A stretch of DNA of 64,000 nucleotides from Pseudomonadota bacterium (lineage in GTDB: Bacteria > Pseudomonadota > Gammaproteobacteria > Burkholderiales > Burkholderiaceae_C). The notes beneath the pieces are model-generated. The model was not told the DNA's origin. It worked only from the letters and a program-made list of their open reading frames with translations, and ran no database searches. This document shows, piece by piece, positions 1 through 64,000 of this stretch. Within the stretch, counting starts at the first letter, position 1; each line of letters starts with the position of its first letter. The position numbers and the translations under genes were made by a program. The stretch is from NCBI GenBank assembly GCA_020161775.1, contig JAIUOW010000019.1, positions 36,702-100,701 of the forward strand. The letters are read 5' to 3'.

Positions 1-641
1 CGCTCGAAATCACCCCGCTGGAACAACAGGTTGGCCAGGTTGTAGCCCGTCACGGGATTGCCGGCGTCCAGCTCATAGGCCCGCGCCAGGCTTTTCTCGG
101 CTTCGGCGCGCAGGCCTCCCCGAACCTGGCACACGCCCAGCGCCATGAGCGTCTTGGCGCGGCCCGCGTACAACGGGTTGGCCATGGCCTGTTCGAATTC
201 GCGGTAGGACTCCGGGAAACGCCCCTGCTGACACAAAAGCCAGCCGAAGTTGTGGTGGGAATTCGCATCGCGCGGGTTCAGCGCGATGGCCCGGCGAAAG
301 CTGTCCTCGGCCTGGCGCATGTCGTTCAGCCGCATGTAGATCAGCCCACGCAGGTTGTAGGCGTCGGGAAAGTTGGGGTCGGCGCTGATGACCTGCTTGA
401 GTTCATCCAGCGCGACGTTGGTCTGGCCCTGCTCGAAATAACCAACGGCCAACTCCATCCGGATGCGTGCCCGCTTGCGGCTTTCGGGCTCGTCGGATTC
501 GGTCAGGATGTCATTGCGGGCTCCGGCGGAGTCGGGGCCCGCATTGCCGGCGCAGCCCGCCAACGCCGTAACCAGCAGCAGGAACGCCCACAGCAGCCGC
601 CTGCCGGCCACCGTGCATCCACCCAACGCAAGTGCTTTCAT
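1..641 (-). CDS. pilW: PilF/PilW-type TPR lipoprotein for type IV pilus biogenesis (partial, 3' end outside the window)
   Basis: Reading leftward from an ATG at 641, the protein opens with a basic and hydrophobic signal ending in a lipobox (LAGC), so it should be an outer-membrane lipoprotein. Tetratricopeptide repeats follow, with phrases such as [18 protein letters not shown] and [19 protein letters not shown]. PilF/PilW lipoproteins assist secretin assembly in type IV pili. The start overlaps the rlmN stop in an ATGA, and the ndk-rlmN-pilF order is usual in Burkholderiales. The reading frame is still open at base 1, so the C-terminus is not seen. Confidence 0.85.
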
Positions 642-1795
642 GGTCTCAGGGTCTCCTTGGCCTCGCCGGGCGCGGGCTTGACGGGCATCAGCATCACCGT
701 GCGTTGCTGGGCGATGCGTTCGCCCACGCGGGTGCGGTCCCTGACGTCCCCAGCGAGCTGGCCACAAGCCGCATCAATGTCGTCCCCACGTGTTTTGCGC
801 ACGGTGGTGACGATACCAGCATCACTGAGGATTTTTGCAAAAGCCTGCACCTGGCTGTGGGGTGAACGCAGCAAGCCGGATGCCGGGAACGGGTTGAACG
901 GAATGAGGTTGAGCTTGCACGAAACGCCACTGCCGCCGTGACGGCGTACCAGCTCGGCCAACTGGCGCGCGTGCTCGGGCTGGTCGTTCACGCCGTCGAG
1001 CATGCAGTACTCGAAGGTGATGAAGTCGCGCGGCGCGTGGACAAGATAGCGGTTGCAGGCGTCAAGCAGCTCGGCCAGCGGGTACTTGCGGTTCAGGGGC
1101 ACCAGGTTGTCGCGCAGGGCGTCGTTCGGCGCGTGCAAAGAGACCGCCAGCGCCACCGGACAGTCCTCGCCGAGGCGGTCCATCATCGGAACCACGCCCG
1201 AAGTGGACACCGTGACGCGCCGTCGCGACAGCCCGTAGCCATGGTCGTCCAGCATCACGCGCAGGGCCGGCACCAAGGCTGAATAGTTCTGCAACGGCTC
1301 GCCCATGCCCATCATCACCACGTTGGAGATTACGCGGCCCGATGTCTGGAGGTGGCGGCGCAGGAAATGCTCGGCGAACCACAGCTGCGCGACGATCTCG
1401 CCCGTCGAGAGGTTGCGGCTGAAGCCCTGGTGGCCGGTGGAGCAGAAGCGGCAACCCACAGCGCAGCCGGCTTGAGAAGACACACACAGGGTGCCACGGT
1501 CGTCCTCGGGGATGAAAACCGCCTCGACGGCGTTGCCGCCGCCCACGTCGAACAGCCATTTGATGGTGCCGTCCGCGGATTCGTGCTGACTGATGACCGG
1601 CAGTGCCTGCAGGTGGGCCGTGGTCTTGAGCTTTTCGCGCAGCGACTTGGCCAGATCGCTCATCTGGTCGAAGTCAGTGGCGCCCTTTTGATGGATCCAG
1701 CGAAACAGCTGCGTCGCGCGAAAGCGCTTTTCACCGAGCCGTTCGCAAAAGGCGGCCAAGCCCTCCAGGTCGAAGTCGAGAAGGTTGGCCGTCAT
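638..1795 (-). CDS. rlmN: RlmN, dual-specificity 23S rRNA/tRNA adenine-C2 methyltransferase
   Basis: The protein is 385 aa, full length for RlmN. This radical SAM enzyme methylates C2 of A2503 in 23S rRNA and A37 of some tRNAs. The radical SAM cluster motif CAVGCRFC sits near residue 115, followed by [11 protein letters not shown]. The family pattern [10 protein letters not shown] and a C-terminal region with the second catalytic cysteine ([14 protein letters not shown]) are present. It lies 17 bp downstream of ndk and overlaps the pilF-type gene by 4 bp, so the three genes are probably co-transcribed. Confidence 0.95.
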
Positions 1796-1812
1796 TGCAT
1801 GGGGTTTCCCGC

Positions 1813-2238
1813 TCAGCGCGAGTAAACGTTCATGCCGGGGAAGAAGAAGGAGACTTCCACCTTGGCGGTTTCAACAGCGTCGGAACCATGGACGGCGTTG
1901 GCATCAATGCTGTCGGCGAAGTCCGCGCGGATGGTGCCGGGGGCGGCCTTCTTGGGGTCGGTGGCGCCCATCAGGTCGCGGTTCTTGAGGATGGCGCCTT
2001 CGCCTTCCAGGGCCTGGATCATCACCGGGCCGGAAATCATGAACTCGACCAGGTCCTTGAAGAAAGGACGCTCTTTGTGGACGGCATAGAACTGCTCGGC
2101 TTCGCCGCGCGAAAGGTGGACCATTTTGGCGGCGACCACCTTCAGGCCTGCGGCCTCGAAGCGGGCGTAGATCTGGCCGATCACGTTCTTGGCCACGGCG
2201 TCGGGCTTGATGATGGAGAGGGTGCGTTCGATAGCCAT
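1813..2238 (-). CDS. ndk: Nucleoside diphosphate kinase
   Basis: At 141 aa this is the normal bacterial Ndk length. The enzyme moves the gamma phosphate from ATP to other nucleoside diphosphates through a phosphohistidine. The N-terminus [15 protein letters not shown] and the metal/nucleotide region [11 protein letters not shown] are typical. The active-site histidine lies in [13 protein letters not shown] near the C-terminus. An AGGAAGAA ribosome binding site precedes the ATG. It is the first gene of the ndk-rlmN-pilF group. Confidence 0.97.
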
Positions 2239-2339
2239 TTGAATGTTCTTCCTGATAACTTGAGTTGTTTTTTTGCCCCGCGGGCAAAGCCTTGGATTTT
2301 AACCTGCACAGGCTGCAAGCCCGTGACTGGATGATTGAC

Positions 2340-3620
2340 TCAGCGGCCCCGGCCGCCGCGGCGCTGGCCGTTGCCTGCGCCGCCCGCGCCCCCGCCACGC
2401 CGGGAGCCCTGGCCCGTGCCTTGGCGCTGGCGGGTGAAGCTGTCGGCCCCGATGTAGCCGAACGCAGTCTTCATGGGGTCGGGCTGGGCGCCCTGCCCGT
2501 TGCCCGAACGGTCAGCGCGATCCTTGCGCCGCTGACCCTGGCCCAGGTTCTGCCCTGCGCCGGGGACTGCCTGGTTGCCCGGTCCCGAAGGACGCGGGCC
2601 GCCATTGCGCCCACCGCGCCGGCGGTTGTTGTTGCGTGCGCCGCGCGGACCGTCTGCATGGTCGTCGCTTTCGCCCCGCTGCGGCCGCTCGTCGCCAGGG
2701 CCGCCCGCGGCCTGGACCAGCGCACGGATATCCCGTTCGTCCAGTTCCATCCAGCCGCCACGCTTGAGGCCTCGCGGCAACATCATGGCGCCGTAACGGA
2801 TGCGGATCAAGCGGCTGACCGCGTGTCCGACGGCTTCGAACATGCGGCGCACCTCGCGGTTGCGGCCTTCGGAGATGGTCACGCGGTACCAGGTGTTGGC
2901 ACCCTCGCCGCCGCCGTTTTCAATGGAGCCAAACTGCGCCATGCCATCGTCCAGCTTCACACCGGACAGGAGGCGGTCCTTTTCCTCGTTGTTCAGCGCG
3001 CCGAGAACGCGCACCGCGTACTCGCGCTCCAGGCCGAAGCGCGGGTGCATGAGCTTGTTGGCCAGTTCACCGGAACTGGTGAACAGCAGCAGGCCTTCGG
3101 TGTTCAGGTCCAGCCGGCCCACGGACTGCCATTTGCCCTGGAACAGCTTGGGCAGGCGGCGAAAAACGGTGGGGCGGTTTTGCGGGTCGTCATGGGTCAC
3201 GACCTCGCCCACGGGCTTGTGATACGCAATGACACGGGCAGGCGGCGGGGCGATGCGAAACCGGATGGGCTTGCCATTGACCTTGATCTGGTCACCAAAC
3301 TGGATGCGCTGGCCAATATGGGCGGGTTCGTTGTTGACCGAAATACGGCCCTCGAGGATCAACTGCTCCATCTCCAGACGGGAGCCCAGGCCCGCCTGGG
3401 CCAGCACCTTGTGCAGCTTGGGGGTCTCGGCCTGCGGGGCCAGCACACGCTTGGCCAGGGCCACATCGGGACTTTCCTCATCGGCGTCGAACTGGCCCGA
3501 CACCACATCGGCAAAACGGATGCCAGGTCCATCCGCCACAGCGGAAGCCACGGGTACGGCCGCGCCGGCCGGCTCCTGTGGGGTCAGCGCGGGCTCGACG
3601 CCTTCGGTGGATTCGTTCAT
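2340..3620 (-). CDS. rluB: RluB-type 23S rRNA pseudouridine synthase with long basic tail
   Basis: The 426-aa protein has an acidic N-terminal extension, an S4 RNA-binding domain ([19 protein letters not shown], about residues 85-145) and an RsuA/RluB catalytic domain with the active aspartate in [13 protein letters not shown]. RluB modifies U2605 of 23S rRNA. The last ~120 residues form a Gly/Arg/Asn-rich disordered tail ending RRGGRGR, likely an accessory RNA-binding extension. It overlaps the scpB stop in an ATGA, matching the common scpB-rluB arrangement. Confidence 0.92.
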
Positions 3621-4312
3621 GTCAGGTCCCGTGAGGTAGTTGCGCCGTCATCCGGGGAGCCTTCTGCTGGCTCGGCGCCGGTGAGGAGGTCTTCGTCCGT
3701 GGCAGCCGGCACGCTGGATTCAGGCCCGCCATCCATCGGCAGGCCAGGCTGCAGGTCATCGGCCCCGCCGTGGAGCGCCTCCAGCACACTGGCCTGCTGG
3801 GCCGGGTTGTCCAGCTCGGGCAACTGGTCCAGCGACTCCAGGCCCAGGTCATCCAGGAACTGGCGCGTGGTCGCAAACAGCGCGGGGCGGCCCGGGGCCT
3901 CGCGATGGCCAATGACTTCCACCCAGCCACGGTCTTCCAGCTGCTTGATGATGAGCGTGTTGATGGTCACGCCGCGGATATCTTCCATGTCACCGCGCGT
4001 GACAGGCTGGCGGTAGGCAATGATGGCCAGTGTCTCCAGGGTGGCGCGCGTGTACTTGGGGGGCTTTTCAGGATGCAGCCGGTCCAGGTATTCGCGCATT
4101 TCGGGGCGGCTCTGGAAGCGCCAGCCGCTGGCCACGGCAACGAGCTCCACGCCGCGCTGTGCCCAGTCGTGCTGCAGGTCCTGCAGCAGCGTCTTGATGG
4201 TGTCGGCGCCCAGTTCGTCGTTGAACAGCACACGCATCTCCCGCACCGGCAGGGGTTGCTGCGAACAGATCAACGCGGTTTCGAGGACGCGCTTGGCATC
4301 CGCCGTATTCAT
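3617..4312 (-). CDS. scpB: ScpB, segregation and condensation protein B
   Basis: ScpB is the winged-helix kleisin partner of the SMC-ScpA condensin complex. The start chosen is the ATG at 4312 ([21 protein letters not shown]); an earlier in-frame ATG at 4348 gives an unlikely basic leader. The two winged-helix halves are visible, the second with [20 protein letters not shown] and [18 protein letters not shown]. An acidic Pro/Gly-rich C-terminal tail follows. It is coupled to rluB by a 4-bp overlap. No scpA is adjacent. Confidence 0.92.
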
Positions 4313-4395
4313 GGTCAGGTTCCGGGACAGGCGCCAGCCGGCGCGCAATGGACAAATGGACTAGGGGCAAGGCGGGCTGACCCGCGGCGCCGGGA

Positions 4396-5481
4396 TCAAC
4401 CCTCAGGTTTCGCGGCGCGATCCCCGTTGACGGGGGCATGGCCTTCAAGCCACTGGCGCTCATTGTAGCGCAGGCCCCAGCTGTCAAGCGCCTGCCGGAT
4501 GTCCGCTGGCAAAGGCGCCAAAAATGCCATGGCTACCCCGGTCATGGGATGCGAAAAAGCCAGGCGATACGCGTGCAGCGCCTGCCGCGCCAACCCGGCT
4601 GCCTGCGCGCCGCCATAGGTTTCGTCCGCCACCAGCGGGTGGCCGATGGACGCCATATGAACGCGGATCTGGTGGGTGCGCCCCGTGTGCAGGGTGCACC
4701 GCACCCAGCAACCTTGCGCCGCGTTTTCCAGCAGCTCGATATCGGTGCGCGCTGTCTTGCCGTGCGCCAGATCCACTACCGCCATGCGCAGTCGGTTGCG
4801 TGGATCACGCCCCACCGGGGCATCCACCTGGCGCCGCGCCGCGCCTGTCCAGGGCCGGTGGGCCAGCGCCACATACTGGCGGCTGACTTCCCGGGCTGCA
4901 ATCATCTGCACCAGCGCATCCATCGCGGCGCGCGTGCGGGCCACCACCATGAGGCCGCTGGTGTCCTTGTCCAGCCGGTGCACGATGCCCGCGCGCGGCA
5001 GCAGCCGGGATTGGGCATCCCGGCCCAGCAAGCCATTGAGCAAGGTACCCCGCCAGTTTCCGGGCGCGGGGTGAACAACCAGACCTGCGGGCTTGTTGAT
5101 CACGCACAGATGCTCGTCTTCGTACACCACGTCAAGGGCCATGGCTTCAGCGACAAAGGCCTGGCTTTGCGGCGTGGGACGCAGCTCGATTTCCCCTTGG
5201 TCGCCAGCCTTGACCCGCGCTGAAGGTTTGGCCACAGGCTTGCCGTTCAGCGTGACGGCGCCTGCCTCGATCAGCTGCTGCAGATAGCTGCGCGAGAACT
5301 CCGGCACCAGCGCCACCAGCGCATGGTCCAGCCGCTGGCCATGCAGCGCGGCGCTGATGGCCAACGGACGCAACTCGGCATCCGGTCCCCCTTCTGCCGG
5401 GTCGTCCGCGAGCTCCGGCACAGCGTGCGCGGACAGGTCCGTCGATATAATCTTTTTGAGTTGTTCCAAGAAAGTTGCCAC
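4396..5481 (-). CDS. rluD: RluD-type 23S rRNA pseudouridine synthase
   Basis: An S4 domain (GQRLDHALVALVPEFSRSYLQQLIE) is followed by an RluA-family catalytic domain with the aspartate in GIVHRLDKDTSGLMVVA. RluD makes pseudouridines 1911, 1915 and 1917 in helix 69 of 23S rRNA. The longest frame begins at a GTG at 5481, inside the start region of divergent bamD. Its first ~40 residues are not conserved-looking, so the true start may lie further in. The overlap leaves the two divergent promoters inside each other's coding sequence. Confidence 0.9.
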   Translation of the reverse strand: MATFLEQLKKIISTDLSAHAVPELADDPAEGGPDAELRPLAISAALHGQRLDHALVALVPEFSRSYLQQLIEAGAVTLNGKPVAKPSARVKAGDQGEIELRPTPQSQAFVAEAMALDVVYEDEHLCVINKPAGLVVHPAPGNWRGTLLNGLLGRDAQSRLLPRAGIVHRLDKDTSGLMVVARTRAAMDALVQMIAAREVSRQYVALAHRPWTGAARRQVDAPVGRDPRNRLRMAVVDLAHGKTARTDIELLENAAQGCWVRCTLHTGRTHQIRVHMASIGHPLVADETYGGAQAAGLARQALHAYRLAFSHPMTGVAMAFLAPLPADIRQALDSWGLRYNERQWLEGHAPVNGDRAAKPEG

Positions 5482-5483
5482 TG

Positions 5484-6293
5484 ATGCCTAGCGCCAAATT
5501 ATCGGTCGTCCCCCGCCTGCTGCTGGCGGGTGCAGTGGCAGTGCTGTTGCAGGCCTGCTCCTCCACCACGGCCGACCCGACCGGCGCCTGGAGCCCCAAC
5601 AAGATTTATGCCGAAGCCAAGGCCGAGCTGGACGGCGGCGCCTATGACAAGGCCATCCCCCTGTTTGAAAAACTCGAAGGCCGCGCGGCAGGCACGCCGC
5701 TGGCGCAGCAGGCCCAGCTTGAGCGCGCCTACGCATACTACAAGTCCAACGAACAGGCCCAGGCCATTTCCACGCTGGACCGGTTCATGAAGCTGCACCC
5801 GGCCAGCCCGGCTCTGGACTATGCGCTGTACCTCAAGGGCATCATCAACTTCAACGACAACCTGGGGCTCTTTTCATTCGTCTCCCGCCAGGACCTGTCC
5901 GAGCGGGACCAAAAAGCTGCCAAGGAATCGTTCGAGGCGTTTCGCGAGCTGGCAACGCGCTTTCCTGACTCCCGCTACACCCCGGATGCACGCCTGCGCA
6001 TGACCTACATCGTCAATTCGCTGGCCCAGTACGAGGTGCACGTGGCGCGCTACTATTTCAGCCGCGGTGCCTACCTGGCAGCCATCAACCGCGCGCAATC
6101 GGCATTGGCTGACTACCGCGACGTGCCCGCCCTGGAAGAAGCCCTGTACATCATGGTCCGCTCCTACGACGCCCTGGGCATGACGCAGCTGCGCGACGAC
6201 GCCCGCCGTGTGATGGAAAAAAACTACCCGCGCAGCGAATTCACCAGCGGCGGTTTCAAGACCAACCAGAATCCCTGGTGGAAGTTCTGGTAG
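5484..6293 (+). CDS. bamD: BamD, outer-membrane protein assembly lipoprotein
   Basis: BamD is an essential TPR lipoprotein of the BAM complex that inserts beta-barrel proteins. The start chosen is the ATG at 5484; a TTG nine bases earlier is also in frame. A signal peptide ends in the lipobox LLQAC. Five TPR-like repeats follow, including NKIYAEAKAELDGGAYDKAIPLFEKLE and RYTPDARLRMTYIVNSLAQYEVHVARYYFSRGAY, which matches BamD closely. The ~270-aa length is normal. The 3' end overlaps the convergent DinG-like gene by 38 bp. Confidence 0.95.
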   Translation: MPSAKLSVVPRLLLAGAVAVLLQACSSTTADPTGAWSPNKIYAEAKAELDGGAYDKAIPLFEKLEGRAAGTPLAQQAQLERAYAYYKSNEQAQAISTLDRFMKLHPASPALDYALYLKGIINFNDNLGLFSFVSRQDLSERDQKAAKESFEAFRELATRFPDSRYTPDARLRMTYIVNSLAQYEVHVARYYFSRGAYLAAINRAQSALADYRDVPALEEALYIMVRSYDALGMTQLRDDARRVMEKNYPRSEFTSGGFKTNQNPWWKFW

Positions 6294-8286
6294 CCGCCAG
6301 GCTGTCCAGCGTTTCCTCAAACTCCGGCCCTGCAACCAGCCTGCGCATGGGCGGTAATGCCCCCAGCAACCGGCGCCCGTATCCCATCGTCGCAAGGCGT
6401 GTGTCACACACCACCAGCACGCCCTGATCCGACTCCCTGCGGATCAGCCGGCCGGCGCCCTGCTTGAGTGCAACAGCCGCTTCCGGGACAAAGTAGTCAT
6501 TGAACGGGCTGCGGCCTTCGGCCTCCAGCCGCCGGGTGCGCGCCTCCACCAAAGGGTCGTTGGGCGGCGGAAATGGCAGCTTGTCGATGATCACCAGTTG
6601 CAACGCATCGCCAGGCACGTCCACCCCCTCCCAGAACGACGCCGACGCAACCAGCAGGCAACCAGGCCGGCCCTGCCCCGCGCCTTCACGAAAGCGCTCG
6701 ATCAGCCGCCGCTTGGGCCACTGGCCCTGCACCAGCACTTCGACTTCTGCCGAGCCCTCAAAGCGCGACTGCAATGCCTCGCCAATCGTCCGCAGCGCAC
6801 GCAGCGTGGTGGTCAGCACCATGGTGGCACCGCCCAGGCGCTGCGCGGCGTCAGCAGCCAGGCGCGCCACCTGCACACTATGGGCCGGGTCATTGGGCTT
6901 AGGCAATTCACGGGGCACATACACGGCGGCCTGGGCCGCGTAGTCAAACGGGCTCTCGACCTGAAGGACTTCAGCGTCGGTCAGTCCGCAAGGTTCGGTA
7001 AACCAGCGCAGCCGGGCGTCGTCACCCAGCGTCGCCGAGGTAAATATCCAGGCACGGCGCGGTTCGGTGTCGCCCGGCGGCGCGTCCTCACGCAGGATCT
7101 TGCTGCGCACCGTGCTGGCGATATCCAGCGGCGACTCCACCAGGCGCAGGTGGTTTCCCGCATCGGCCCAGCGGACGGAGCCGGGCGCGCAGGCGCCGCC
7201 AAACTGGCCGGCGCGCTGCGCCAGGCTGGCCGCGCGCTCATGCAGCCGCACGAAATCAGGTGCCATCTCGCTGACCGTGTCCAGCGCGCTCATCGCGCCC
7301 ATGCAGGCCTGCTCCAGCGCCCGCAGCGACTGGCCCCAGGCAACGGCGTCAGCCTGCTCGGGCGCGCCGTCCGTCCAGCGCAGCCGGGCGCCGGGCGCGG
7401 TCCGGCCCACGGCCAGGCGCAAGTCGCGGGCGGCGCGCTCGGTCACTGCCGACAGTTGCTGCCAGTCCGCCAGGCCGCGCGCGAGCTGCAGCCCGGCAGC
7501 CAGCATGTCGCGCGCGAAGTCGATGATCTGGCCCGTGCCCAGCTGCGAGCCCAGAAACTGCACGCCTGTTTCATTCAGCTGGTGGGCTTCGTCGAAGATG
7601 GCCACGCGCACGGTGGGCAGCAGCTCGGCCATGCCGGATTCACGCACGGCCAGGTCCGCGAAAAACAGGTGGTGGTTGATGACGACCACATCGGCAGCCA
7701 GCGCTTCGCGCCGGGCCTGGTTGACGTGGCAACCGCGAAACTTGGGGCAAGCCGAGCCCAGGCAGTTGTCGCGCGTGGAGGTCACCAGCGGGATCACCGC
7801 CGAGCGCTCATCCAGCCCCGGAAGCTCAGCCAGATCGCCTGTGCGGGTAATGCGGGCCCATTCCTCGACCTTGGCAAGGGTTCGCACGGCAGTACGGTCG
7901 GGCAGCGCGGCATCCTGGCGCGCCAGCTCCAGCCGGTGCGTGCACAGGTAGCTGCCCCTGCCCTTGAGCAGCGCCGTGCGTACCGGCAGGCCCAGCGCCT
8001 GCACCAGGCGCGGCAGGTCGCGCCCGAACAGCTGGTCCTGCAGGGTTTTGGTGGCGGTGGACAGCAGGATGCGCTCGCCGCTGAGCAGGGCGGGCACCAG
8101 GTACGAAAAGGTTTTGCCAACGCCCGTGCCGGCCTCCACCACCAGCGCCCCACCCTGCTCCACCGTCCGCGCGACGGCCAACGCCATCTCGGTCTGGCCA
8201 GGCCGGGGTCGGAAATGATCGGCTGCGCGTGACAGCACGCCGCCCGGCGCGAAAGCTTCGCGAACGGTTTCTTGCAAAGGGGACAT
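6256..8286 (-). CDS. DinG/YoaA-family ATP-dependent DNA helicase
   Basis: The 676-aa superfamily 2 helicase is of the XPD/DinG type. It shows Walker A (EAGTGVGKTFSYLVPAL), four cysteines of the iron-sulfur domain (YLC near residue 130, then NCLGSACPKFRGC), the DEAH box (DEAHQLNETG) and the late motif QGAGRLIRRESDQG. Such enzymes unwind 5'-tailed DNA and forks in repair. The length and cysteine layout fit the shorter YoaA-like branch better than classical DinG. It is convergent with bamD and preceded by a tandem repeat. Confidence 0.88.
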   Translation of the reverse strand: MSPLQETVREAFAPGGVLSRAADHFRPRPGQTEMALAVARTVEQGGALVVEAGTGVGKTFSYLVPALLSGERILLSTATKTLQDQLFGRDLPRLVQALGLPVRTALLKGRGSYLCTHRLELARQDAALPDRTAVRTLAKVEEWARITRTGDLAELPGLDERSAVIPLVTSTRDNCLGSACPKFRGCHVNQARREALAADVVVINHHLFFADLAVRESGMAELLPTVRVAIFDEAHQLNETGVQFLGSQLGTGQIIDFARDMLAAGLQLARGLADWQQLSAVTERAARDLRLAVGRTAPGARLRWTDGAPEQADAVAWGQSLRALEQACMGAMSALDTVSEMAPDFVRLHERAASLAQRAGQFGGACAPGSVRWADAGNHLRLVESPLDIASTVRSKILREDAPPGDTEPRRAWIFTSATLGDDARLRWFTEPCGLTDAEVLQVESPFDYAAQAAVYVPRELPKPNDPAHSVQVARLAADAAQRLGGATMVLTTTLRALRTIGEALQSRFEGSAEVEVLVQGQWPKRRLIERFREGAGQGRPGCLLVASASFWEGVDVPGDALQLVIIDKLPFPPPNDPLVEARTRRLEAEGRSPFNDYFVPEAAVALKQGAGRLIRRESDQGVLVVCDTRLATMGYGRRLLGALPPMRRLVAGPEFEETLDSLAATRTSTRDSGWS

Positions 8287-8288
8287 CA

Positions 8289-8459
8289 GTCGCCGCCGGG
8301 CCGCCCCAAGGCGACTGCGACCCCCTCGGGGGGCAGCGACCTACACGCAGTGAGGGAGCGTGGGGGCAACATGCTGTCGCCGCCGGGCCGCCCCAAGGCG
8401 ACTGCGACCCCCTCGGGGGGCAGCGACCTACACGCAGTGAGGGAGCGTGGGGGCAACAT
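8289..8459. repeat. Two tandem copies of an 84-bp GC-rich palindromic repeat
   Basis: Two identical 84-bp units lie at 8289-8372 and 8376-8459, period 87 bp. Each has a left stem GTCGCC/GGCGAC (8289-8294 with 8310-8315; 8376-8381 with 8397-8402), a central CCCCCTCGGGGG hairpin and a CACGC/GCGTG stem. A divergent third copy lies at 44597-44672 between aceF and the proteasome-like gene. They fill the gap between the helicase and the YdcH-like gene, and the last copy reaches the latter's stop codon. Confidence 0.9.
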
Positions 8460-8662
8460 CACGCGGGTTCTTTGGGGTCCAGGGTCAGCTCGAGCCTGGA
8501 AATCTGGTCGCGCAGCGCCAACCGGCGTTTCTTCAGGCGGCGCACCATGAGCTCGTCCGTCGGGGTTTCCCGCGCCAGGCGGTCAATCAGGGCGTTGAGA
8601 TCGCCGTGCTCCATGCGCAATTCGATCAGCCGGCGCTCGGGAGAATGAAGGTTGGAGTCCAA
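8459..8662 (-). CDS. YdcH/DUF465-family small protein
   Basis: The encoded ~67-aa helical protein matches the DUF465 pattern: HGDLNALIDRLARE, then DELMVRRLKKRRLALRDQISRLE. The function of this family is not established. The start is uncertain. A TTG at 8662 has GGAAG about nine bases upstream and gives the usual family length. An ATG at 8767 would add 35 poorly conserved residues and has no ribosome binding site. The gene is divergent from the PP2C phosphatase and shares its upstream region. Confidence 0.75.
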   Translation of the reverse strand: MDSNLHSPERRLIELRMEHGDLNALIDRLARETPTDELMVRRLKKRRLALRDQISRLELTLDPKEPA

Positions 8663-8697
8663 AAAAACGTCTTCCGGGCCGGTTGTGGCGGGTTCGC

Positions 8698-8726
8698 TTG
8701 ATAATACGTGTTTCAGGGGGATTAAT
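8698..8726 (+). promoter_or_regulatory. Candidate sigma-70 promoter for the PP2C phosphatase gene
   Basis: TTGATA at 8698-8703 is followed after exactly 17 bp by ATTAAT at 8721-8726, about 40 bp before the ATG at 8768. On the other strand TATTAT in the same AT-rich patch could serve as the -10 box for the divergent YdcH-like gene. This is read by eye. Confidence 0.4.
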
Positions 8727-8767
8727 CGAGCGCCCCCGCCAGCAGCAAAGGCGCCGGGTTCCAACAT

Positions 8768-9532
8768 ATGAGCAAAGGTTACCGACTTACCGCATCGACT
8801 GGCATCCACAAGGGTGACCGCGAATACCAGCAGGACCAGATCGCCCTGCTCAGTCATCCGCGCGTGACCGGGTGCGTGCTGGGCGTGGTGGCGGACGGCA
8901 TGGGCGGTCGCAGCGGCGGACGCAAGGCCTCCGACCAGGTCATGATGACCGCCAAGCAGCTGTTTGAGCGGTATTCGCCCGATCATGACGACACGCCGTC
9001 CATGCTCAAGCAGATGGTGCAGGAAGCCCATATCGTCATCAAGCTCACCGCCATTTCCTCCGAGCAGGAGCCGCACAGCACCATCGCCGCATTCCTGATC
9101 AACCCCGCCGGCGACTGCCATTGGGTGCATGCCGGTGATTCACGCGTCTACCACTTCCATGGCAACAAGCTGGTCAAGCGCACCATGGACCATTCCTATG
9201 TGCAGACGCTGGTGGACAAGGGCGAGATCACCGAGGAAGAAGCCAACGTCCACCCGCAGTCCAACATCCTCATGGGATGCCTGGGCACCGAGGACGACCC
9301 GCCAATCGATGTCCACTACATCCCGCAGCTGCGTCCGGGCGACGTGCTCATGGCCTGCAGCGATGGGGTGTGGCACTACTTCAGCCCCAACGAGCTCGGC
9401 TCGGTGCTGTCGTCGCTGTCGCCGCGCGAAGCGACGGAATTCCTGATCGACAAGGCCCGCTCGCGCGGGCGGGGCGGCGGCGACAACCTGTCGCTGGTGA
9501 TCGTCAAGCTGGAGCCTCTGGACGCGTTCTGA
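8768..9532 (+). CDS. PP2C-family serine/threonine protein phosphatase
   Basis: A 254-aa single-domain metal-dependent phosphatase without membrane segments. All PP2C metal motifs are visible: GDREYQQDQ, VADGMGG, HAGDSRVYHF, ACSDGVWHYF and GGGDNLSLVIV. These enzymes remove phosphate from Ser/Thr residues, often opposing Hanks-type kinases, but no kinase gene is nearby. A small acidic residue run and lack of a regulatory domain suggest a cytosolic stand-alone phosphatase. Its partner is unknown. Confidence 0.9.
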   Translation: MSKGYRLTASTGIHKGDREYQQDQIALLSHPRVTGCVLGVVADGMGGRSGGRKASDQVMMTAKQLFERYSPDHDDTPSMLKQMVQEAHIVIKLTAISSEQEPHSTIAAFLINPAGDCHWVHAGDSRVYHFHGNKLVKRTMDHSYVQTLVDKGEITEEEANVHPQSNILMGCLGTEDDPPIDVHYIPQLRPGDVLMACSDGVWHYFSPNELGSVLSSLSPREATEFLIDKARSRGRGGGDNLSLVIVKLEPLDAF

Positions 9533-9562
9533 CGCATTCCAGCCTCCCGGGTGCGACAAGCC

Positions 9563-10174
9563 TCAGGGGGCCGGTACTGGCAGCGGCTTGGCGGGCGGCT
9601 TGGTCCGCTCCAGCCTGCGCTTTTCGAGCCTTTCCTTGCGTGCGCGGGCTTCCTCAAGTTTGTCCTGGCGCTTGCGGACTGCCGCGGCATCTGGAACAGG
9701 CTGGGCAGCTGGCGGTGCAGCTTGCTCCGTTGGCACCGGCACACCCGCTGGCGCTGCTGCGGCAGCCTTTCGTGCACCGCGCTCCTGCCGCGCGGCTGCG
9801 TCCTCCAGCGCACGGGCACGCTGCTGTGCGGCACGCAGCTGGTTTTCGGCGGAAGACCGCTCGTCCAGGCGCTGTCGCTGGGCCGCGCCTTTGCGCAGGC
9901 GCTCGTCGTCGTTGAGCGAAATTTCCTGGCGGCGCAGGTCGGCCAGCGTCTCGCGGCGGACGGCCTTGGCCTCATTGACACAGTCGTTGACGGCAAAGCG
10001 CGCGTAACAGGCTGCCTCGGCCTGCGAATACCGGGCATCGGCCGCCTGGCGCTCGGCGGCAATGCGCGCACGCTCCCGGTCCATTTGCTGTTGCGCACTG
10101 TCCTGCGCCCAAGCCGGGACAGCGCCAGCACAGGCAGCCACCCACAAGACAAGGATGCGAAAGCCGGTTTTCAT
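9563..10174 (-). CDS. Secreted coiled-coil protein of unknown function
   Basis: The 203-aa protein begins with a signal peptide (MKTGFRILVLWVAACAGAVPAWAQ). A charged helical region follows, rich in Arg, Ala and Glu, with two cysteines (ACYARFAVNDCVNEAK) that could form a disulfide. An Ala/Pro linker and a very basic C-terminal helix (EEARARKERLEKRRLERTK) end it. It should be periplasmic. Its start overlaps the zapE stop in an ATGA, so it is co-translated with zapE. I do not recognise a family with a known role. Confidence 0.75.
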   Translation of the reverse strand: MKTGFRILVLWVAACAGAVPAWAQDSAQQQMDRERARIAAERQAADARYSQAEAACYARFAVNDCVNEAKAVRRETLADLRRQEISLNDDERLRKGAAQRQRLDERSSAENQLRAAQQRARALEDAAARQERGARKAAAAAPAGVPVPTEQAAPPAAQPVPDAAAVRKRQDKLEEARARKERLEKRRLERTKPPAKPLPVPAP

Positions 10175-11271
10175 GTGAGCCGAGTATCGACCACGCGCCG
10201 GTCCAGCGCCAGGAATTCGGCCGACTGCATTTCGTTCAGACGCGAGATGGTGCGGGGAAACTCGTGCGCCAGCGGCCCCTCGGTATAAAGCGCCTCGGGC
10301 GGCACCTGCGCGGACATGATCAGCTTGACGCGGCGGTCGTACAGCACGTCCACCAGCCAGGTGAAGCGGCGCGCCTCCGACGCATTGCGCACAAACATCT
10401 GGGGCACGTCGGACAGCATCACGGTGTGAAACTGGGTCGCGATCTCCAGGTAGTCGTTCTGCGAACGTGGGCCGCCGCACAGCGTCTTGAAATCGAACCA
10501 GACCACGCCCCCGGCCTTGCGGCGAGCGCGGATGTCGCGCGCCTCGATGTGCAGCACCGGGTCTTCGTCGTGGCTTTCGGCCAGCCGGGTGAAGGTTTCG
10601 TCCATCCGGGCATCCGCCTCGGCACCCAGCGGCGTGTGGTAGAGCTTGACCTGCTCCATCGTGCGACGCCGGTAATCGGTGCCGTTGTCCACGTTGATGA
10701 CCTCCAGCCGTTCGTTCAGCAACTGGATGGCCGGCAGGATGCGGTCGCGGTGCAGGCCATTGGGGTACAGGTCGTCGGGACGGAAATTCGACGTGGTGAC
10801 AAAGCCTATGCCGTTGTCGAACATGGCCACCAGCAACCGGTGCAGGATCATTGCGTCGGTGATGTCCGCCACATGGAATTCATCAAAGCACACCAGCCGG
10901 TAGCGCCGCGCCATGCGCTTGCCCAGCTCGTCCAGCGGGTTCACCGTGCCCTGCAGGTCAGCCAGCTCACGGTGCACCTCGCGCATGAACTCGTGAAAGT
11001 GCAGGCGCGTCTTGCGCACGATGGGCACGGCGTTATAGAAGCAATCCATCAGGAAGCTCTTGCCGCGCCCGACGCCGCCGTACATGTATACGCCGCGCGG
11101 GATGGCCGGGCGGTTGATCAGCTTCTTGAAGGCGTTGGAGCGCTGCTCCTTGTAGGCGCCCCACTCTTTCGCGCAACGGTCCAGCGCATCGATGGCGCGA
11201 AGCTGCGCGGGGTCGCTCGTGTACCCCCGCGCAGCCAGTTCGGCATCGTAGATTTCGCGGACCGTCAGCAC
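10171..11271 (-). CDS. zapE: ZapE (AFG1-like) cell-division ATPase
   Basis: The 366-aa AAA-type ATPase shows Walker A (MYGGVGRGKSFLMD) and Walker B (LVCFDEFHVADITDAM) and the family phrase TTSNFRPDDLYPNGLHRDRILP. In E. coli ZapE associates with the Z ring. The gene lies 13 bp downstream of lpdA, the usual betaproteobacterial sucAB-lpdA-zapE arrangement, so it probably shares that operon. Confidence 0.92.
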   Translation of the reverse strand: MLTVREIYDAELAARGYTSDPAQLRAIDALDRCAKEWGAYKEQRSNAFKKLINRPAIPRGVYMYGGVGRGKSFLMDCFYNAVPIVRKTRLHFHEFMREVHRELADLQGTVNPLDELGKRMARRYRLVCFDEFHVADITDAMILHRLLVAMFDNGIGFVTTSNFRPDDLYPNGLHRDRILPAIQLLNERLEVINVDNGTDYRRRTMEQVKLYHTPLGAEADARMDETFTRLAESHDEDPVLHIEARDIRARRKAGGVVWFDFKTLCGGPRSQNDYLEIATQFHTVMLSDVPQMFVRNASEARRFTWLVDVLYDRRVKLIMSAQVPPEALYTEGPLAHEFPRTISRLNEMQSAEFLALDRRVVDTRLT

Positions 11272-11284
11272 GAAGGTCCGGACT

Positions 11285-12712
11285 TCAGAAGTTCAGCGTG
11301 CGCTTGTCCACGGCCAAAGCCGCTTCCTTCGTCGCTTCCGACAGAGACGGGTGCGCGTGGCAAATGCGTGCGATGTCTTCCGCGCTGGCCTTGAACTCCA
11401 TGGCGACCACGGCTTCGGAGATCAGCTCGCTGGCCATGGGCCCAACGATGTGCACGCCCAGGATCTCGTCCGAGGCGGCGTCGGCCAGGAACTTGACCAT
11501 GCCGGTCGTGTCGCCCAAGGCGCGCGCGCGGCCGTTGGCCAGGAACGGGAAGGTGCCGGCCTTGTACTTCACGCCGTCGGCCTTGAGCTGCTGCTCGGTT
11601 CGGCCCACCCAGGCGATCTCGGGGCTGGTGTAGATCACCCAGGGTATGGTGTTGAAGTTCACGTGCCCATGCTGGCCAGCAATGCGCTCGGCCACGGCCA
11701 CGCCCTCTTCCTCGGCCTTGTGCGCGAGCATCGGGCCACGCACCACGTCACCCACGGCCCATACGCCCGGCAGGTTGGTCTTGCAGTCACCGTCGACCAC
11801 GATCGCACCGCGCTCGTCGAGCTGCAGGCCCACGGCTTCGGCATTCAGGCCGATGGTGTTGGGTGTGCGGCCGATCGACACGATGAGCTTGTCCACGTCC
11901 AGCGTCTGGGCCTCGCCCCTGGCGTTGGTGTAGGCCACGCTGACGCCCTTCTTGCCGTTCTTGATCTCACCGACCTTCACGCCGAGTTCGATCTTCAGGC
12001 CCTGCTTGTCGAAGGCCTTCTTGGCTTCCTTGGCGATCTGCTCGTCCACCGCGCCCAGGAACGTGGGCAGGCCTTCGAGCACGGTCACTTCGGCGCCCAG
12101 GCGACGCCACACCGAGCCCATTTCCAGGCCAATCACGCCGGAGCCGATCAGGCCCAGCTTCTTGGGAACCGCGCCGATGCGCAGCGCGCCGTCGTTGGAC
12201 AACACGTTGACTTCATCAAACGGCACGCCGGGCAGCGCGCGGGCATTGGAGCCGGTGGCCACGATGACCTGCTTGCCGGTCAACGACTCCTCGGCGGCGC
12301 CGGTCACCTTGATCTCGTAGCCACCTTCAATGGCCTTGACGAACGAGCCGCGGCCATGAAAGAAGCTGACCTTGTTCTTCTTGAACAGGTACAGGATGCC
12401 GTCGTTGTTCTGCTTCACGACGGCATCTTTGCGGGCCACCATCTTCGCCACGTCCAAGCCCAGGCCCTTGACCTCGATGCCGTGGTCAGCGAAGTGCTTG
12501 CCGGCATGCTCGTAGTGCTCGGACGATTGCAGCAACGCCTTGGACGGGATGCAGCCCACGTTGGTGCAGGTGCCACCGGGCGCGGGCCCGCCTTTGTCGT
12601 TCTTCCACTCGTCGATGCAGGCCACGTTGAAGCCCAGCTGCGCGGCGCGGATGGCGGCAATGTAGCCGCCGGGACCGCCACCGATGACGATCACGTCGAA
12701 TTGTTTACTCAT
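11285..12712 (-). CDS. lpdA: Dihydrolipoamide dehydrogenase (E3) of the 2-oxoglutarate dehydrogenase complex
   Basis: The ATG at 12712 ([20 protein letters not shown]) gives a 475-aa classical E3. It has the FAD GxGxxG motif, the redox disulfide [13 protein letters not shown], the NAD-binding [17 protein letters not shown] and the catalytic [15 protein letters not shown] at the end. It reoxidises dihydrolipoyl groups of E2 and makes NADH. Unlike the lpdA at 42176-44005 it has no lipoyl domain. It follows sucB after a short palindromic repeat and is most likely the ODH-specific E3. Confidence 0.96.
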
Positions 12713-12730
12713 GTCGGTATGTCCTGGTTT

Positions 12731-12800
12731 GTCATGCCGGATCTGATCCGGCATCCATGGCGGCGCGGCGCGATGGATTGCGGGTCAAGCCCGCAATGAC
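12731..12800. repeat. REP-like palindromic repeat between sucB and lpdA
   Basis: Two hairpins lie in the intergenic gap. The first has stems ATGCCGGAT (12734-12742) and ATCCGGCAT (12746-12754). The second has ATTGCGGG (12777-12784) and CCCGCAAT (12790-12797). The whole is bounded by GTCAT and ATGAC in inverted order. Dispersed repeats of this type are widespread in alpha- and betaproteobacteria. Here it could stabilise or attenuate the sucAB-lpdA transcript. Confidence 0.75.
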
Positions 12801-12807
12801 GGTACGG

Positions 12808-14061
12808 TTAGATATCAAACAACAGGCGTGCGGGATCTTCCAGCGCTTCCTTCATCGCCACCAGGCCCAGCACGGCTTCGCGGCCGTCGATGATGCGGTG
12901 GTCGTAGCTCATCGCCAGGTAGTTGATGGGACGCACCACCACCTGGCCGTTTTCCACCACGGCGCGGTCCTTGGTGGCATGAACGCCCAGGATGGCCGAC
13001 TGCGGCGGGTTGATGATGGGGGTGGACAGCATGGAGCCGAACACGCCACCGTTGCTGATGGAGAAGGTGCCGCCGGTCATCTCCTCGATGCCCAGCTTGC
13101 CGTCACGGGCCTTGGCGCCGTACTCGGCGATCTTCTTTTCGATGTCGGCAAAGCTCATCTGGTCGGCATTGCGCAGGATGGGCACCACCAGGCCGCGCGG
13201 AGAACCCACTGCAATACCGATATCGAAATAGCCGTGGTAGACGATGTCGTTGCCGTCCACGGAGGCATTGAGCACCGGGTACTTCTTGAGCGCGTGCACC
13301 GCCGCCTTCACGAAAAAGCTCATGAAGCCAATCTTGACGCCGTGTTCCTTCTCGAACTTTTCCTGGAAGCGCTTGCGCATTTCCATCACGGGCGCCATGT
13401 TGACTTCGTTGAACGTGGTCAGGATGGCATTGGTGGATTGCGACTGCAGCAGGCGCTCTGCCACACGCGCGCGCAGGCGGCTCATGGGCACGCGCTGCTC
13501 GGGGCGGTCGCCCAGATCAGGCGTTGCGGGGCCCGCCACCTGGGGCAGCGCAGCCTTGGGCGCGCCGGTGGGCGCGGCCACAGGGGCGGTCGAGGGCTTG
13601 GCGCCACCGGCGACTGCACCCAGCACGTCACCCTTGGTCACGCGGCCATCCTTGCCGGTGCCGGCCACAGAGCCGGCAGGCAGGTTGTTGTCGGCCATGA
13701 GCTTCGCGGCAGCGGGCATGGCCACGCCAGCCTTGGAGCCACCTGCAACCGCAGCGGCGGCAGGCGCTGCCGCAGCCGGGGCAGCAGCGGCCGGTGCGGG
13801 CGCGGCAGCGGCACCCTTGCCTTCGGTGTCAATGCGGGCAATCAGCTGCTCGGCCACCACGGTGCCGCCATCGGCCACCAGGATCTCGGCCAGCACACCG
13901 GCTGCCGGTGCCGGCACTTCGAGCACCACCTTGTCGGTCTCGATTTCGATCAGGATTTCATCGACGGCCACTGCCTCGCCGGCCTTCTTCTTCCACTGCA
14001 ACATCGTCGCTTCGGCAACTGATTCGGACAGCTGCGGGACTTTCACTTCTACGATAGCCAT
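12808..14061 (-). CDS. sucB: Dihydrolipoyl succinyltransferase (E2) of 2-oxoglutarate dehydrogenase
   Basis: The 417-aa protein has a lipoyl domain with the lipoylated lysine in [11 protein letters not shown], an Ala/Pro-rich linker, a peripheral subunit-binding domain ([31 protein letters not shown]) and a CoA acyltransferase domain with the catalytic motif [13 protein letters not shown]. It transfers succinyl groups to CoA in the TCA cycle. Only 19 bp separate it from sucA, as expected for one operon. Confidence 0.96.
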
Positions 14062-14080
14062 TTTGAATTTTTCCTAAAAC

Positions 14081-16975
14081 TTATTTCGTGAGGACGAAGC
14101 CCTTGAGCTTGGCAAACGCGCCATCCACCAGCGCCTTTTGCTGCTCCTGGTGCAGGTGCGAATAACCTACGGCAGGCGATGCGGAAGCCGCTCGGCCGGA
14201 ATAGCCGAGTTTTTGCCCGTCAAGCATGTTCTCGTGGATGTAGTGCTGCACGAAGAACCAGGCGCCCTGGTTTTGCGGCTCGTCCTGGCACCACACGATG
14301 TCGGTCGCGTTGGGGTATTTCTTGAGCTCGGCGGCAAAGGCCTTGTGCGGGAACGGGTAGAGCTGCTCAACGCGCAGGATCGCGACGTCGTCAGCCTCCT
14401 TCTCGTCACGCTTCTTGGCCAGGTCGTAATACACCTTGCCCGAGCAGGCGATCACGCGCTTGACCTTGTCGGCCTTCTTGTTGACCTCTTCCTTGTGCTC
14501 GGGGATCACCGTCTGGAAAGTGCCCTTGGTGAACTCGGACAGCGGCGAGGTCGCATCCTTGTTACGCAACAGCGACTTCGGCGTCATGATGACCAGCGGC
14601 TTGCGCAGGTTGCGCACCATCTGGCGGCGCAGCAGGTGGAAGATCTGGCTGGCCGTGGTGGGCTGGACCACCTGCATGTTGGTGTCGGCGCTCAGCTGCA
14701 TGAAGCGCTCCAGGCGGGCCGAGCTGTGCTCGGGGCCCTGCCCTTCGTAACCATGCGGCAGCATCAGCGTGATGCCGTTGACGCGGCCCCACTTGACCTC
14801 GCCCGAGGCAATGAACTGGTCGATCACGACCTGCGCGCCGTTGGCGAAATCACCGAACTGCGCTTCCCAGATGACCAGGGTGTTCGGGTCATTGGAGGCA
14901 TAGCCGTACTCGAAACCCAGCACGGCTTCTTCGGACAGGATGGAGTCGATCACGACGAACGGGGCCTGGTTGTCGGCCACGTTGCACAAGGGCGTGTAGG
15001 TGCCTTCGTCGAATTTCTCGCGCTTCTGGTCGTGCAGCACGGCGTGGCGGTGCGTGAACGTGCCGCGCCCGCAGTCTTCGCCGGACAGGCGCACGGGGTA
15101 GCCACTGGCCACCAGCGAGGCAAACGCCATGTGCTCGCCCATGCCCCAGTCCACGTTGACCTCGCCACGGCCCATGGCGGCACGGTCGTCCAGCACCTTC
15201 TTGACCAGCGGGTGCGGCGTGAAATTGGCGGGCACCGTGGTGATCTTCTCGGCCAGGCGCTTCCACTCGGCCAGCGGGATCGCCGTGTCGGCCGCGTCGG
15301 TCCATTTCTTGTTGAGGTACGGGCTCCAGTCCACCGCGTACTTGCTCTTGAAGTTGGTGAGCACCGGATCGACCGTGTGCTTGCCGGCGTCCATGGCGGC
15401 GCGGTAGGCCTTGACCATGTCATCACCCAGCGTGTCGCCCAGGCCCTGCGCCGCCAGCTTGTCGGCATACAGCTTGCGCGTGCCGGGGTGGGCACCGATC
15501 TTCTTGTACATCAGCGGCTGGGTCAGCGCAGGCGTGTCCTGCTCGTTGTGGCCCAGCTTGCGGAAGCAGACGATGTCCAGCACCACATCCTTCTGGAATT
15601 CCATGCGGTATTCCAGCGCGAGCTGGGTGGCCAGCACAACGGCCTCCGGGTCGTCGCCGTTCACGTGCAGCACCGGGGCCTCGATCATCTTGACAACGTC
15701 GGTGCAATACAGCGTCGAGCGCGTGTCGCGCGGGTCGCTGGTGGTGAAGCCGATCTGGTTGTTGATGACGATGTGCACCGTGCCGCCGGTGGTGTAGCCA
15801 CGCGTTTCGGCCAGCGCCAGCGTTTCCTGTACCACGCCCTGGCCGGCAATGGCGGCATCGCCATGCACCAGCACCGGCAGCACCTGCAGGCCCTTCGGGT
15901 CGCCGCGACGGTCCATGCGCGCGCGCACGGAACCTTCCACCACCGGGTTGACGATCTCAAGGTGCGATGGGTTGAACGCCAGGCTCAGGTGAACCGGGCC
16001 GCCGGGCGTGGTCACGTCCGAGCTGAAGCCCTGGTGGTACTTCACGTCACCGGCGGGCAGGTCTTCCTTGGCGGTGTGGTCAAACTCGGCAAACAGGTCG
16101 GCGGGCATCTTGCCCAGCGAATTGACCAGCACGTTCAGGCGGCCGCGGTGGGCCATGCCGATCACGATTTCCTGCACGCCCTTGGCGCCTGCCTGCTGGA
16201 TCAGCTCGTCCATGGCGGCGATGAAGCTTTCACCGCCTTCCAGCGAAAAGCGCTTTTGCCCCACGTACTTGGTGTGCAGGAAGCGCTCCAGGCCCTCGGC
16301 CGCGGTCAGGCGGTCCAGGATGTGCTTTTTCTTGTCGGCGTTGAAATGGGGCTTGCTGCGGATGGACTCCAGCTTCTGCTGCCACCAGCGCTTCTGGTTC
16401 TGGTCCGTGATGTAGTTGCACTCGGACCCAATGGTGCCGCAGTAGGTTTCGCGCAGCGCATTGATGAGCTCGCGCAGCGACATGGAGTCCTTGCCGAAGA
16501 ACGTGTTGCTGGTGTTGAACACGGTTTCCTGGTCGGCGTCGCTGAAGCCGTAAAACGAGGCTTCCAGCTCGGGAATGTGGGCGCGCTCGGTGCGCTTGAG
16601 CGGGTCAAGGTCTGCCCAGCGAGCGCCGACGTTGCGGTAGGCGGCAATGAGCTGCTGGACCGCGGTACGCTTGCGGCCCATTTCGGAGTCCGCGCCGCTG
16701 GCCAACACGACCTTGGTGCCGCCCTGCTTGGCGCGCTCGGCGAACGCATTGATGACCGGCATGTGCGGCACATCCTTGGCGTTGCTGCCGTCCACCGCGG
16801 GCACATGTTGCAGCGCGTCGAAATAGTCGCGCCAGTTGTCGGGCACGCTGCCAGGGTTGGCCAGGTAGTTTTCGTACATCTCTTCGACATAGGGCGCGTT
16901 GCCGCCGAAGAGGTAGGAGTTGCCTTGATAGGCAGTGTAGACAGACGCCGTCTGTGGCGTCGATTGATCGCTCAT
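14081..16975 (-). CDS. sucA: 2-Oxoglutarate dehydrogenase E1 component
   Basis: At 964 aa this is a full-length thiamine diphosphate-dependent E1. Family marks are the N-terminal AYQGNSYLFGGNAPYVEEMYENY, the cofactor region GDAAIAGQGVVQETLALAETRGY followed by INNQIGFTTSDP, and SEYGYASNDPNTLVIWEAQFGDF-like sequence (seen as GFEYGYASNDPNTLVIWE). It decarboxylates 2-oxoglutarate and succinylates the E2 lipoyl arm. A strong GGAGGT ribosome binding site lies 7-12 bases before the ATG. First gene of sucAB-lpdA-zapE. Confidence 0.97.
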   Translation of the reverse strand: MSDQSTPQTASVYTAYQGNSYLFGGNAPYVEEMYENYLANPGSVPDNWRDYFDALQHVPAVDGSNAKDVPHMPVINAFAERAKQGGTKVVLASGADSEMGRKRTAVQQLIAAYRNVGARWADLDPLKRTERAHIPELEASFYGFSDADQETVFNTSNTFFGKDSMSLRELINALRETYCGTIGSECNYITDQNQKRWWQQKLESIRSKPHFNADKKKHILDRLTAAEGLERFLHTKYVGQKRFSLEGGESFIAAMDELIQQAGAKGVQEIVIGMAHRGRLNVLVNSLGKMPADLFAEFDHTAKEDLPAGDVKYHQGFSSDVTTPGGPVHLSLAFNPSHLEIVNPVVEGSVRARMDRRGDPKGLQVLPVLVHGDAAIAGQGVVQETLALAETRGYTTGGTVHIVINNQIGFTTSDPRDTRSTLYCTDVVKMIEAPVLHVNGDDPEAVVLATQLALEYRMEFQKDVVLDIVCFRKLGHNEQDTPALTQPLMYKKIGAHPGTRKLYADKLAAQGLGDTLGDDMVKAYRAAMDAGKHTVDPVLTNFKSKYAVDWSPYLNKKWTDAADTAIPLAEWKRLAEKITTVPANFTPHPLVKKVLDDRAAMGRGEVNVDWGMGEHMAFASLVASGYPVRLSGEDCGRGTFTHRHAVLHDQKREKFDEGTYTPLCNVADNQAPFVVIDSILSEEAVLGFEYGYASNDPNTLVIWEAQFGDFANGAQVVIDQFIASGEVKWGRVNGITLMLPHGYEGQGPEHSSARLERFMQLSADTNMQVVQPTTASQIFHLLRRQMVRNLRKPLVIMTPKSLLRNKDATSPLSEFTKGTFQTVIPEHKEEVNKKADKVKRVIACSGKVYYDLAKKRDEKEADDVAILRVEQLYPFPHKAFAAELKKYPNATDIVWCQDEPQNQGAWFFVQHYIHENMLDGQKLGYSGRAASASPAVGYSHLHQEQQKALVDGAFAKLKGFVLTK

Positions 16976-16990
16976 ATTCCGCTGACCTCC

Positions 16991-17007
16991 GTTTCCCTGA
17001 GGGAAAC
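16991..17007 (-). promoter_or_regulatory. Hairpin in the sucA leader just upstream of the ribosome binding site
   Basis: A perfect 7-bp stem, GTTTCCC with GGGAAAC, and a 3-base loop lie immediately upstream of the GGAGGT ribosome binding site of sucA. In the transcript it would sit right beside the Shine-Dalgarno sequence. It could affect translation or be an operator for the sucA promoter; neither is shown by sequence. The rest of 17008-17150 shows no clear promoter. Confidence 0.4.
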
Positions 17008-17150
17008 ATTAGCTGGTTAAGAAAACCTTCCGCGACACGGCTGGACCGGTTGGCGGATGCGACTGTGGCTGGAAGGGGCCTAGTACAGGCGTGATTGTGC
17101 CACCGATTCGCGGCATTCACCGGACCGGGACAGCAGCAATGCAAACTTTT

Positions 17151-18863
17151 TCAGGCCAGCCCTGGATTGCCTGCCATGCCTGGCAGCTCGGGGTTGTTGA
17201 GCTTCAGGGGCTTGACCACGGGGTTGGCCTTGAGCCAGGTCTCCACCACGTCCCAGACGGGCGGCCCGGCGTTCTTGCTGGCTTCGTTCACGGGCGCCCA
17301 GCCTGCGACCTTGTAGGTTTTGCCGGCTTCAATGGGCTGGCCGTTCAGCCGCATGTTCTGGATGCGGTTGCCCATGCGGGCCGTGGCATCGCAGGTGTAG
17401 CTCATGCCGCCCACGCGCACCATGTCACCGCCTTGCTGGTAATACGGATCGGGGTTGAACAGGTTGTCAGCCACGTCTTCCAGCACGGTCTTGATCGTCT
17501 CTCCGCTCATGTCGGTCAGCGTGGTCCAGGGGTAGGTGATGGCCGTCTGGTCCATGACGTGTTCGCGCGTAATGGCCTGGCCCGGCAGCAGCGACGTGCC
17601 CCAGCGAAAGCCGGGCGAGAACGCGATCTGGGCACCGCGCACGTCCATCATGGCGTTGAGCACCAGCTGGTCAAACGTGCCATTGAAGTTGCCGCGCCGG
17701 TACAGCAGGCCTTCGGTGGTAGCGAGCTTTTCCTCAAGCTTGCCCTTGTACGGCGCGCGCACCCTGTCGATCAGCGCGGCCATCTCGCGGTCCGCTGGCA
17801 GCAGGTTGGCAAACACGGGCAGCAGGCGGTAGCTGAAGCCCGCGACCTTGCCGCTTTTCACATCGAGGTCCAGCACGCCCAGGAATTTTCCATTGCTGCC
17901 TGCGTTGGTCACCACGGTCTGGCCGCCGGGGTTCTTCACCACCACGGGCACCGGAACGCCATCATGCGTATGGCCACCCAGGATGGCGTCGATGCCCGAC
18001 ACGCGCGACGCCAGCTTCAGGTCCACGTCCATGCCGTTGTGGCTGAGCAGCACGACGGCCTGCGCACCCTTGGCACGGGCCTCGTTCACCACGTCCTGCA
18101 TTTCCTTTTCCTGGATGCCGAACGTCCAGTTGGGCACCAGCCAGGAAGGGTTGGCGATCGGCGTGTACGGAAAGGCCTGCCCCACGATGGCCACCGGCAC
18201 ACCATTCATCTCGCGAATCACATAGGGCTTGAAGACCGGGTCTTCGAAGTCTTTGGTCTTGACGTTCTGCGCGATGAAGTCGATCTTGCCCAGGCCCTTG
18301 TCCACCAGTTCCTTTACGCGCGATTCGCCGTAGGTGAATTCCCAATGCGCGGTCATCACGTCCACGCCCAGCAGCCTGCAGGCGTCCACCATGTCCTGGC
18401 CCTGGGTCCACAGTGCCGTGGCGCTGCCTTGCCAGGTATCGCCACCGTCCAGCAGCAAGGCGCCGGGGCGCGACGCCTTGAGGTTCTTCACCAGCGCGGC
18501 CAGGTGTGCAAAGCCGCCCACCTTGCCGTACTGCCGCGCCGCCCGCTCGAAGTCAAGAAAGGTGAAGGCATGCGCCTCGGGTGAGCCCGCCTTGATGGCG
18601 GCGGCCTTCAGCAGGTGTTCACCCACCAGGTGTGGCAGCTGGCCGCGCATGCTGCCCACGCCCAGGTTGACCGATGGCTCGCGGAAGTACATGGGCAGCA
18701 GCTGCGCATGGCAGTCTGTCATGTGCAGCAGGTGCACATTGCCCGTGCGCGGCAGGTTGTAGAGCTGGGCGGCCTGCTGGGCGGACGCGTCACGGGCCAG
18801 CGGGAAACCCGAGGCCATGGCCGCCGCCAGCACGCTCGCGAATTCGCGGCGGCTGAGGTTCAT
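17151..18863 (-). CDS. soxB: SoxB, thiosulfohydrolase
   Basis: SoxB hydrolyses the terminal sulfone group from SoxY-bound cysteine-S-thiosulfonate in the periplasm. The 570-aa protein starts with a twin-arginine signal (NLSRREFASVLAAAMASG). It shows the dimetal 5'-nucleotidase-like motifs MTDCHAQL, LLDGGDTWQGSATALW, LLSHNGMDVDLK and GGHTHDGVPVP. The last is preceded by the SoxB-typical AHWEFTYGE. It is the last gene of the canonical minus-strand sox operon, 29 bp after soxX. Confidence 0.97.
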   Translation of the reverse strand: MNLSRREFASVLAAAMASGFPLARDASAQQAAQLYNLPRTGNVHLLHMTDCHAQLLPMYFREPSVNLGVGSMRGQLPHLVGEHLLKAAAIKAGSPEAHAFTFLDFERAARQYGKVGGFAHLAALVKNLKASRPGALLLDGGDTWQGSATALWTQGQDMVDACRLLGVDVMTAHWEFTYGESRVKELVDKGLGKIDFIAQNVKTKDFEDPVFKPYVIREMNGVPVAIVGQAFPYTPIANPSWLVPNWTFGIQEKEMQDVVNEARAKGAQAVVLLSHNGMDVDLKLASRVSGIDAILGGHTHDGVPVPVVVKNPGGQTVVTNAGSNGKFLGVLDLDVKSGKVAGFSYRLLPVFANLLPADREMAALIDRVRAPYKGKLEEKLATTEGLLYRRGNFNGTFDQLVLNAMMDVRGAQIAFSPGFRWGTSLLPGQAITREHVMDQTAITYPWTTLTDMSGETIKTVLEDVADNLFNPDPYYQQGGDMVRVGGMSYTCDATARMGNRIQNMRLNGQPIEAGKTYKVAGWAPVNEASKNAGPPVWDVVETWLKANPVVKPLKLNNPELPGMAGNPGLA

Positions 18864-18892
18864 GGGTGGTGAGGGCCTGGTGGGCCCTGGCG

Positions 18893-19537
18893 TTACTGGT
18901 TGACGGGGGATTTCGGATCCAGCAGCAGCGCCATCACGTCACGCATCTGCTTTTCCGTCAGGATGCCCGCATGGCCAAACCGCGGCATGCCCGAGCATGC
19001 GTTGTAGGCCTTGGCATTCCACAGCTTGCCCCATGTGTATTCCACGATCGGCTTGCTCGCGGCGGCAGCCGGATCGGTCACGCCGCGGATCTTGCCGTAG
19101 TTGTACAGGCTGGGGCCGATGGAGCCGAACGACAGCTCGGCCTTGCCGATCTGGTGGCAGTTGTAGCAGCTGCCGCCGTTGGCGGAGCCGGGCGCGTCGG
19201 TCCAGGTCATGCCACGGCCGTTCTGGGCGATTTTCTCGCCTTCGGCCCAGTCGCCGATGAACTTGCCGTCGGACGGCATCTTCACGGTCTTGAGGTTGGC
19301 CGCCTCAATGGCCTTGGCCTGCGCCGCGGGCAGGTCCTTGCCTTCGGATTCGGAGCAGGCCTTGTTGGATGCATCCTGGTCCAGCCAGCTCAGCTTGGCT
19401 ATGCCCTGCTCGCGAAACGAGGACTTCATCACGCGCTGGGTGGCTTCGTCCACCTGTTGCTGCGTCGGAGCGGCGGCGCAGCCCGCCAGCAGCACGGCCA
19501 GCGCCGTCAGGCCCATGTGTTTGCTTGTCTTGCTCAT
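18893..19537 (-). CDS. soxX: SoxX, c-type cytochrome of the SoxXA complex
   Basis: The ATG at 19537 has AGGGAC upstream and gives a 214-aa protein with a lipobox (LLAGC, Cys20), unlike many soluble SoxX proteins. A ~90-residue N-terminal extension precedes one heme motif CYNCH (Cys124-His128). The distal methionine is likely in ACSGMPRFGHAG. SoxXA joins thiosulfate to SoxY. It lies 20 bp after soxA. Confidence 0.93.
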   Translation of the reverse strand: MSKTSKHMGLTALAVLLAGCAAAPTQQQVDEATQRVMKSSFREQGIAKLSWLDQDASNKACSESEGKDLPAAQAKAIEAANLKTVKMPSDGKFIGDWAEGEKIAQNGRGMTWTDAPGSANGGSCYNCHQIGKAELSFGSIGPSLYNYGKIRGVTDPAAAASKPIVEYTWGKLWNAKAYNACSGMPRFGHAGILTEKQMRDVMALLLDPKSPVNQ

Positions 19538-19557
19538 GTCGGTGTCCCTGCTGGTTG

Positions 19558-20355
19558 TCAACGCTTGAGTGCCGGGGCAATGGACTTGCCGCCCTTGCCG
19601 TTCACGCCCATGTACACGCCCAGCGCAATGGTCGCATCGGACGCAAAGCCGGGGAACGGAAAACGTTGCTGGCGGTAGCAGTCGTTCAGGCGGCGCTGCA
19701 TGCCCCACAGGTCACCGCTGGACACACGGTAGGCCGGCCAGGCACCAAAGCCGTTGCCGGCACCGGGATTCCTGGTGAGGTTGGGCAGGTCCTGCAGGCG
19801 CACACGCTTGTTGTCCTCACCATGGCAGGACGCACAAGAGAAGTCGTACGGGCCGCCACGCATGTAGAACACCTTCTTGCCCACCTCGTACATGAGCTTT
19901 TCCTGCGGGTGCGACTGCGGCAGGTTGAACGCCATGTCGCGCGATTCGGCGGAAATGTAGGCGACCAGCGACTCCAGCGTCTTCTGCTCGCCCGCGCCAA
20001 AACGCGTCCTGGCGATTTCGGCAGCGTTGAAACCCTGCAGGGTCTCCATGCAGGTCAGAAGCCGCGACTCCAGGTCCTGCACGCGCTGCGTGTCGGCAAA
20101 GTAACGGGGCAACTCGACAAAGGCGCCCTTGACCACGCCTGGACCCTTGCCCAGATCGCATTTTTCGAGCGTGGCTTTCTTCGGGCCGCGGGCTTCTTTC
20201 CAGAGCGCCTCGCCCTTGGCCTCGAACAGCTCGGCGGGGTTGCCGTCCGCCAGCATGGCGCGGTACTCGGCAATGCCATCCGCGGTGCTTTTCTGCGCCG
20301 CTGCGGGAAGGGACACAACGGCCAGCGCCGCCAGCCCGATCAGGCTCCATTTCAT
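19558..20355 (-). CDS. soxA: SoxA, mono-heme type c-type cytochrome of the SoxXA complex
   Basis: The 265-aa protein has a Sec signal (MKWSLIGLAALAVVSLPAAAQ). It carries one heme motif, CASCH (Cys174-His178). The position of the N-terminal heme of diheme SoxA holds two lone cysteines (Cys66, Cys102), as in mono-heme SoxA. The active-site cysteine that ligates heme as a persulfide is Cys226 in RRLNDCYRQQRFP. SoxXA catalyses oxidative coupling of thiosulfate to the SoxY cysteine. Compare the diheme paralogue at 39176-39949. Confidence 0.95.
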   Translation of the reverse strand: MKWSLIGLAALAVVSLPAAAQKSTADGIAEYRAMLADGNPAELFEAKGEALWKEARGPKKATLEKCDLGKGPGVVKGAFVELPRYFADTQRVQDLESRLLTCMETLQGFNAAEIARTRFGAGEQKTLESLVAYISAESRDMAFNLPQSHPQEKLMYEVGKKVFYMRGGPYDFSCASCHGEDNKRVRLQDLPNLTRNPGAGNGFGAWPAYRVSSGDLWGMQRRLNDCYRQQRFPFPGFASDATIALGVYMGVNGKGGKSIAPALKR

Positions 20356-20395
20356 CGCGATCTCCTCGTTGTTGTATCGGGCGGCCTGCCCGTGA

Positions 20396-20707
20396 TCAGG
20401 CCACAACCGCTTCGTCGGTGCGCTTGTCGCCCTTGCTGTCCACCCACGTTACCACGACCTTGTCGCCCGCCTTGCCACCCTTGAAGGAGAACTGCGTGAA
20501 GGGGTTCTTGGACACCGCCGGACCCCACTGGGCGCTCATGACGGTCTTGCCGTTGTGGGTGGCGCTGATGGTCTGGATGAACCACGCCGGGATGATCTTG
20601 CCCGCGCCATCGCGGCGCTGGCCGCTTTCCATTTCGTGGCTCACAAGCACACGGACCGTGACCTTGTCCCCTTGCGCCTGGGCGCGAATTCGCATCGGAT
20701 CTGCCAT
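20396..20707 (-). CDS. soxZ: SoxZ, partner of the SoxY sulfur carrier
   Basis: The 103-aa protein (start MADPMRIRAQAQGDKVTVRVLVSHEMESGQ at the second ATG) has no signal peptide and is normally exported bound to SoxY through the SoxY Tat signal. It has the SoxZ immunoglobulin-like fold signature IPAWFIQTISATHNGKTVMSAQWGPAVSKNPF. It follows soxY by about 10 bp. Confidence 0.95.
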   Translation of the reverse strand: MADPMRIRAQAQGDKVTVRVLVSHEMESGQRRDGAGKIIPAWFIQTISATHNGKTVMSAQWGPAVSKNPFTQFSFKGGKAGDKVVVTWVDSKGDKRTDEAVVA

Positions 20708-20717
20708 GCTGTGCTCC

Positions 20718-21194
20718 TTAACCGCCGCATCCGCCAAGGGTCACCTTGACCTCTTTGACGCTGTAGAAAAACTTGTCGCCGGCCTTGGCCAGCGCATACA
20801 CATTGGACGACTGGCCCATCTTCACGTTGGTCGAGACGTTGGGGTCGGTCCCCGCGGGCACGTCGAACACTGCCGCCAGCGCGTTGGGGTTCTTTTCAAC
20901 CACAAAGGCGATCTGGGTGGTGTTGGGGATATTGCTGGTGGCACCGACGCGAACGACCGCGCCGTTTTCGGCGATCTCGGGCGCGGCCAGGATCAGGTCC
21001 TTGCTTTCGGTGGCGGCAGCGGCACCGCCCAGCGCCTTGACCGCTTCGGCCAGGGTCTTGGCTTCAAACGCGGCCTTGTTCCAGGCCGGCGCGGCCTGTG
21101 CACGCGCGGCGGCGGGCACCAGCCCGGCCGCAGCGGCCAGCCCGAGCGCCGCAGCGCCCGAACCTTTGTGCATGAATTCTCGACGTTCCATCAT
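20718..21194 (-). CDS. soxY: SoxY, sulfur-substrate carrier protein
   Basis: The 158-aa protein has a Tat signal (ERREFMHKGSGAAALGLAAAAG). It ends in the classical swinging-arm motif VTLGGCGG, whose cysteine carries the sulfur intermediates through the Sox cycle. Upstream, between soxD and soxY (21195-21292), lies TGTATGAATACA at 21223-21234, an interrupted palindrome that could be an operator or internal promoter element for soxYZAXB. Confidence 0.97.
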   Translation of the reverse strand: MMERREFMHKGSGAAALGLAAAAGLVPAAARAQAAPAWNKAAFEAKTLAEAVKALGGAAAATESKDLILAAPEIAENGAVVRVGATSNIPNTTQIAFVVEKNPNALAAVFDVPAGTDPNVSTNVKMGQSSNVYALAKAGDKFFYSVKEVKVTLGGCGG

Positions 21195-21292
21195 GGGACT
21201 CCTTCAGATTGACGAACCGGATTGTATGAATACACAGCATCGGGCGGAATGGGCATTACCCTGCGTCCCTTTGTTGTATGGGGATGATGCTG

Positions 21293-22378
21293 TCATGGCG
21301 TGGCCCCCTGGGCCAGCCACCGGGCCACGCGCTGCGCGTCAGCTTCGCTGATGGACTGGGCTGGCATCGGGATGCTGCCCCACACACCCTGCCCTCCAGC
21401 GCGGATTTTGCCGGCCAGATAGGCCGCGGCATCGGCCTGCGCCTTGTATTTTCCAGCGACCTCACGCCAGGACGGCCCCACCAGCTTGCTGTCCGCGGCG
21501 TGGCAGGCCACGCACACGTTCTTTTGCAGAAGCGGCATCACGTCGCCCGAGCGCAAGGCGCCCTCTGCGCCCGCGGGTGCCGCCGCTGGAACGGACACCG
21601 TTGCTGCCTGGGGGGCGGCAGCAGCCACCGTGGCGGCGCCGCGCGTGGGGCCAATGCCGCGCGTCTGGTCGGCCAGGTTGCCATGGGCATTGCGCGCGTG
21701 GTCAGGAATCAGGCTGGCCACGCGCGGCTCGGTGCGGCAATTGCGCATGCAGGCCGACCCCTGGACGTCGGGTTTGCGCGTGCCGCCGAATTCATTGCCC
21801 GGCCACATGCCATGCGCCGTGGTGATGCCGTTGCGGTTGGGCATGCGCTTTTGAACGTCGGCCATGTTGGCCTGGGACAGCGTGAAGTCGTCCGGCACCA
21901 CATTGCCCAGGTTGAGCATGTAGGCGAGCACGGCGTAAATATCGTCCGCCGCCAGCGACTTGGGGGCCGTCCAGGGCATGGCGCGGTTGATGTAGTCCCA
22001 CAGCGTGGACAGCTGCGAGGCTTTCATCATCATGGTGCGCGACGGCGTGTTGGTGCCCAGCTGGAGGCTGGCCACGCGCCCCGTCTGCACGTCTTTGGCC
22101 GTCGTATGGCCGATCAGCGGCGTGAAAACATCATTGCTTTCACCGAAGGCGCCATGGCAGGACGCACATTGCGCCTCCCACACCTGTTCGCCGCGCCGCA
22201 CGCTGCCCTGCCCCGGCGGCAGGCCCTTGAAATCCGGGCGCACGTCGATGTCCCAGGCTTTCACCTCGGCTGGCGTGGCGGCGCGCCCGACGCCGTCGTA
22301 GCGGGGTGCCTGGGCCACCGCCAGCGTGGTGGCCAGCGCCATGGCCAGCGTCAAGGCGAGCTTAGGAAAGCTGCACAT
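21293..22378 (-). CDS. soxD: SoxD, diheme c-type cytochrome of sulfane dehydrogenase
   Basis: The 361-aa periplasmic protein has a Sec signal (ALTLAMALATTLAVAQ) and two heme motifs, CASCH near residue 72 and CVACH near residue 293, separated by an Ala/Pro linker. SoxD takes electrons from the SoxC molybdenum centre while the sulfane sulfur on SoxY is oxidised. The gene overlaps the end of soxC by 17 bp, showing tight coupling. SoxCD presence implies full thiosulfate oxidation to sulfate without sulfur globules. Confidence 0.94.
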   Translation of the reverse strand: MCSFPKLALTLAMALATTLAVAQAPRYDGVGRAATPAEVKAWDIDVRPDFKGLPPGQGSVRRGEQVWEAQCASCHGAFGESNDVFTPLIGHTTAKDVQTGRVASLQLGTNTPSRTMMMKASQLSTLWDYINRAMPWTAPKSLAADDIYAVLAYMLNLGNVVPDDFTLSQANMADVQKRMPNRNGITTAHGMWPGNEFGGTRKPDVQGSACMRNCRTEPRVASLIPDHARNAHGNLADQTRGIGPTRGAATVAAAAPQAATVSVPAAAPAGAEGALRSGDVMPLLQKNVCVACHAADSKLVGPSWREVAGKYKAQADAAAYLAGKIRAGGQGVWGSIPMPAQSISEADAQRVARWLAQGATP

Positions 22379-23699
22379 TGCGCACCTCGCCGCTTTCTTC
22401 CACCAGCCAGGTCTGGATGGCGTTGTTGTGATAGATGTTGCGCGTGCCGCGCACCCGGCGCAGTTCGGCGTAGGTCGGCTGGATGTGGCCTGTTTCGTCG
22501 GTGGCGCGGCTCATCAGCAAGGCGGGCTTGCCGTCCCAGGCCCAGTCGCAGTTGAAGCGTGTCAGGCACTTGGACAGCACCGGGCCTTCCAGGCGCGCGG
22601 GCTTCCAGTTGCGCCCGCCGTCGGCGGACACATCCACCCGGCGCACCTTGCCACGGCCGCTCCAGGCCAGGCCGGTGATGTTGGTAAAGCCCTTGTCCAG
22701 CAGCATCTGGCCGCCGCTGGGCGAGGTGATGACGCTTTTGACTTCCTGGATGCTGGTGTACTGGCGATGCATGCCATCGGGCATGAGGTCCATGTAATGG
22801 ATGGATTCGTCCTTCGTGCCGTAGGCCATGTCGCCCAGCTCGATGCGCCGCAGGTACTTGACCCAGCTCACGCCCTGCACGCCTGGCACCACCAGGCGCA
22901 GCGGGTAGCCGTTCTCGGGCCGCAGCATCTCGCCGTTCTGGCCATAGGCAACCAGGACTTCGCCACTCATGACCAGGCTCATGGGGATGGTGCGCGTCAT
23001 GCCTGAGCCGTCGGCGCCCTCGGCCAGCACGAATTTGCCGCGCTTGAGGTCGGCGCCACACATCTCCAGCAGCGTGCGCAGCGGCACGCCGGTGAACTCG
23101 CTGCATGAAATCATGCCGTGCGTGTACTGCACCGTGGGCACCGCCACGTTGCCCCACTCCATGCCGGTATTGGCACCGCATTCAATGAAATGCATGCGGC
23201 TGACCGGCGGCAGGCGCATGAGCTCGTCCATGGTGAAGACCATGGGCCGCTTGAGCATCTTTTCATCACTGCCGTTGAGCATGAGCCGGTGCTGGCTGGG
23301 ATCGATGTCCCACCAGCCTTGGTGGTGCCGCTCAAAGTGCAGCCCGCTGGGCGTGATGATGCCGAACAGCCCCTGCAGCGGGCAGAAGCTCACGCTGGAC
23401 TGGCTGACCCGCGTGAGGCCCGGGCTTTCGCGGCGCTGAAGGTTCTTCTCCCACACGCTGGGCACGCCATAGCCACGCGCAGCCACGGCCTGGCCCAGCG
23501 ACTTGCTGTGGCCGGGCAGGTTCAGGATGGCGGGATCGCCCGCGGCGGCCGGTGCAGGCGCCGTCTGCGCCGCTACCGCACCTGCCGCCGACGCCAGCGC
23601 CGCGGCCAGGAAACTGCGACGGCCCGCGTACACATCACGGATCTGCTCGCGGTTGAGGAAGTTTTCCGGCGCGCGCCGGACAAAGCGGTTGAATCCCAT
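22362..23699 (-). CDS. soxC: SoxC, molybdenum subunit of sulfane dehydrogenase
   Basis: The 445-aa sulfite-oxidase-family protein has a Tat signal (GRRSFLAAALASAAGAVAAQ) some 25 residues in. The molybdenum-ligating cysteine is in MHFIECGANTGMEWGN. A C-terminal dimerisation domain follows (KVRRVDVSADGGRNWKPARLEGP). With SoxD it oxidises SoxY-bound sulfane sulfur. It begins 2 bp after the ArsR-type regulator gene and overlaps soxD. Confidence 0.94.
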   Translation of the reverse strand: MGFNRFVRRAPENFLNREQIRDVYAGRRSFLAAALASAAGAVAAQTAPAPAAAGDPAILNLPGHSKSLGQAVAARGYGVPSVWEKNLQRRESPGLTRVSQSSVSFCPLQGLFGIITPSGLHFERHHQGWWDIDPSQHRLMLNGSDEKMLKRPMVFTMDELMRLPPVSRMHFIECGANTGMEWGNVAVPTVQYTHGMISCSEFTGVPLRTLLEMCGADLKRGKFVLAEGADGSGMTRTIPMSLVMSGEVLVAYGQNGEMLRPENGYPLRLVVPGVQGVSWVKYLRRIELGDMAYGTKDESIHYMDLMPDGMHRQYTSIQEVKSVITSPSGGQMLLDKGFTNITGLAWSGRGKVRRVDVSADGGRNWKPARLEGPVLSKCLTRFNCDWAWDGKPALLMSRATDETGHIQPTYAELRRVRGTRNIYHNNAIQTWLVEESGEVRNVQLS

Positions 23700-23701
23700 G
23701 G

Positions 23702-24076
23702 TCAGGCCACCGCCTTTCCCAGCAGCCGCTCGGACGGCGGCAGCTGCAAGGGCTCATCCACCTCGATGGCGATCTGCGTGCAGACCGCCCGGCACAGCGT
23801 GACAGCCTTTTCGCTCTGCACCCGGTAGATGACCTGGGTGCCGTCCTTTCGCTTGGCCAGCACACCGCTGCGGTACAGCACGTTCAGGTGCTGCGACAGG
23901 TTGGGCTGGGTGGTGTCGATCTTTTCCAGCAGCTGCGTCACGGAGCGCTCGCCGTCGCACAGGGCGCTCAGGATGCGCAGGCGCATGGGCGTTGCCAGCA
24001 CGCCAAACAGTTCAGCCGCCAGCTCGAACACGCGGCCGGAGCCGGCATCTTCATCGGCGTGGATCATGGGTTCCAT
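23702..24076 (-). CDS. soxR: ArsR-family regulator of the sox operon (SoxR/BigR-like)
   Basis: The 124-aa ArsR/SmtB winged-helix protein has the recognition helix region TTQPNLSQHLNVLYRSGVL. Cysteines lie at positions 40 (LCDGERS), 95 and 99 (LCRAVC). Cys40 and one of the later cysteines are placed much as in BigR/SqrR persulfide sensors, so thiol-based sensing of sulfide or polysulfide is likely, as described for SoxR of other sulfur oxidisers. As the first gene of the sox operon it probably autorepresses. Confidence 0.8.
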   Translation of the reverse strand: MEPMIHADEDAGSGRVFELAAELFGVLATPMRLRILSALCDGERSVTQLLEKIDTTQPNLSQHLNVLYRSGVLAKRKDGTQVIYRVQSEKAVTLCRAVCTQIAIEVDEPLQLPPSERLLGKAVA

Positions 24077-24114
24077 TTCGTCTATGCAAATATAAGCAAT
24101 GACGAATATTAAAA
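24077..24114 (-). promoter_or_regulatory. AT-rich promoter/operator region of the sox operon
   Basis: Between the prpE terminator and the regulator start lies a strongly AT-rich stretch, unusual for this GC-rich region. Two ATAT half-sites in inverted order lie about 12 bp apart (around 24086-24110). This is the natural place for the sox promoter and the ArsR-family operator. Exact -10 and -35 boxes are not certain. Confidence 0.5.
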
Positions 24115-24141
24115 GTACCGAGGCGTCTCACGCCTCGGTAC
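24115..24141 (-). terminator. Intrinsic terminator of prpE or upstream boundary of the sox operon
   Basis: A perfect 11-bp stem (GTACCGAGGCG with CGCCTCGGTAC) and a 5-base loop lie 10 bp past the prpE stop. On the minus strand the stem is followed by TTTTAATATT. It should end prpE transcription and insulate the sox operon, whose promoter lies directly downstream. Confidence 0.85.
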
Positions 24142-24151
24142 ATACCCGCAC

Positions 24152-26047
24152 TCAGCCCACCAGCAGGTCGCGTATCTGCTGCAGCGCGGCCGGGTCCTCG
24201 ATGGTGGTGAGGTCGCCGGCGTCGCGGCCCTCGCACACCGCCTGAATGGCGCGGCGCAGCAGCTTGCCGCTGCGCGTCTTGGGCAACACGGACACGAAGC
24301 GCACGCGCGCGGGGCGCGCCACGGCACCCAGCTGTTCGTCCACCACCTTCATGATGGAGCCTTCCAATGCAAGCCTGGCCACGTCATCCGTGAGCGCGGA
24401 TGCATCCTTGGGCACCACGAAGGCCATGGCCACCTGGCCCTTGAGCGCGTCGGCCACGCCCACCACGGCCACCTCGGCCACGTTGGGGTGGCTTGAGATG
24501 CTTTCCTCGATCTCACGCGTGCCCAGGCGGTGGCCGGCGACGTTGATCACATCGTCGGTGCGGCCCAGGATGTAGTAATAGCCATCCTTGTCACGGATGC
24601 CCCAGTCAAAGGTGGAATACACCAGCTTGCCCGGAATGCTCTTCCAGTAGGTGTTGACGAAGCGCGCGTCGTCCTTCCACACGGTCTGCATGAAGCCTGG
24701 CGGGGTCGGCCCCTCAATGACAACCACACCTTTCTGGTCAGGCGCCGTGAGCTCCTCGCCGGTGCTTTCGTGCAGCAGCTTCACGTTGTAGCCATACATC
24801 GGCACGCCGGGGCTGCCGAACTTGCTCGGCTTTTTCTCGATGCCGTTGGCAATGGTCAGGATGGGCCAGCCGCTTTCGGTCTGCCAGTAGTTGTCGATGA
24901 TGGGCACGCCCAGGGCGTCGCTGATCCAGCGCGCCGTGGGTTCGTCCAGCGGCTCGCCCGCCAGGAACAGCGCACGCAGGCTGGACAGGTCATATTTTTT
25001 CAGGAAGGCCGGGTCCTGCTTTTTCAGCACGCGCACGGCCGTGGGCGCGCTGAACATCGAGGTGACCTTGTACTTCTCCACCAGGCTCCACCAGATGCCC
25101 GCGTCGGGGCGGATGGGCAGGCCCTCGTACATGATGGTGGCCATGCCCGCGATCAGCGGGCCATAGACGATGTAGCTGTGCCCCACCACCCAGCCGATGT
25201 CGCTGGTGGAGAAGTACGTTTCGCCCGGCTGGCCCATGAAGATGTGCTTCATGCTCGCGGCCAGCGCCACCGCGTAGCCGCCGGTGTCGCGCTGCACGCC
25301 CTTGGGCCGGCCCGTGGTGCCGCTGGTGTAGATCGTGTAGCTGATGTCGGTGCTGTCCAGCCATTCGCAGGGCACCTGTGCGCCCTGGTGCAGCTCGCTC
25401 AGGCCCAGCCAGGAATGGTCGCGCCCGGCCTGCATGGTCATGGGCGCCAGGCCACGGTTGACCATGATCACGGCATCGGGCTTGTGGCTGGACAGGCGGA
25501 TGGCTTCGTCCAGCAGGGGCTTGTATTCCACCACCTTGCCGCCACGCGAGCCGGCGTCAGCACTGACGATGAGCTTGGGCGCGGCGTCCTCGATGCGCGA
25601 GGCCAGCGACACACTGGCAAACCCGCCAAACACCACCGAATGGATGGCCCCGATGCGCGCGCAGGCCAGCATGACAAACGCCGCCTCGGCAATCATGGGC
25701 ATGTAGATCAGCACGCGGTCGCCCTTTTGCACGCCCAGGCCCTTGAGCATGGCGGCGGCGCGCTGCACTTCGGTGTGCAGTTCGCCAAAGGTGTAGGTTT
25801 TTTCCTGGTTCGTCTCGGTGGACACATAGATCAGCGCGGCCTGATCGGCACGGTCTTTCAGGTGGCGATCCACCGCGTTGTGGCACAGGTTGGTGGTGCC
25901 GCCCTTGAACCAGTGCGCAAACGGCGGGTTGCTCCAGTCGCAGATCTGCCGGGGCGGCACTTGCCAGTCGATCAGCTTGGCCTGCTCCGCCCAGAAGGCC
26001 TCGGGGTTGTCCAGCGACTGGCGGTGAAAGTCTGCAAATGGGGTCAT
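24152..26047 (-). CDS. prpE: Propionyl-CoA synthetase (acetyl-CoA synthetase family)
   Basis: The 631-aa ANL-superfamily enzyme activates propionate (or acetate) to the acyl-CoA through an acyl-AMP. It has the ATP motif YTIYTSGTTGRPKGVQRDTGGYAVAL, the A5-type IDNYWQTESGWPI, the hinge GRTDDVINVAGHRLGTREIEE and the acetylatable lysine in LPKTRSGKLLRR. The QRDTGG pattern and ~630-aa length fit PrpE rather than Acs. It is a single gene with its own terminator; no prpBCD genes are next to it. Confidence 0.9.
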   Translation of the reverse strand: MTPFADFHRQSLDNPEAFWAEQAKLIDWQVPPRQICDWSNPPFAHWFKGGTTNLCHNAVDRHLKDRADQAALIYVSTETNQEKTYTFGELHTEVQRAAAMLKGLGVQKGDRVLIYMPMIAEAAFVMLACARIGAIHSVVFGGFASVSLASRIEDAAPKLIVSADAGSRGGKVVEYKPLLDEAIRLSSHKPDAVIMVNRGLAPMTMQAGRDHSWLGLSELHQGAQVPCEWLDSTDISYTIYTSGTTGRPKGVQRDTGGYAVALAASMKHIFMGQPGETYFSTSDIGWVVGHSYIVYGPLIAGMATIMYEGLPIRPDAGIWWSLVEKYKVTSMFSAPTAVRVLKKQDPAFLKKYDLSSLRALFLAGEPLDEPTARWISDALGVPIIDNYWQTESGWPILTIANGIEKKPSKFGSPGVPMYGYNVKLLHESTGEELTAPDQKGVVVIEGPTPPGFMQTVWKDDARFVNTYWKSIPGKLVYSTFDWGIRDKDGYYYILGRTDDVINVAGHRLGTREIEESISSHPNVAEVAVVGVADALKGQVAMAFVVPKDASALTDDVARLALEGSIMKVVDEQLGAVARPARVRFVSVLPKTRSGKLLRRAIQAVCEGRDAGDLTTIEDPAALQQIRDLLVG

Positions 26048-26081
26048 GCCTGAGTCTCCGTTACGTGCTTGAGCGATCTGA

Positions 26082-26097
26082 ATTCATAATTATTCAT
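26082..26097. promoter_or_regulatory. Direct repeat in the prpE upstream region
   Basis: ATTCAT occurs at 26082-26087 and again at 26092-26097, exactly 10 bp apart, inside a short AT-rich patch 35-50 bp upstream of the prpE start. One-turn spacing of a repeated hexamer suggests a protein binding site or a promoter region. The regulator is not identified. Confidence 0.35.
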
Positions 26098-26148
26098 GAT
26101 GGTCTTGCGGGAAACTGACTCGAACCGTCCTGTCCTGCGGCCGATGCG

Positions 26149-26757
26149 CTACTTGATCAACCCCTGTACAGGCTTGAACTCCGGATGCTCCGCGGTGCGC
26201 AGCCATTCAAAAGCCACCATCTCGGTCGTCACCAGTTCGGCGCCTGCCCCGGCCAGCCGGTCAAAGGCTGCATCGCGGTTGCGCTCGGTGCGTGAACCGC
26301 AGGCGTCGGTCACCACCCACACCTCAAACTCTTCCTGCAGCAGATCCAGCGCCGTCTGCAGCAGGCACACATGGGCTTCGCAGCCCGCGATCACGATGGT
26401 GTTGCGCCCCGGCTCCTGCTGCGGTTGCGGCTTCTGCAGGTGTTTTGGCAGGCTGCGGGCGTTGCCGCCCTGCTGTGGGCGCGCCGGTGGGCGCAGCCAG
26501 TCGGCCAGGCCGTCGGCCACCGCGCTGAAATGCATCTTGGCAAGGGTGCGGCTGCACAGGGCGCGCACGGCGGCGTCGTTGGGACCGAGCTTGTCGGGGT
26601 TCTGCTCGGTGCCCCAGGCGGGCACTTGCAGCATCCGCGCCATCTGGCCCAGCCGCACGGCATTGGCCAGGACCAGCGGGCCTTCATGAATCGCAGGCAT
26701 CAGGCGGGCCTGGTAGTCAACCAGAACCAGTTGGGAATCGTCGGCGTCCAGCAGCAT
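26149..26757 (-). CDS. Isochorismatase-fold cysteine hydrolase (YcaC-like)
   Basis: The ATG at 26757 is preceded by GAAGGAGA. The ~202-aa protein has the family triad: Asp in QLVLVDYQARLM, Lys in EQNPDKLGPND, and Cys in IAGCEAHVCLLQTALDL. Such enzymes hydrolyse amide or ester bonds of small metabolites; the substrate cannot be told from sequence. An Arg/Pro/Gln-rich insertion (LRPPARPQQGGNARSL) interrupts the middle of the domain and is unusual. Confidence 0.85.
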   Translation of the reverse strand: MLLDADDSQLVLVDYQARLMPAIHEGPLVLANAVRLGQMARMLQVPAWGTEQNPDKLGPNDAAVRALCSRTLAKMHFSAVADGLADWLRPPARPQQGGNARSLPKHLQKPQPQQEPGRNTIVIAGCEAHVCLLQTALDLLQEEFEVWVVTDACGSRTERNRDAAFDRLAGAGAELVTTEMVAFEWLRTAEHPEFKPVQGLIK

Positions 26758-26807
26758 GGGTCTCCTTCGGGATGGCCCCAATTATTCCCTGCCCCGCACG
26801 GCCCGGC

Positions 26808-26843
26808 GATACGGCCGGTGATACGGCCAGCAATACGGCCGGC
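26808..26843. repeat. Three 12-bp tandem repeats
   Basis: The unit GATACGGCCGGT occurs three times with two or three changes, then decays. It lies in the short gap between the isochorismatase-like and GGDEF-like genes, downstream of the latter's stop. It is probably a slippage product. No function is apparent. Confidence 0.7.
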
Positions 26844-26852
26844 GATGCCTTG

Positions 26853-28067
26853 TCAGCGCGACGCGGCCATCGACGGCATGCGCTGCAGCGGCGCGGGCAC
26901 CGTGGGCGGCAATGACGTCAGTGGTGCCAGCGGCGCCAGAGGCGCGGGCCGCGAATGACGTTCGCGCTCCCGCGTCAGGTAGCGCTCATGCTCGGCCTGG
27001 TGCTGGATGCGTTCCTGCACCTGGCTGCGCTGGGTGAAATACGCCTGGCGCAGGCCGTCCGGCTCGCAGTCCAGTTGCGCCACCGAGAAATGGGGGACCA
27101 TGACGATCTCGCTGTCGCCCGCGTCGTATTCGATGCAGCCCGGCCGGCCCAGCACGCGGTCAATGGTTTGGCAGGCCTTGTCGCGCGGCACGCCGGGCAG
27201 CAGCAGCGTGAATTCAGCGGGGGCGGTGCGCGCCACCACGCCGCGCTCACCAGCGATCGCGTTGAGCTTGCGAACCAGCCGGGCCATGACCTTGCGGCTG
27301 GTCTGGCGGCCGTAGATGGTGCGCACCTCCTGCAGGTCGGCGCAATCCATCACCACCAGCGTGGCGGGCTTGTGGTCGGCGGCGCAGGCGTGCAGTGCCT
27401 CGGTGCCGCGCGCCAGCAGGCCGTCCAGGTTGTACAGGCCGGTGGATGCGTCCACCTGGCTGCGTTCAATGGCTTCGTCGGCCCGGCGCATGGCCACGCC
27501 AAAGCGCATGGCCACCCCGACCGGAAAGATCGCCAGAAAGCCCAGCGGTGCCGCCAGTTGCGCCCAGTCGGCGCCGTTTTGCCAGGCCGCCGCGGCAAAG
27601 GCCGCCATGGCCGCACCCACCAGCCCCACGCCCCAGGCGGGTTTGAGCATGAAAGCGTAGTACAGCGTCGTGATGGACAGCCAGAAAAAGAACATGCCGC
27701 CGCCGGTATCCGGCGCCACGTGGATGTGGGTGTTCAGAATGTAGGAGCCCGCCACCAGCGCCAGGCCGCGCAGGAACATCTCCACCTGGTAGTGGGCCGG
27801 CCGCAGGTCGCAGCACTTGGCGATCAGCGCGGCGTAGGCCACGAACAGCCACAGCGCCGGCTCGGTGGACTGCACGGCAGCGGCCAGCCAGGCGGTGTAC
27901 AGGGCGATCGAGCCGGCAACGCAGGGCTCCAGCCGGCGCATGGTGCAGGTGATCCAGTCGTGGCGAAAGGCATGCGGCACCCGGTCCGGGCCGGCATGGC
28001 GGCTGGGGGCGGCCCCTTCACCGGTGTTCGTTGCCTTGTTCGTGTCCGTGTTCGTGTTCGTGCTCAT
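26853..28067 (-). CDS. Membrane protein with degenerate GGDEF domain
   Basis: The 404-aa protein has a low-complexity Thr/Asn N-terminus, about six membrane segments between residues 50 and 195 (for example LWLFVAYAALIAKC and WGVGLVGAAMAAFAAAAW), and a diguanylate-cyclase-like domain starting DASTGLYNLDGLLARG. Where an active enzyme has GGDEF this one has APAEF in ARTAPAEFTLLLPG. It is therefore probably not a diguanylate cyclase, but could bind a nucleotide or a partner. The Pro/Leu/Ala-rich C-terminus looks disordered. Confidence 0.8.
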   Translation of the reverse strand: MSTNTNTDTNKATNTGEGAAPSRHAGPDRVPHAFRHDWITCTMRRLEPCVAGSIALYTAWLAAAVQSTEPALWLFVAYAALIAKCCDLRPAHYQVEMFLRGLALVAGSYILNTHIHVAPDTGGGMFFFWLSITTLYYAFMLKPAWGVGLVGAAMAAFAAAAWQNGADWAQLAAPLGFLAIFPVGVAMRFGVAMRRADEAIERSQVDASTGLYNLDGLLARGTEALHACAADHKPATLVVMDCADLQEVRTIYGRQTSRKVMARLVRKLNAIAGERGVVARTAPAEFTLLLPGVPRDKACQTIDRVLGRPGCIEYDAGDSEIVMVPHFSVAQLDCEPDGLRQAYFTQRSQVQERIQHQAEHERYLTRERERHSRPAPLAPLAPLTSLPPTVPAPLQRMPSMAASR

Positions 28068-28154
28068 GATGTCAACCCCATGGGCACGATGAGCCGCGCC
28101 CCGGACTCATCAGACCAGTTCCACGCTCGCGCGCCTTAAGGCGTTGGTCGGCCA

Positions 28155-28177
28155 ACCTTAGGCAATTTGCCTAAGGT
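28155..28177. promoter_or_regulatory. Near-perfect 23-bp palindrome between response regulator and GGDEF-like gene
   Basis: ACCTTAGGCAA (28155-28165) and TTGCCTAAGGT (28167-28177) form an 11-bp inverted repeat around a single T. Flanking GGCCA and TGGCC extend it by five more pairs with a one-base bulge. It overlaps the last codons of the response regulator at 28171-28635. It could be a minus-strand terminator hairpin (no T-run follows) or an operator for the GGDEF-like gene about 90 bp downstream. Confidence 0.6.
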
Positions 28178-28635
28178 CTGGCCGGCGGCGGCGCGCCGCC
28201 CAGCGGCTCGTGCACCAGCAGCCAGTACACCTGCAGCCGCTGCACCTGCTCGATGAAGCGGCTGAAGTCAACCGGCTTGCGCACATAGCTGTTGGCGCCG
28301 CTTTCCAGGCTGGCCACCACGTCTTCCTCTTCGCTGGAGGACGTGAGGATCACCACGGGTACCAGCCGGGTGCGTGCATCGTCGCGGATACGCCGCAGCA
28401 CCTCGATGCCGTTCAGGCGCGGCAGTTTCAGGTCCAGCAGCACCAGCGCGGGCACGTCCCTGGCGTCGCGCCCCGCATGGGCGCCCGTGCCAAACAGGTA
28501 GTCCAGCGCCTCCAGGCCGTCATTGGCCACCACCACCTCATTCAGGACGTTGTTCTCCGCCAGGGTCATGAGGGTGAGCTCCTGGTGATCGGGGTTGTCT
28601 TCAACCAGCAGGATGCGGCTGTTCTTCAGGCTCAT
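28171..28635 (-). CDS. Single-domain (CheY-like) response regulator
   Basis: The 154-aa protein is a receiver domain only. It has acidic pocket residues (LLVEDNPDHQEL), the phospho-acceptor Asp68 in LLDLKLPRLNG, and the conserved lysine in SYVRKPVDFSRF. The length and sequence resemble phytochrome-linked Rcp1-type regulators that pass phosphate by protein contact. Its start overlaps the end of the upstream histidine kinase by 35 bp, so the two are a coupled pair. Confidence 0.92.
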   Translation of the reverse strand: MSLKNSRILLVEDNPDHQELTLMTLAENNVLNEVVVANDGLEALDYLFGTGAHAGRDARDVPALVLLDLKLPRLNGIEVLRRIRDDARTRLVPVVILTSSSEEEDVVASLESGANSYVRKPVDFSRFIEQVQRLQVYWLLVHEPLGGAPPPARP

Positions 28636-31267
28636 GGGTCGCCCCTCCTTTCAGGGTGAACAGAAACGTGGCGCCCTGCCCCGGCGCGGACTGCGCCCAG
28701 ACCCGGCCGCCATGGCGCGTGATGATGCGGTGCACCGTCGCCAGGCCGATGCCCGTGCCTTCGAATTCAGCCGTCGAATGCAACCGCTGGAATGCCTTGA
28801 ACAGCTTGTCCGCGTAGGTCATGTCAAAGCCCGCGCCGTTGTCAGCCACATAGAAGACGCTTTCGCCTCCCTCGCCCTCGCGGCAGCCCACGCGGATCGC
28901 CGGCGCGTCCGCACGGGCGCTGAACTTCCAGGCATTGCCGATCAGGTTCTCCAGCACGATGGTCAGCAGCCGCGAGTCGCCCGTGCACGGCATGGCGGCG
29001 TCGATATTCACCTGCACCGCATGATCCGGATGGCGCACGCGAAGCTGCTCCACCACATGGTGGGCGCGCGGTGCGAGGTCCATGGGCTGGACGGTGATGC
29101 CTGTGCGCGTGACATGGGCGAGCGACAGCAGGTCGTCGATCAGCTGGCTCATCTGGCTGGTGTTGGCGCGGATGCGGCTGAGGTAATGCTGGGCCTGGGC
29201 ATCCAGCGCGCCGGCATAGCGCGCGGCCAGCGCCCGGCCAAAGCCGTCAATCACCTGAAGCGGCGCGCGCAGGTCGTGCGAGACGGAATACGAAAACGAT
29301 TCCAGCTCCCGGTTGGCCAGCGCCAGTTCGCTCGTGCGTTCGAGCACGCGTTGCTCCAGTGTTTCGTTGAGCTGGTGCATGGCCTGCTGCACCTGCAGGC
29401 GTTGGGTGATGTCATGCGCGAGCACCATGCGCGCCGGCTGGCCGTCAAAGTCCAGCAGGTGTGACGAAATCTCCACGAAGATGATGCGTCCGTCCTTGAG
29501 GCAGTGCCGCGATTCCCGCGGCCGGCCCAGCGTGGACGCGTCGTAAGAACGCAGGGCGGCATGCAGGGCCGGGATGTCTTCCGCGGGGCGGATGTCGTCC
29601 AGCGTCATGGCCAGGAATTCGTCGCGCGAGTAGCCATAGTGCAGAACCGCCGCGTCATTGACGGTCAGGAACCGGCGGGTCTGCAGCGCATACACCCACA
29701 TCGGGTGCGGATTGGACTCGAACAGCGTGCGGTAGCGGCGCTCGCTGTGACGCAGGGCCTGCTCGGCGCGCCACGCTGCCGTGATGTCAGACACCACCAG
29801 CACGCAGCCCACCACCTGCCCGTCCGCGTCGCGCAGCGGCCTGGCGCTGGACTGGACAACCTTTTCCACGCCGTCGCTCCAGGCGCCTCGGTAAATGTGG
29901 CGAAACCCGTCCACGGCCTCGCCACGCAGGGCCCGTGCCGTGGGGCGCTGGTCCGGCGTGATGGGCGTCACCCCGTCCAGCTGGTAGAAGCCGTACTCCA
30001 CGGACGAGACATCCAGCGGGTCCTTTTCGCGGTTCATGCGCGCGATGCCCGGCGCGATCCGCAGCGCGGCGGCATTGGTGTGGATGTAGTAACCCCGGGC
30101 GTCACTGACAAGCACCCCCTCGGCCAGGCTGTCGAACACCGAAGTCAGCAGATTGCGCTGCGCGCTCATCTCCGCCATGGCGGCGTCGCGCATCACCGAG
30201 CGCTCCATGAGCGAGCGCGCCATGTCATTGAAGCGCTGCTCCAGTTCGCGCAGCTCACGCAGGCCCCGTGGCGGCGGCTGCCGGTCCAGGCGCAGCTCTT
30301 CGCGCTGCAGCGCACCCACGCGGCGCAAAAGCCGGTTGATGGGCGCGGCCAGGACGCGGTCGCCAAAGGTCCAGGCGCCAGCCGCCGCCAGCACGCTGAT
30401 GATGCCCAGCGCCGCCAGTTGCTGCCACAGCCGCTCCATCGATGACGCCAGCAACTCGTCGCGTGACACGCGGGCGGTGACCATGACGCCACCTTCGCTC
30501 GGCCTGCCCACGGGCTGCATGGCGTAAATCCAGTGGCCGCCATCCTCGCCCTCAAAGCTGTCAAGCCGCGGCTCATGCGACGCCAGGTGCTGTTGTATGA
30601 AGGCGTCGGACAGGTCCGTGCCGGGCGCGAGCGGTGACTTGCCCGCCGCTGCCAGCACCGTGCCCTTGAGGTCCAGCACCAGCAGCGTGAACTCCGCCGG
30701 GATGGCCAGCTTGCGCAGTTGCTCGTCCGACGCCACCAGGTCCAGCGCCACAAAGATCACGCCGCGCAATGAGCCGTCGTCGCGGTGGGCCGGCATGGCA
30801 AATGCCAGCGACGGCTTTCCGGTCGCCCGGCCAACCATGTAGTGGCCCACCGAAAAGCCGCCGGTCTGGATCGCGTGCAGGAAATAGGGGCGGTCGCCGG
30901 AAAACACCGGATGGACCGAGCGCGCAGCCCGGCAGGTGAGGTACCCGGCGGGGTCGAGCAAGCCGAAGTTGGCATAACGGCGGTAGCGCTGCTCCAGCGC
31001 CCGGAAGTACGCCTCGCATTCCTTCGCGTCGCCGCGAAAGACGGGCGGCGCCAGCGAGACCGCGGTCAGCATCTGTCGGGCGCCTTCCAGGTGCTGCTCC
31101 TGGTAGGCCGCGGCCAGCCCCACCAGCGAACGCAGGCTGGCCTCGGCGCGCTCCAGCCGCTGGGCCTGCTCGGACAGCGAGGCCTGGATCACCACGCCAA
31201 ATACCGGCACCACGGCAATCAGCACCAGCAGGATCAGGGCCGCACGCAGCCCGAAGGTTCGTTTCAT
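28601..31267 (-). CDS. Hybrid-sensing histidine kinase (Cache-HAMP-PAS-PAS-HisKA-HATPase)
   Basis: The 888-aa membrane kinase has two transmembrane segments (ALILLVLIAVVPVFGVVIQ and LAALGIISVLAAAGAWTFG) around a ~270-residue periplasmic dCache-type sensor. A HAMP-like linker and two PAS domains follow (the second with YRTLFESNPHPMWVYALQTRRFLTVNDAA). The phospho-acceptor histidine is in SVSHDLRAPLQVIDGF. ATPase motifs are NLIGNAWKFS, DNGAGFD and GTGIGLATVHRIITRHGG. The signal is unknown. It pairs with the overlapping CheY-like gene. Confidence 0.9.
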   Translation of the reverse strand: MKRTFGLRAALILLVLIAVVPVFGVVIQASLSEQAQRLERAEASLRSLVGLAAAYQEQHLEGARQMLTAVSLAPPVFRGDAKECEAYFRALEQRYRRYANFGLLDPAGYLTCRAARSVHPVFSGDRPYFLHAIQTGGFSVGHYMVGRATGKPSLAFAMPAHRDDGSLRGVIFVALDLVASDEQLRKLAIPAEFTLLVLDLKGTVLAAAGKSPLAPGTDLSDAFIQQHLASHEPRLDSFEGEDGGHWIYAMQPVGRPSEGGVMVTARVSRDELLASSMERLWQQLAALGIISVLAAAGAWTFGDRVLAAPINRLLRRVGALQREELRLDRQPPPRGLRELRELEQRFNDMARSLMERSVMRDAAMAEMSAQRNLLTSVFDSLAEGVLVSDARGYYIHTNAAALRIAPGIARMNREKDPLDVSSVEYGFYQLDGVTPITPDQRPTARALRGEAVDGFRHIYRGAWSDGVEKVVQSSARPLRDADGQVVGCVLVVSDITAAWRAEQALRHSERRYRTLFESNPHPMWVYALQTRRFLTVNDAAVLHYGYSRDEFLAMTLDDIRPAEDIPALHAALRSYDASTLGRPRESRHCLKDGRIIFVEISSHLLDFDGQPARMVLAHDITQRLQVQQAMHQLNETLEQRVLERTSELALANRELESFSYSVSHDLRAPLQVIDGFGRALAARYAGALDAQAQHYLSRIRANTSQMSQLIDDLLSLAHVTRTGITVQPMDLAPRAHHVVEQLRVRHPDHAVQVNIDAAMPCTGDSRLLTIVLENLIGNAWKFSARADAPAIRVGCREGEGGESVFYVADNGAGFDMTYADKLFKAFQRLHSTAEFEGTGIGLATVHRIITRHGGRVWAQSAPGQGATFLFTLKGGATHEPEEQPHPAG

Positions 31268-31487
31268 CAGGTTCCCTGTCGGCCACTCCCGGACTCACCG
31301 GGTGAACCCGCCCCGCCGCCACGGTTCTGGCGCCCGTGGTCGGCGACCTTTTACGACGCCTCATGCAGTGTCGCCTATGCCACACGGCTGTCAAGCGGGG
31401 GCCTACCGTAGGAAGAATGTATTGCGCGCCCTTGTGGCGCGCACAGCCGCCCGGCTAAACTGCCCCCATTGCCCAGCCCCGAACAAC

Positions 31488-32582
31488 GTGACCTCCCATC
31501 CTTCCGAACCCGCGCAGACCATCCGCCTGCTTTGCGTGGAAGACAGCCCGGACGACATGGAACTCATGGAGCTTGCGCTGGAACGGGCCGACCCCACCCG
31601 CCGCTACCTGCTGCACCGGGTGGACGAATCCGAAGCTTTTTCACAGGCCCTGAATGCGGACGTGGACGTGGTCCTGTGCGACTACAACCTGCCCCGGTTC
31701 TCGCCCTATGCGGCGCTGCAGCTGCTCATGGCGCGCCGCAGCACCATTCCCCTGGTGGTGGTCACCCGCGCCATCGGCGAGGAAGCGGCGGTCCACGTGC
31801 TGCGCTGCGGCGCCAAGGACTACCTGACCAAGGACAAGCTGGGCACCCTGCCGCAGATCATCGACCGCGTCATGGCCGAGCGGGCGCACGTTCTGGAACG
31901 CGACCGCATGGCCCAGGAGCTGGCCGCCGCCAACCAGCGCCTTCGGGTGCTGTCGGCGCGCCTGGTCGTGGCCCAGGAACGCGAGCGGACCCTGATCTCG
32001 CGCGAGCTGCACGACGTGCTGGGCCAGACGCTGACCGGCATGATGATCCACCTGCACGCGGCACGGCGCTGTGCCGACGCGGCCGGCGCAGCCGCTTTCA
32101 CGGAAACCGCCATGCAGATGGCCCAGGAGGCCGTGAACCAGGTGCGTACGCTGTCCTTCTCGCTGCGCCCGGCCCAGCTGGACCTGCTGGGCCTGGTCGC
32201 CGCCGTGCAGTCGGCGGCCCAGCGCATCGCCGAGCCCGCCGGCCTGGCCTGGCAGGTCACCAGCCGCGGCACCGAGCCCAAGCCCCTGCGCGAGACAGCG
32301 TCGGTCGTCGTGCGGTTGATGCAGGAAGCCATGACCAATGTGGTGCGCCACGCGGGTGCCAGCATGGTGAACGTCCGCCTGCGCTTCCTGCCCGGCGACC
32401 GCATCAGCCTGCTGGTGACCGACGATGGCATGGGATTTGACAAGCCCGACATCCTGGACGGACAGCCCAGTGAACGCAACGTGGGGCTGTACGGCATGAT
32501 CGAGCGCACCGAGCTGGCGGGCGGGCGCCTGAGCATCCGTACAAGGCCGGGGCGCGGCGTGGCGCTGCGCGCGGTACTATGA
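31488..32582 (+). CDS. Receiver-fused NarX/DegS-type histidine kinase
   Basis: The chosen start is a GTG at 31488, giving about 364 aa. An N-terminal receiver domain (phospho-acceptor Asp65 in CDYNLPRFSPYA) replaces a membrane sensor. It is followed by a HisKA_3 dimerisation region with His175 in SRELHDVLGQTLTGMM, and an ATPase domain (MQEAMTNVVRHAGA, DDGMGFD). The kinase is soluble and presumably takes input from another phosphodonor. It is divergent from the PAS kinase and is followed by a LuxR-type regulator. The long frame extends upstream to 31302, but that part is not conserved-looking. Confidence 0.85.
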   Translation: MTSHPSEPAQTIRLLCVEDSPDDMELMELALERADPTRRYLLHRVDESEAFSQALNADVDVVLCDYNLPRFSPYAALQLLMARRSTIPLVVVTRAIGEEAAVHVLRCGAKDYLTKDKLGTLPQIIDRVMAERAHVLERDRMAQELAAANQRLRVLSARLVVAQERERTLISRELHDVLGQTLTGMMIHLHAARRCADAAGAAAFTETAMQMAQEAVNQVRTLSFSLRPAQLDLLGLVAAVQSAAQRIAEPAGLAWQVTSRGTEPKPLRETASVVVRLMQEAMTNVVRHAGASMVNVRLRFLPGDRISLLVTDDGMGFDKPDILDGQPSERNVGLYGMIERTELAGGRLSIRTRPGRGVALRAVL

Positions 32583-32628
32583 ACGCCTGCCCACGCCAGA
32601 CACGATCGACGCTACACGAGGGGGACGG

Positions 32629-33276
32629 ATGAACGCTGCTGCCGCCACAAGACCCGTGAGGGTCGTCCTTGCCGACGACCATGATCTCGTGCGTTCCGGC
32701 ATCAAGGCGCTGCTGTCGATGATCAAGGATGTAGAAGTCATTGCCGAGGCCCGCAACGGCCAGGAACTGATCACGCTGGCCGAGGAACTGATGCCCGAAG
32801 TCGTCATGACGGACATCTCCATGCCGGGCATGGACGGCATTGCCGCCATTGCGCACCTGAGCAAATCGCGCCCGCAGGTCCGGCTGCTGGTGTTGTCCAT
32901 GTACGACACGGTGGACTTCGTCAAGCGCGCCGTGGCCAGCGGCGCCTGTGGCTACCTCATGAAGGATGCGCCGCCGTTCGAGCTGGAACAGGCCATCCGC
33001 AGCGTCATGGCCACGGGCACGTACTTCAGCCCCATGATCGCACAGCGCCTGCTGCAACCGTCCGAGCCCACCGTGACCGACGAGCTGACCGAGCGGCAGA
33101 TCGAGATCCTGCGCCTGATCGCCCAAGGCAAGGCATCCAAGGAGATTGCCTTCGAGCTGGGCCTGAGCCCCAAGACCGTGGACGTGCACCGCGCCCGCAT
33201 CATGGAGCGGCTGCACCTGAGCGACATTGCCAGCCTGACGCTGTACGCGGTGCGCAAGGGACTGATCAAACCCTGA
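32629..33276 (+). CDS. NarL/FixJ-type response regulator
   Basis: The 215-aa protein has a receiver domain with phospho-acceptor Asp62 (VVMTDISMPGMDG) and a C-terminal LuxR-type helix-turn-helix (LTERQIEILRLIAQGKASKEIAFELGLSPKTVDVHRARIM). It lies 46 bp after the receiver-fused NarX-type kinase and is its expected partner. A conserved lysine is seen in YLMKDAPPFELE. Targets are not known. Confidence 0.93.
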   Translation: MNAAAATRPVRVVLADDHDLVRSGIKALLSMIKDVEVIAEARNGQELITLAEELMPEVVMTDISMPGMDGIAAIAHLSKSRPQVRLLVLSMYDTVDFVKRAVASGACGYLMKDAPPFELEQAIRSVMATGTYFSPMIAQRLLQPSEPTVTDELTERQIEILRLIAQGKASKEIAFELGLSPKTVDVHRARIMERLHLSDIASLTLYAVRKGLIKP

Positions 33277-33297
33277 CCAGAGGCCGGCCAGGCGCGC

Positions 33298-34386
33298 TCA
33301 GGGCAACAGCCGCAGCAGCCGCCCTGCGCTGCTGTCCGTCAGCACGTACAGCAAACCGTCGGGGCCCTGGCGCACGTCACGCACCCGCTCGCCTATGTCG
33401 ATGCGGCTCTCGCGCACGACCTTGCCACCGGCCAGCTCGATGCGGTTGAGATACTGGAACTTCAGCGAACCCACAAACAGGTTGCCCTTCATCGCGGCAC
33501 CGTAACGGTCACTGCCGAGAAAAGCCATGCCCGAGGGCGCGATGGATGGGACCCAGTAATGCAAAGGCTGCTCCATGCCGGCGCGTTGCGTCTGTCCGTC
33601 GCCGATCCTGCCGCCGCCGTAGTTCTCGCCATGGGTGATGACGGGCCAGCCATGGTTGGCACCCGCCTTGGGCAGGTTGATCTCGTCGCCGCCCTGCGGT
33701 CCGTGCTCATGCGTCCACAGCACGCCATCGGGCGCCAGCGTGGCGCCCTGCATGTTGCGGTGGCCATAGCTCCAGATCTCCGGCAACGCGCCCGCCCGGC
33801 CGGCAAAGGGGTTGTCGCGGGGGACGGAACCGTCCTTGTGGATGCGCACGACCTTGCCATGGTGGTTGTCCAGCGTCTGGGCGTTCGCCATCTGGCTGTA
33901 CCGGTCGCCCAGCGCCAGGAACAGCGTGCCGTCGCGCGCCTCCACGATGCGGCAGCCAAAATGGTTGCTGCCTCCTACCTTGGGGCTCTGGGCGAAGATC
34001 ACTTTCACGTCGTCCAGCCGTTTGAGGTCCGCCGACAGGCGGGCGCTGGCCAGCGCCGTGCCGCTGCCGCCCGCCCCCCGCTGGGCAAAACACAGGTACA
34101 GCATGCGGTTGCGTTCGAAGCCCCGGTCCGTCACCACGTCCAGCAGGCCGCCCTGGCCGCCCGCCTGCACTTCGGGCAGGCCGGCAACCGGCTCGCCCAA
34201 CTGGCCGTCCGGCTCGATCACCCGCAGGCGTCCAGGTCTTTCGGTCACCAGAAACCGGCCGTCGGGCAGGAAGGCCACGGCCCACGGGTGCTCCAGCTTC
34301 CCCGCAACGGGCTGGATGCGAAACGCCTGGGCGCCGGCCGAGCCCCACAACGCACCGGCCAGCAACACCACCCCTATCCTGAGCAT
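33298..34386 (-). CDS. PQQ-dependent aldose sugar dehydrogenase-like (YliI family) secreted protein
   Basis: The 362-aa protein has a Sec signal (LRIGVVLLAGALWGSAGAQA) and a six-bladed beta-propeller of the soluble glucose/sorbosone dehydrogenase family. Key phrases are LEHPWAVAFLPDGRFLVTERPGRLR, GGSNHFGCRIV, YGHRNMQGATL and THEHGPQGGDEINLPKAGANHGWPV, which supply PQQ and calcium ligands. It should be periplasmic and oxidise aldoses with PQQ. No PQQ synthesis genes are in the window. Confidence 0.88.
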   Translation of the reverse strand: MLRIGVVLLAGALWGSAGAQAFRIQPVAGKLEHPWAVAFLPDGRFLVTERPGRLRVIEPDGQLGEPVAGLPEVQAGGQGGLLDVVTDRGFERNRMLYLCFAQRGAGGSGTALASARLSADLKRLDDVKVIFAQSPKVGGSNHFGCRIVEARDGTLFLALGDRYSQMANAQTLDNHHGKVVRIHKDGSVPRDNPFAGRAGALPEIWSYGHRNMQGATLAPDGVLWTHEHGPQGGDEINLPKAGANHGWPVITHGENYGGGRIGDGQTQRAGMEQPLHYWVPSIAPSGMAFLGSDRYGAAMKGNLFVGSLKFQYLNRIELAGGKVVRESRIDIGERVRDVRQGPDGLLYVLTDSSAGRLLRLLP

Positions 34387-34524
34387 GCCAACTCCTTCAG
34401 CAATGGTCCAAACAGCAAGGCACTTTAGACCGCCCGGCGGAGTCCGGGGCCGGCACGGGTTATGGAGGTTACATATTCTTTTCTGAAATCAATGTAAATC
34501 AATAACTTAGCTCATGAATCTCAC

Positions 34525-34553
34525 TTGACTTCTAGTTTTCGGGCCAGTAACCT
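34525..34553 (+). promoter_or_regulatory. Candidate promoter for the NlpC/P60 gene
   Basis: TTGACT at 34525-34530 is followed after 17 bp by TAACCT at 34548-34553, nine bases before the ATG at 34562. The whole 34440-34560 stretch is clearly more AT-rich than its surroundings. The -10 match is weak, and so short a leader would be unusual. Confidence 0.3.
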
Positions 34554-34561
34554 CGCTCCCC

Positions 34562-35113
34562 ATGTCCAGATGGTTGTGTGTTCTTCTGCTCGCCTGCGCC
34601 GGCGCCCATGCGGCGCCCGGTGCCCCCGCCGAAGACGACATGGGCCAGTTCATGGCTGAAAAGGGCCTGATGCAGCGGCTGGACGCCGTGCGGCATACCG
34701 TGACAGATCATGCGTCTGACCTGGTGGTCACGGCCATGGGTTTCCTGGGCGTTCCCTACAAGCGTGGCGGCAGTTCGGTGGAAACCGGCTTCGACTGCTC
34801 AGGCTTTGTCAAAGCCATGTACGAACAGACCATCGGGCTGGTGCTGCCCCGCCGGGCCAACGAGCAGGCCGCGGCCACCCAGACCATCGACAAAAAAGAC
34901 CTGCAACCCGGCGACCTGGTGTTCTTCAACACCATGAAGCGGGCCTTCAGCCATGTGGGCATTTATGTGGGCAACGGCAAGTTCATCCATTCCCCCAAGC
35001 CCGGCGCCGAAGTGCGGGTGGAAGACATGGGCGTGAGCTATTGGGCCCGCCGCTTTGACGGCGCCCGCCGCGTCAGCACCACCCCGCCAGACGGCCAGAC
35101 CGCCACCCGCTGA
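34562..35113 (+). CDS. NlpC/P60-family cell-wall hydrolase
   Basis: The 183-aa protein has a signal peptide ([17 protein letters not shown]) and a C-terminal NlpC/P60 domain. The catalytic cysteine is in [14 protein letters not shown] and the histidine in [28 protein letters not shown] and [11 protein letters not shown] are typical. Such enzymes cut peptide cross-links in peptidoglycan (D,L-endopeptidase). It stands alone. Confidence 0.93.
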
Positions 35114-35247
35114 GGCGAGTCCAGCCCGCCGTGTCAGTCGGGGGTTTCCCCGTCCATTCCGTTGAGCCATGCACGACCGCGAATTGCCGCGTAACATGCA
35201 ACCGCGTTTGTGGTCCCGATTGCAATTCCAACCCAGGAGCAAAAGGT

Positions 35248-35751
35248 ATGGCGAGGCTCAATGTCAACGGCGCAGTGCGCGATTTCGAGGCAGAGGGCGA
35301 CACGCCGCTGCTGTGGGTGCTGCGTGAGCAGCTGGGCCTGACGGGCACCAAGTACGGCTGCGGCATCGCCGCCTGCGGTGCCTGCACGGTGCACATCGAC
35401 GGCGTGCCCACGCGCAGCTGCGTGCGCCCCGTGTCCACCGTCGGCCCCAACGAAAAGATCGTGACGATCGAGGGCTTGTCGCCCGATGGATCACACCCGG
35501 TGCAAAAAGCCTGGGTCGCGCTGGACGTGCCGCAATGCGGTTACTGCCAGTGCGGCATGGTCATGGCGGCCACGGCCCTGCTGCGCGACAAGCCGCAGCC
35601 CACCGACCGCGACATCGACGAGGCCATCACCAACATCTGCCGCTGCGGTACCTACAACCGCATCCGCGCTGCGATCAAGGTGGTCGCGGCCGGTGGCAAC
35701 ACCAAAACGGCCGGCCTGGCCATCCAGCACACCGACGGGAGCACCACATGA
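35248..35751 (+). CDS. iorA: Isoquinoline 1-oxidoreductase-type small subunit (2x [2Fe-2S])
   Basis: The 167-aa protein is the iron-sulfur subunit of a molybdenum hydroxylase of the xanthine oxidase family. The N-terminal plant-type cluster uses Cys38, Cys43, Cys46 and Cys58 ([18 protein letters not shown]). The second cluster uses Cys97, Cys100, Cys131 and Cys133 ([10 protein letters not shown] and [10 protein letters not shown]). It moves electrons from the molybdenum subunit to an external acceptor. AGGAGC precedes the ATG. It overlaps iorB in an ATGA, and starts a six-gene overlapping cluster. Confidence 0.92.
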
Positions 35752-37928
35752 GCGCCCTCACCGTTTCCCGCCGCACGTTCCTGTCCACCGCCGCGGCCGG
35801 TGGCCTGGTGGTGGGCTTTCATGTGCCGTTGGCTGGCGTAGCGGCCGCACAAGGCGCGGCGCCCGAGGTGAACGCCTGGGTGGTGGTGCGCCCGGACGAC
35901 ACCGTGGTCATCCGCATCGCCCGCTCCGAGATGGGCCAGGGCACGCTGACCGGCCTGGCCCAGCTGGTGGCCGAGGAGCTGGAGTGCAACTGGGCCAGGG
36001 TCACCACCGAATACCCCACGCCGGGCCAGAACCTGGCGCGCAACCGCGCCTGGGGCAACTTCTCCACCGGCGGCAGCCGCGGCATCCGCGAATCGCACGA
36101 CTACGTGCGCAAGGGCGGCGCCACGGCCCGCATGATGCTCGTGCAGGCCGCCGCGGACGAATGGAAAGTGCCGGCCGCCGAATGCCGCGCGGCCAACAGC
36201 GTCATCACCCACACGCCCACGGGCCGCACCACCACCTACGGCAAGGTCGCCGCGGCGGCGGGCAAGCTTGCGCCGCCCGCCGACGTGAAGCTGAAAGACC
36301 CGAAGGACTGGAAGCTGGTCGGCAAGCGCCTCGCCCGCCTGGACACCATCGAGAAGGTCACCGGCAAGCAGATCTATGGCGCCGACCTGGTTCTGCCCGG
36401 CATGCTGAACGCCGCCATCAAGGACTGTCCGGTGTTTGGCGGCAAGCTCAAGAGCTTCAACGCCGCCGCGATCGAGAAACGCCCCGGCGTGAAGAAGGTG
36501 GTGCGCGTGGGCGACAGCGCCGTGGCTGTGGTGGCCGACACCTGGTGGCGCGCCAAGACAGCGCTGGACGCGCTGCCCATTGAATGGGACCTGGGCGAAC
36601 ACGCCAAGGCCTCCAGCGAAGAGTTTGCCAAGGTGCTGAAGGCAGCGCTGGACGCACCCGAGGCCGCCGTGGGCAACAGCAATGGCGATGCCAGGGCAGC
36701 GCTGGCGTCGGCGGGGCGCAAGGTGGAGGCGGTGTACTCGTACCCGCACCAGAACCACGCGACCATGGAGCCGATGAACGCCACTGCGAGATACACGCCC
36801 GAGCGCTGCGAAGTCTGGACCCCCACGCAGAACGGCGAAGCCGCACTGGCCGCTGCGTCCGAGGCCTCCGGCCTGCCCGCCGCGAAGTGCGAGGTCTACA
36901 AGCTGCACCTGGGCGGCGGTTTTGGCCGGCGCGGCGCGGTGCACGACTGGGTGCGCCAGGCGGTGGAGATCGCCAAGCAGATGCCGGGCGTGCCGGTCAA
37001 GCTGCTGTGGAGCCGCGAAGAGGACATGCTGCACGGGCGTTACCACCCCGTCACGCAATGCAAGCTCACGGCCGGGCTGGACGCGCAGAACAACATCACG
37101 GCGCTGCACATGCGCATCGCGGGCCAGTCCATCCTGGCCGGCGTGTTCCCGCAGAACATCCGCAATGGCGTGGACCCGGTGCAGTTTCAGGGCCTGAACG
37201 CGGGCGGCCCAGAAGCCGCCATCGGCTACAGCTTTCCCAACCTGCTGGTGGACCATGCCATGCGCAACCCGCATGTGCCGCCGGGCTTCTGGCGTGGCGT
37301 GAACCTGAACCAGAACACCATCTATCTGGAATGTTTCCTGGACGAAGTGGCCGCTGCCACCCGGCAGGACCCGCTGGCGCTGCGCCGAAAGCTCATGGAG
37401 AAGCACCCCAAGCACCTGGCCGTGCTGAACGCCGTGGCCGAGCGCGTGAAATGGGGCACACCGGCGCCCGACGTGAACGGGCAGAAGGTATTTCGCGGCC
37501 TGGCGCAGACACACGGTTTTGGCAGCTATGTGGCGGCCTGTGCCGAGGTGTCCGTCAGCGCCGACGGCCAGCTCACGGTGCACCGCATCGTGGCCGCCAC
37601 CGACCCTGGTTACGCCGTGAACCCGCAACAGATCGAGGCGCAGGTGGAAGGCTCGTTCGTCTACGGCCTGTCGGCCGCGCTGTTTGGTTCGTGCACCGTC
37701 AAGGACGGACGCATCGAACAGGACAACTTCAGCACCTACCCTGTGATGCACATGCGTCACATGCCCAAGGTGGAAACCGTCCTGGTGCCGTCCGGCGGCT
37801 TCTGGGGCGGTGTGGGCGAACCGACGATTGCCGTGGCGGCGCCGGCGGTGCTGAACGCCATCTACGCCGCCACGGGCAAACGCATCCGCGACCTGCCGCT
37901 GAAGGACCAGAACCTGAAGCGGGCCTGA
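35748..37928 (+). CDS. iorB: Isoquinoline 1-oxidoreductase-type molybdenum subunit
   Basis: The 726-aa protein is the large subunit of a Mo-cytosine-dinucleotide-type hydroxylase. It has a Tat signal ([18 protein letters not shown]), so the enzyme is periplasmic. Family features include [49 protein letters not shown] and, near the end, [19 protein letters not shown] with the probable catalytic glutamate. Family members hydroxylate N-heterocycles or aldehydes; this substrate is unknown. Downstream, 11 bp away, starts a SoxX-like gene, which is not the usual neighbour. Confidence 0.9.
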
Positions 37929-37939
37929 CCCGCCAACCA

Positions 37940-38392
37940 ATGCCCATGCAACGTGCTGCTTGCCGCGCCGCCTTTGCCATCGCCTTGCCGCTGCTCGCGC
38001 GCGGGGTGGCGGCGCAGGCGGTGAACTGGCAGGCCACGGATGGCGGCATCGCGCAGGCGCTGAGCGCCGAGCCCGGCGACGCGGCACGTGGCCGCGCCAT
38101 CGTGGCCAGCCGCCAGGTAGGGCTGTGCCTGCTGTGCCATACCGGACCGTTCCCCGAGGAGCGGTTTCAAGGCAACCTGGCGCCCCCGCTGGACGGGGCG
38201 GGCAAGCGCTACACCGCGGCGCAGTTGCGGCTGCGCATTGCCGACTCGCGCCGCATCAACCCGGAATCGCTCATGCCGCCGTACCACCACACGGGCGGGC
38301 TCATGCAGGTGGGCCGCGCGTTTGCCGGGCAACCTGTGCTGACGGCCCAGCAGGTCGAGGACGTAGTGGCCTACCTGGTGACACTGCAATGA
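37940..38392 (+). CDS. SoxX-like c-type cytochrome (paralogue)
   Basis: The 150-aa protein has a signal peptide (AFAIALPLLARGVAAQ) and one heme motif CLLCH (Cys63-His67). Strong SoxX signatures follow: FQGNLAPPLDGAGKRYTAAQLRLRI, INPESLMPPYHHTGG with the likely distal Met112, and QPVLTAQQVEDVVAYLVTL. It is shorter than the lipoprotein SoxX at 18893-19537 and has no N-terminal extension. It might serve as the electron acceptor of IorAB, as partner of the downstream SoxA-like protein, or both. The stop overlaps the SoxY-like start. Confidence 0.88.
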   Translation: MPMQRAACRAAFAIALPLLARGVAAQAVNWQATDGGIAQALSAEPGDAARGRAIVASRQVGLCLLCHTGPFPEERFQGNLAPPLDGAGKRYTAAQLRLRIADSRRINPESLMPPYHHTGGLMQVGRAFAGQPVLTAQQVEDVVAYLVTLQ

Positions 38393-38859
38393 CGGCAACA
38401 CGACGCCAGGCTTTGTCGGCCGGTGCCGCGCTGGCGGGCCTGGTGCTGGTGCGCCCTGCCCTGGCGCAGGGTACAGACCCAGGTGGCGAGCTCGCCGCTG
38501 CGGTGCGCCAGTTCACCGGCGGCGCGCCGGTGCAAAACGGCCGCATCAAGCTCGACATTGCGCAACTCGTGGACAACGGCAACACGGTGCCGATGACCGT
38601 GTCGGTCGATTCACCCATGACGGCCGCCGACCATGTGGTGGCCCTGGCCGTCTTCAACGAACGCAACCCGCAGCGCGAGGTGATCAAAGCCACCCTGGGC
38701 CCACGCGCCGGCAAGGCGCAGGTCGCTACGCGCATCCGCCTGGCCACGTCGCAGAAGCTCATGGCCGTGGCGCGCATGTCGGACGGCTCGTACTGGCAGC
38801 ACACGGCCGATGTGGTCGTGACGCTCGCTGCGTGCATTGAGGGAGATGTGGTCCAGTGA
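38389..38859 (+). CDS. SoxY-like carrier protein with altered C-terminal arm
   Basis: The 156-aa protein begins with a Tat-type signal (TRRQALSAGAALAGLVLV) and has the SoxY immunoglobulin-like fold (NTVPMTVSVDSPMTAADHVVALAVFNERNPQREV). The classical C-terminal GGCGG is replaced by VTLAACIEGDVVQ: the carrier cysteine (Cys149) is kept, but the glycines are gone and seven residues follow it. The tail codons GAGGGAGA double as the ribosome binding site of the next gene. It overlaps both neighbours by 4 bp. Confidence 0.85.
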   Translation: MTATRRQALSAGAALAGLVLVRPALAQGTDPGGELAAAVRQFTGGAPVQNGRIKLDIAQLVDNGNTVPMTVSVDSPMTAADHVVALAVFNERNPQREVIKATLGPRAGKAQVATRIRLATSQKLMAVARMSDGSYWQHTADVVVTLAACIEGDVVQ

Positions 38860-39179
38860 GCACCCGCACCCTCATCAACATGCCCAAAACCGCGCGGCGC
38901 GGCGAGGTGATCGAAATCCGCGTGACGATCGGCCACCCGATGGAGACCGGCTACCGGCCGGGCGCGGATGGCAAGCGTCTGCCGCGCGACATCATCCAGC
39001 GGTTCAGCTGCCGCTATGACGGCGAAACAGTTTTTTCTGCCACGCTGTACCCCGCCATCTCAGCCAACCCGTACATTGCGTTTCACACGGTTGCCACGCA
39101 GAGCGGCACCATGGAGTTCCGCTGGGAGGGCGACAATGGCTTTGCCCACAGCGAGCGGGTGGCACTCCACGTGACATGA
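38856..39179 (+). CDS. SoxZ-like carrier partner (paralogue)
   Basis: The gene starts at a GTG overlapping the SoxY-like stop. The 107-aa protein has the SoxZ pattern RGEVIEIRVTIGHPMETGYRPG, LPRDIIQRFSCRYDGETVFSATLYPAISANPYIAF and ends in a short beta strand. It has no signal peptide, as expected for a SoxZ exported with SoxY. It is clearly diverged from the SoxZ at 20396-20707. Overlap with both neighbours suggests fixed stoichiometry. Confidence 0.88.
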   Translation: MSTRTLINMPKTARRGEVIEIRVTIGHPMETGYRPGADGKRLPRDIIQRFSCRYDGETVFSATLYPAISANPYIAFHTVATQSGTMEFRWEGDNGFAHSERVALHVT

Positions 39180-39949
39180 GCCGCGGGCATTTCCAGACGA
39201 TGGCCCTGGCCATGCTGCTGGTCGTGGCTGGGGCCAACGCCCAACCCGCGAAGGATGCGCGCCGCTCCGGCTTTGACGACATGCGCCCCGCCACGCAGGC
39301 GATGCAACGCGACGACAGCCAGAATCCCGCCATGCTCTGGGTGGCCGAGGGCGAAGCCCTGTTCCAGCGCGCGCCGCGGGCGCAAAGCCAGGCCTGCATG
39401 GCCTGCCACGCCGCCGCCAGCCTGCGCGGCGTGGCAGCGCGTTACCCGGCGTTCGACACTGTGCTGGGCCGGCCGGTCAGCCTGTCACACCGCATCAACC
39501 TGTGCCGCCAGCGCCACCAGCAGGCCGACCCACTGGCGCCCGACAGCCAGCCGCTGCTGGCACTGGAAAGCTGGGTGGCCCACCAATCGCGCGGCGCCCC
39601 CATCGCGCCACCGGCAGACCCGCGCCTGGTGCCATTTCGCGCACGCGGCGAAAAGCTGTTTCAAACGCGCATCGGCCAGCTCAACCTGTCGTGCGCGCAA
39701 TGCCACGACGCGCGCGCCGGCCAGCGCCTGGGCGGCAGCACCATCCCCCAGGGCCACCCCACCGGCTACCCGCTGTACAGGCTGGAATGGCAGGCGGTGG
39801 GCTCCCTGCCCCGCCGACTGCGCGGCTGCATGACCGGCGTGCGTGCCGAGCCGCTGGCAGCACACAGCGTGGAAATGGCCGAGCTGGAGCTGTACCTGGC
39901 CACGCGCGCCATGGGCTTGCCGCTGGAGACGCCTGGCGTACGGCCTTGA
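39176..39949 (+). CDS. Diheme SoxA-like c-type cytochrome (paralogue)
   Basis: The 257-aa protein has a signal peptide (MALAMLLVVAGANAQ) and two heme motifs, CMACH (Cys74-His78) and CAQCH (Cys173-His177). The two distal cysteine ligands typical of diheme SoxA are in HRINLCRQRHQ (Cys110) and RRLRGCMTG (Cys218), so the catalytic cysteine-ligated heme appears intact. The canonical SoxA in this window is mono-heme, so this gene is not a recent duplicate of it. It ends the iorAB-soxXYZA-like cluster. Confidence 0.87.
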   Translation: MSRGHFQTMALAMLLVVAGANAQPAKDARRSGFDDMRPATQAMQRDDSQNPAMLWVAEGEALFQRAPRAQSQACMACHAAASLRGVAARYPAFDTVLGRPVSLSHRINLCRQRHQQADPLAPDSQPLLALESWVAHQSRGAPIAPPADPRLVPFRARGEKLFQTRIGQLNLSCAQCHDARAGQRLGGSTIPQGHPTGYPLYRLEWQAVGSLPRRLRGCMTGVRAEPLAAHSVEMAELELYLATRAMGLPLETPGVRP

Positions 39950-39974
39950 ATCGATCCCGACGGACAATGTGCCC

Positions 39975-40427
<453 letters not shown>

Positions 40428-40442
<15 letters not shown>

Positions 40443-42122
40443 ACACGCGCGCGTCCAGTACTCCTCGGTACGCGCCACCACCAGGTCCTTGTCGCTGGAG
40501 CGGCCTTCGTCCTTGCGGCCGCCCTTGAGGTGGTCCATGTAGCTGCCAAGCGGTCCGTTGACAAAGGGGTGCATCGAGTCAGGCACGCCTTCGTTGAGGT
40601 TGTGGAACTTCAACGTTCCGGCCTTGCGGTGAGCGGCCACCATGGCGTCAAACGCATGGCAGTCGGTCCAGCGGAACAACTGGAATATCTTGTCGTGCGT
40701 GTAGTAATCGGTATGGTCCGTGATGAACTTGCGCACCACCGGGTTACGCAGGTTGTACAGGACAAAGCTGCATTCCGAATAGATGTTCTTGCGCGGCATG
40801 AAGGCAATGTCCGCATCAGCGGGCATCAGTGTCGCCAGAAACTCGATCGGCATATCGCGAAAGCAGACGATATCGGCATCAATGTTGACCAGTATGTCGG
40901 CGTCACTGCGCAGGGCAGCTTCGCGCAGCGCAAAGATGCGATGGCTCCAACGCACGGAATCGAGCATGTACTGGTACGTTTCACCAAAATGCCCGCGTGC
41001 GCCAGGGTTGTTGGCGTGGCGCTGCTTGAATGCCACCAGGTCTTTGGCATCCTCATGCAGGTCCCGCACGATCACGCGATCACAACCCTCGGGCTTGCAG
41101 CCTTCGGCAAATATCCAGAGCTTGGTTTCCTTGGGCCAGTGACGCCGGAAGGAATCGATGAATTCGCGCCCGAAACGCTCGTAGCCCTCGGCATGAAAGG
41201 TCGCCGCAGCGTGGACTACCGGCATTTTTGATGGTACGGGAATGCCCGTGCCAGCCTGGGCCTGCGGCCGGTTGTCTGCACTGGCTGTCTGCGTCAATGT
41301 GAAGACCTGCGGACCCTCGTCTGCCGGCCGGTCGCAATCGGCCACCACGTCTTCAACATTCTCTTCGGTGACGTCCACGAACACCAGGTCTGGCCGGGCC
41401 AGCAGTTCCTGCTCCAGTGCTTCGCCGGACATGCGGAACTTGTCCATGAAGACCCTGGTGTAGGCATGCTGCAGCCCGCTCACTTCGTCGAGGAACCCTG
41501 GTGTGAAAGCCTCGGGCAGGCAGAAAAAGACGTTGACGCCGGCCGTGTCGACTCCACAGAACCGGTAGCCGTACTGCTCGAACAGGTGCCGCCAGGCAGC
41601 CACCGACACGCCGAAGTAGAGGCCGCGCTGCGGATCCAGCCTGCGGCGCGAGAAATCGGCCTCGAACATGACTGTCAAGGGTTCCTTGCCCAGGAACGCG
41701 TTGTACTCACAGCACACGACTGACGGGCGAAAGCCACGCTGCAACATGCGGTATGCCACGTAGTAGTCAACGCTGTCGATGTCCAGCGAGAAGAAATCAG
41801 GCGCCTTGTCGCCGTAGTCGTCAATGATCCACTGGCAGTTGTCCCAGCCCACCTTCATGAGAGCCAGCGTCAGGCGGCGCGCAAACGGCTTGTGGCCCAC
41901 GCGCGCCAGATAGCGCTTGATGTTCTCGGGGTCCACATCAATGCCAAGGCCCGTCCAGCCCCGGCGCAACAGATACATGCTGTTGTTTTCCCCGCCGTCG
42001 GACGTCCCGATCTCGATGAACCGCTGGCGGTTGTTCTTGAGTCCGCTGGTCAGGAAGGCAATGATGCCGTCCTCACCGTTCTGGCTGAAGATGCTGTATT
42101 CGTGGTCGTTGATGCTGGGCAT
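40428..42122 (-). CDS. Two-domain protein: methyltransferase-like N-terminus fused to glycosyltransferase-like C-terminus
   Basis: The 564-aa protein has an N-terminal Rossmann-type region (RFIEIGTSDGGENNSMYLLRRGWTGLGIDVDP) like FkbM-type SAM-dependent methyltransferases, up to about residue 260. After a Pro/Gln/Ala linker comes a region resembling nucleotide-sugar transferases, with a DxD-type motif (ADILVNIDADIVCFRDMPIEFL) and aromatic-rich DYYTHDKIFQLFRWTDCHAFDAMVAAH. It could modify a surface glycan in two steps, but no glycan locus is adjacent. The assignment rests on motifs only. Confidence 0.6.
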
Positions 42123-42175
42123 GGCAACAATGATACCGCCGTGCCCATCCGCTCAAAACGCCGTTATTCGCCGTC

Positions 42176-44005
42176 CTACTTCCGCGCCGGCGGCACGTCC
42201 GTGCAGCTTCCGTGCGCCACTTCCGCTGCCATGCCAATGCTTTCGCCCAGCGTGGGGTGCGGATGGATGGTCTTGCCGATGTCCACCGCGTCAGCGCCCA
42301 TCTCGATGGCCAGGGCGATCTCGCCGATCATGTCGCCCGCGTGCGTACCCACGATGCCGCCGCCCAGGATCTTGCCGTGGCCGTGCGCTTCGGGGCTGTC
42401 GTCAAACAGCAGCTTGGTGAAACCTTCGTCGCGGCCGTTGGCGATCGCGCGGCCTGATGCGGTCCAGGGGAACAGGCCTTTCTTGACCTTGATGCCCTGC
42501 GCTTTGGCCTGGTCCTCGGTCAGGCCTACCCAGGCCACTTCCGGGTCGGTGTAGGCCACGCTCGGGATCACACGGGCGTTGAACGCCGCGCTGGCCAGGG
42601 CCTTGTCGCCCTGCAGTTCTCCGGCGGCGACTTCGGCGGCCACGTGGGCCTCGTGCACGGCCTTGTGCGCCAGCATGGGCTGGCCCACGATGTCGCCGAT
42701 GGCAAAGATGTGCGGCACGTTGGTGCGCATCTGGATGTCCACATTGATGAAGCCGCGGTCGGTCACGGCCACGCCAGCCTTGTCGGCGCCGATCTTCTTG
42801 CCGTTGGGGCTGCGGCCCACGGCCTGCAGCACCAGGTCGTACAGCTGCGGCTCCTTGGGCGCGGCCTCGCCTTCAAAGGTGACCTTGATGCCGTCTTTGG
42901 TGGCTTCAGCGCCGACCGTTTTGGTCTTCAGCATGATGTTGTCAAAGCGCGGCGCGTTCATCTTCTGCCAGACCTTGACCAGGTCGCGGTCTGCGCCCTG
43001 CATCAGGCCGTCCAGCATTTCGACCACGTCCAGGCGCGCACCCAGGCTGCTGTACACCGTGCCCATTTCCAGGCCGATGATGCCGCCGCCCAGGATCAGC
43101 ATCCGCTTGGGCGCCGAGCCCAGCGCCAGTGCGCCGGTGGAGTCCACCACGCGCGGATCGTCGGGCATGAACGGCAGGCGCACGGCCTGCGAGCCGGCGG
43201 CGATGATGCACTTGGCAAACTGGATGGTCTGCTTCTTGCCCGTCTTTTCCTGGGCCGTGCCGGTGGTTTCCTCCACCTGCAGGTGGTTGGCGCCGACAAA
43301 GCTGCCGTAGCCGCGCACGACCGTCACCTTGCGCATCTTGGCCATGGCGCTCAGGCCGCCGGTCAGCTTGCCCACCACCTTGTTCTTGTGGGCCAGCAGC
43401 TTGCCGCGGTCCAGCGCTGGCTCGCCATAACTCGCGCCCAGGTCGGCAAAGTGCTTGACCTCGTCCATCACGGCCGCCACGTGCAGCAGCGCCTTGGACG
43501 GAATGCAACCCACGTTCAGGCACACGCCGCCCAGCGTGGCATAGCGTTCGACCAACACCACCTTGCAGCCCAGGTCGGCCGCGCGGAAGGCCGCGCTGTA
43601 GCCGCCGGGGCCACCGCCCAGCACCAGCACGTCGCACTGCAGGTCGGCTTGAAGCCCTCCCCCGCTGGGGGAGGGTTGGGGTGGGGGCACGTTGGCTGCA
43701 GCTGCGGCAGGCGCAGCAGCCCCCACCCTGCCGTCCCCCAACGGGGGAGGGGAAGAGGCAACGCCACCGGCCGCTTCCAGCAGCAGCACGACCGAACCTT
43801 CCTTGACCTTGTCGCCCAGCTTGACCTTGACTTCCTTGACCACGCCGGCTGCAGCCGACGGAATTTCCATCGACGCCTTGTCAGACTCCACGGTGATCAG
43901 GCTCTGCTCGGCCTTGATGGTATCGCCGGCCTTGACCAGCACTTCAATCACGGCCACTTCGTCGAAGTCGCCAATGTCCGGTACCTTGATTTCTGTCAGG
44001 CTCAT
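42176..44005 (-). CDS. lpdA: Lipoyl-domain dihydrolipoamide dehydrogenase (E3) of the pyruvate dehydrogenase complex
   Basis: The 609-aa protein has a lipoyl domain (residues 1-80, lipoyl-lysine in ESDKASMEIPS), a linker (about 83-119) and a complete E3 (redox [16 protein letters not shown] motif GGGIIGLEMG, C-terminal IHPHPTLGESIGMAAEVAHG). E3 with its own lipoyl domain is known from betaproteobacterial PDH operons. The linker contains SSPPPLGDGRVG and NVPPPQPSPSGGG, which are translations of two inverted palindromic repeats (43655-43753). The start overlaps the proteasome-like gene in an ATGA. Confidence 0.95.
   Translation of the reverse strand: MSLTEIKVPDIGDFDEVAVIEVLVKAGDTIKAEQSLITVESDKASMEIPSAAAGVVKEVKVKLGDKVKEGSVVLLLEAAGGVASSPPPLGDGRVGAAAPAAAAANVPPPQPSPSGGGLQADLQCDVLVLGGGPGGYSAAFRAADLGCKVVLVERYATLGGVCLNVGCIPSKALLHVAAVMDEVKHFADLGASYGEPALDRGKLLAHKNKVVGKLTGGLSAMAKMRKVTVVRGYGSFVGANHLQVEETTGTAQEKTGKKQTIQFAKCIIAAGSQAVRLPFMPDDPRVVDSTGALALGSAPKRMLILGGGIIGLEMGTVYSSLGARLDVVEMLDGLMQGADRDLVKVWQKMNAPRFDNIMLKTKTVGAEATKDGIKVTFEGEAAPKEPQLYDLVLQAVGRSPNGKKIGADKAGVAVTDRGFINVDIQMRTNVPHIFAIGDIVGQPMLAHKAVHEAHVAAEVAAGELQGDKALASAAFNARVIPSVAYTDPEVAWVGLTEDQAKAQGIKVKKGLFPWTASGRAIANGRDEGFTKLLFDDSPEAHGHGKILGGGIVGTHAGDMIGEIALAIEMGADAVDIGKTIHPHPTLGESIGMAAEVAHGSCTDVPPARK
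43655..43753. repeat. Inverted pair of GC-rich palindromic repeats inside the lpdA coding sequence
   Basis: Copy A (43655-43688) starts CCCTCCCCCGCTGGGGGAGG and ends GGGGTGGGGGC. Copy B (about 43717-43753) is its inverted relative, with CCCCCAACGGGGGAGGGG. They flank a 28-bp Ala-coding spacer. Such repeats are normally intergenic; here both are read in frame without stops in the interdomain linker. Confidence 0.8.
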
Positions 44006-44592
44006 TTCGCCCCCTTCAACTTGATCGTGTGAACCTCCGCCGGAGCGGCGGAATTGCGGTCGAATTCGCAGCCGGCCGCCAGGCCCGCCTCGGCAATCTC
44101 GCGGGCGGTCTTGGCCCGCGCATACACCGCATGCATGGCCCCCAGCGCAAAGCTGCGCCCGGAGCCAATGCCCCAGAACTCCTTGAACTCGAAAACCTCA
44201 CGGTAGCTGTACAGCCCGTAGATGCCGGTCGGGTTGGCAATCACCACGCTGAACTGGCTGGACTCGTACGGGTCGTTGTCTTCTTCCTTGGTCTGCAGGA
44301 AGAAGTTTTCCTTCAGGAAGCCATGCAGCTTGGTAAAGGTGTCAAAGATCTCGTCCTTGCTGCCCAGCAGCAGCATGTCGCGCGGCATGGACTGCATGGC
44401 CTTGCGCAGCACCGGAAAATGCGCCACGGTGCCCGACATACCCACATAGGTTGGCCCTGCGGCCGAGTCCAGCTTGAAGATCTTGCTGTTGCCTTCAAAC
44501 CGGTTACCCAGCCGCGTGTCGCCAAAGGTGACCAGCGTATCGGCGGCAATGGCCACCTGGCCTGCCTTGCGTACGACGACAACCGTCGTCAC
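44002..44592 (-). CDS. Proteasome-like Ntn hydrolase (probable betaproteobacterial proteasome homologue, BPH)
   Basis: The 196-aa protein resembles HslV/proteasome beta subunits. After Met removal Thr1 is the nucleophile (TTVVVVRKAGQVAIAAD), Asp17 is kept, and a lysine at about position 36 (GNSKIFKLD) matches catalytic Lys33 of HslV with a 3-residue insertion. GIGSGRSFALGAMHAVY matches the HslV GSGGPYA region. No HslU-type ATPase is adjacent. It lies between aceF and lpdA, with an ATGA overlap onto lpdA. A family called BPH has been described in Betaproteobacteria; assignment here is by inspection. Confidence 0.8.
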   Translation of the reverse strand: MTTVVVVRKAGQVAIAADTLVTFGDTRLGNRFEGNSKIFKLDSAAGPTYVGMSGTVAHFPVLRKAMQSMPRDMLLLGSKDEIFDTFTKLHGFLKENFFLQTKEEDNDPYESSQFSVVIANPTGIYGLYSYREVFEFKEFWGIGSGRSFALGAMHAVYARAKTAREIAEAGLAAGCEFDRNSAAPAEVHTIKLKGAK

Positions 44593-44596
44593 AGCT

Positions 44597-44672
44597 CAAC
44601 CTCCGCCGGGCCGCCCCAAGGAGGTTGGGCCCCCTCGGGGGGCAGCGCAGTACACGAAGTGACAAGCGTGGG
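44597..44672. repeat. Third copy of the dispersed palindromic repeat, between aceF and the proteasome-like gene
   Basis: The unit shares the core GCCGGGCCGCCCCAAGG and CCCCCTCGGGGGGCAGCG with the tandem copies at 8289-8459. Its outer stem is CAACCTCC (44597-44604) with GGAGGTTG (44620-44627) instead of GTCGCC/GGCGAC: both arms changed together, so pairing is kept. It fills nearly the whole gap between the two genes. Confidence 0.85.
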
Positions 44673-44674
44673 GG

Positions 44675-46339
44675 TCACAGAAGCACCCGGCGGAAGTCAC
44701 CCAAAATCTGGCCCAGGTAAGCGTTGAACCGCGCGGCAGCCGCCCCGTCGATCACGCGATGGTCCCAGGTCAGGCTCAGCGGCAGCATCAGGCGCGGCAC
44801 GAATTCCTTGCCGTTCCACACCGGCTCCATCTGGCTCTTGCACACACCCAGGATGGCCACCTCGGGCGCATTGATGATGGGCGTGAAGTACCGCCCGCCA
44901 ATACCGCCCAGGCTGGAGATGGTAAAGGTGGCGCCGCTCATCTCGGCGGGGCTGAGCTTCCCTTCGCGCGCCTTCTTGGCCAGCTCGCCCATTTCCTGGC
45001 TGATCTGCAGCACGCCCTTTTTGTCGGCGTCCTTGATCACGGGCACCATCAGGCCGTTGGGCGTGTCAGCCGCGAAGCCGATGTGCCAGTACTGCTTGTA
45101 GATCAGCGCGTCGCCATCGATGGAGCTGTTGAACTCGGGGAATTTCTTCAGCGCGGCCACGCAGGCCTTGATCAGGAAGGCCAGCATGGTGACCTTGATG
45201 CCGCTCTTCTCGTTTTCCTTGTTGGTGGACACGCGGAAGGCTTCCAGATCGGTGATGTCGGCGTCGTCATGGTTGGTGACGGCCGGAATCATGATCGCGT
45301 TGCGCAACAGGTTGGCACCGCTGATCTTCTTGATGCGGCCCATCTCCTTGCGCTCGATCGGCCCGAACTTGGCGAAGTCCACCTTGGGCCAGGGGATCAG
45401 GCCCAGCGCGGCGCCATCACCACCGCTGCCGCCGGCCGGTGCCTTGGCGGCAATGGCCCTGGTCTGCGCGGCGCCGGTCATGACGGCCCGGGTGAAGTTC
45501 TGCACGTCGTCCTGGGTGATACGGCCCTTGGGGCCGGTGCCCTTGATCTCGTCCAGCGGCACGCCCAGTTCGCGGGCGAACTTGCGCACCGAGGGCGAGG
45601 CGTGGGGCAGGCCGGTGGATGGCGTGCCAGGCTGGTGCGCGGGCGCGGCGGCCACACTGGCCGAGGCCACCGCAGGCGCCGCAGCCGCTGCAACCTGGGC
45701 GGGCGCCGCGCCAGCCGGTGCTGCTGCGGGCGCCACCGCCCGGGCCGGGGCGGCCGAAGCAGCCCCCTCCAGGATGGCCACCAGGTCACCGATGTTGACC
45801 TTGTCGCCCACCTTGACCTTGAGTTCCTTGAGCACGCCAGCGGCGGCTGACGGGATTTCCATCGAGGCCTTGTCGGATTCCACGGTGATCAGGCTCTGCT
45901 CGACCTTGATGGTGTCGCCGGGCTTGACCAGCACCTCGATGACGGCGACATCCTTGAAATCACCGATATCGGGCACACGCACTTCCACGGGGCCGGCGGC
46001 TAGCGGTGCCGCAGCAGGGGCCGCCACCGGTGCGGCAGCCGGTGCTGGCGCAGCCGAAGCCGCTGGGGCTGGAGCCGGGGCAGCGGCGGCAGCGGCCGAG
46101 TCGGCGGCCTCCAGCATCACCACCACCGAGCCTTCGGCAACCTTGTCGCCGATCTTGACCCTGAGTTCCTTGACCACGCCAGCGTGGCTGGACGGGATTT
46201 CCATCGACGCCTTGTCGGACTCCACCGTGATCAGGCTCTGCTCCGCCTTGACGGTATCACCCGGCTTCACCAGCAGCTCGATCACCGCGACTTCATCGAA
46301 GTCACCAATGTCGGGCACTTTCACTTCAATCATTGCCAT
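44675..46339 (-). CDS. aceF: Dihydrolipoyl acetyltransferase (E2) of pyruvate dehydrogenase
   Basis: The 554-aa protein has two lipoyl domains (lysines in ESDKASMEIPS, near residues 43 and 160), Ala/Pro-rich linkers, a peripheral subunit-binding domain (HASPSVRKFARELGVPLDEIKGTGPKGRITQDDVQNF) and the acetyltransferase domain ending in LTWDHRVIDGAAAARF. It transfers acetyl groups to CoA. It starts 20 bp after aceE and is followed by a structured repeat before the proteasome-like gene. Confidence 0.96.
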   Translation of the reverse strand: MAMIEVKVPDIGDFDEVAVIELLVKPGDTVKAEQSLITVESDKASMEIPSSHAGVVKELRVKIGDKVAEGSVVVMLEAADSAAAAAAPAPAPAASAAPAPAAAPVAAPAAAPLAAGPVEVRVPDIGDFKDVAVIEVLVKPGDTIKVEQSLITVESDKASMEIPSAAAGVLKELKVKVGDKVNIGDLVAILEGAASAAPARAVAPAAAPAGAAPAQVAAAAAPAVASASVAAAPAHQPGTPSTGLPHASPSVRKFARELGVPLDEIKGTGPKGRITQDDVQNFTRAVMTGAAQTRAIAAKAPAGGSGGDGAALGLIPWPKVDFAKFGPIERKEMGRIKKISGANLLRNAIMIPAVTNHDDADITDLEAFRVSTNKENEKSGIKVTMLAFLIKACVAALKKFPEFNSSIDGDALIYKQYWHIGFAADTPNGLMVPVIKDADKKGVLQISQEMGELAKKAREGKLSPAEMSGATFTISSLGGIGGRYFTPIINAPEVAILGVCKSQMEPVWNGKEFVPRLMLPLSLTWDHRVIDGAAAARFNAYLGQILGDFRRVLL

Positions 46340-46359
46340 GTTGTTGTCTCCGGCTCGCT

Positions 46360-49080
<2,721 letters not shown>

Positions 49081-49249
49081 CGTTGTCTCCTTGGGTTTGC
49101 ACGTAATTTAGTACCGTCCCTCTAGTTTCTCACAACTATTTCAGAATTTCAAATTGTGCCTTTCATTTTCATAATGTGAATAAATCTAAGTGCACGCCAA
49201 TGCCCCGGACCGGCGCCATCCAGAGCATGCGCCTACACTTGAGCCCCTC
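49081..49249. promoter_or_regulatory. AT-rich divergent promoter region between aceE and the PAS kinase
   Basis: The 169-bp gap is markedly AT-rich in its middle (49105-49190). On the minus strand TTGTGA and TACTAA lie 16 bp apart upstream of aceE and could form its promoter. On the plus strand CATAAT near 49170 could serve the kinase gene. Boxes are only approximate matches. Confidence 0.4.
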
Positions 49250-51793
49250 ATGCAAGCACCTGTTTCCGCCCCACCCGACAGCACCCTGCCCGCCGCGCCC
49301 GCCTGGTGGCGGCGCTGGTGGCGGCGGCAGACCCCGGGCCGCCAGGACCGCTTTGCCATGCTGGCCCCGCTGGCCGCCGTGCTGCTGTTTCTTGCGGCCA
49401 TCATTTCCGCGTTCTGGTACCTGCGGCTGGAGGAGGTGGACCGCGAGCAGGAGGCCGTCAAGCGTGACGTCGAATACGCCCAGCAACGCGTGCGCCTGCG
49501 CCTGCTGGAGCGCCAGGAGCAGATCCAGCGCGTGGCGCGCGATGCGTCCAACAAGGAGATCGACCTGGACGAGTTCATGGGCCGGGCTGAATCGCTGGTC
49601 AGCCAGTACCCCGAGCTGCAGGCGTTGACCTGGATCGACGAGCGCCGCCGCATCCGTGCCAGCTATGCGGCGCCCAGCGTCAGCAGCAGCCATCTGCGCA
49701 TCGCCGGCACGGTGCTGCGCGTGGGCGAAACCGAAAGCACCTACAGCCTCGCGCGGGACCTGCAGCAGCCGGTGTACTCGCAGCCTGCCGCTGGCACGGA
49801 CAGCACGGGGCTGCTGCAACTGCACATTCCGCTATCCGACCAGGGCCGCTTTTCGGGCGTGCTGCTGGGTGAATATTCCATTGACAGCCTGCTGCGCTAC
49901 GGCGTGCCGGCCGAGGTGTCCGCCAAGTACGCGGTGGCCTTCCTGGACGGCAAGGGCCGCATGATGGCGGGCTCCGCCGTGCCTGCGCGCGGCCCGGCCA
50001 CCAGCCTGCTGAGTTTTGCCAGCCAGCCCAATGAATTCGAGGTGCCGGTCTCGCCCGTGGGCAATGGCCTGGTGCTGCGCGCGCAGGCCTACCGCGCCTC
50101 ACTGGGTGTGGTGGGCAGCGGCCTGTTCTGGCTGGTCAGTGCCCTGAGCGCCATGACGGCCTGGATGCTGATCGGCAACTGGCGCCACACCCGCCGGCGC
50201 ATGCAGGCCCAGCAGGCGCTGGTGTCGGAGACCAACTTCCGCCGCGCCATGGAAAACTCCATGCTGACCGGCATGCGCGCGCTGGACATGCAGGGCCGCA
50301 TCACCTATGTGAATGCCGCGTTCTGCCAGATGACGGGCTGGAGCGAGGCCGAGCTGGTGGGGCGCACGCCACCGTTCCCCTATTGGCCCGAGGCCGACCG
50401 CGAGCAGCTGGCCGCGCGGCTGGACGACGAACTGCATGGGCGCACCACCCCCGGCGGCTTCCAGGTGCGGGTCAAGCGCAAGGACGGCACGCTGTTTGAT
50501 GCGCGGCTGTATGTGTCGCCGCTGATCGACGCCGTGGGCAAGCAGACAGGCTGGATGACGTCGATGACCGACATCACCGAGCCCAACCGCATCCGCGAGC
50601 AGCTGTCGGCATCCTATGAGCGCTTCACCACCGTGCTGGAGGCCCTGGACGCCTCGGTGTCAGTGGCGCCGCTGGGCAGCGAAGAGCTTCTGTTTGCCAA
50701 CAAGCTGTACCGCCTGTGGTTTGGCACGCACACCACCGGCCACCTGCAGATGGTGGCCCAGGCCGGCGTGCCCGACCGCCCCACCAACGACGAATCGCTG
50801 GACGAGGTGGACTCGTTTGTGGGCCTGCCCACCGACACGCTGATGACGGCGCAGTCGGGCAACGCCGAAATCTTCGTGCCGGAGCTGGGCAAATGGCTGG
50901 AGGTGCGCTCGCGCTACCTGAACTGGGTGGACGGCCGGCTGGCCCAGATGGTGATCGCGTCCGACATCACGCCGCGCCGCCACGCGGAGGAACAGGCCGC
51001 CGCGCAGGCCGAGCGCGCGCAATCGGCCAGCCGCCTGATCACCATGGGCGAAATGGCGTCCAGCGTGGCGCATGAACTGAACCAGCCGCTGACGGCCATC
51101 AACAACTACTGCAACGGCATGATCTCGCGCATCAAGGGCAAGCAGATCAATGAAGATGACCTGTTGGCCGCGCTGGACAAGACGGCGCGCCAGGCGCAGC
51201 GCGCGGGCCAGATCATCCAGCGCATCCGCTCCTTTGTGAAGCGCAGCGAACCCAACCGCACGCCGTCGGACGTGGCCACCATGGTCAATGAGGCGGTGGA
51301 ACTGGCCGAGATCGAGCTGCGCCGGCGCAACGTCAGGTTGTCCCATTACGTGGCGGCGCGCCTGCCCAGACTGCATGTGGACCCGATCCTCATTGAGCAG
51401 GTGCTGGTCAACCTGCTCAAGAACGCCGCTGAATCCATCGAGCATGCGCAGCGCCCCACCGCCCGGCGCAGTGTCGAGCTGCGGGTGATCCCGCGCCAGC
51501 TGGACGGCCAGGCGGTGGTGGAGTTTTCGGTCATGGACTCCGGTCAGGGTCTGGCCCCCGAAGTGATGGAGCGCCTGTATGAAGCCTTCTTCTCGACCAA
51601 GGTCGAAGGCATGGGCATCGGCCTCAATCTGTGCCGCACCATCGTGGAGTCGCACCACGGCCGGATGCAGGCCGAGAACATCTACAATGGTCTGGAGGTG
51701 ATCGGCTGCCGTTTTTCCTTCTGGATACCGGTCTCCGACGCTACAAATTCGATAGTGACGCCCAACAGTTCGGGCGCTGGAGTGTCTGCATGA
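49250..51793 (+). CDS. PAS-domain sensor histidine kinase
   Basis: The ATG at 49250 gives 847 aa. Two membrane segments (FAMLAPLAAVLLFLAAIISAFWYL and LGVVGSGLFWLVSALSAMTAWML) flank a ~250-residue periplasmic sensor. Two PAS domains follow, the first with AMENSMLTGMRALDMQGRITYVNAAFCQMTGW. The phospho-acceptor His lies in SSVAHELNQPLTAI; ATPase motifs are NLLKNAAESIE, DSGQGL and GMGIGLNLCRTIVESHHG. The architecture is DctB/FixL-like. It overlaps its response regulator in an ATGA. A GTG at 49190 would add 20 residues. Confidence 0.9.
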   Translation: MQAPVSAPPDSTLPAAPAWWRRWWRRQTPGRQDRFAMLAPLAAVLLFLAAIISAFWYLRLEEVDREQEAVKRDVEYAQQRVRLRLLERQEQIQRVARDASNKEIDLDEFMGRAESLVSQYPELQALTWIDERRRIRASYAAPSVSSSHLRIAGTVLRVGETESTYSLARDLQQPVYSQPAAGTDSTGLLQLHIPLSDQGRFSGVLLGEYSIDSLLRYGVPAEVSAKYAVAFLDGKGRMMAGSAVPARGPATSLLSFASQPNEFEVPVSPVGNGLVLRAQAYRASLGVVGSGLFWLVSALSAMTAWMLIGNWRHTRRRMQAQQALVSETNFRRAMENSMLTGMRALDMQGRITYVNAAFCQMTGWSEAELVGRTPPFPYWPEADREQLAARLDDELHGRTTPGGFQVRVKRKDGTLFDARLYVSPLIDAVGKQTGWMTSMTDITEPNRIREQLSASYERFTTVLEALDASVSVAPLGSEELLFANKLYRLWFGTHTTGHLQMVAQAGVPDRPTNDESLDEVDSFVGLPTDTLMTAQSGNAEIFVPELGKWLEVRSRYLNWVDGRLAQMVIASDITPRRHAEEQAAAQAERAQSASRLITMGEMASSVAHELNQPLTAINNYCNGMISRIKGKQINEDDLLAALDKTARQAQRAGQIIQRIRSFVKRSEPNRTPSDVATMVNEAVELAEIELRRRNVRLSHYVAARLPRLHVDPILIEQVLVNLLKNAAESIEHAQRPTARRSVELRVIPRQLDGQAVVEFSVMDSGQGLAPEVMERLYEAFFSTKVEGMGIGLNLCRTIVESHHGRMQAENIYNGLEVIGCRFSFWIPVSDATNSIVTPNSSGAGVSA

Positions 51794-52416
51794 GCTTGAT
51801 TCCGAAGAAGGGCACTGTCTACGTCGTCGATGATGACGAAGCCGTGCGCGACTCGCTGCAGTGGCTGCTGGAAGGCAAGGACTACCGCGTACGCTGCTTT
51901 GAATCCGCTGAATCCTTCCTGTCGCGCTACGACCCGCGCGAAGTGGCCTGCCTGATCGTGGACATCCGCATGGGCGGCATGACCGGCCTGGAGCTGCAGG
52001 ACCGCCTGATCGAGCGCAAGTCCCCCCTGCCCATTGTGTTCATCACCGGCCACGGCGACGTGCCCATGGCGGTAAACACCATGAAAAAGGGCGCGATGGA
52101 CTTCATCCAGAAGCCCTTCAAGGAAGAAGAGCTGGTGGGCCTGGTCGAGCGCATGCTGGACCATGCCAAAGGCGCATTCGCCGAATACCAGAGCGCGGCA
52201 AGCCGCGACGCACTGCTGTCCAAGCTGACCAGCCGCGAAGCCCAGGTGCTGGAGCGCATCGTGGCTGGCCGGCTGAACAAGCAGATTGCCGATGACCTGG
52301 GCATCAGCATCAAGACGGTGGAGGCGCACCGCGCCAACATCATGGAAAAGCTCAATGCCAACACCGTCGCCGACCTCCTGAAAATTGCCCTTGGCCAGAA
52401 CGCGCCAAAACAGTAA
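51790..52416 (+). CDS. FixJ-type response regulator
   Basis: The 208-aa protein has a receiver with phospho-acceptor Asp58 ([16 protein letters not shown]), the conserved lysine in [11 protein letters not shown] and a LuxR-type helix-turn-helix ([40 protein letters not shown]). ATGA overlap with the PAS kinase marks them as one system. Given its position, regulation of aceEF is conceivable but not shown. It ends 7 bp before folD. Confidence 0.93.
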
Positions 52417-52423
52417 CTCCCGA

Positions 52424-53290
52424 ATGACCGCACAGTTGATCGACGGCAACGCACTTGCCAGGAAAATTCGTGCCGACGTAGCCGGCCGCACCCAGGCGCT
52501 GAAGGCGCGCGGCATCCAGCCGCACCTGGCCATCCTGCTGGTTGGCGAGGATCCGGCCAGCCAGGTCTATACAAAACACAAGGTCAACGACAGCACCGAG
52601 ACCGGCCTGACCGCCGTGCTGGAAACGCACCCGGCCAGCTTCCCCGAGGCTGATTTGCTGGCCCGCATCCGCCAGCTCAACGACGACCCGTCGGTACACG
52701 GCATCCTGGTGCAGCTGCCGCTGCCCAGGCACTTGGATTCGCAAAAGGTCATTGAAGCCATCTCGCCCGCCAAGGATGTGGACGGTTTTCACGTGGCCAG
52801 CGCCGGCGCGCTGATGGTGGGCCGCCCGGGCTTCTGGCCCTGCACGCCTTTTGGCTGCATGAAGATGCTCGAATCGATTGGCTACGACCTGCGCGGCAAG
52901 CACGCCGTGGTCATCGGGCGCAGCAACATCGTGGGCAAACCCATGGCCATGATGTTGCTGGCAAAGAACGCCACCGTCACCATCTGCCACAGCGCCACGG
53001 CCAACCTCAAGGCCCTCACCCTGCAGGCCGACGTGGTAGTGGCCGCCGTGGGCAAGCGCAATGTGCTGACGGCCGACATGGTCAAGCCCGGCGCCGTGGT
53101 GATCGACGTGGGCATGAACCGCAACGACGAAGGCAAGCTCTGCGGCGACGTGGACTTTGAGGGCGTGAAAGAAGTTGCCAGCTGGATCACCCCGGTACCC
53201 GGCGGCGTGGGCCCCATGACCCGGGCCATGCTGCTGGTCAACACGCTGGACGCCGCCGAGCGCGCTGCCGGCAGCCAATCGCACGGATAG
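52424..53290 (+). CDS. folD: FolD, methylenetetrahydrofolate dehydrogenase/cyclohydrolase
   Basis: The 288-aa bifunctional enzyme interconverts methylene-, methenyl- and formyl-tetrahydrofolate. It has [14 protein letters not shown] with the catalytic lysine, the substrate loop [24 protein letters not shown] and the NADP site [18 protein letters not shown]. The C-terminal [12 protein letters not shown] is diagnostic. It sits directly behind the FixJ-type gene. Confidence 0.97.
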
Positions 53291-53358
53291 GCAGGTTCAA
53301 TGGCCCCGCAGCCGCCGGGTGCGGTTGAAACGGGCGCCCGTGCCGCAAAATGGGGGTC

Positions 53359-55389
53359 ATGAGCAACCCCCTCCTCGACTTCTCCGATCTGCCGCTGTTT
53401 GACCGGATCGCCCCGGGCGACGTGGCGCCCGCCATCGACACACTGCTGCAGGATGCCAACCAGGCGCTGGAAGCCGTCACACAGCCGGCATTTCCCGCTG
53501 ACTGGTCCGCCATCTCCAAAGTCCTGGACGTCGCCACCGAACGCCTGGGCCGGGCTTGGGGCGCCGTGAGCCACCTCAACAGCGTGGCCGACACACCCGA
53601 GCTGCGCGCGGCCTACAACGAAGCCCTGCCACGCGTCACCGAGTTCTGGACGCGCCTGGGTGCGGACGAACGGCTGTACGCCAAGTACAAGGCCATCGCC
53701 CCCAGCTCGCTGGACGATGCGCAGCGCCAGGCCTTGAAAAATGCCATGCGCAACTTCGTGCTGTCGGGTGCCGAGTTGCAGGGTGAAGCCAGGGAGCGGT
53801 TCGCGAAGATCCAGGAACGCCAGGCGGAGCTGAGCCAGAAATTCAGCGAAAACGCGCTGGACGCAACCGACGCCTGGAGCTACTACGCCAGCGCTGGCGA
53901 ACTGCAGGGCGTGCCCGAGGATGTGGTGCAGGCGGCCCAGGCCGCCGCACAGGCCGAGGGCAAGGAGGGTTTCAAGCTCACGCTCAAGATGCCGTGCTAC
54001 CTGCCCGTGATGCAGTTTGCCCGCAGCAGCGCCCTGCGCGAGACGCTCTACCGCGCCTACGTCACCCGCGCCAGCGATCAGAGCCCGCAGGAGTTCCGCA
54101 AGTACGACAACACGCAGCTGGTGCGCGAAATCCTGGCCCTGCGCCAGGAAGAATCCCGACTGCTGGGCTACAACAACTTTGGCGAGGTGTCGGTGGTGGC
54201 CAAGATGGCCGATACACCGCAGCAGGTCATTGCCTTCCTGCGCGATCTGGGCACGCGAGCCAAACCCTATGGTCAGAAGGACCTGGCTGACATGCGCGCG
54301 TTTGCCGCCGCCGAGCTGGGCCTGGCGGACCCGCAACCCTGGGACTGGCCCTACATCGGCGAAAAGCTCAAGGAAGCGCGCTATGCCTTCAGCGAGCAGG
54401 AGGTCAAGCAGTACTTCCCGGCGCCCAAGGTGCTGGCCGGGCTGTTCAAGATCGTAGAGACGCTGTTTGAAGTATCCATCCGCCGTGACAGCGCGCCGGT
54501 GTGGCACCCGTCGGTGGAGTTCTACCGGATTGAACGGGGCACCACCTTGGTCGGCCAGTTCTACCTCGACCCTTCTGCCCGCGCCGGCAAGCGCGGCGGC
54601 GCCTGGATGGACGACGTGCGCGCGCGCTGGCTGCGCCCGGACACCGGTGCACTGCAGACGCCGGTGGCGCATCTGGTGTGCAACTTCGCCGAAGGCGTGG
54701 GCGGCAAGCCGCCTCTGCTGACCCATGACGACGTGACCACGCTGTTCCATGAGTTCGGCCACGGCCTGCACCACATGCTGACCCAGGTGAACGAACGCGA
54801 CGTGTCGGGCATCAGCGGCGTGGAATGGGACGCAGTGGAGCTGCCCAGCCAGTTCATGGAGAACTTCTGCTGGGAATGGAACGTGTTGCGCCACATGACG
54901 TCGCATGTGGACACGGGCGCGCCGCTGCCGCGCGAGCTGTTCGACAAGATGCTGGCGGCCAAGAACTTCCAGAGCGGCATGCAGACGTTACGCCAGATTG
55001 AATTCGCGCTGTTTGACATGCTGCTGCATACCGAGCATGACCCGGCACAGGATTTCATGCCCTTGCTGGACCAGGTGCGTGCCGAGGTGGCCGTCATCCA
55101 GCCGCCAGCCTTCAGCCGCACGGCGCACACCTTCAGCCATATCTTTGCCGGTGGTTACGCGGCCGGTTACTACAGCTACAAATGGGCCGAGGTGCTGAGC
55201 GCCGACGCCTATGCGGCTTTTGAGGAAACGGCGGGTAAAGACGGCGAACCAGACGTGCAAACCGGTAGAAAATACCGCCAGGCCATCCTGGAAGCTGGCG
55301 GCAGCCGGCCCGCCATGGAATCATTCAAGGCATTCAGGGGCCGCGAGCCTTCGCTGGAAGCATTGTTGCGCCACCAGGGCATGGCCTGA
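53359..55389 (+). CDS. prlC: M3-family oligopeptidase (oligopeptidase A-like)
   Basis: The 676-aa zinc metallopeptidase has the HEXXH site in TTLFHEFGHGLHHMLTQ, with the third ligand in MENFCWEWNVL. PSVEFYRIERG and GAWMDDVRARW are typical. Oligopeptidase A degrades short peptides, including cleaved signal peptides, in the cytosol. The ATG at 53359 is used; one three codons earlier is also in frame. The stop overlaps the next start in TGATG. Confidence 0.93.
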   Translation: MSNPLLDFSDLPLFDRIAPGDVAPAIDTLLQDANQALEAVTQPAFPADWSAISKVLDVATERLGRAWGAVSHLNSVADTPELRAAYNEALPRVTEFWTRLGADERLYAKYKAIAPSSLDDAQRQALKNAMRNFVLSGAELQGEARERFAKIQERQAELSQKFSENALDATDAWSYYASAGELQGVPEDVVQAAQAAAQAEGKEGFKLTLKMPCYLPVMQFARSSALRETLYRAYVTRASDQSPQEFRKYDNTQLVREILALRQEESRLLGYNNFGEVSVVAKMADTPQQVIAFLRDLGTRAKPYGQKDLADMRAFAAAELGLADPQPWDWPYIGEKLKEARYAFSEQEVKQYFPAPKVLAGLFKIVETLFEVSIRRDSAPVWHPSVEFYRIERGTTLVGQFYLDPSARAGKRGGAWMDDVRARWLRPDTGALQTPVAHLVCNFAEGVGGKPPLLTHDDVTTLFHEFGHGLHHMLTQVNERDVSGISGVEWDAVELPSQFMENFCWEWNVLRHMTSHVDTGAPLPRELFDKMLAAKNFQSGMQTLRQIEFALFDMLLHTEHDPAQDFMPLLDQVRAEVAVIQPPAFSRTAHTFSHIFAGGYAAGYYSYKWAEVLSADAYAAFEETAGKDGEPDVQTGRKYRQAILEAGGSRPAMESFKAFRGREPSLEALLRHQGMA

Positions 55390-56093
55390 TGAACAGAATG
55401 GTCACCGCAAAAATAGCTGGAGTCATGCCGATGTCGTTTGCTATCCGTTTCGCCGTCGCCGGGTTTGCCGGCCTGCTCGCCGCTGGCGCGCTTGCGCCCC
55501 TGCACGCACAACAGGTCTACCGCATCGTCGGGCCGGACGGCCGGGTGACGTTCTCCGACAAGCCGCCCGAGGACACCAAGGCGGCGGTGAAGCCTGTGAC
55601 ACCGGGCGCGGCGCCAGGTGCGGCCGGCGGCGGCAGTGCCCTGCCCTTTGAGCTGCGCAACGTCGCCAGCAAGTACCCGGTCACGCTGTACACCGGCGCC
55701 AACTGCGGGCCCTGCGGCTCAGGCCGCAGCTTCCTGGCTGGCCGGGGCATCCCGTTCAGCGAGCGTACCGTCACCACCAACGAAGACATTGAAGCCCTGC
55801 AACGGCTCAGTGGCGCCACCGGCCTGCCCTTCCTGACCATTGGCGCGCAGCAGCTCAAGGGCTTCTCGGAAGTGGAATGGGGCCAGTTTCTGGACGCTGC
55901 GGGTTACCCCAAGACATCGCAGCTGCCGCCTGGCTACCGCGCCGCACCGCCTGTGCCCCTGGTGGCGGTGCAGGCCCCTGCGCCCCGTCCAGCACCGGCC
56001 ACTGCGGCACCAGCGCCTGCAGCTGCTGCGCCTGCCGCGCCGCCCCCCGTCACGGGCCCGACGCCCGACAACCCGGCCGGCATCCGCTTCTGA
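55389..56093 (+). CDS. Secreted DUF4124/glutaredoxin-like protein
   Basis: The 234-aa protein has a signal region (AIRFAVAGFAGLLAAGALAPLHAQ). A short DUF4124-type strand segment follows (QQVYRIVGPDGRVTFSDKPPED), then a glutaredoxin-like domain with CGPC in YTGANCGPCGSGRSFLAGRGIPF. The C-terminal ~60 residues are a Pro/Ala-rich tail. It should be a periplasmic thiol-disulfide protein; partners are unknown. It is coupled to the oligopeptidase gene, though the proteins would be in different compartments. Confidence 0.8.
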   Translation: MNRMVTAKIAGVMPMSFAIRFAVAGFAGLLAAGALAPLHAQQVYRIVGPDGRVTFSDKPPEDTKAAVKPVTPGAAPGAAGGGSALPFELRNVASKYPVTLYTGANCGPCGSGRSFLAGRGIPFSERTVTTNEDIEALQRLSGATGLPFLTIGAQQLKGFSEVEWGQFLDAAGYPKTSQLPPGYRAAPPVPLVAVQAPAPRPAPATAAPAPAAAAPAAPPPVTGPTPDNPAGIRF

Positions 56094-56124
56094 GCGGGCC
56101 GGGCCCCGGCCCGGACGCCCGGCT

Positions 56125-56796
56125 TCAGAACGTCAGCGTGCGCACCCCGGTAGCCGTGCCCAGCAGGCAGACCGCGGCCTTCTGGTGGGCAAACACCCCC
56201 ACAGTGACCACGCCCGGCCACTGGTTCACGTCGGATTCAAACGCCAGCGCATCAGCGATGCGCAGGCCGGTCACGTCCAGGATGTGCTGGCCGTTGTCAG
56301 TCACCAGCGGCTTGCCGTCTTTCAGGCGCACGGTGGCCTGGCCGCCCAGCGCCGCAAACTGGCGCGTGATGCGCTGGGTGGCCATGGGGATCACCTCCAC
56401 CGGCAGCGCAAAGGCGCCCAGCACGTCCACCAGCTTGGACTCGTCGGCAATGCAGACAAACCGGCGTGACTGCGCGGCCACGATCTTTTCGCGCGTGAGC
56501 GCCGCGCCACCACCCTTGATCATGCAGCCCTTGGCGTCGATCTCGTCGGCCCCGTCGATATAGACCGACAGCTCCTGCACGTCGTTGCTGTCATACACCG
56601 TGATGCCAATGGCGCGCAGCCGCTCTGTGGACGCCACGGAGCTGGACACCGCGCCCTTGATCTGGTCTTTCATGCCCGCCAGCGCATCGATGAATTTGTT
56701 GACGGTGGAGCCGGTGCCCACGCCGACAATTTCGCCGGGCGCCACGTACCGCAGGGCCGCCTGGCCAACCAGGGTTTTGAGTTCGTCTTGAGTCAT
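56125..56796 (-). CDS. rpiA: Ribose-5-phosphate isomerase A
   Basis: The 223-aa enzyme interconverts ribose 5-phosphate and ribulose 5-phosphate. It has the phosphate loop [17 protein letters not shown], the catalytic [27 protein letters not shown] and [20 protein letters not shown]. It is divergent from pyrD with 34 bp between starts. Confidence 0.97.
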
Positions 56797-56830
56797 CTGG
56801 GAAAATCCGTGAAGTTCACGGAATTATCCA

Positions 56831-57871
56831 ATGTCGCTTCTGCCCTACGCCCTCGCCCGCCCCTTCCTTTTCGGGCTGGACCCTGAAACCGCCCATGAGC
56901 TCACCATGCATTCACTGGCCCGGCTGCAGGGCACGCCGCTGGAATGGGCCTATTGCAACGGCCTGGTCGATGACCCGGTCGAGCTGGCCGGGCTGAAGTT
57001 CCCCAACCGCGTGGGCCTGGCGGCCGGGCTGGACAAGAATGCGCGCTGCATCGACGGCCTGGGCGCACTCGGCTTTGGCTTCGTGGAGGTGGGTACCGTC
57101 ACGCCCAAGGGGCAGCCCGGCAACCCCAAGCCGCGCATGTTCCGCTTGCCGGCGGCCAATGCGCTCATCAACCGCCTGGGCTTCAACAACGATGGTCTGG
57201 ACGCGTTCCTGGCCAATGTGCAACGCGCAAACTTCCGCAAGAAGGGCCGCATCCTGGGCCTGAACATCGGCAAGAACGCTAGCACCCCCATCGAGAACGC
57301 CACCGCCGACTACCTCACCTGCCTGGACGGCGTGTACCCCCATGCCGACTACGTGACCGTCAACATTTCCAGCCCCAACACCAAGAACCTGCGCGCGCTG
57401 CAAAGCGACGAGGCGCTGGACGCGCTGCTGGGCGCAGTGGCGCAGCGCCGGCAGGCCCTGGCCAGGCAGCACCAGCGCCGCGTGCCGGTGTTTGTGAAGA
57501 TCGCGCCTGACCTGGATGAAGCCCAGGTGGACGTCATCGCCGCCACGCTCAAGCGGCACGCGATGGACGGCGTGGTGGCCACCAACACCACCATCAGCCG
57601 CGACGCCGTCAAAGGCCTGCCCCATGCCGAAGAGGCGGGCGGCCTGAGCGGCGCGCCGGTGTTTGAAGCCAGCAACCGCGTGATTGCGCAGCTGCGCGCT
57701 GCCCTGGGCAAGGGCTTTCCCATCATCGGCGTGGGCGGCGTGCTCAGCGGCGCGGATGCGGTGGCCAAGGTCAAGGCGGGTGCCGATGTGGTGCAGATCT
57801 ACACAGGCCTGATCTACAAGGGGCCCGACCTCGTGCGTGAAGCGGCGCTGGCCATCAAAAACGCGCGTTAA
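56831..57871 (+). CDS. pyrD: Dihydroorotate dehydrogenase (quinone, class 2)
   Basis: The 346-aa membrane-associated FMN enzyme oxidises dihydroorotate with quinone in pyrimidine synthesis. The N-terminal amphipathic helix ([27 protein letters not shown]) is the class 2 membrane anchor. Catalytic serine lies in [32 protein letters not shown] and [20 protein letters not shown] bind FMN. It converges on the FAD oxidoreductase gene with a 4-bp overlap. Confidence 0.97.
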
Positions 57872-58971
57872 GCCGCCAGCAAGCCGGCCACATGGTCGCC
57901 AATTGCCAGGCTGCTGGTCAGGCCCGGCGACTCAATGCCGAACAGGTTGACCAGCCCCGGCACGCCGTGCTGTGCCGGCCCCTGGATCACAAAGTCCGCC
58001 GCCGGCTCGCCCGGCCCGCTGATCTTGGGCCGCATGCCTGCATAGCCCGGCAGCAGCGCGCCGTCCTGCAACGCGGGCCAGTAGCGGCGCACCTCGGCAT
58101 AAAAGGCGTCGCCGCGCCGCGGGTCCACCACCAGATCGTCCGCAGCTTCGACCCACTGCACGTCGGGGCCGAACTTGGCCTGGCCGCCCAGATCCAGCGT
58201 CAGGTGCACGCCCAGCCCAGCCGCTTCGGGCACAGGGTAGATCAGCCGCGAGAAAGGCGCACGGCCCGCCAGGGTGAAGTAGTTGCCCTTGGCATAGTGG
58301 GCCTGTGGCACGTGGCGCGCGTCCAGGCCCTGGATGCGGCTGGCCAGGCCGGGGGCGCCCAGCCCGGCGGCGTTCACCACCGTCGTGGCCAGCAATTGCG
58401 TGCCGTCCTGCGTCGCCAGGGCAATGCCCTGCGGACCCGCCTGCGCTGATGCCACGCCGGCATTGAAAGCCACCAGCCCGCCCGCGTTCTCCAGGTCGCC
58501 CTGCAGCGCGAGCATCAGCGCATGGCTGTCCACGATGCCGGTGCTGGGGGAATGGATGGCGGCCACACATTCCAGCTGCGGCTCCATCGCGCGGGCTTCA
58601 GCGCGGGTGAGCAGCACCAGGTCATCCACCCCGTTGGCCGCCGCCTTGTCGATGATGCCCTGCAGCGCCGACACCTGCGCTTCGGACGTGGCCACAATCA
58701 GCTTGCCGCAGCGCCGGTGGCCGATGCCGCGCTCGGCGCAGTAGGCATAGAGCATCTGCTTGCCCTGCACGCACAGCCGCGCCTTGAGCGAGCCGGCGGT
58801 GTAGTAAATGCCGGCATGGATCACCTCGCTGTTACGCGAGCTGGTGCCGGTGCCAATCGCGTTGGCGGCTTCCAGCACCATCACCTCGCGCCCCTGCAGC
58901 GCCAGCGCGCGCGCCACGGCCAGGCCGACCACGCCCGCGCCGATCACCACACAGTCCACCCGGTCCATCAC
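57868..58971 (-). CDS. FAD-dependent oxidoreductase (L-2-hydroxyglutarate oxidase-like, DAO family)
   Basis: The 367-aa protein has an N-terminal FAD-binding motif ([28 protein letters not shown]) and [18 protein letters not shown], which closely resembles the L-2-hydroxyglutarate dehydrogenase/LhgO group. [24 protein letters not shown] is also typical of it. The substrate is likely a 2-hydroxyacid. The start overlaps the amidohydrolase stop in an ATGA. Confidence 0.85.
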
Positions 58972-59816
58972 AGCGTGCGCGGATCGGTTGCAAGCAACAA
59001 AGCCACCAGCGACCGCAGGCTGACCTGCAGCGCGCCAAAGCCATCGTTCAGCGCCAGCGTCTGCTCGTCCATGTACAGGCGGCGGTTGATCTCCAACTGC
59101 ACGCTGTGGCGCTGGCGCGCCGGGTCAGCGTGGCGGCGCACCAGCTCCACGCCCTTGTACGGATGGTTGTAGCTGACGCTGTAGCCCAAAGCCCGCAGGT
59201 GCTCGCCGATCAGGCGTGTCAATGCCGGGTGGGCGGTGGTGCCGTCGCGGTCACCCACCACAAAGTCGTCATGCACCAGCCCCGGAAATTCCGTGGCATG
59301 GCTGGACGCCACCGCCGGCATGGAATGGCAATTGATGTGGATGCTGTAGCCGTGTCGTGCATGTGCGGCGGCTATGGCCTGCGCCACGGCGGCGTGGTAC
59401 GGCGCCCAGCAGCGGTCGATGCGCGACTGCACCTCGGCCACACCCAGCTGGCGCGCGTAGATGGGCTGTCCATCGTCCGTCATGCGCCAGACCAGGCCCT
59501 TGCCCAGGCGCACTTTGGACAGCACGCGCTCGTCGGTGGCCACGGGGCCGGCCCAGGGGCCGTCCAGCATGTCCACGTCCACCTCGGTCACGTCGCGGTT
59601 GGCATCCAGGTAACTGCGCGGAAACAGCGCCTCCACCCACGCCGCGCCCAGCGCGGGCGCAAATTCATAGAGGCGCTCGACATGCGTGTCTTCGGCCCGG
59701 CGCAGCACCTGCGGGTCGCAGGCGTGCGCGAAATCGTCCGGGTACTGCGTGCCGCTGTGCGGCGAATCCAGCACCAGCGGCGTGTGGCCGGGCACTGTGC
59801 GGATCATGGAAGTCAT
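58968..59816 (-). CDS. N-formylglutamate amidohydrolase family protein
   Basis: From the ATG at 59816 the protein is about 282 aa. The family motif [15 protein letters not shown] and the metal/catalytic region [18 protein letters not shown] and [12 protein letters not shown] are visible. HutG-type enzymes release formate from N-formylglutamate in histidine breakdown, but no hut genes are near. The coupling to a 2-hydroxyacid oxidase-like gene suggests another small acid amide as substrate. Confidence 0.85.
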
Positions 59817-59889
59817 GCCTTGAATTGTGGCGCAACGGGCAGTGAAACGGTGGCTCAGCAGCCGCAAAACAGCACTCAAACAAGCTCCC

Positions 59890-60846
59890 TCAATCCAGGC
59901 TGATCCGCGCAAACCGGCTGATGCGCTGCATCTTGTCGATCTCCTTGCGGATCTGTGCGCCAAACTCGTCGGGCAGGCTGCCCGAAGGGAACAGCCCTTG
60001 CCCCGCAAGGCGTTCGCGCACGGCGGGCTCGCGCAAAGCGCGGGCCACCGCGTCCTGGATGCGGCGCACCGCGGCGGGCGGCGTGGCCGCCGGCGCCACC
60101 AGCCCGAACCACGACGGGTCGTTGTTGGAAAAAAGGGTCAGCTCGCCATAGGTGGGCACGCCCGGCAGCACCGCCAGGCGCTGGCCCCATGACACCGCCA
60201 GCGCGCGCACCTTGCCTGACTGGATGTGCGGCAGCGACGAAGCCACCTGGTCGAAGTACACCTGCACCTGTCCGCCGATCAGGTCATTGAGCGCCGGGCC
60301 CGCGCCGCGGTACGGGATATGGACCATGAAGGTGTTGGTAGTGCTCTTGAACAGCTCGCCCCACATGTGGCCGATCGTGCCATTGCCCGGCGACGCATAG
60401 GTCACCTTGCCCGGGTTGGCCTTGAGGTACTTGATGAACTCGCCAAAATCGCGCACCGGCAGGTTGGCATTGACCACCAGCACACCCGGCGCCTTCACCA
60501 CCTCGGTCACGGCGGCAAAGTCCTTGAGCGGGTCATAGGGCAGCCGCTTGTACACGGCGGGGTTCACTCCGTGGGTGGACAGCGTGGCCACGCCCACCGT
60601 CAGCCCGTCGGGCGCCGATTTGGCCACTTCGGCCATGCCGATGGAGCCGCCCGCGCCAGCGCGGTTGTCCACGATCACGGGCTGCTCCAGAATCCGCGCC
60701 AGCGGCTCCACCAGCACGCGGGCCGTGATGTCCGTGGCGCCGCCCGGCGGGAAAGGCACCACCAGCCGCAGCGGTTTGCCTTGGGCACGGGAAAGTCCAG
60801 GAAGTAATGAAGTACCGGCCAGCGCCATCAGGTGTCGTCGTTGCAT
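59890..60846 (-). CDS. Bug-family tripartite tricarboxylate transporter substrate-binding protein
   Basis: The 318-aa protein starts MQRRHLMALAGTSLLPGLSRAQ, a signal peptide with a possible Tat pair. Bug-family features are PLRLVVPFPPGGATDITARVL, VIVDNRAGAGGSIGMAEVAKSAPDG and VPTYGEL. These periplasmic receptors bind carboxylated solutes. No TctA/TctB membrane genes are here, which is common for the expanded Bug family in Burkholderiales. Divergent from a LysR gene that probably controls it. Confidence 0.92.
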   Translation of the reverse strand: MQRRHLMALAGTSLLPGLSRAQGKPLRLVVPFPPGGATDITARVLVEPLARILEQPVIVDNRAGAGGSIGMAEVAKSAPDGLTVGVATLSTHGVNPAVYKRLPYDPLKDFAAVTEVVKAPGVLVVNANLPVRDFGEFIKYLKANPGKVTYASPGNGTIGHMWGELFKSTTNTFMVHIPYRGAGPALNDLIGGQVQVYFDQVASSLPHIQSGKVRALAVSWGQRLAVLPGVPTYGELTLFSNNDPSWFGLVAPAATPPAAVRRIQDAVARALREPAVRERLAGQGLFPSGSLPDEFGAQIRKEIDKMQRISRFARISLD

Positions 60847-60925
60847 GATCAAGCTCCGCAGTTGGTGTGCAGCGGATTCTGGCCAGACCCAAAGCGCTTG
60901 CCAAACGAAAAACACGCCTGATAAC

Positions 60926-60940
60926 ATTCCAATCAGGAAT
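60926..60940. promoter_or_regulatory. Candidate LysR-type operator
   Basis: ATTCC-N5-GGAAT at 60926-60940 is a perfect interrupted palindrome containing the T-N11-A pattern of LysR regulators. It lies in the gap between the Bug receptor and lysR-type genes, five bases before the latter's ATG. CCTGAT/ATCAGG arms (60918-60937) overlap it. Likely used for autoregulation and divergent control. Confidence 0.55.
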
Positions 60941-60945
60941 TAACC

Positions 60946-61887
60946 ATGCGCCAGCTCAATCCGCCCTTGCACCTGTTGCGCGCGTTCGCCACCACCGCCC
61001 GCTTTGGCAGCATCTCGCGCGCGGCCGAGGCCTTGCACCTGACGCAAAGCGCCGTGAGCAAGCAGGTACAGGAACTGGAGCGCTGGACCGGCACGGCGCT
61101 TTTCGAGCGCGTGCGCAAGCGCCTGAGCCTCACGCCGGCCGGCCAGCGGTATGAGGCCGCGATCCGCCCGCTGCTGGCGGGCCTGGAGGCCGCGACGCTG
61201 GAACTCATCACCAGCGGCGACGGCGGCGGGGCGCTGGCGCTGTCCACGCTGCCGACCTTCGGCGCCAAGTGGCTGATTCCCCGCCTGCCCGCCTTCCAGC
61301 AGGCGCACCCGCAGATCGCGCTGCACTTTGTGCCCTATGTGCAGGGCTATGACTTTCACCGCCCCGACCTGGATTGCTCCATCCTGTTTGGTGACGGCCA
61401 CTGGCCCGGTGCCGTGGCCGATTACCTGACAGGGCGCGACGTGGTGCTGATCGCGCCGCCCGCGCCGCGCGGCCGCCCCTTGCTGCGCAAGCCCGCCGAC
61501 ATCGCCAAATACCCGTTGCTGCAGCATGTGTCAGTGCCACACGCCTGGGCGCATTGGTGCGAAGCGCATGGCGTGCGTGGCATCAACCCGCTGGCCGGGC
61601 CGCAGATGGACCAGTTCCACAGCCTGACCCGCGCCGTGGCGGCGGGCATGGGGCTGGCGCTGGTGCCGCAGTGCCTGGTGCGCGACGACATTGCGCTGGG
61701 CACCGTCTCGGCGCCGCTGGACGACGGCTATGTGGACACGCTGGGCTATTACCTGTGCTACCCCGAAGCCCGCGCCCACCTGGGCCCGCTGGAAAAATTC
61801 CGCCACTGGCTGCTGGATGAATGTTCTGCTGGCACAAACCGCGCAAGCCGGGATAATCCGCCAAGCCTATTACGATCTTCACCATGA
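60946..61887 (+). CDS. LysR-family transcriptional regulator (GcvA-like)
   Basis: The 313-aa protein has an N-terminal winged helix (LLRAFATTARFGSISRAAEALHLTQSAVSKQVQELE) and a two-lobed effector domain (TLPTFGAKWLIPRLPAFQQAHPQIALHF and QFHSLTRAVAAGMGLALVPQCLV), resembling the GcvA/AmpR branch. It is divergent from the Bug receptor gene. The stop overlaps the next start in an ATGA, coupling it to a cyclic-nucleotide-domain protein. The effector is probably the receptor's ligand or a product of it. Confidence 0.9.
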   Translation: MRQLNPPLHLLRAFATTARFGSISRAAEALHLTQSAVSKQVQELERWTGTALFERVRKRLSLTPAGQRYEAAIRPLLAGLEAATLELITSGDGGGALALSTLPTFGAKWLIPRLPAFQQAHPQIALHFVPYVQGYDFHRPDLDCSILFGDGHWPGAVADYLTGRDVVLIAPPAPRGRPLLRKPADIAKYPLLQHVSVPHAWAHWCEAHGVRGINPLAGPQMDQFHSLTRAVAAGMGLALVPQCLVRDDIALGTVSAPLDDGYVDTLGYYLCYPEARAHLGPLEKFRHWLLDECSAGTNRASRDNPPSLLRSSP

Positions 61888-62375
61888 GCCTGTCTTTCCT
61901 GAAACCCAAGAAGCAAGACCTGTCTGCGCTGGTAGCGGCCATCGAAGCCAATACGCGCGATGACACGCTCAAGCGATTTCTGCCCGAAGAGGCCTGGCCC
62001 GTGCTGGCCAGCTACCTCATTCCCGAGGACGTGCAACGCGGCCACGTGCTGATCTCGCAGGGCGCGCTGGACCGCACGCTGTACTTCATCGAAAAAGGCT
62101 CGCTGCGCGTGCACTACGGCGACCAGGCCGGCCAGGTGCACATCGCCACGCTGGGCGCGGGCGCGGTAGTAGGGGAAGGCGCTTTTTTCTCGCACATCGA
62201 GCGCAACGCCACGGTACAGGCGCTGGAACCTTCGCGCGTGTGGGGCCTGACGCCCGACCGGTTTGACCGCATGTCCAAGGAGCACACGGCCGTGGCGCTG
62301 TCGCTGGCGATGACGCTGGGCGCCATTCTGTCCACGCGCATGCTGGACATCAGCAAGCGGGTGGCGGTGACTTAA
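61884..62375 (+). CDS. Cyclic-nucleotide-binding-domain protein without DNA-binding domain
   Basis: The 163-aa protein is a Crp/Fnr-type cNMP-binding barrel only (GHVLISQGALDRTLYFIEKGSLRVHY and ATLGAGAVVGEGAFFSHIERNATVQAL). The phosphate-binding cassette FFSHIERNA lacks parts of the usual cAMP motif, so nucleotide binding is uncertain. No helix-turn-helix follows the last helix. It may act by protein contact, perhaps with the coupled LysR protein. Confidence 0.85.
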   Translation: MSLSFLKPKKQDLSALVAAIEANTRDDTLKRFLPEEAWPVLASYLIPEDVQRGHVLISQGALDRTLYFIEKGSLRVHYGDQAGQVHIATLGAGAVVGEGAFFSHIERNATVQALEPSRVWGLTPDRFDRMSKEHTAVALSLAMTLGAILSTRMLDISKRVAVT

Positions 62376-62396
62376 AGGGCTTAAGTGCCGGAATTA

Positions 62397-62425
62397 GAAA
62401 CGAGGCGCCTGCAAGGCCTTGTTTC
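62397..62425 (+). terminator. Putative hairpin terminator after the cNMP-domain gene
   Basis: GAAACGAGGC (62397-62406) and GCCTTGTTTC (62416-62425) form a 10-bp stem with one G-T pair and a 9-base loop, 22 bp past the stop codon. Only a short T-rich stretch is included in the stem's right arm, so termination strength is uncertain. Confidence 0.5.
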
Positions 62426-62494
62426 TTCGGGGTAAGTGAGCTACGACCTCGTGAATTTGCCAAGACACATGCATACGAATTTCACGCAGCCGCC

Positions 62495-62698
62495 CTACAC
62501 CACTAAGCTTTGTTGCTGCTTTATGGGTGTCAGAACAGCAACGTGCAAGTCAGCGAGTTCAGTGATTGCCTCTGGTCGGCTCGGGGCATGAGCTGCGAGT
62601 CCCTTCTTAAATTGATCGAGTTCTCCAAGATAGTTTGCCAAACGATCTTCGACTTTTTCTATTGGCTTCTCGATGCTCGAATACAGATCAATACTTAG
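62495..62698 (-). pseudogene. Probable 3' remnant of an acquired gene, cut off near an insertion element
   Basis: The 62376-62788 gap is lower in GC than the rest of the window. On the minus strand about 66 codons run open to a TAG at 62497-62495. They encode a charged, helix-forming stretch with phrases IEKPIEKVEDRLANYLGELD and PEAITELADLHVAVLTPIK, which looks like a genuine protein C-terminus. No start codon or continuation exists on the left; upstream it is interrupted by IS-end-like sequence at 62700-62723. The plus-strand frame over it is Cys/Trp-rich and less convincing. No family recognised. Confidence 0.45.
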
Positions 62699-62708
62699 AA
62701 GTTGGGTC

Positions 62709-62723
62709 TGACCTGCCCCCTAC
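62709..62723. repeat. Partial duplicate of the insertion-element tip and left target duplication
   Basis: TGACCTGCCCC at 62709-62719 nearly repeats the element's left tip TGACCTGCCCG at 62724, 15 bp further on. CTAC at 62720-62723 is the left target-site duplicate, matched by CTAC at 63924-63927. The extra tip may be the remnant of an older related element. Confidence 0.6.
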
Positions 62724-62788
62724 TGACCTGCCCGGGTTTTCCGGACCAGTAATTTCTAGGAAGATGGCTCCCAATCCGAGAGGAGCCC

Positions 62789-63052
62789 ATGAGAAAAAGT
62801 CGATTCACAGAAGAACAGATGGTCACGGTACTGCGTGAGGCAGATCGAACCACGGTGGCCGAGGCGGCCAAGAAGCACAAAGTCAGTGAACCCACGATCT
62901 ACGCCTGGCGCAAGCACTTCGGGCAGATGGATGCAGCAGATGTCAAACGCCTGAAGGCCCTGGAGTTGGAGAACTCCCGCCTGAAGAAGCTGCTGGCCGA
63001 GGCGGCGCTGGACATCGAAGTGCTCAAGGAGATCAATTCAAAAAAGTGGTGA
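62789..63052 (+). CDS. IS3-family transposase OrfA
   Basis: The 87-aa protein has a helix-turn-helix (FTEEQMVTVLREADRTTVAEAAKKHKVSEPTIYAWRKHFG) and a leucine-zipper-like C-terminus (RLKALELENSRLKKLLAEAALDIEVLKE). It binds the element's ends and, as an OrfA product alone, usually inhibits transposition. AGGAGCC precedes the ATG. The reading frame ends seven bases into orfB. Confidence 0.93.
   Translation: MRKSRFTEEQMVTVLREADRTTVAEAAKKHKVSEPTIYAWRKHFGQMDAADVKRLKALELENSRLKKLLAEAALDIEVLKEINSKKW
63040..63046 (+). other. Programmed -1 frameshift site (slippery heptamer)
   Basis: The heptamer A-AAA-AAG lies six codons before the end of orfA, in the correct phase for -1 slippage into orfB. This is the standard way IS3 elements make the OrfAB transposase. 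Confidence 0.8.
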
Positions 63053-63897
63053 GCCCGCAGGGCCGGCGTGAACAGGTCCAACTGGCTTGCCAGCGGGGTC
63101 TGTCGCAGCGTCGGGCGTGCGGGCTGATTGGGGTGGCCCGCTCTACGCTGAGCTATGAGCTGCGGCTGCCTGCGAAGGACGCGCCGGTGATCGAGGCGAT
63201 GAAGTCGCTGTCGGCGCAGTACCCGCGCTACGGCTATCGGCGCATTCGTATCTTTCTGCGTCGTCAAGGGCTGCAGCTCAGTTGGTCGCGCGCCCATCGC
63301 CTGTGGCGCCAGGCGGGCCTGCTGGTGCCCAGGAAACGCTCGCGCAAGCGCATCGCAAACGGCAGGCCGAGGGCGCATACACCGTTCAAGGTCAACATGG
63401 TGTAGGCCTATGACTTCGTCTTCGACACTACGGCCGACGGCCGCCAGATCAAGTGCCTTACGGTGGTGGACGAATACACCCGCGAGTGCCTGGCCATCGA
63501 CATGGCCGGGGCGATCCGCTCGCAGCGAGTCATCGAGGTTCTCTCCCGCCTGGTTAGCCTGCATGGCGCACCGCTGTTCATGCGCTCGGACAACGGGCCG
63601 GAGTTCGTCAGTCACGCCATCCTGGAGTGGATCGCCCAAGCCGGCATCGGCACATCGCTCAGCGACCCCGGCAAGCCCTGGCAAAACGGCACCGACGAGA
63701 GCTTCAATGGCAAGTTCCGAGACGAGTGCCTGTCCCTGGAGTGGTTCCGCTCGCGCAGGGAAGCCCAGGTGGTCATCGAGGCTTGGCGGCGCCACTACAA
63801 CACCGTGCGGCCCCATAGCAGTCTGGACTACCTGACCCCGCACGAATTCAAGCAGCAATATCATTCAATTCCCAATCGGGCCGTCTTACAGGAATGA
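63046..63897 (+). pseudogene. IS3-family transposase OrfB, interrupted by an amber codon
   Basis: The frame encodes the HTH_21 region (QYPRYGYRRIRIFLRRQGLQLSWSRAHRLWRQAGL) and the rve integrase core. Catalytic DDE residues are in LTVVDEYTREC, MRSDNGPEFV and DESFNGKFRDEC. TAG at 63403-63405 falls where relatives have a tryptophan (NMV-stop-AYDFVFD), a one-base TGG to TAG change. The two halves are otherwise intact and in the same frame, so a single substitution inactivated it. Confidence 0.9.
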
Positions 63898-63923
63898 ATG
63901 GCTCGAAAAACCCGGGCAGGTCA

Positions 63924-64000
63924 CTACCGGCGTACCAATCAAAAGTGGAAGTCCGGGTTGAAGATTACTCGATGGATTTTGGTGTTGATGGGAATTGAGC
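63924..64000. other. Right flank of the insertion element, no assignable gene
   Basis: After the CTAC duplicate the plus strand is open in two frames. One gives YQSKVEVRVEDYSMDFGVDGN before a stop near 63998, which looks protein-like but is too short to assign. It may be the end of a gene interrupted before or during insertion. Confidence 0.3.

What the first reader, a model, noticed from the sequence alone, without database searches (positions are those of the whole stretch)
35248..39949. Six-gene cluster joining a molybdenum hydroxylase (IorAB) to a complete SoxX-Y-Z-A paralogue set without SoxB
Seen directly: iorA, iorB, then SoxX-, SoxY-, SoxZ- and SoxA-like genes in one direction, with 4-bp overlaps at iorA/iorB, soxX/soxY, soxY/soxZ and soxZ/soxA and only 11 bp elsewhere. 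All secreted members have Tat or Sec signals, so the system is periplasmic. Known: SoxXA loads sulfur onto the SoxY cysteine; SoxB is needed to release sulfate; IorAB-type enzymes hydroxylate heterocycles or aldehydes and pass electrons to a cytochrome c. A full Sox operon already lies at 17.1-24.1 kb. Inference: this is a separate pathway in which a SoxYZ-like carrier holds an organic or sulfur-containing intermediate for the Mo enzyme, or in which the hydroxylase product or electrons enter the SoxXA cytochromes. I do not know of a described function for this combination.
Basis: partly seen in the sequence, partly recalled or inferred. Interest (0 to 1): 0.85.

Follow-up and report, generated by a model that had tools for sequence, protein, structure and literature searches.

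The report
Sox carrier proteins tied to molybdenum enzyme
A conserved set of six bacterial genes joins a molybdenum enzyme to a sulfur-carrying protein machine that lacks its usual sulfate-releasing enzyme, which points to an uncharacterised route for handling sulfur-linked molecules outside the cell membrane.

Summary
The cluster is real and as described: iorA, iorB, soxX, soxY, soxZ, soxA on one strand, four 4-bp overlaps, one 11-bp gap. It is not unique: 72 of 83 fetched loci, in Beta- and Alphaproteobacteria, carry all six in this order, and none of the 83 shows a SoxB, SoxC or SoxD hit. It is not a recent duplicate: Mo-linked SoxY lie on one side of a supported branch, and the window SoxA sits in a Mo-linked set far from the window's thiosulfate SoxA. 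Of 44 named genomes with the cluster, 21 have no true SoxB; all 21 have exactly one SoxA, 15 exactly one SoxY. A flavocytochrome c sulfide dehydrogenase gene joins the cluster in 51 of 83 loci, not in the window. The SoxY belongs to a named NCBIfam family whose title states no function, TIGR04487 'SoxY-related AACIE arm protein'. Sox catalytic cysteines are invariant. Best reading: SoxXA loads a thiol-type substrate onto SoxY and IorAB oxidises the carrier-bound molecule; the substrate is unknown. The system-level claim is strong; the mechanism is inference.

The parts
35248..35751 (+). iorA-like [2Fe-2S] subunit of a xanthine-oxidase-family enzyme
   Evidence: PF00111 + PF01799; starts the conserved order in 72 of 83 loci
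35748..37928 (+). iorB-like molybdopterin subunit, twin-arginine-type start (by inspection), catalytic-type Glu691 in GGVGE
   Evidence: PF02738 + PF20256; best solved relative 8gy3_C by sequence (250 bits) and by fold (TM 0.71); E691 invariant in 43 of 43 rows of A2
37940..38392 (+). SoxX-like mono-haem cytochrome c (CLLCH, Met likely ligand)
   Evidence: TIGR04485 85.8 bits; closest to 2c1d_B and 1h31_B; haem cysteines and Met in 106 of 106 rows
38389..38859 (+). SoxY-like carrier, AACIE arm instead of GGCGG, carrier Cys149
   Evidence: TIGR04487 210 bits over cut-off 172; Cys149 in 113 of 113 rows
38856..39179 (+). SoxZ-like partner of the carrier, GTG start
   Evidence: PF08770; TIGR04490 78.6 bits, cut-off 76
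39176..39949 (+). SoxA-like di-haem cytochrome c with axial/catalytic-type Cys218
   Evidence: TIGR04484 208 bits; closest to 1h31_A and 2c1d_A; both CXXCH, Cys110 and Cys218 in 86 of 86 rows
17151..23699 (-). canonical soxC-D-Y-Z-A-X-B operon of the same genome; comparison only, not part of the module
   Evidence: ORFs; SoxY here is TIGR04488 'true' SoxY, 158 bits, SoxA and SoxX over cut-off; SoxB 885 bits; SoxZ, SoxD, SoxC by inspection

Best explanation
A self-contained periplasmic oxidation module. SHOWN: iorAB-soxXYZA is a conserved unit; its SoxXA and SoxY keep the cysteines and haem ligands that in known Sox systems join a sulfur compound oxidatively to the SoxY cysteine; SoxB is not in the module and is absent from the held assemblies of some hosts; the SoxY arm is mostly changed from GGCGG to (A/S)AC-x-(E/D). 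INFERRED: SoxXA couples a thiol-type substrate, probably an organic thiol rather than thiosulfate, to Cys149 of SoxY with release of two electrons. SoxYZ carries it to IorAB, which hydroxylates a carbon of the bound molecule with water and releases an oxidised organic product, leaving sulfane sulfur or sulfide. That sulfur is removed by a flavocytochrome c or by the host's ordinary Sox system. All electrons go to cytochrome c. The dedicated, SoxB-independent module is about 0.9 likely; the carrier-to-Mo-enzyme mechanism is about 0.4 likely; the substrate is not identified.
For: Order kept in 72 of 83 loci, no soxB/C/D hit in any of the 83. In 399 Burkholderiales genomes, 24 of 26 TIGR04487 SoxY over the cut-off have this IorB within 8 kb; conversely 19 of 21 IorB at 66% identity or more, 21 of 32 at 57-65%, 25 of 37 at 46-56% and 0 of the 16 typed rows below 46% have such a SoxY within 8 kb. 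SoxY, SoxA and SoxX key residues invariant. Of 44 named genomes with the cluster, 23 have true SoxB and 21 do not; those 21 have exactly one SoxA each, and 15 of 21 exactly one SoxY. All 21 have a flavocytochrome c gene in the cluster, and all 8 named genomes without one there have SoxB. Flavocytochrome Pfam domains present in 3 of 3 tested, two conserved cysteines in 50 of 51 (that these are the catalytic pair is recalled). iorAB-soxYZ without adjacent soxXA points to SoxYZ as the direct partner. SoxY and IorB distances run in parallel (r 0.78 over 83 loci, no correction for the species tree).
Against: No experiment. Substrate unknown; no catabolic gene at a fixed place beside the core recurs across lineages. 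Xanthine-oxidase-family enzymes usually act on aldehydes, N-heterocycles or CO (recalled), and no carrier-bound thiol substrate is known to me for them. Close IorB relatives exist without linked SoxY (11 of 32 at 57-65%, 12 of 37 at 46-56%). The glycines near the IorB catalytic Glu that mark most linked enzymes (G430, G683, G684) map mainly to one large clade on the tree, with linked exceptions such as L168 and L195, and those loops are under pLDDT 50 in the model. soxXYZA without iorAB in the fetched stretch also occurs (L240-L245, L251). 23 of 44 named genomes, and the window's own, do have SoxB.
Confidence: 0.4

Rival explanations
1. Two-step desulfurisation: IorAB attacks a free sulfur-containing heterocycle or aldehyde and releases sulfide; flavocytochrome c and SoxXYZA only dispose of that sulfur.
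For: Flavocytochrome c sulfide dehydrogenase gene in the cluster of 36 of 44 named genomes; the nearest solved IorB relative is an aldehyde dehydrogenase (8gy3); explains SoxB-less hosts that have flavocytochrome c.
Against: A mere sulfur-disposal system gives no reason for the rebuilt SoxY arm (acidic residue after the Cys in 109 of 113 rows); without SoxB the conjugate would not be released (inference from known Sox chemistry); loci L192-L194 keep iorAB-soxYZ with no soxXA or flavocytochrome hit.
Confidence: 0.25
2. Cofactor upkeep: persulfidated SoxYZ restores the sulfido ligand of the molybdenum centre of exported IorAB, with SoxXA and flavocytochrome c as the loading route.
For: This enzyme family needs an Mo=S ligand (recalled); SoxYZ is kept beside IorAB also where soxXA is not adjacent.
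Against: Close IorB relatives live without linked soxYZ; linkage goes with residues next to the active-site Glu (weak on the tree).
Confidence: 0.12
3. Electron-transfer recruitment: SoxX and SoxA only serve as the cytochrome c acceptors of IorAB, and soxYZ is carried along.
For: IorA and IorB of the window show no cytochrome domain.
Against: SoxY Cys149 invariant in 113 of 113 and SoxA Cys218 in 86 of 86 rows; soxYZ kept where soxXA is not adjacent.
Confidence: 0.08
4. A variant thiosulfate or sulfite pathway in which IorAB replaces SoxCD as sulfane dehydrogenase and SoxB is borrowed from the main operon.
For: 54 of 76 searched genomes do have SoxB over the cut-off; SoxXA key residues intact.
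Against: 21 of 44 named genomes with the cluster have no true SoxB; the GGCGG arm is replaced; a paper reports that of two Bradyrhizobium diazoefficiens soxY genes only soxY1 is needed for thiosulfate oxidation (PMC5748708, passages); that soxY2 is of this type is my inference.
Confidence: 0.1

Closest known systems
Canonical SoxXA-SoxYZ-SoxB(-CD) thiosulfate oxidation system
   Same: SoxX, SoxA, SoxY and SoxZ families; SoxA haem and axial cysteines, SoxX haem and Met, SoxY C-terminal Cys
   Different: No SoxB, SoxC or SoxD hit at the 83 loci; arm mostly (A/S)AC-x-(E/D) in place of GGCGG; a molybdenum hydroxylase in the operon; own side of the SoxY tree
NCBIfam TIGR04487, SoxY-related AACIE arm protein (SoxY_para_1)
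   Same: The window SoxY is a member, 210 bits over cut-off 172
   Different: The title names no function; no held paper has 'AACIE arm' or 'SoxY-related'. The family's own comment text was not available to me
Two-subunit IorAB / AldFGH-type membrane-linked aldehyde dehydrogenases (8gy3)
   Same: Full-length IorB similarity 250 bits; best fold match, TM 0.71; separate [2Fe-2S] subunit
   Different: 26% identity over the fold alignment only; the cytochrome subunit that AldFGH has (recalled) is not in the cluster, where Sox genes stand instead
Quinoprotein-dehydrogenase-associated SoxYZ-like carrier (TIGR04557) of PQQ alcohol dehydrogenase clusters such as ped
   Same: The idea: a SoxYZ-like carrier beside a periplasmic oxidoreductase (PMC12997753, passages)
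   Different: There a fused SoxYZ with a SoxH-like hydrolase and a PQQ enzyme; the window SoxY scores 51.7 bits against a cut-off of 140
SAR324 flavocytochrome c beside SoxYZ-like genes without other sox subunits found
   Same: Flavocytochrome c with SoxYZ-like genes (PMC4782131, passages)
   Different: No Mo hydroxylase reported next to them in the passages read; isoquinoline 1-oxidoreductase is mentioned there only as present in the genomes

Membership tests
TIGR04487 SoxY-related AACIE arm protein | score over the curated cut-off of 172 bits | tested here: met
   210 bits
Canonical Sox thiosulfate system | SoxB in the system | tested here: not met
   no SoxB hit in any of the 83 loci; no true SoxB in 21 of 44 named genomes with the cluster. 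The window genome has one, in its other operon
Canonical Sox thiosulfate system | SoxY with GGCGG swinging arm (TIGR04488 over cut-off) | tested here: not met
   AACIEGDVVQ end; TIGR04488 92 bits, cut-off 125
Canonical Sox thiosulfate system | SoxXA with cysteine-ligated catalytic haem | tested here: met
   by sequence only: Cys218 aligns with the RFRGC cysteine of 1h31_A (its role is recalled) and is in 86 of 86 rows
Canonical Sox thiosulfate system | thiosulfate-dependent function | not testable with these tools
   needs gene removal and growth or assay
Xanthine oxidase family (molybdenum hydroxylases) | two molybdopterin domains plus a [2Fe-2S] subunit | tested here: met
   PF02738, PF20256, PF00111, PF01799 all over cut-off
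Xanthine oxidase family (molybdenum hydroxylases) | catalytic Glu near the C terminus (GxGE) | tested here: met
   E691 invariant in 43 of 43 rows, aligned with E730 of 8gy3_C; its catalytic role is recalled
AldFGH/IorAB enzymes | cytochrome c subunit or partner as acceptor | tested here: inconclusive
   SoxX, SoxA or the small cytochrome beside flavocytochrome c could serve; none shown
Flavocytochrome c sulfide dehydrogenase (relatives only, not in the window cluster) | FCSD domains and redox-active cysteine pair | tested here: met
   PF21706 + PF09242 in 3 of 3 tested; two cysteines in 50 of 51
Quinoprotein-associated SoxYZ-like carrier (TIGR04557) | score over cut-off 140 | tested here: not met
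   SoxY 51.7 and SoxZ 41 bits

The most novel reading that the evidence does not exclude
SoxYZ here works like a carrier protein of an assembly line: SoxXA tethers an organic thiol to the SoxY cysteine by a disulfide, and a molybdenum hydroxylase oxidises the tethered molecule. That would be a new, SoxB-free way of breaking down organosulfur compounds in the periplasm, with SoxYZ as a general carrier that has been paired with different enzymes: IorAB here, PQQ dehydrogenases elsewhere, and perhaps a methyltransferase-fold protein with a signal-like start in L240, L241, L243 and L244.
Probability: 0.3. Interest if true: 0.88.

Novelty: new variant of a known kind. Interest (0 to 1): 0.72.

Why it matters
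Sox genes are widely read as a sign of thiosulfate oxidation. This module shows that SoxXYZA sets can be parts of something else, so soxA, soxX or soxY counts in heterotrophs such as Duganella, Noviherbaspirillum, Methylobacterium or Falsiroseomonas may be misread. If the carrier model holds, it would add organic substrates to the SoxYZ repertoire and a reaction type to the molybdenum hydroxylases, and it gives a function to test for the named but unexplained AACIE-arm family. The 21 SoxB-less genomes that were re-searched have a single SoxA each, so gene removal there would be clean.

Tried and rejected
Recent duplicate of the window's own Sox operon: rejected by trees.

Unique arrangement or chance neighbours: rejected.

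Substrate from flanking genes: clustering of 1341 predicted genes of 83 loci gave only lineage-local neighbours, or general transporter, sensor and chemotaxis genes at varying places: for example an amidohydrolase and a FAD/NAD oxidoreductase gene in Bradyrhizobium-type loci and OmpW in Oxalobacteraceae (Pfam), pyruvate dehydrogenase-type genes in Comamonadaceae (by inspection). Ergothioneine or thio-heterocycle catabolism was an idea of mine; the 15 of 69 papers listed gave no link. Mercaptosuccinate and thiodipropionate papers were looked at (passages): SoxYZ is raised 7.6-fold on mercaptosuccinate in Advenella, but nothing read ties that to an IorAB cluster.

Active-site glycines as proof of co-adaptation: toned down, because the tree needs only five changes of that trait, most rows lying in one clade.

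Structure: the IorB model has mean pLDDT 70 and weak loops at the positions of interest, so no pocket geometry was claimed. The second structure job and two fold searches were not used.

Papers: none of those listed describes the combination, in searches. The lists were capped (20 of 112, 0, 20 of 24, 15 of 467, 20 of 246, 15 of 69, 1, 1, 15 of 21), and the library lacks most subscription journals; the original Bradyrhizobium sox paper of 2010 is not held (DOI from memory).


Full report
What is there. Pfam and NCBIfam name them as a [2Fe-2S] subunit, a molybdopterin subunit, SoxX, SoxY, SoxZ and SoxA. The SoxY is over the cut-off of TIGR04487, 'SoxY-related AACIE arm protein', and under that of true SoxY (TIGR04488); the SoxY of the other operon is the reverse.

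Is it a unit? In 72 of 83 the six genes stand in the same order on one strand within 7 kb. Of the 11 others, seven are cut by contig ends (L068, L077, L089, L102, L110, L125, L136), three are Methylobacterium loci without adjacent soxA (L106, L117, L126) and one is soxYZA alone (L129). None of the 83 shows a soxB, soxC or soxD hit at E 1e-5 in the stretch held, which is shorter than 10 kb on a side in some. Because the loci were picked by SoxY similarity, a second test started from both sides in 399 Burkholderiales genomes: 24 of 26 SoxY over the cut-off have IorB within 8 kb, and of 49 SoxY between 112 and 171 bits 39 do; of IorB copies, 19 of 21 at 66% identity or more, 21 of 32 at 57-65%, 25 of 37 at 46-56%, and 0 of the 16 typed rows below 46% have such a SoxY. 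TIGR04487 is over its cut-off in 25 of 399 genomes of the order and 15 of 398 of the phylum sample (the samples share genomes). Pairwise distances of IorB and SoxY correlate at 0.78 over 83 loci that have all six proteins (a partly different set of loci), with no correction for the species tree.

Is it old? Trees used only rows labelled as Mo-linked or SoxB-linked; unlabelled rows (58 of 173 SoxA, 69 of 211 SoxY) and near-copies were left out. The 74 Mo-linked SoxY lie on one side of a 99% branch from 23 SoxB-linked ones. The SoxA tree needs two label changes, since a group of six SoxB-linked SoxA sits among the Mo-linked; the window SoxA is in a 32-row Mo-linked set (98%), while the window's thiosulfate SoxA is in a distant 15-row set (100%). 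The nearest solved SoxA and SoxX are those of 1h31 and 2c1d.

Does it need SoxB? The search covered 76 genomes: 32 with a TIGR04487 SoxY over the cut-off and 44 in which a fetched, named cluster lies. True SoxB was over the cut-off in 54 of 76 (31 of 32 and 23 of 44). Among the 32, iorAB beside the SoxY was not shown for all: ten pieces from the phylum sample and L009 end in the flavocytochrome gene, and G382 has soxXYZA without iorAB in the stretch taken (L245). Two handles were not held, and G354 and G770 gave identical places, so one genome seems to be counted twice. Completeness is not told for the 44, so absence means absence from the held assembly. In the 21 named SoxB-less genomes there is exactly one SoxA each, and in 15 of 21 exactly one SoxY; the other six have a second SoxY-type match. 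In three Methylobacterium genomes the single SoxA is not on the contig of the cluster. Of the 44, 21 have a flavocytochrome c gene in the cluster and no SoxB, 15 have both, 8 have SoxB and no such gene in the cluster, and none has neither (Fisher p 0.004, not corrected for kinship). The flavocytochrome carries FCSD domains in 3 of 3 tested and two conserved cysteines in 50 of 51. It is in 51 of 83 loci. The window holds none; the window's genome has one elsewhere, on contig C29.

Are the parts still working parts? Among Mo-linked rows (some genomes appear in two overlapping loci), SoxA keeps both CXXCH motifs and both axial-type cysteines in 86 of 86, SoxX its haem cysteines and Met in 106 of 106, SoxY its Cys in 113 of 113 with Glu or Asp two residues on in 109 of 113. 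IorB keeps the GGxGE glutamate in 43 of 43 aligned rows. Its nearest solved relative, by sequence and by fold, is the Gluconobacter membrane-bound aldehyde dehydrogenase large subunit 8gy3_C.

Variants. Four loci have iorAB (or iorB) with soxYZ and no adjacent soxXA (L192-L194, L248); the genomes of the first three have SoxA elsewhere. IorAB relatives with no Sox hit in the stretch taken exist (L170-L187, some on short contigs). soxXYZA occurs without iorAB, alone (L242, L245, L251) or beside a methyltransferase-fold gene with a signal-like start and a metallo-beta-lactamase-fold gene (L240, L241, L243, L244; Pfam was run on the pairs of L240 and L243 only). In genome G097 an IorB copy (L254) and a lone soxXYZA (L251) are on different contigs.

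A possible pocket signature. Comparing 113 linked with 19 unlinked IorB rows, only positions 430, 683 and 684 passed my threshold (the same residue in at least 93% of linked and at most 35% of unlinked rows): Gly at all three in 103 of 113 linked rows and 4 of 19 unlinked. Positions 683-684 lie eight and seven residues before Glu691. On a tree of 76 rows the Gly-Gly trait needs five changes and linkage eight; the bulk is one clade of 14 with Asp at 430 and 684, of which 12 are unlinked and two, L168 and L195, are linked. One linked row of the 113 is a distant paralogue (L060, 28% identity). I treat this as a hint only.

How it most likely works. From established Sox chemistry (recalled), SoxXA joins a sulfur compound to the SoxY cysteine. 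With those residues kept, SoxB missing and a Mo hydroxylase as partner, the simplest reading is that the carrier brings a bound thiol-type substrate to IorAB. The acidic residue after the cysteine would suit thiosulfate poorly; that is inference. The rivals, with likelihoods, are in their own section. The substrate remains open.

What is known. NCBIfam had already set the SoxY apart. None of the papers listed in nine searches describes the cluster (lists capped); the library lacks most subscription journals. Passages read: PMC5748708 says two soxY homologues exist in Bradyrhizobium diazoefficiens and only soxY1 is needed for thiosulfate oxidation; PMC12997753 and PMC11582611 mention SoxYZ-like genes beside PQQ-dependent enzymes; PMC4782131 reports flavocytochrome c beside SoxYZ-like genes in SAR324. 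That soxY2 is of the AACIE type is my inference from the Bradyrhizobium loci.

Verdict. A dedicated, old, SoxB-independent module: strong. Carrier-bound substrate for a molybdenum enzyme: plausible, untested. A new variant of a known kind, with interest well above routine annotation.

Noticed in passing
L240:5329-8987, L241:4418-8061, L243:386-4145, L244:3140-7064: soxXYZA without iorAB or soxB stands beside a methyltransferase-fold gene with a twin-arginine-like start (PF13847 in L240 and L243) and a metallo-beta-lactamase-fold gene (PF00753 in L240 and L243) (in L244 the soxX frame was not called): SoxXYZA with another partner.
   Followed up: partly
L192, L193, L194, L248: Reduced form: iorAB (or iorB) with soxYZ and no adjacent soxXA; SoxY ends in ACGG, GCGL, ACGD or ACIDES instead of AACIE.
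   Followed up: partly
L174:5990-9404, L186:6390-9293: Second IorAB copy, with no Sox hit nearby, in small-genome relatives (genus g41) followed by a ferric-reductase-like membrane gene (PF01794, tested in L174) that looks like MsrQ (name recalled).
   Followed up: no
L182:5726-9590; L185:5733-11605; L187:5524-9187: IorAB relatives without Sox hits lie near sulfur-linked genes: a YeeE/YedE-type transporter half (PF20398, PF04143) and ChrB-rhodanese proteins (PF00581 + PF09828).
   Followed up: no
L175:3358-11970: An IorAB pair sits between formate-dehydrogenase-type genes and two genes that look like selA and selB (by inspection).
   Followed up: no
L106, L117, L126: Methylobacterium clusters lack an adjacent soxA although each genome has exactly one SoxA, on another contig than the cluster.
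   Followed up: partly
L108, L111, L118, L120, L124, L125, L127, L131, L132, L133, L135: Bradyrhizobium-type loci carry an amidohydrolase just downstream of the cluster (looks like enamidase, recalled), in 10 of these 11 loci with a FAD/NAD oxidoreductase gene between.
   Followed up: no
window 17151-24076: The canonical sox operon of this genome looks complete (soxC, D, Y, Z, A, X, B on -) with an ArsR/SoxR-like regulator ORF at 23702-24076 (regulator by inspection).
   Followed up: no
G000:C29:7043-7243: The window's genome has one flavocytochrome c sulfide dehydrogenase flavoprotein match (PF09242, 83.6 bits) away from both sox loci.
   Followed up: no
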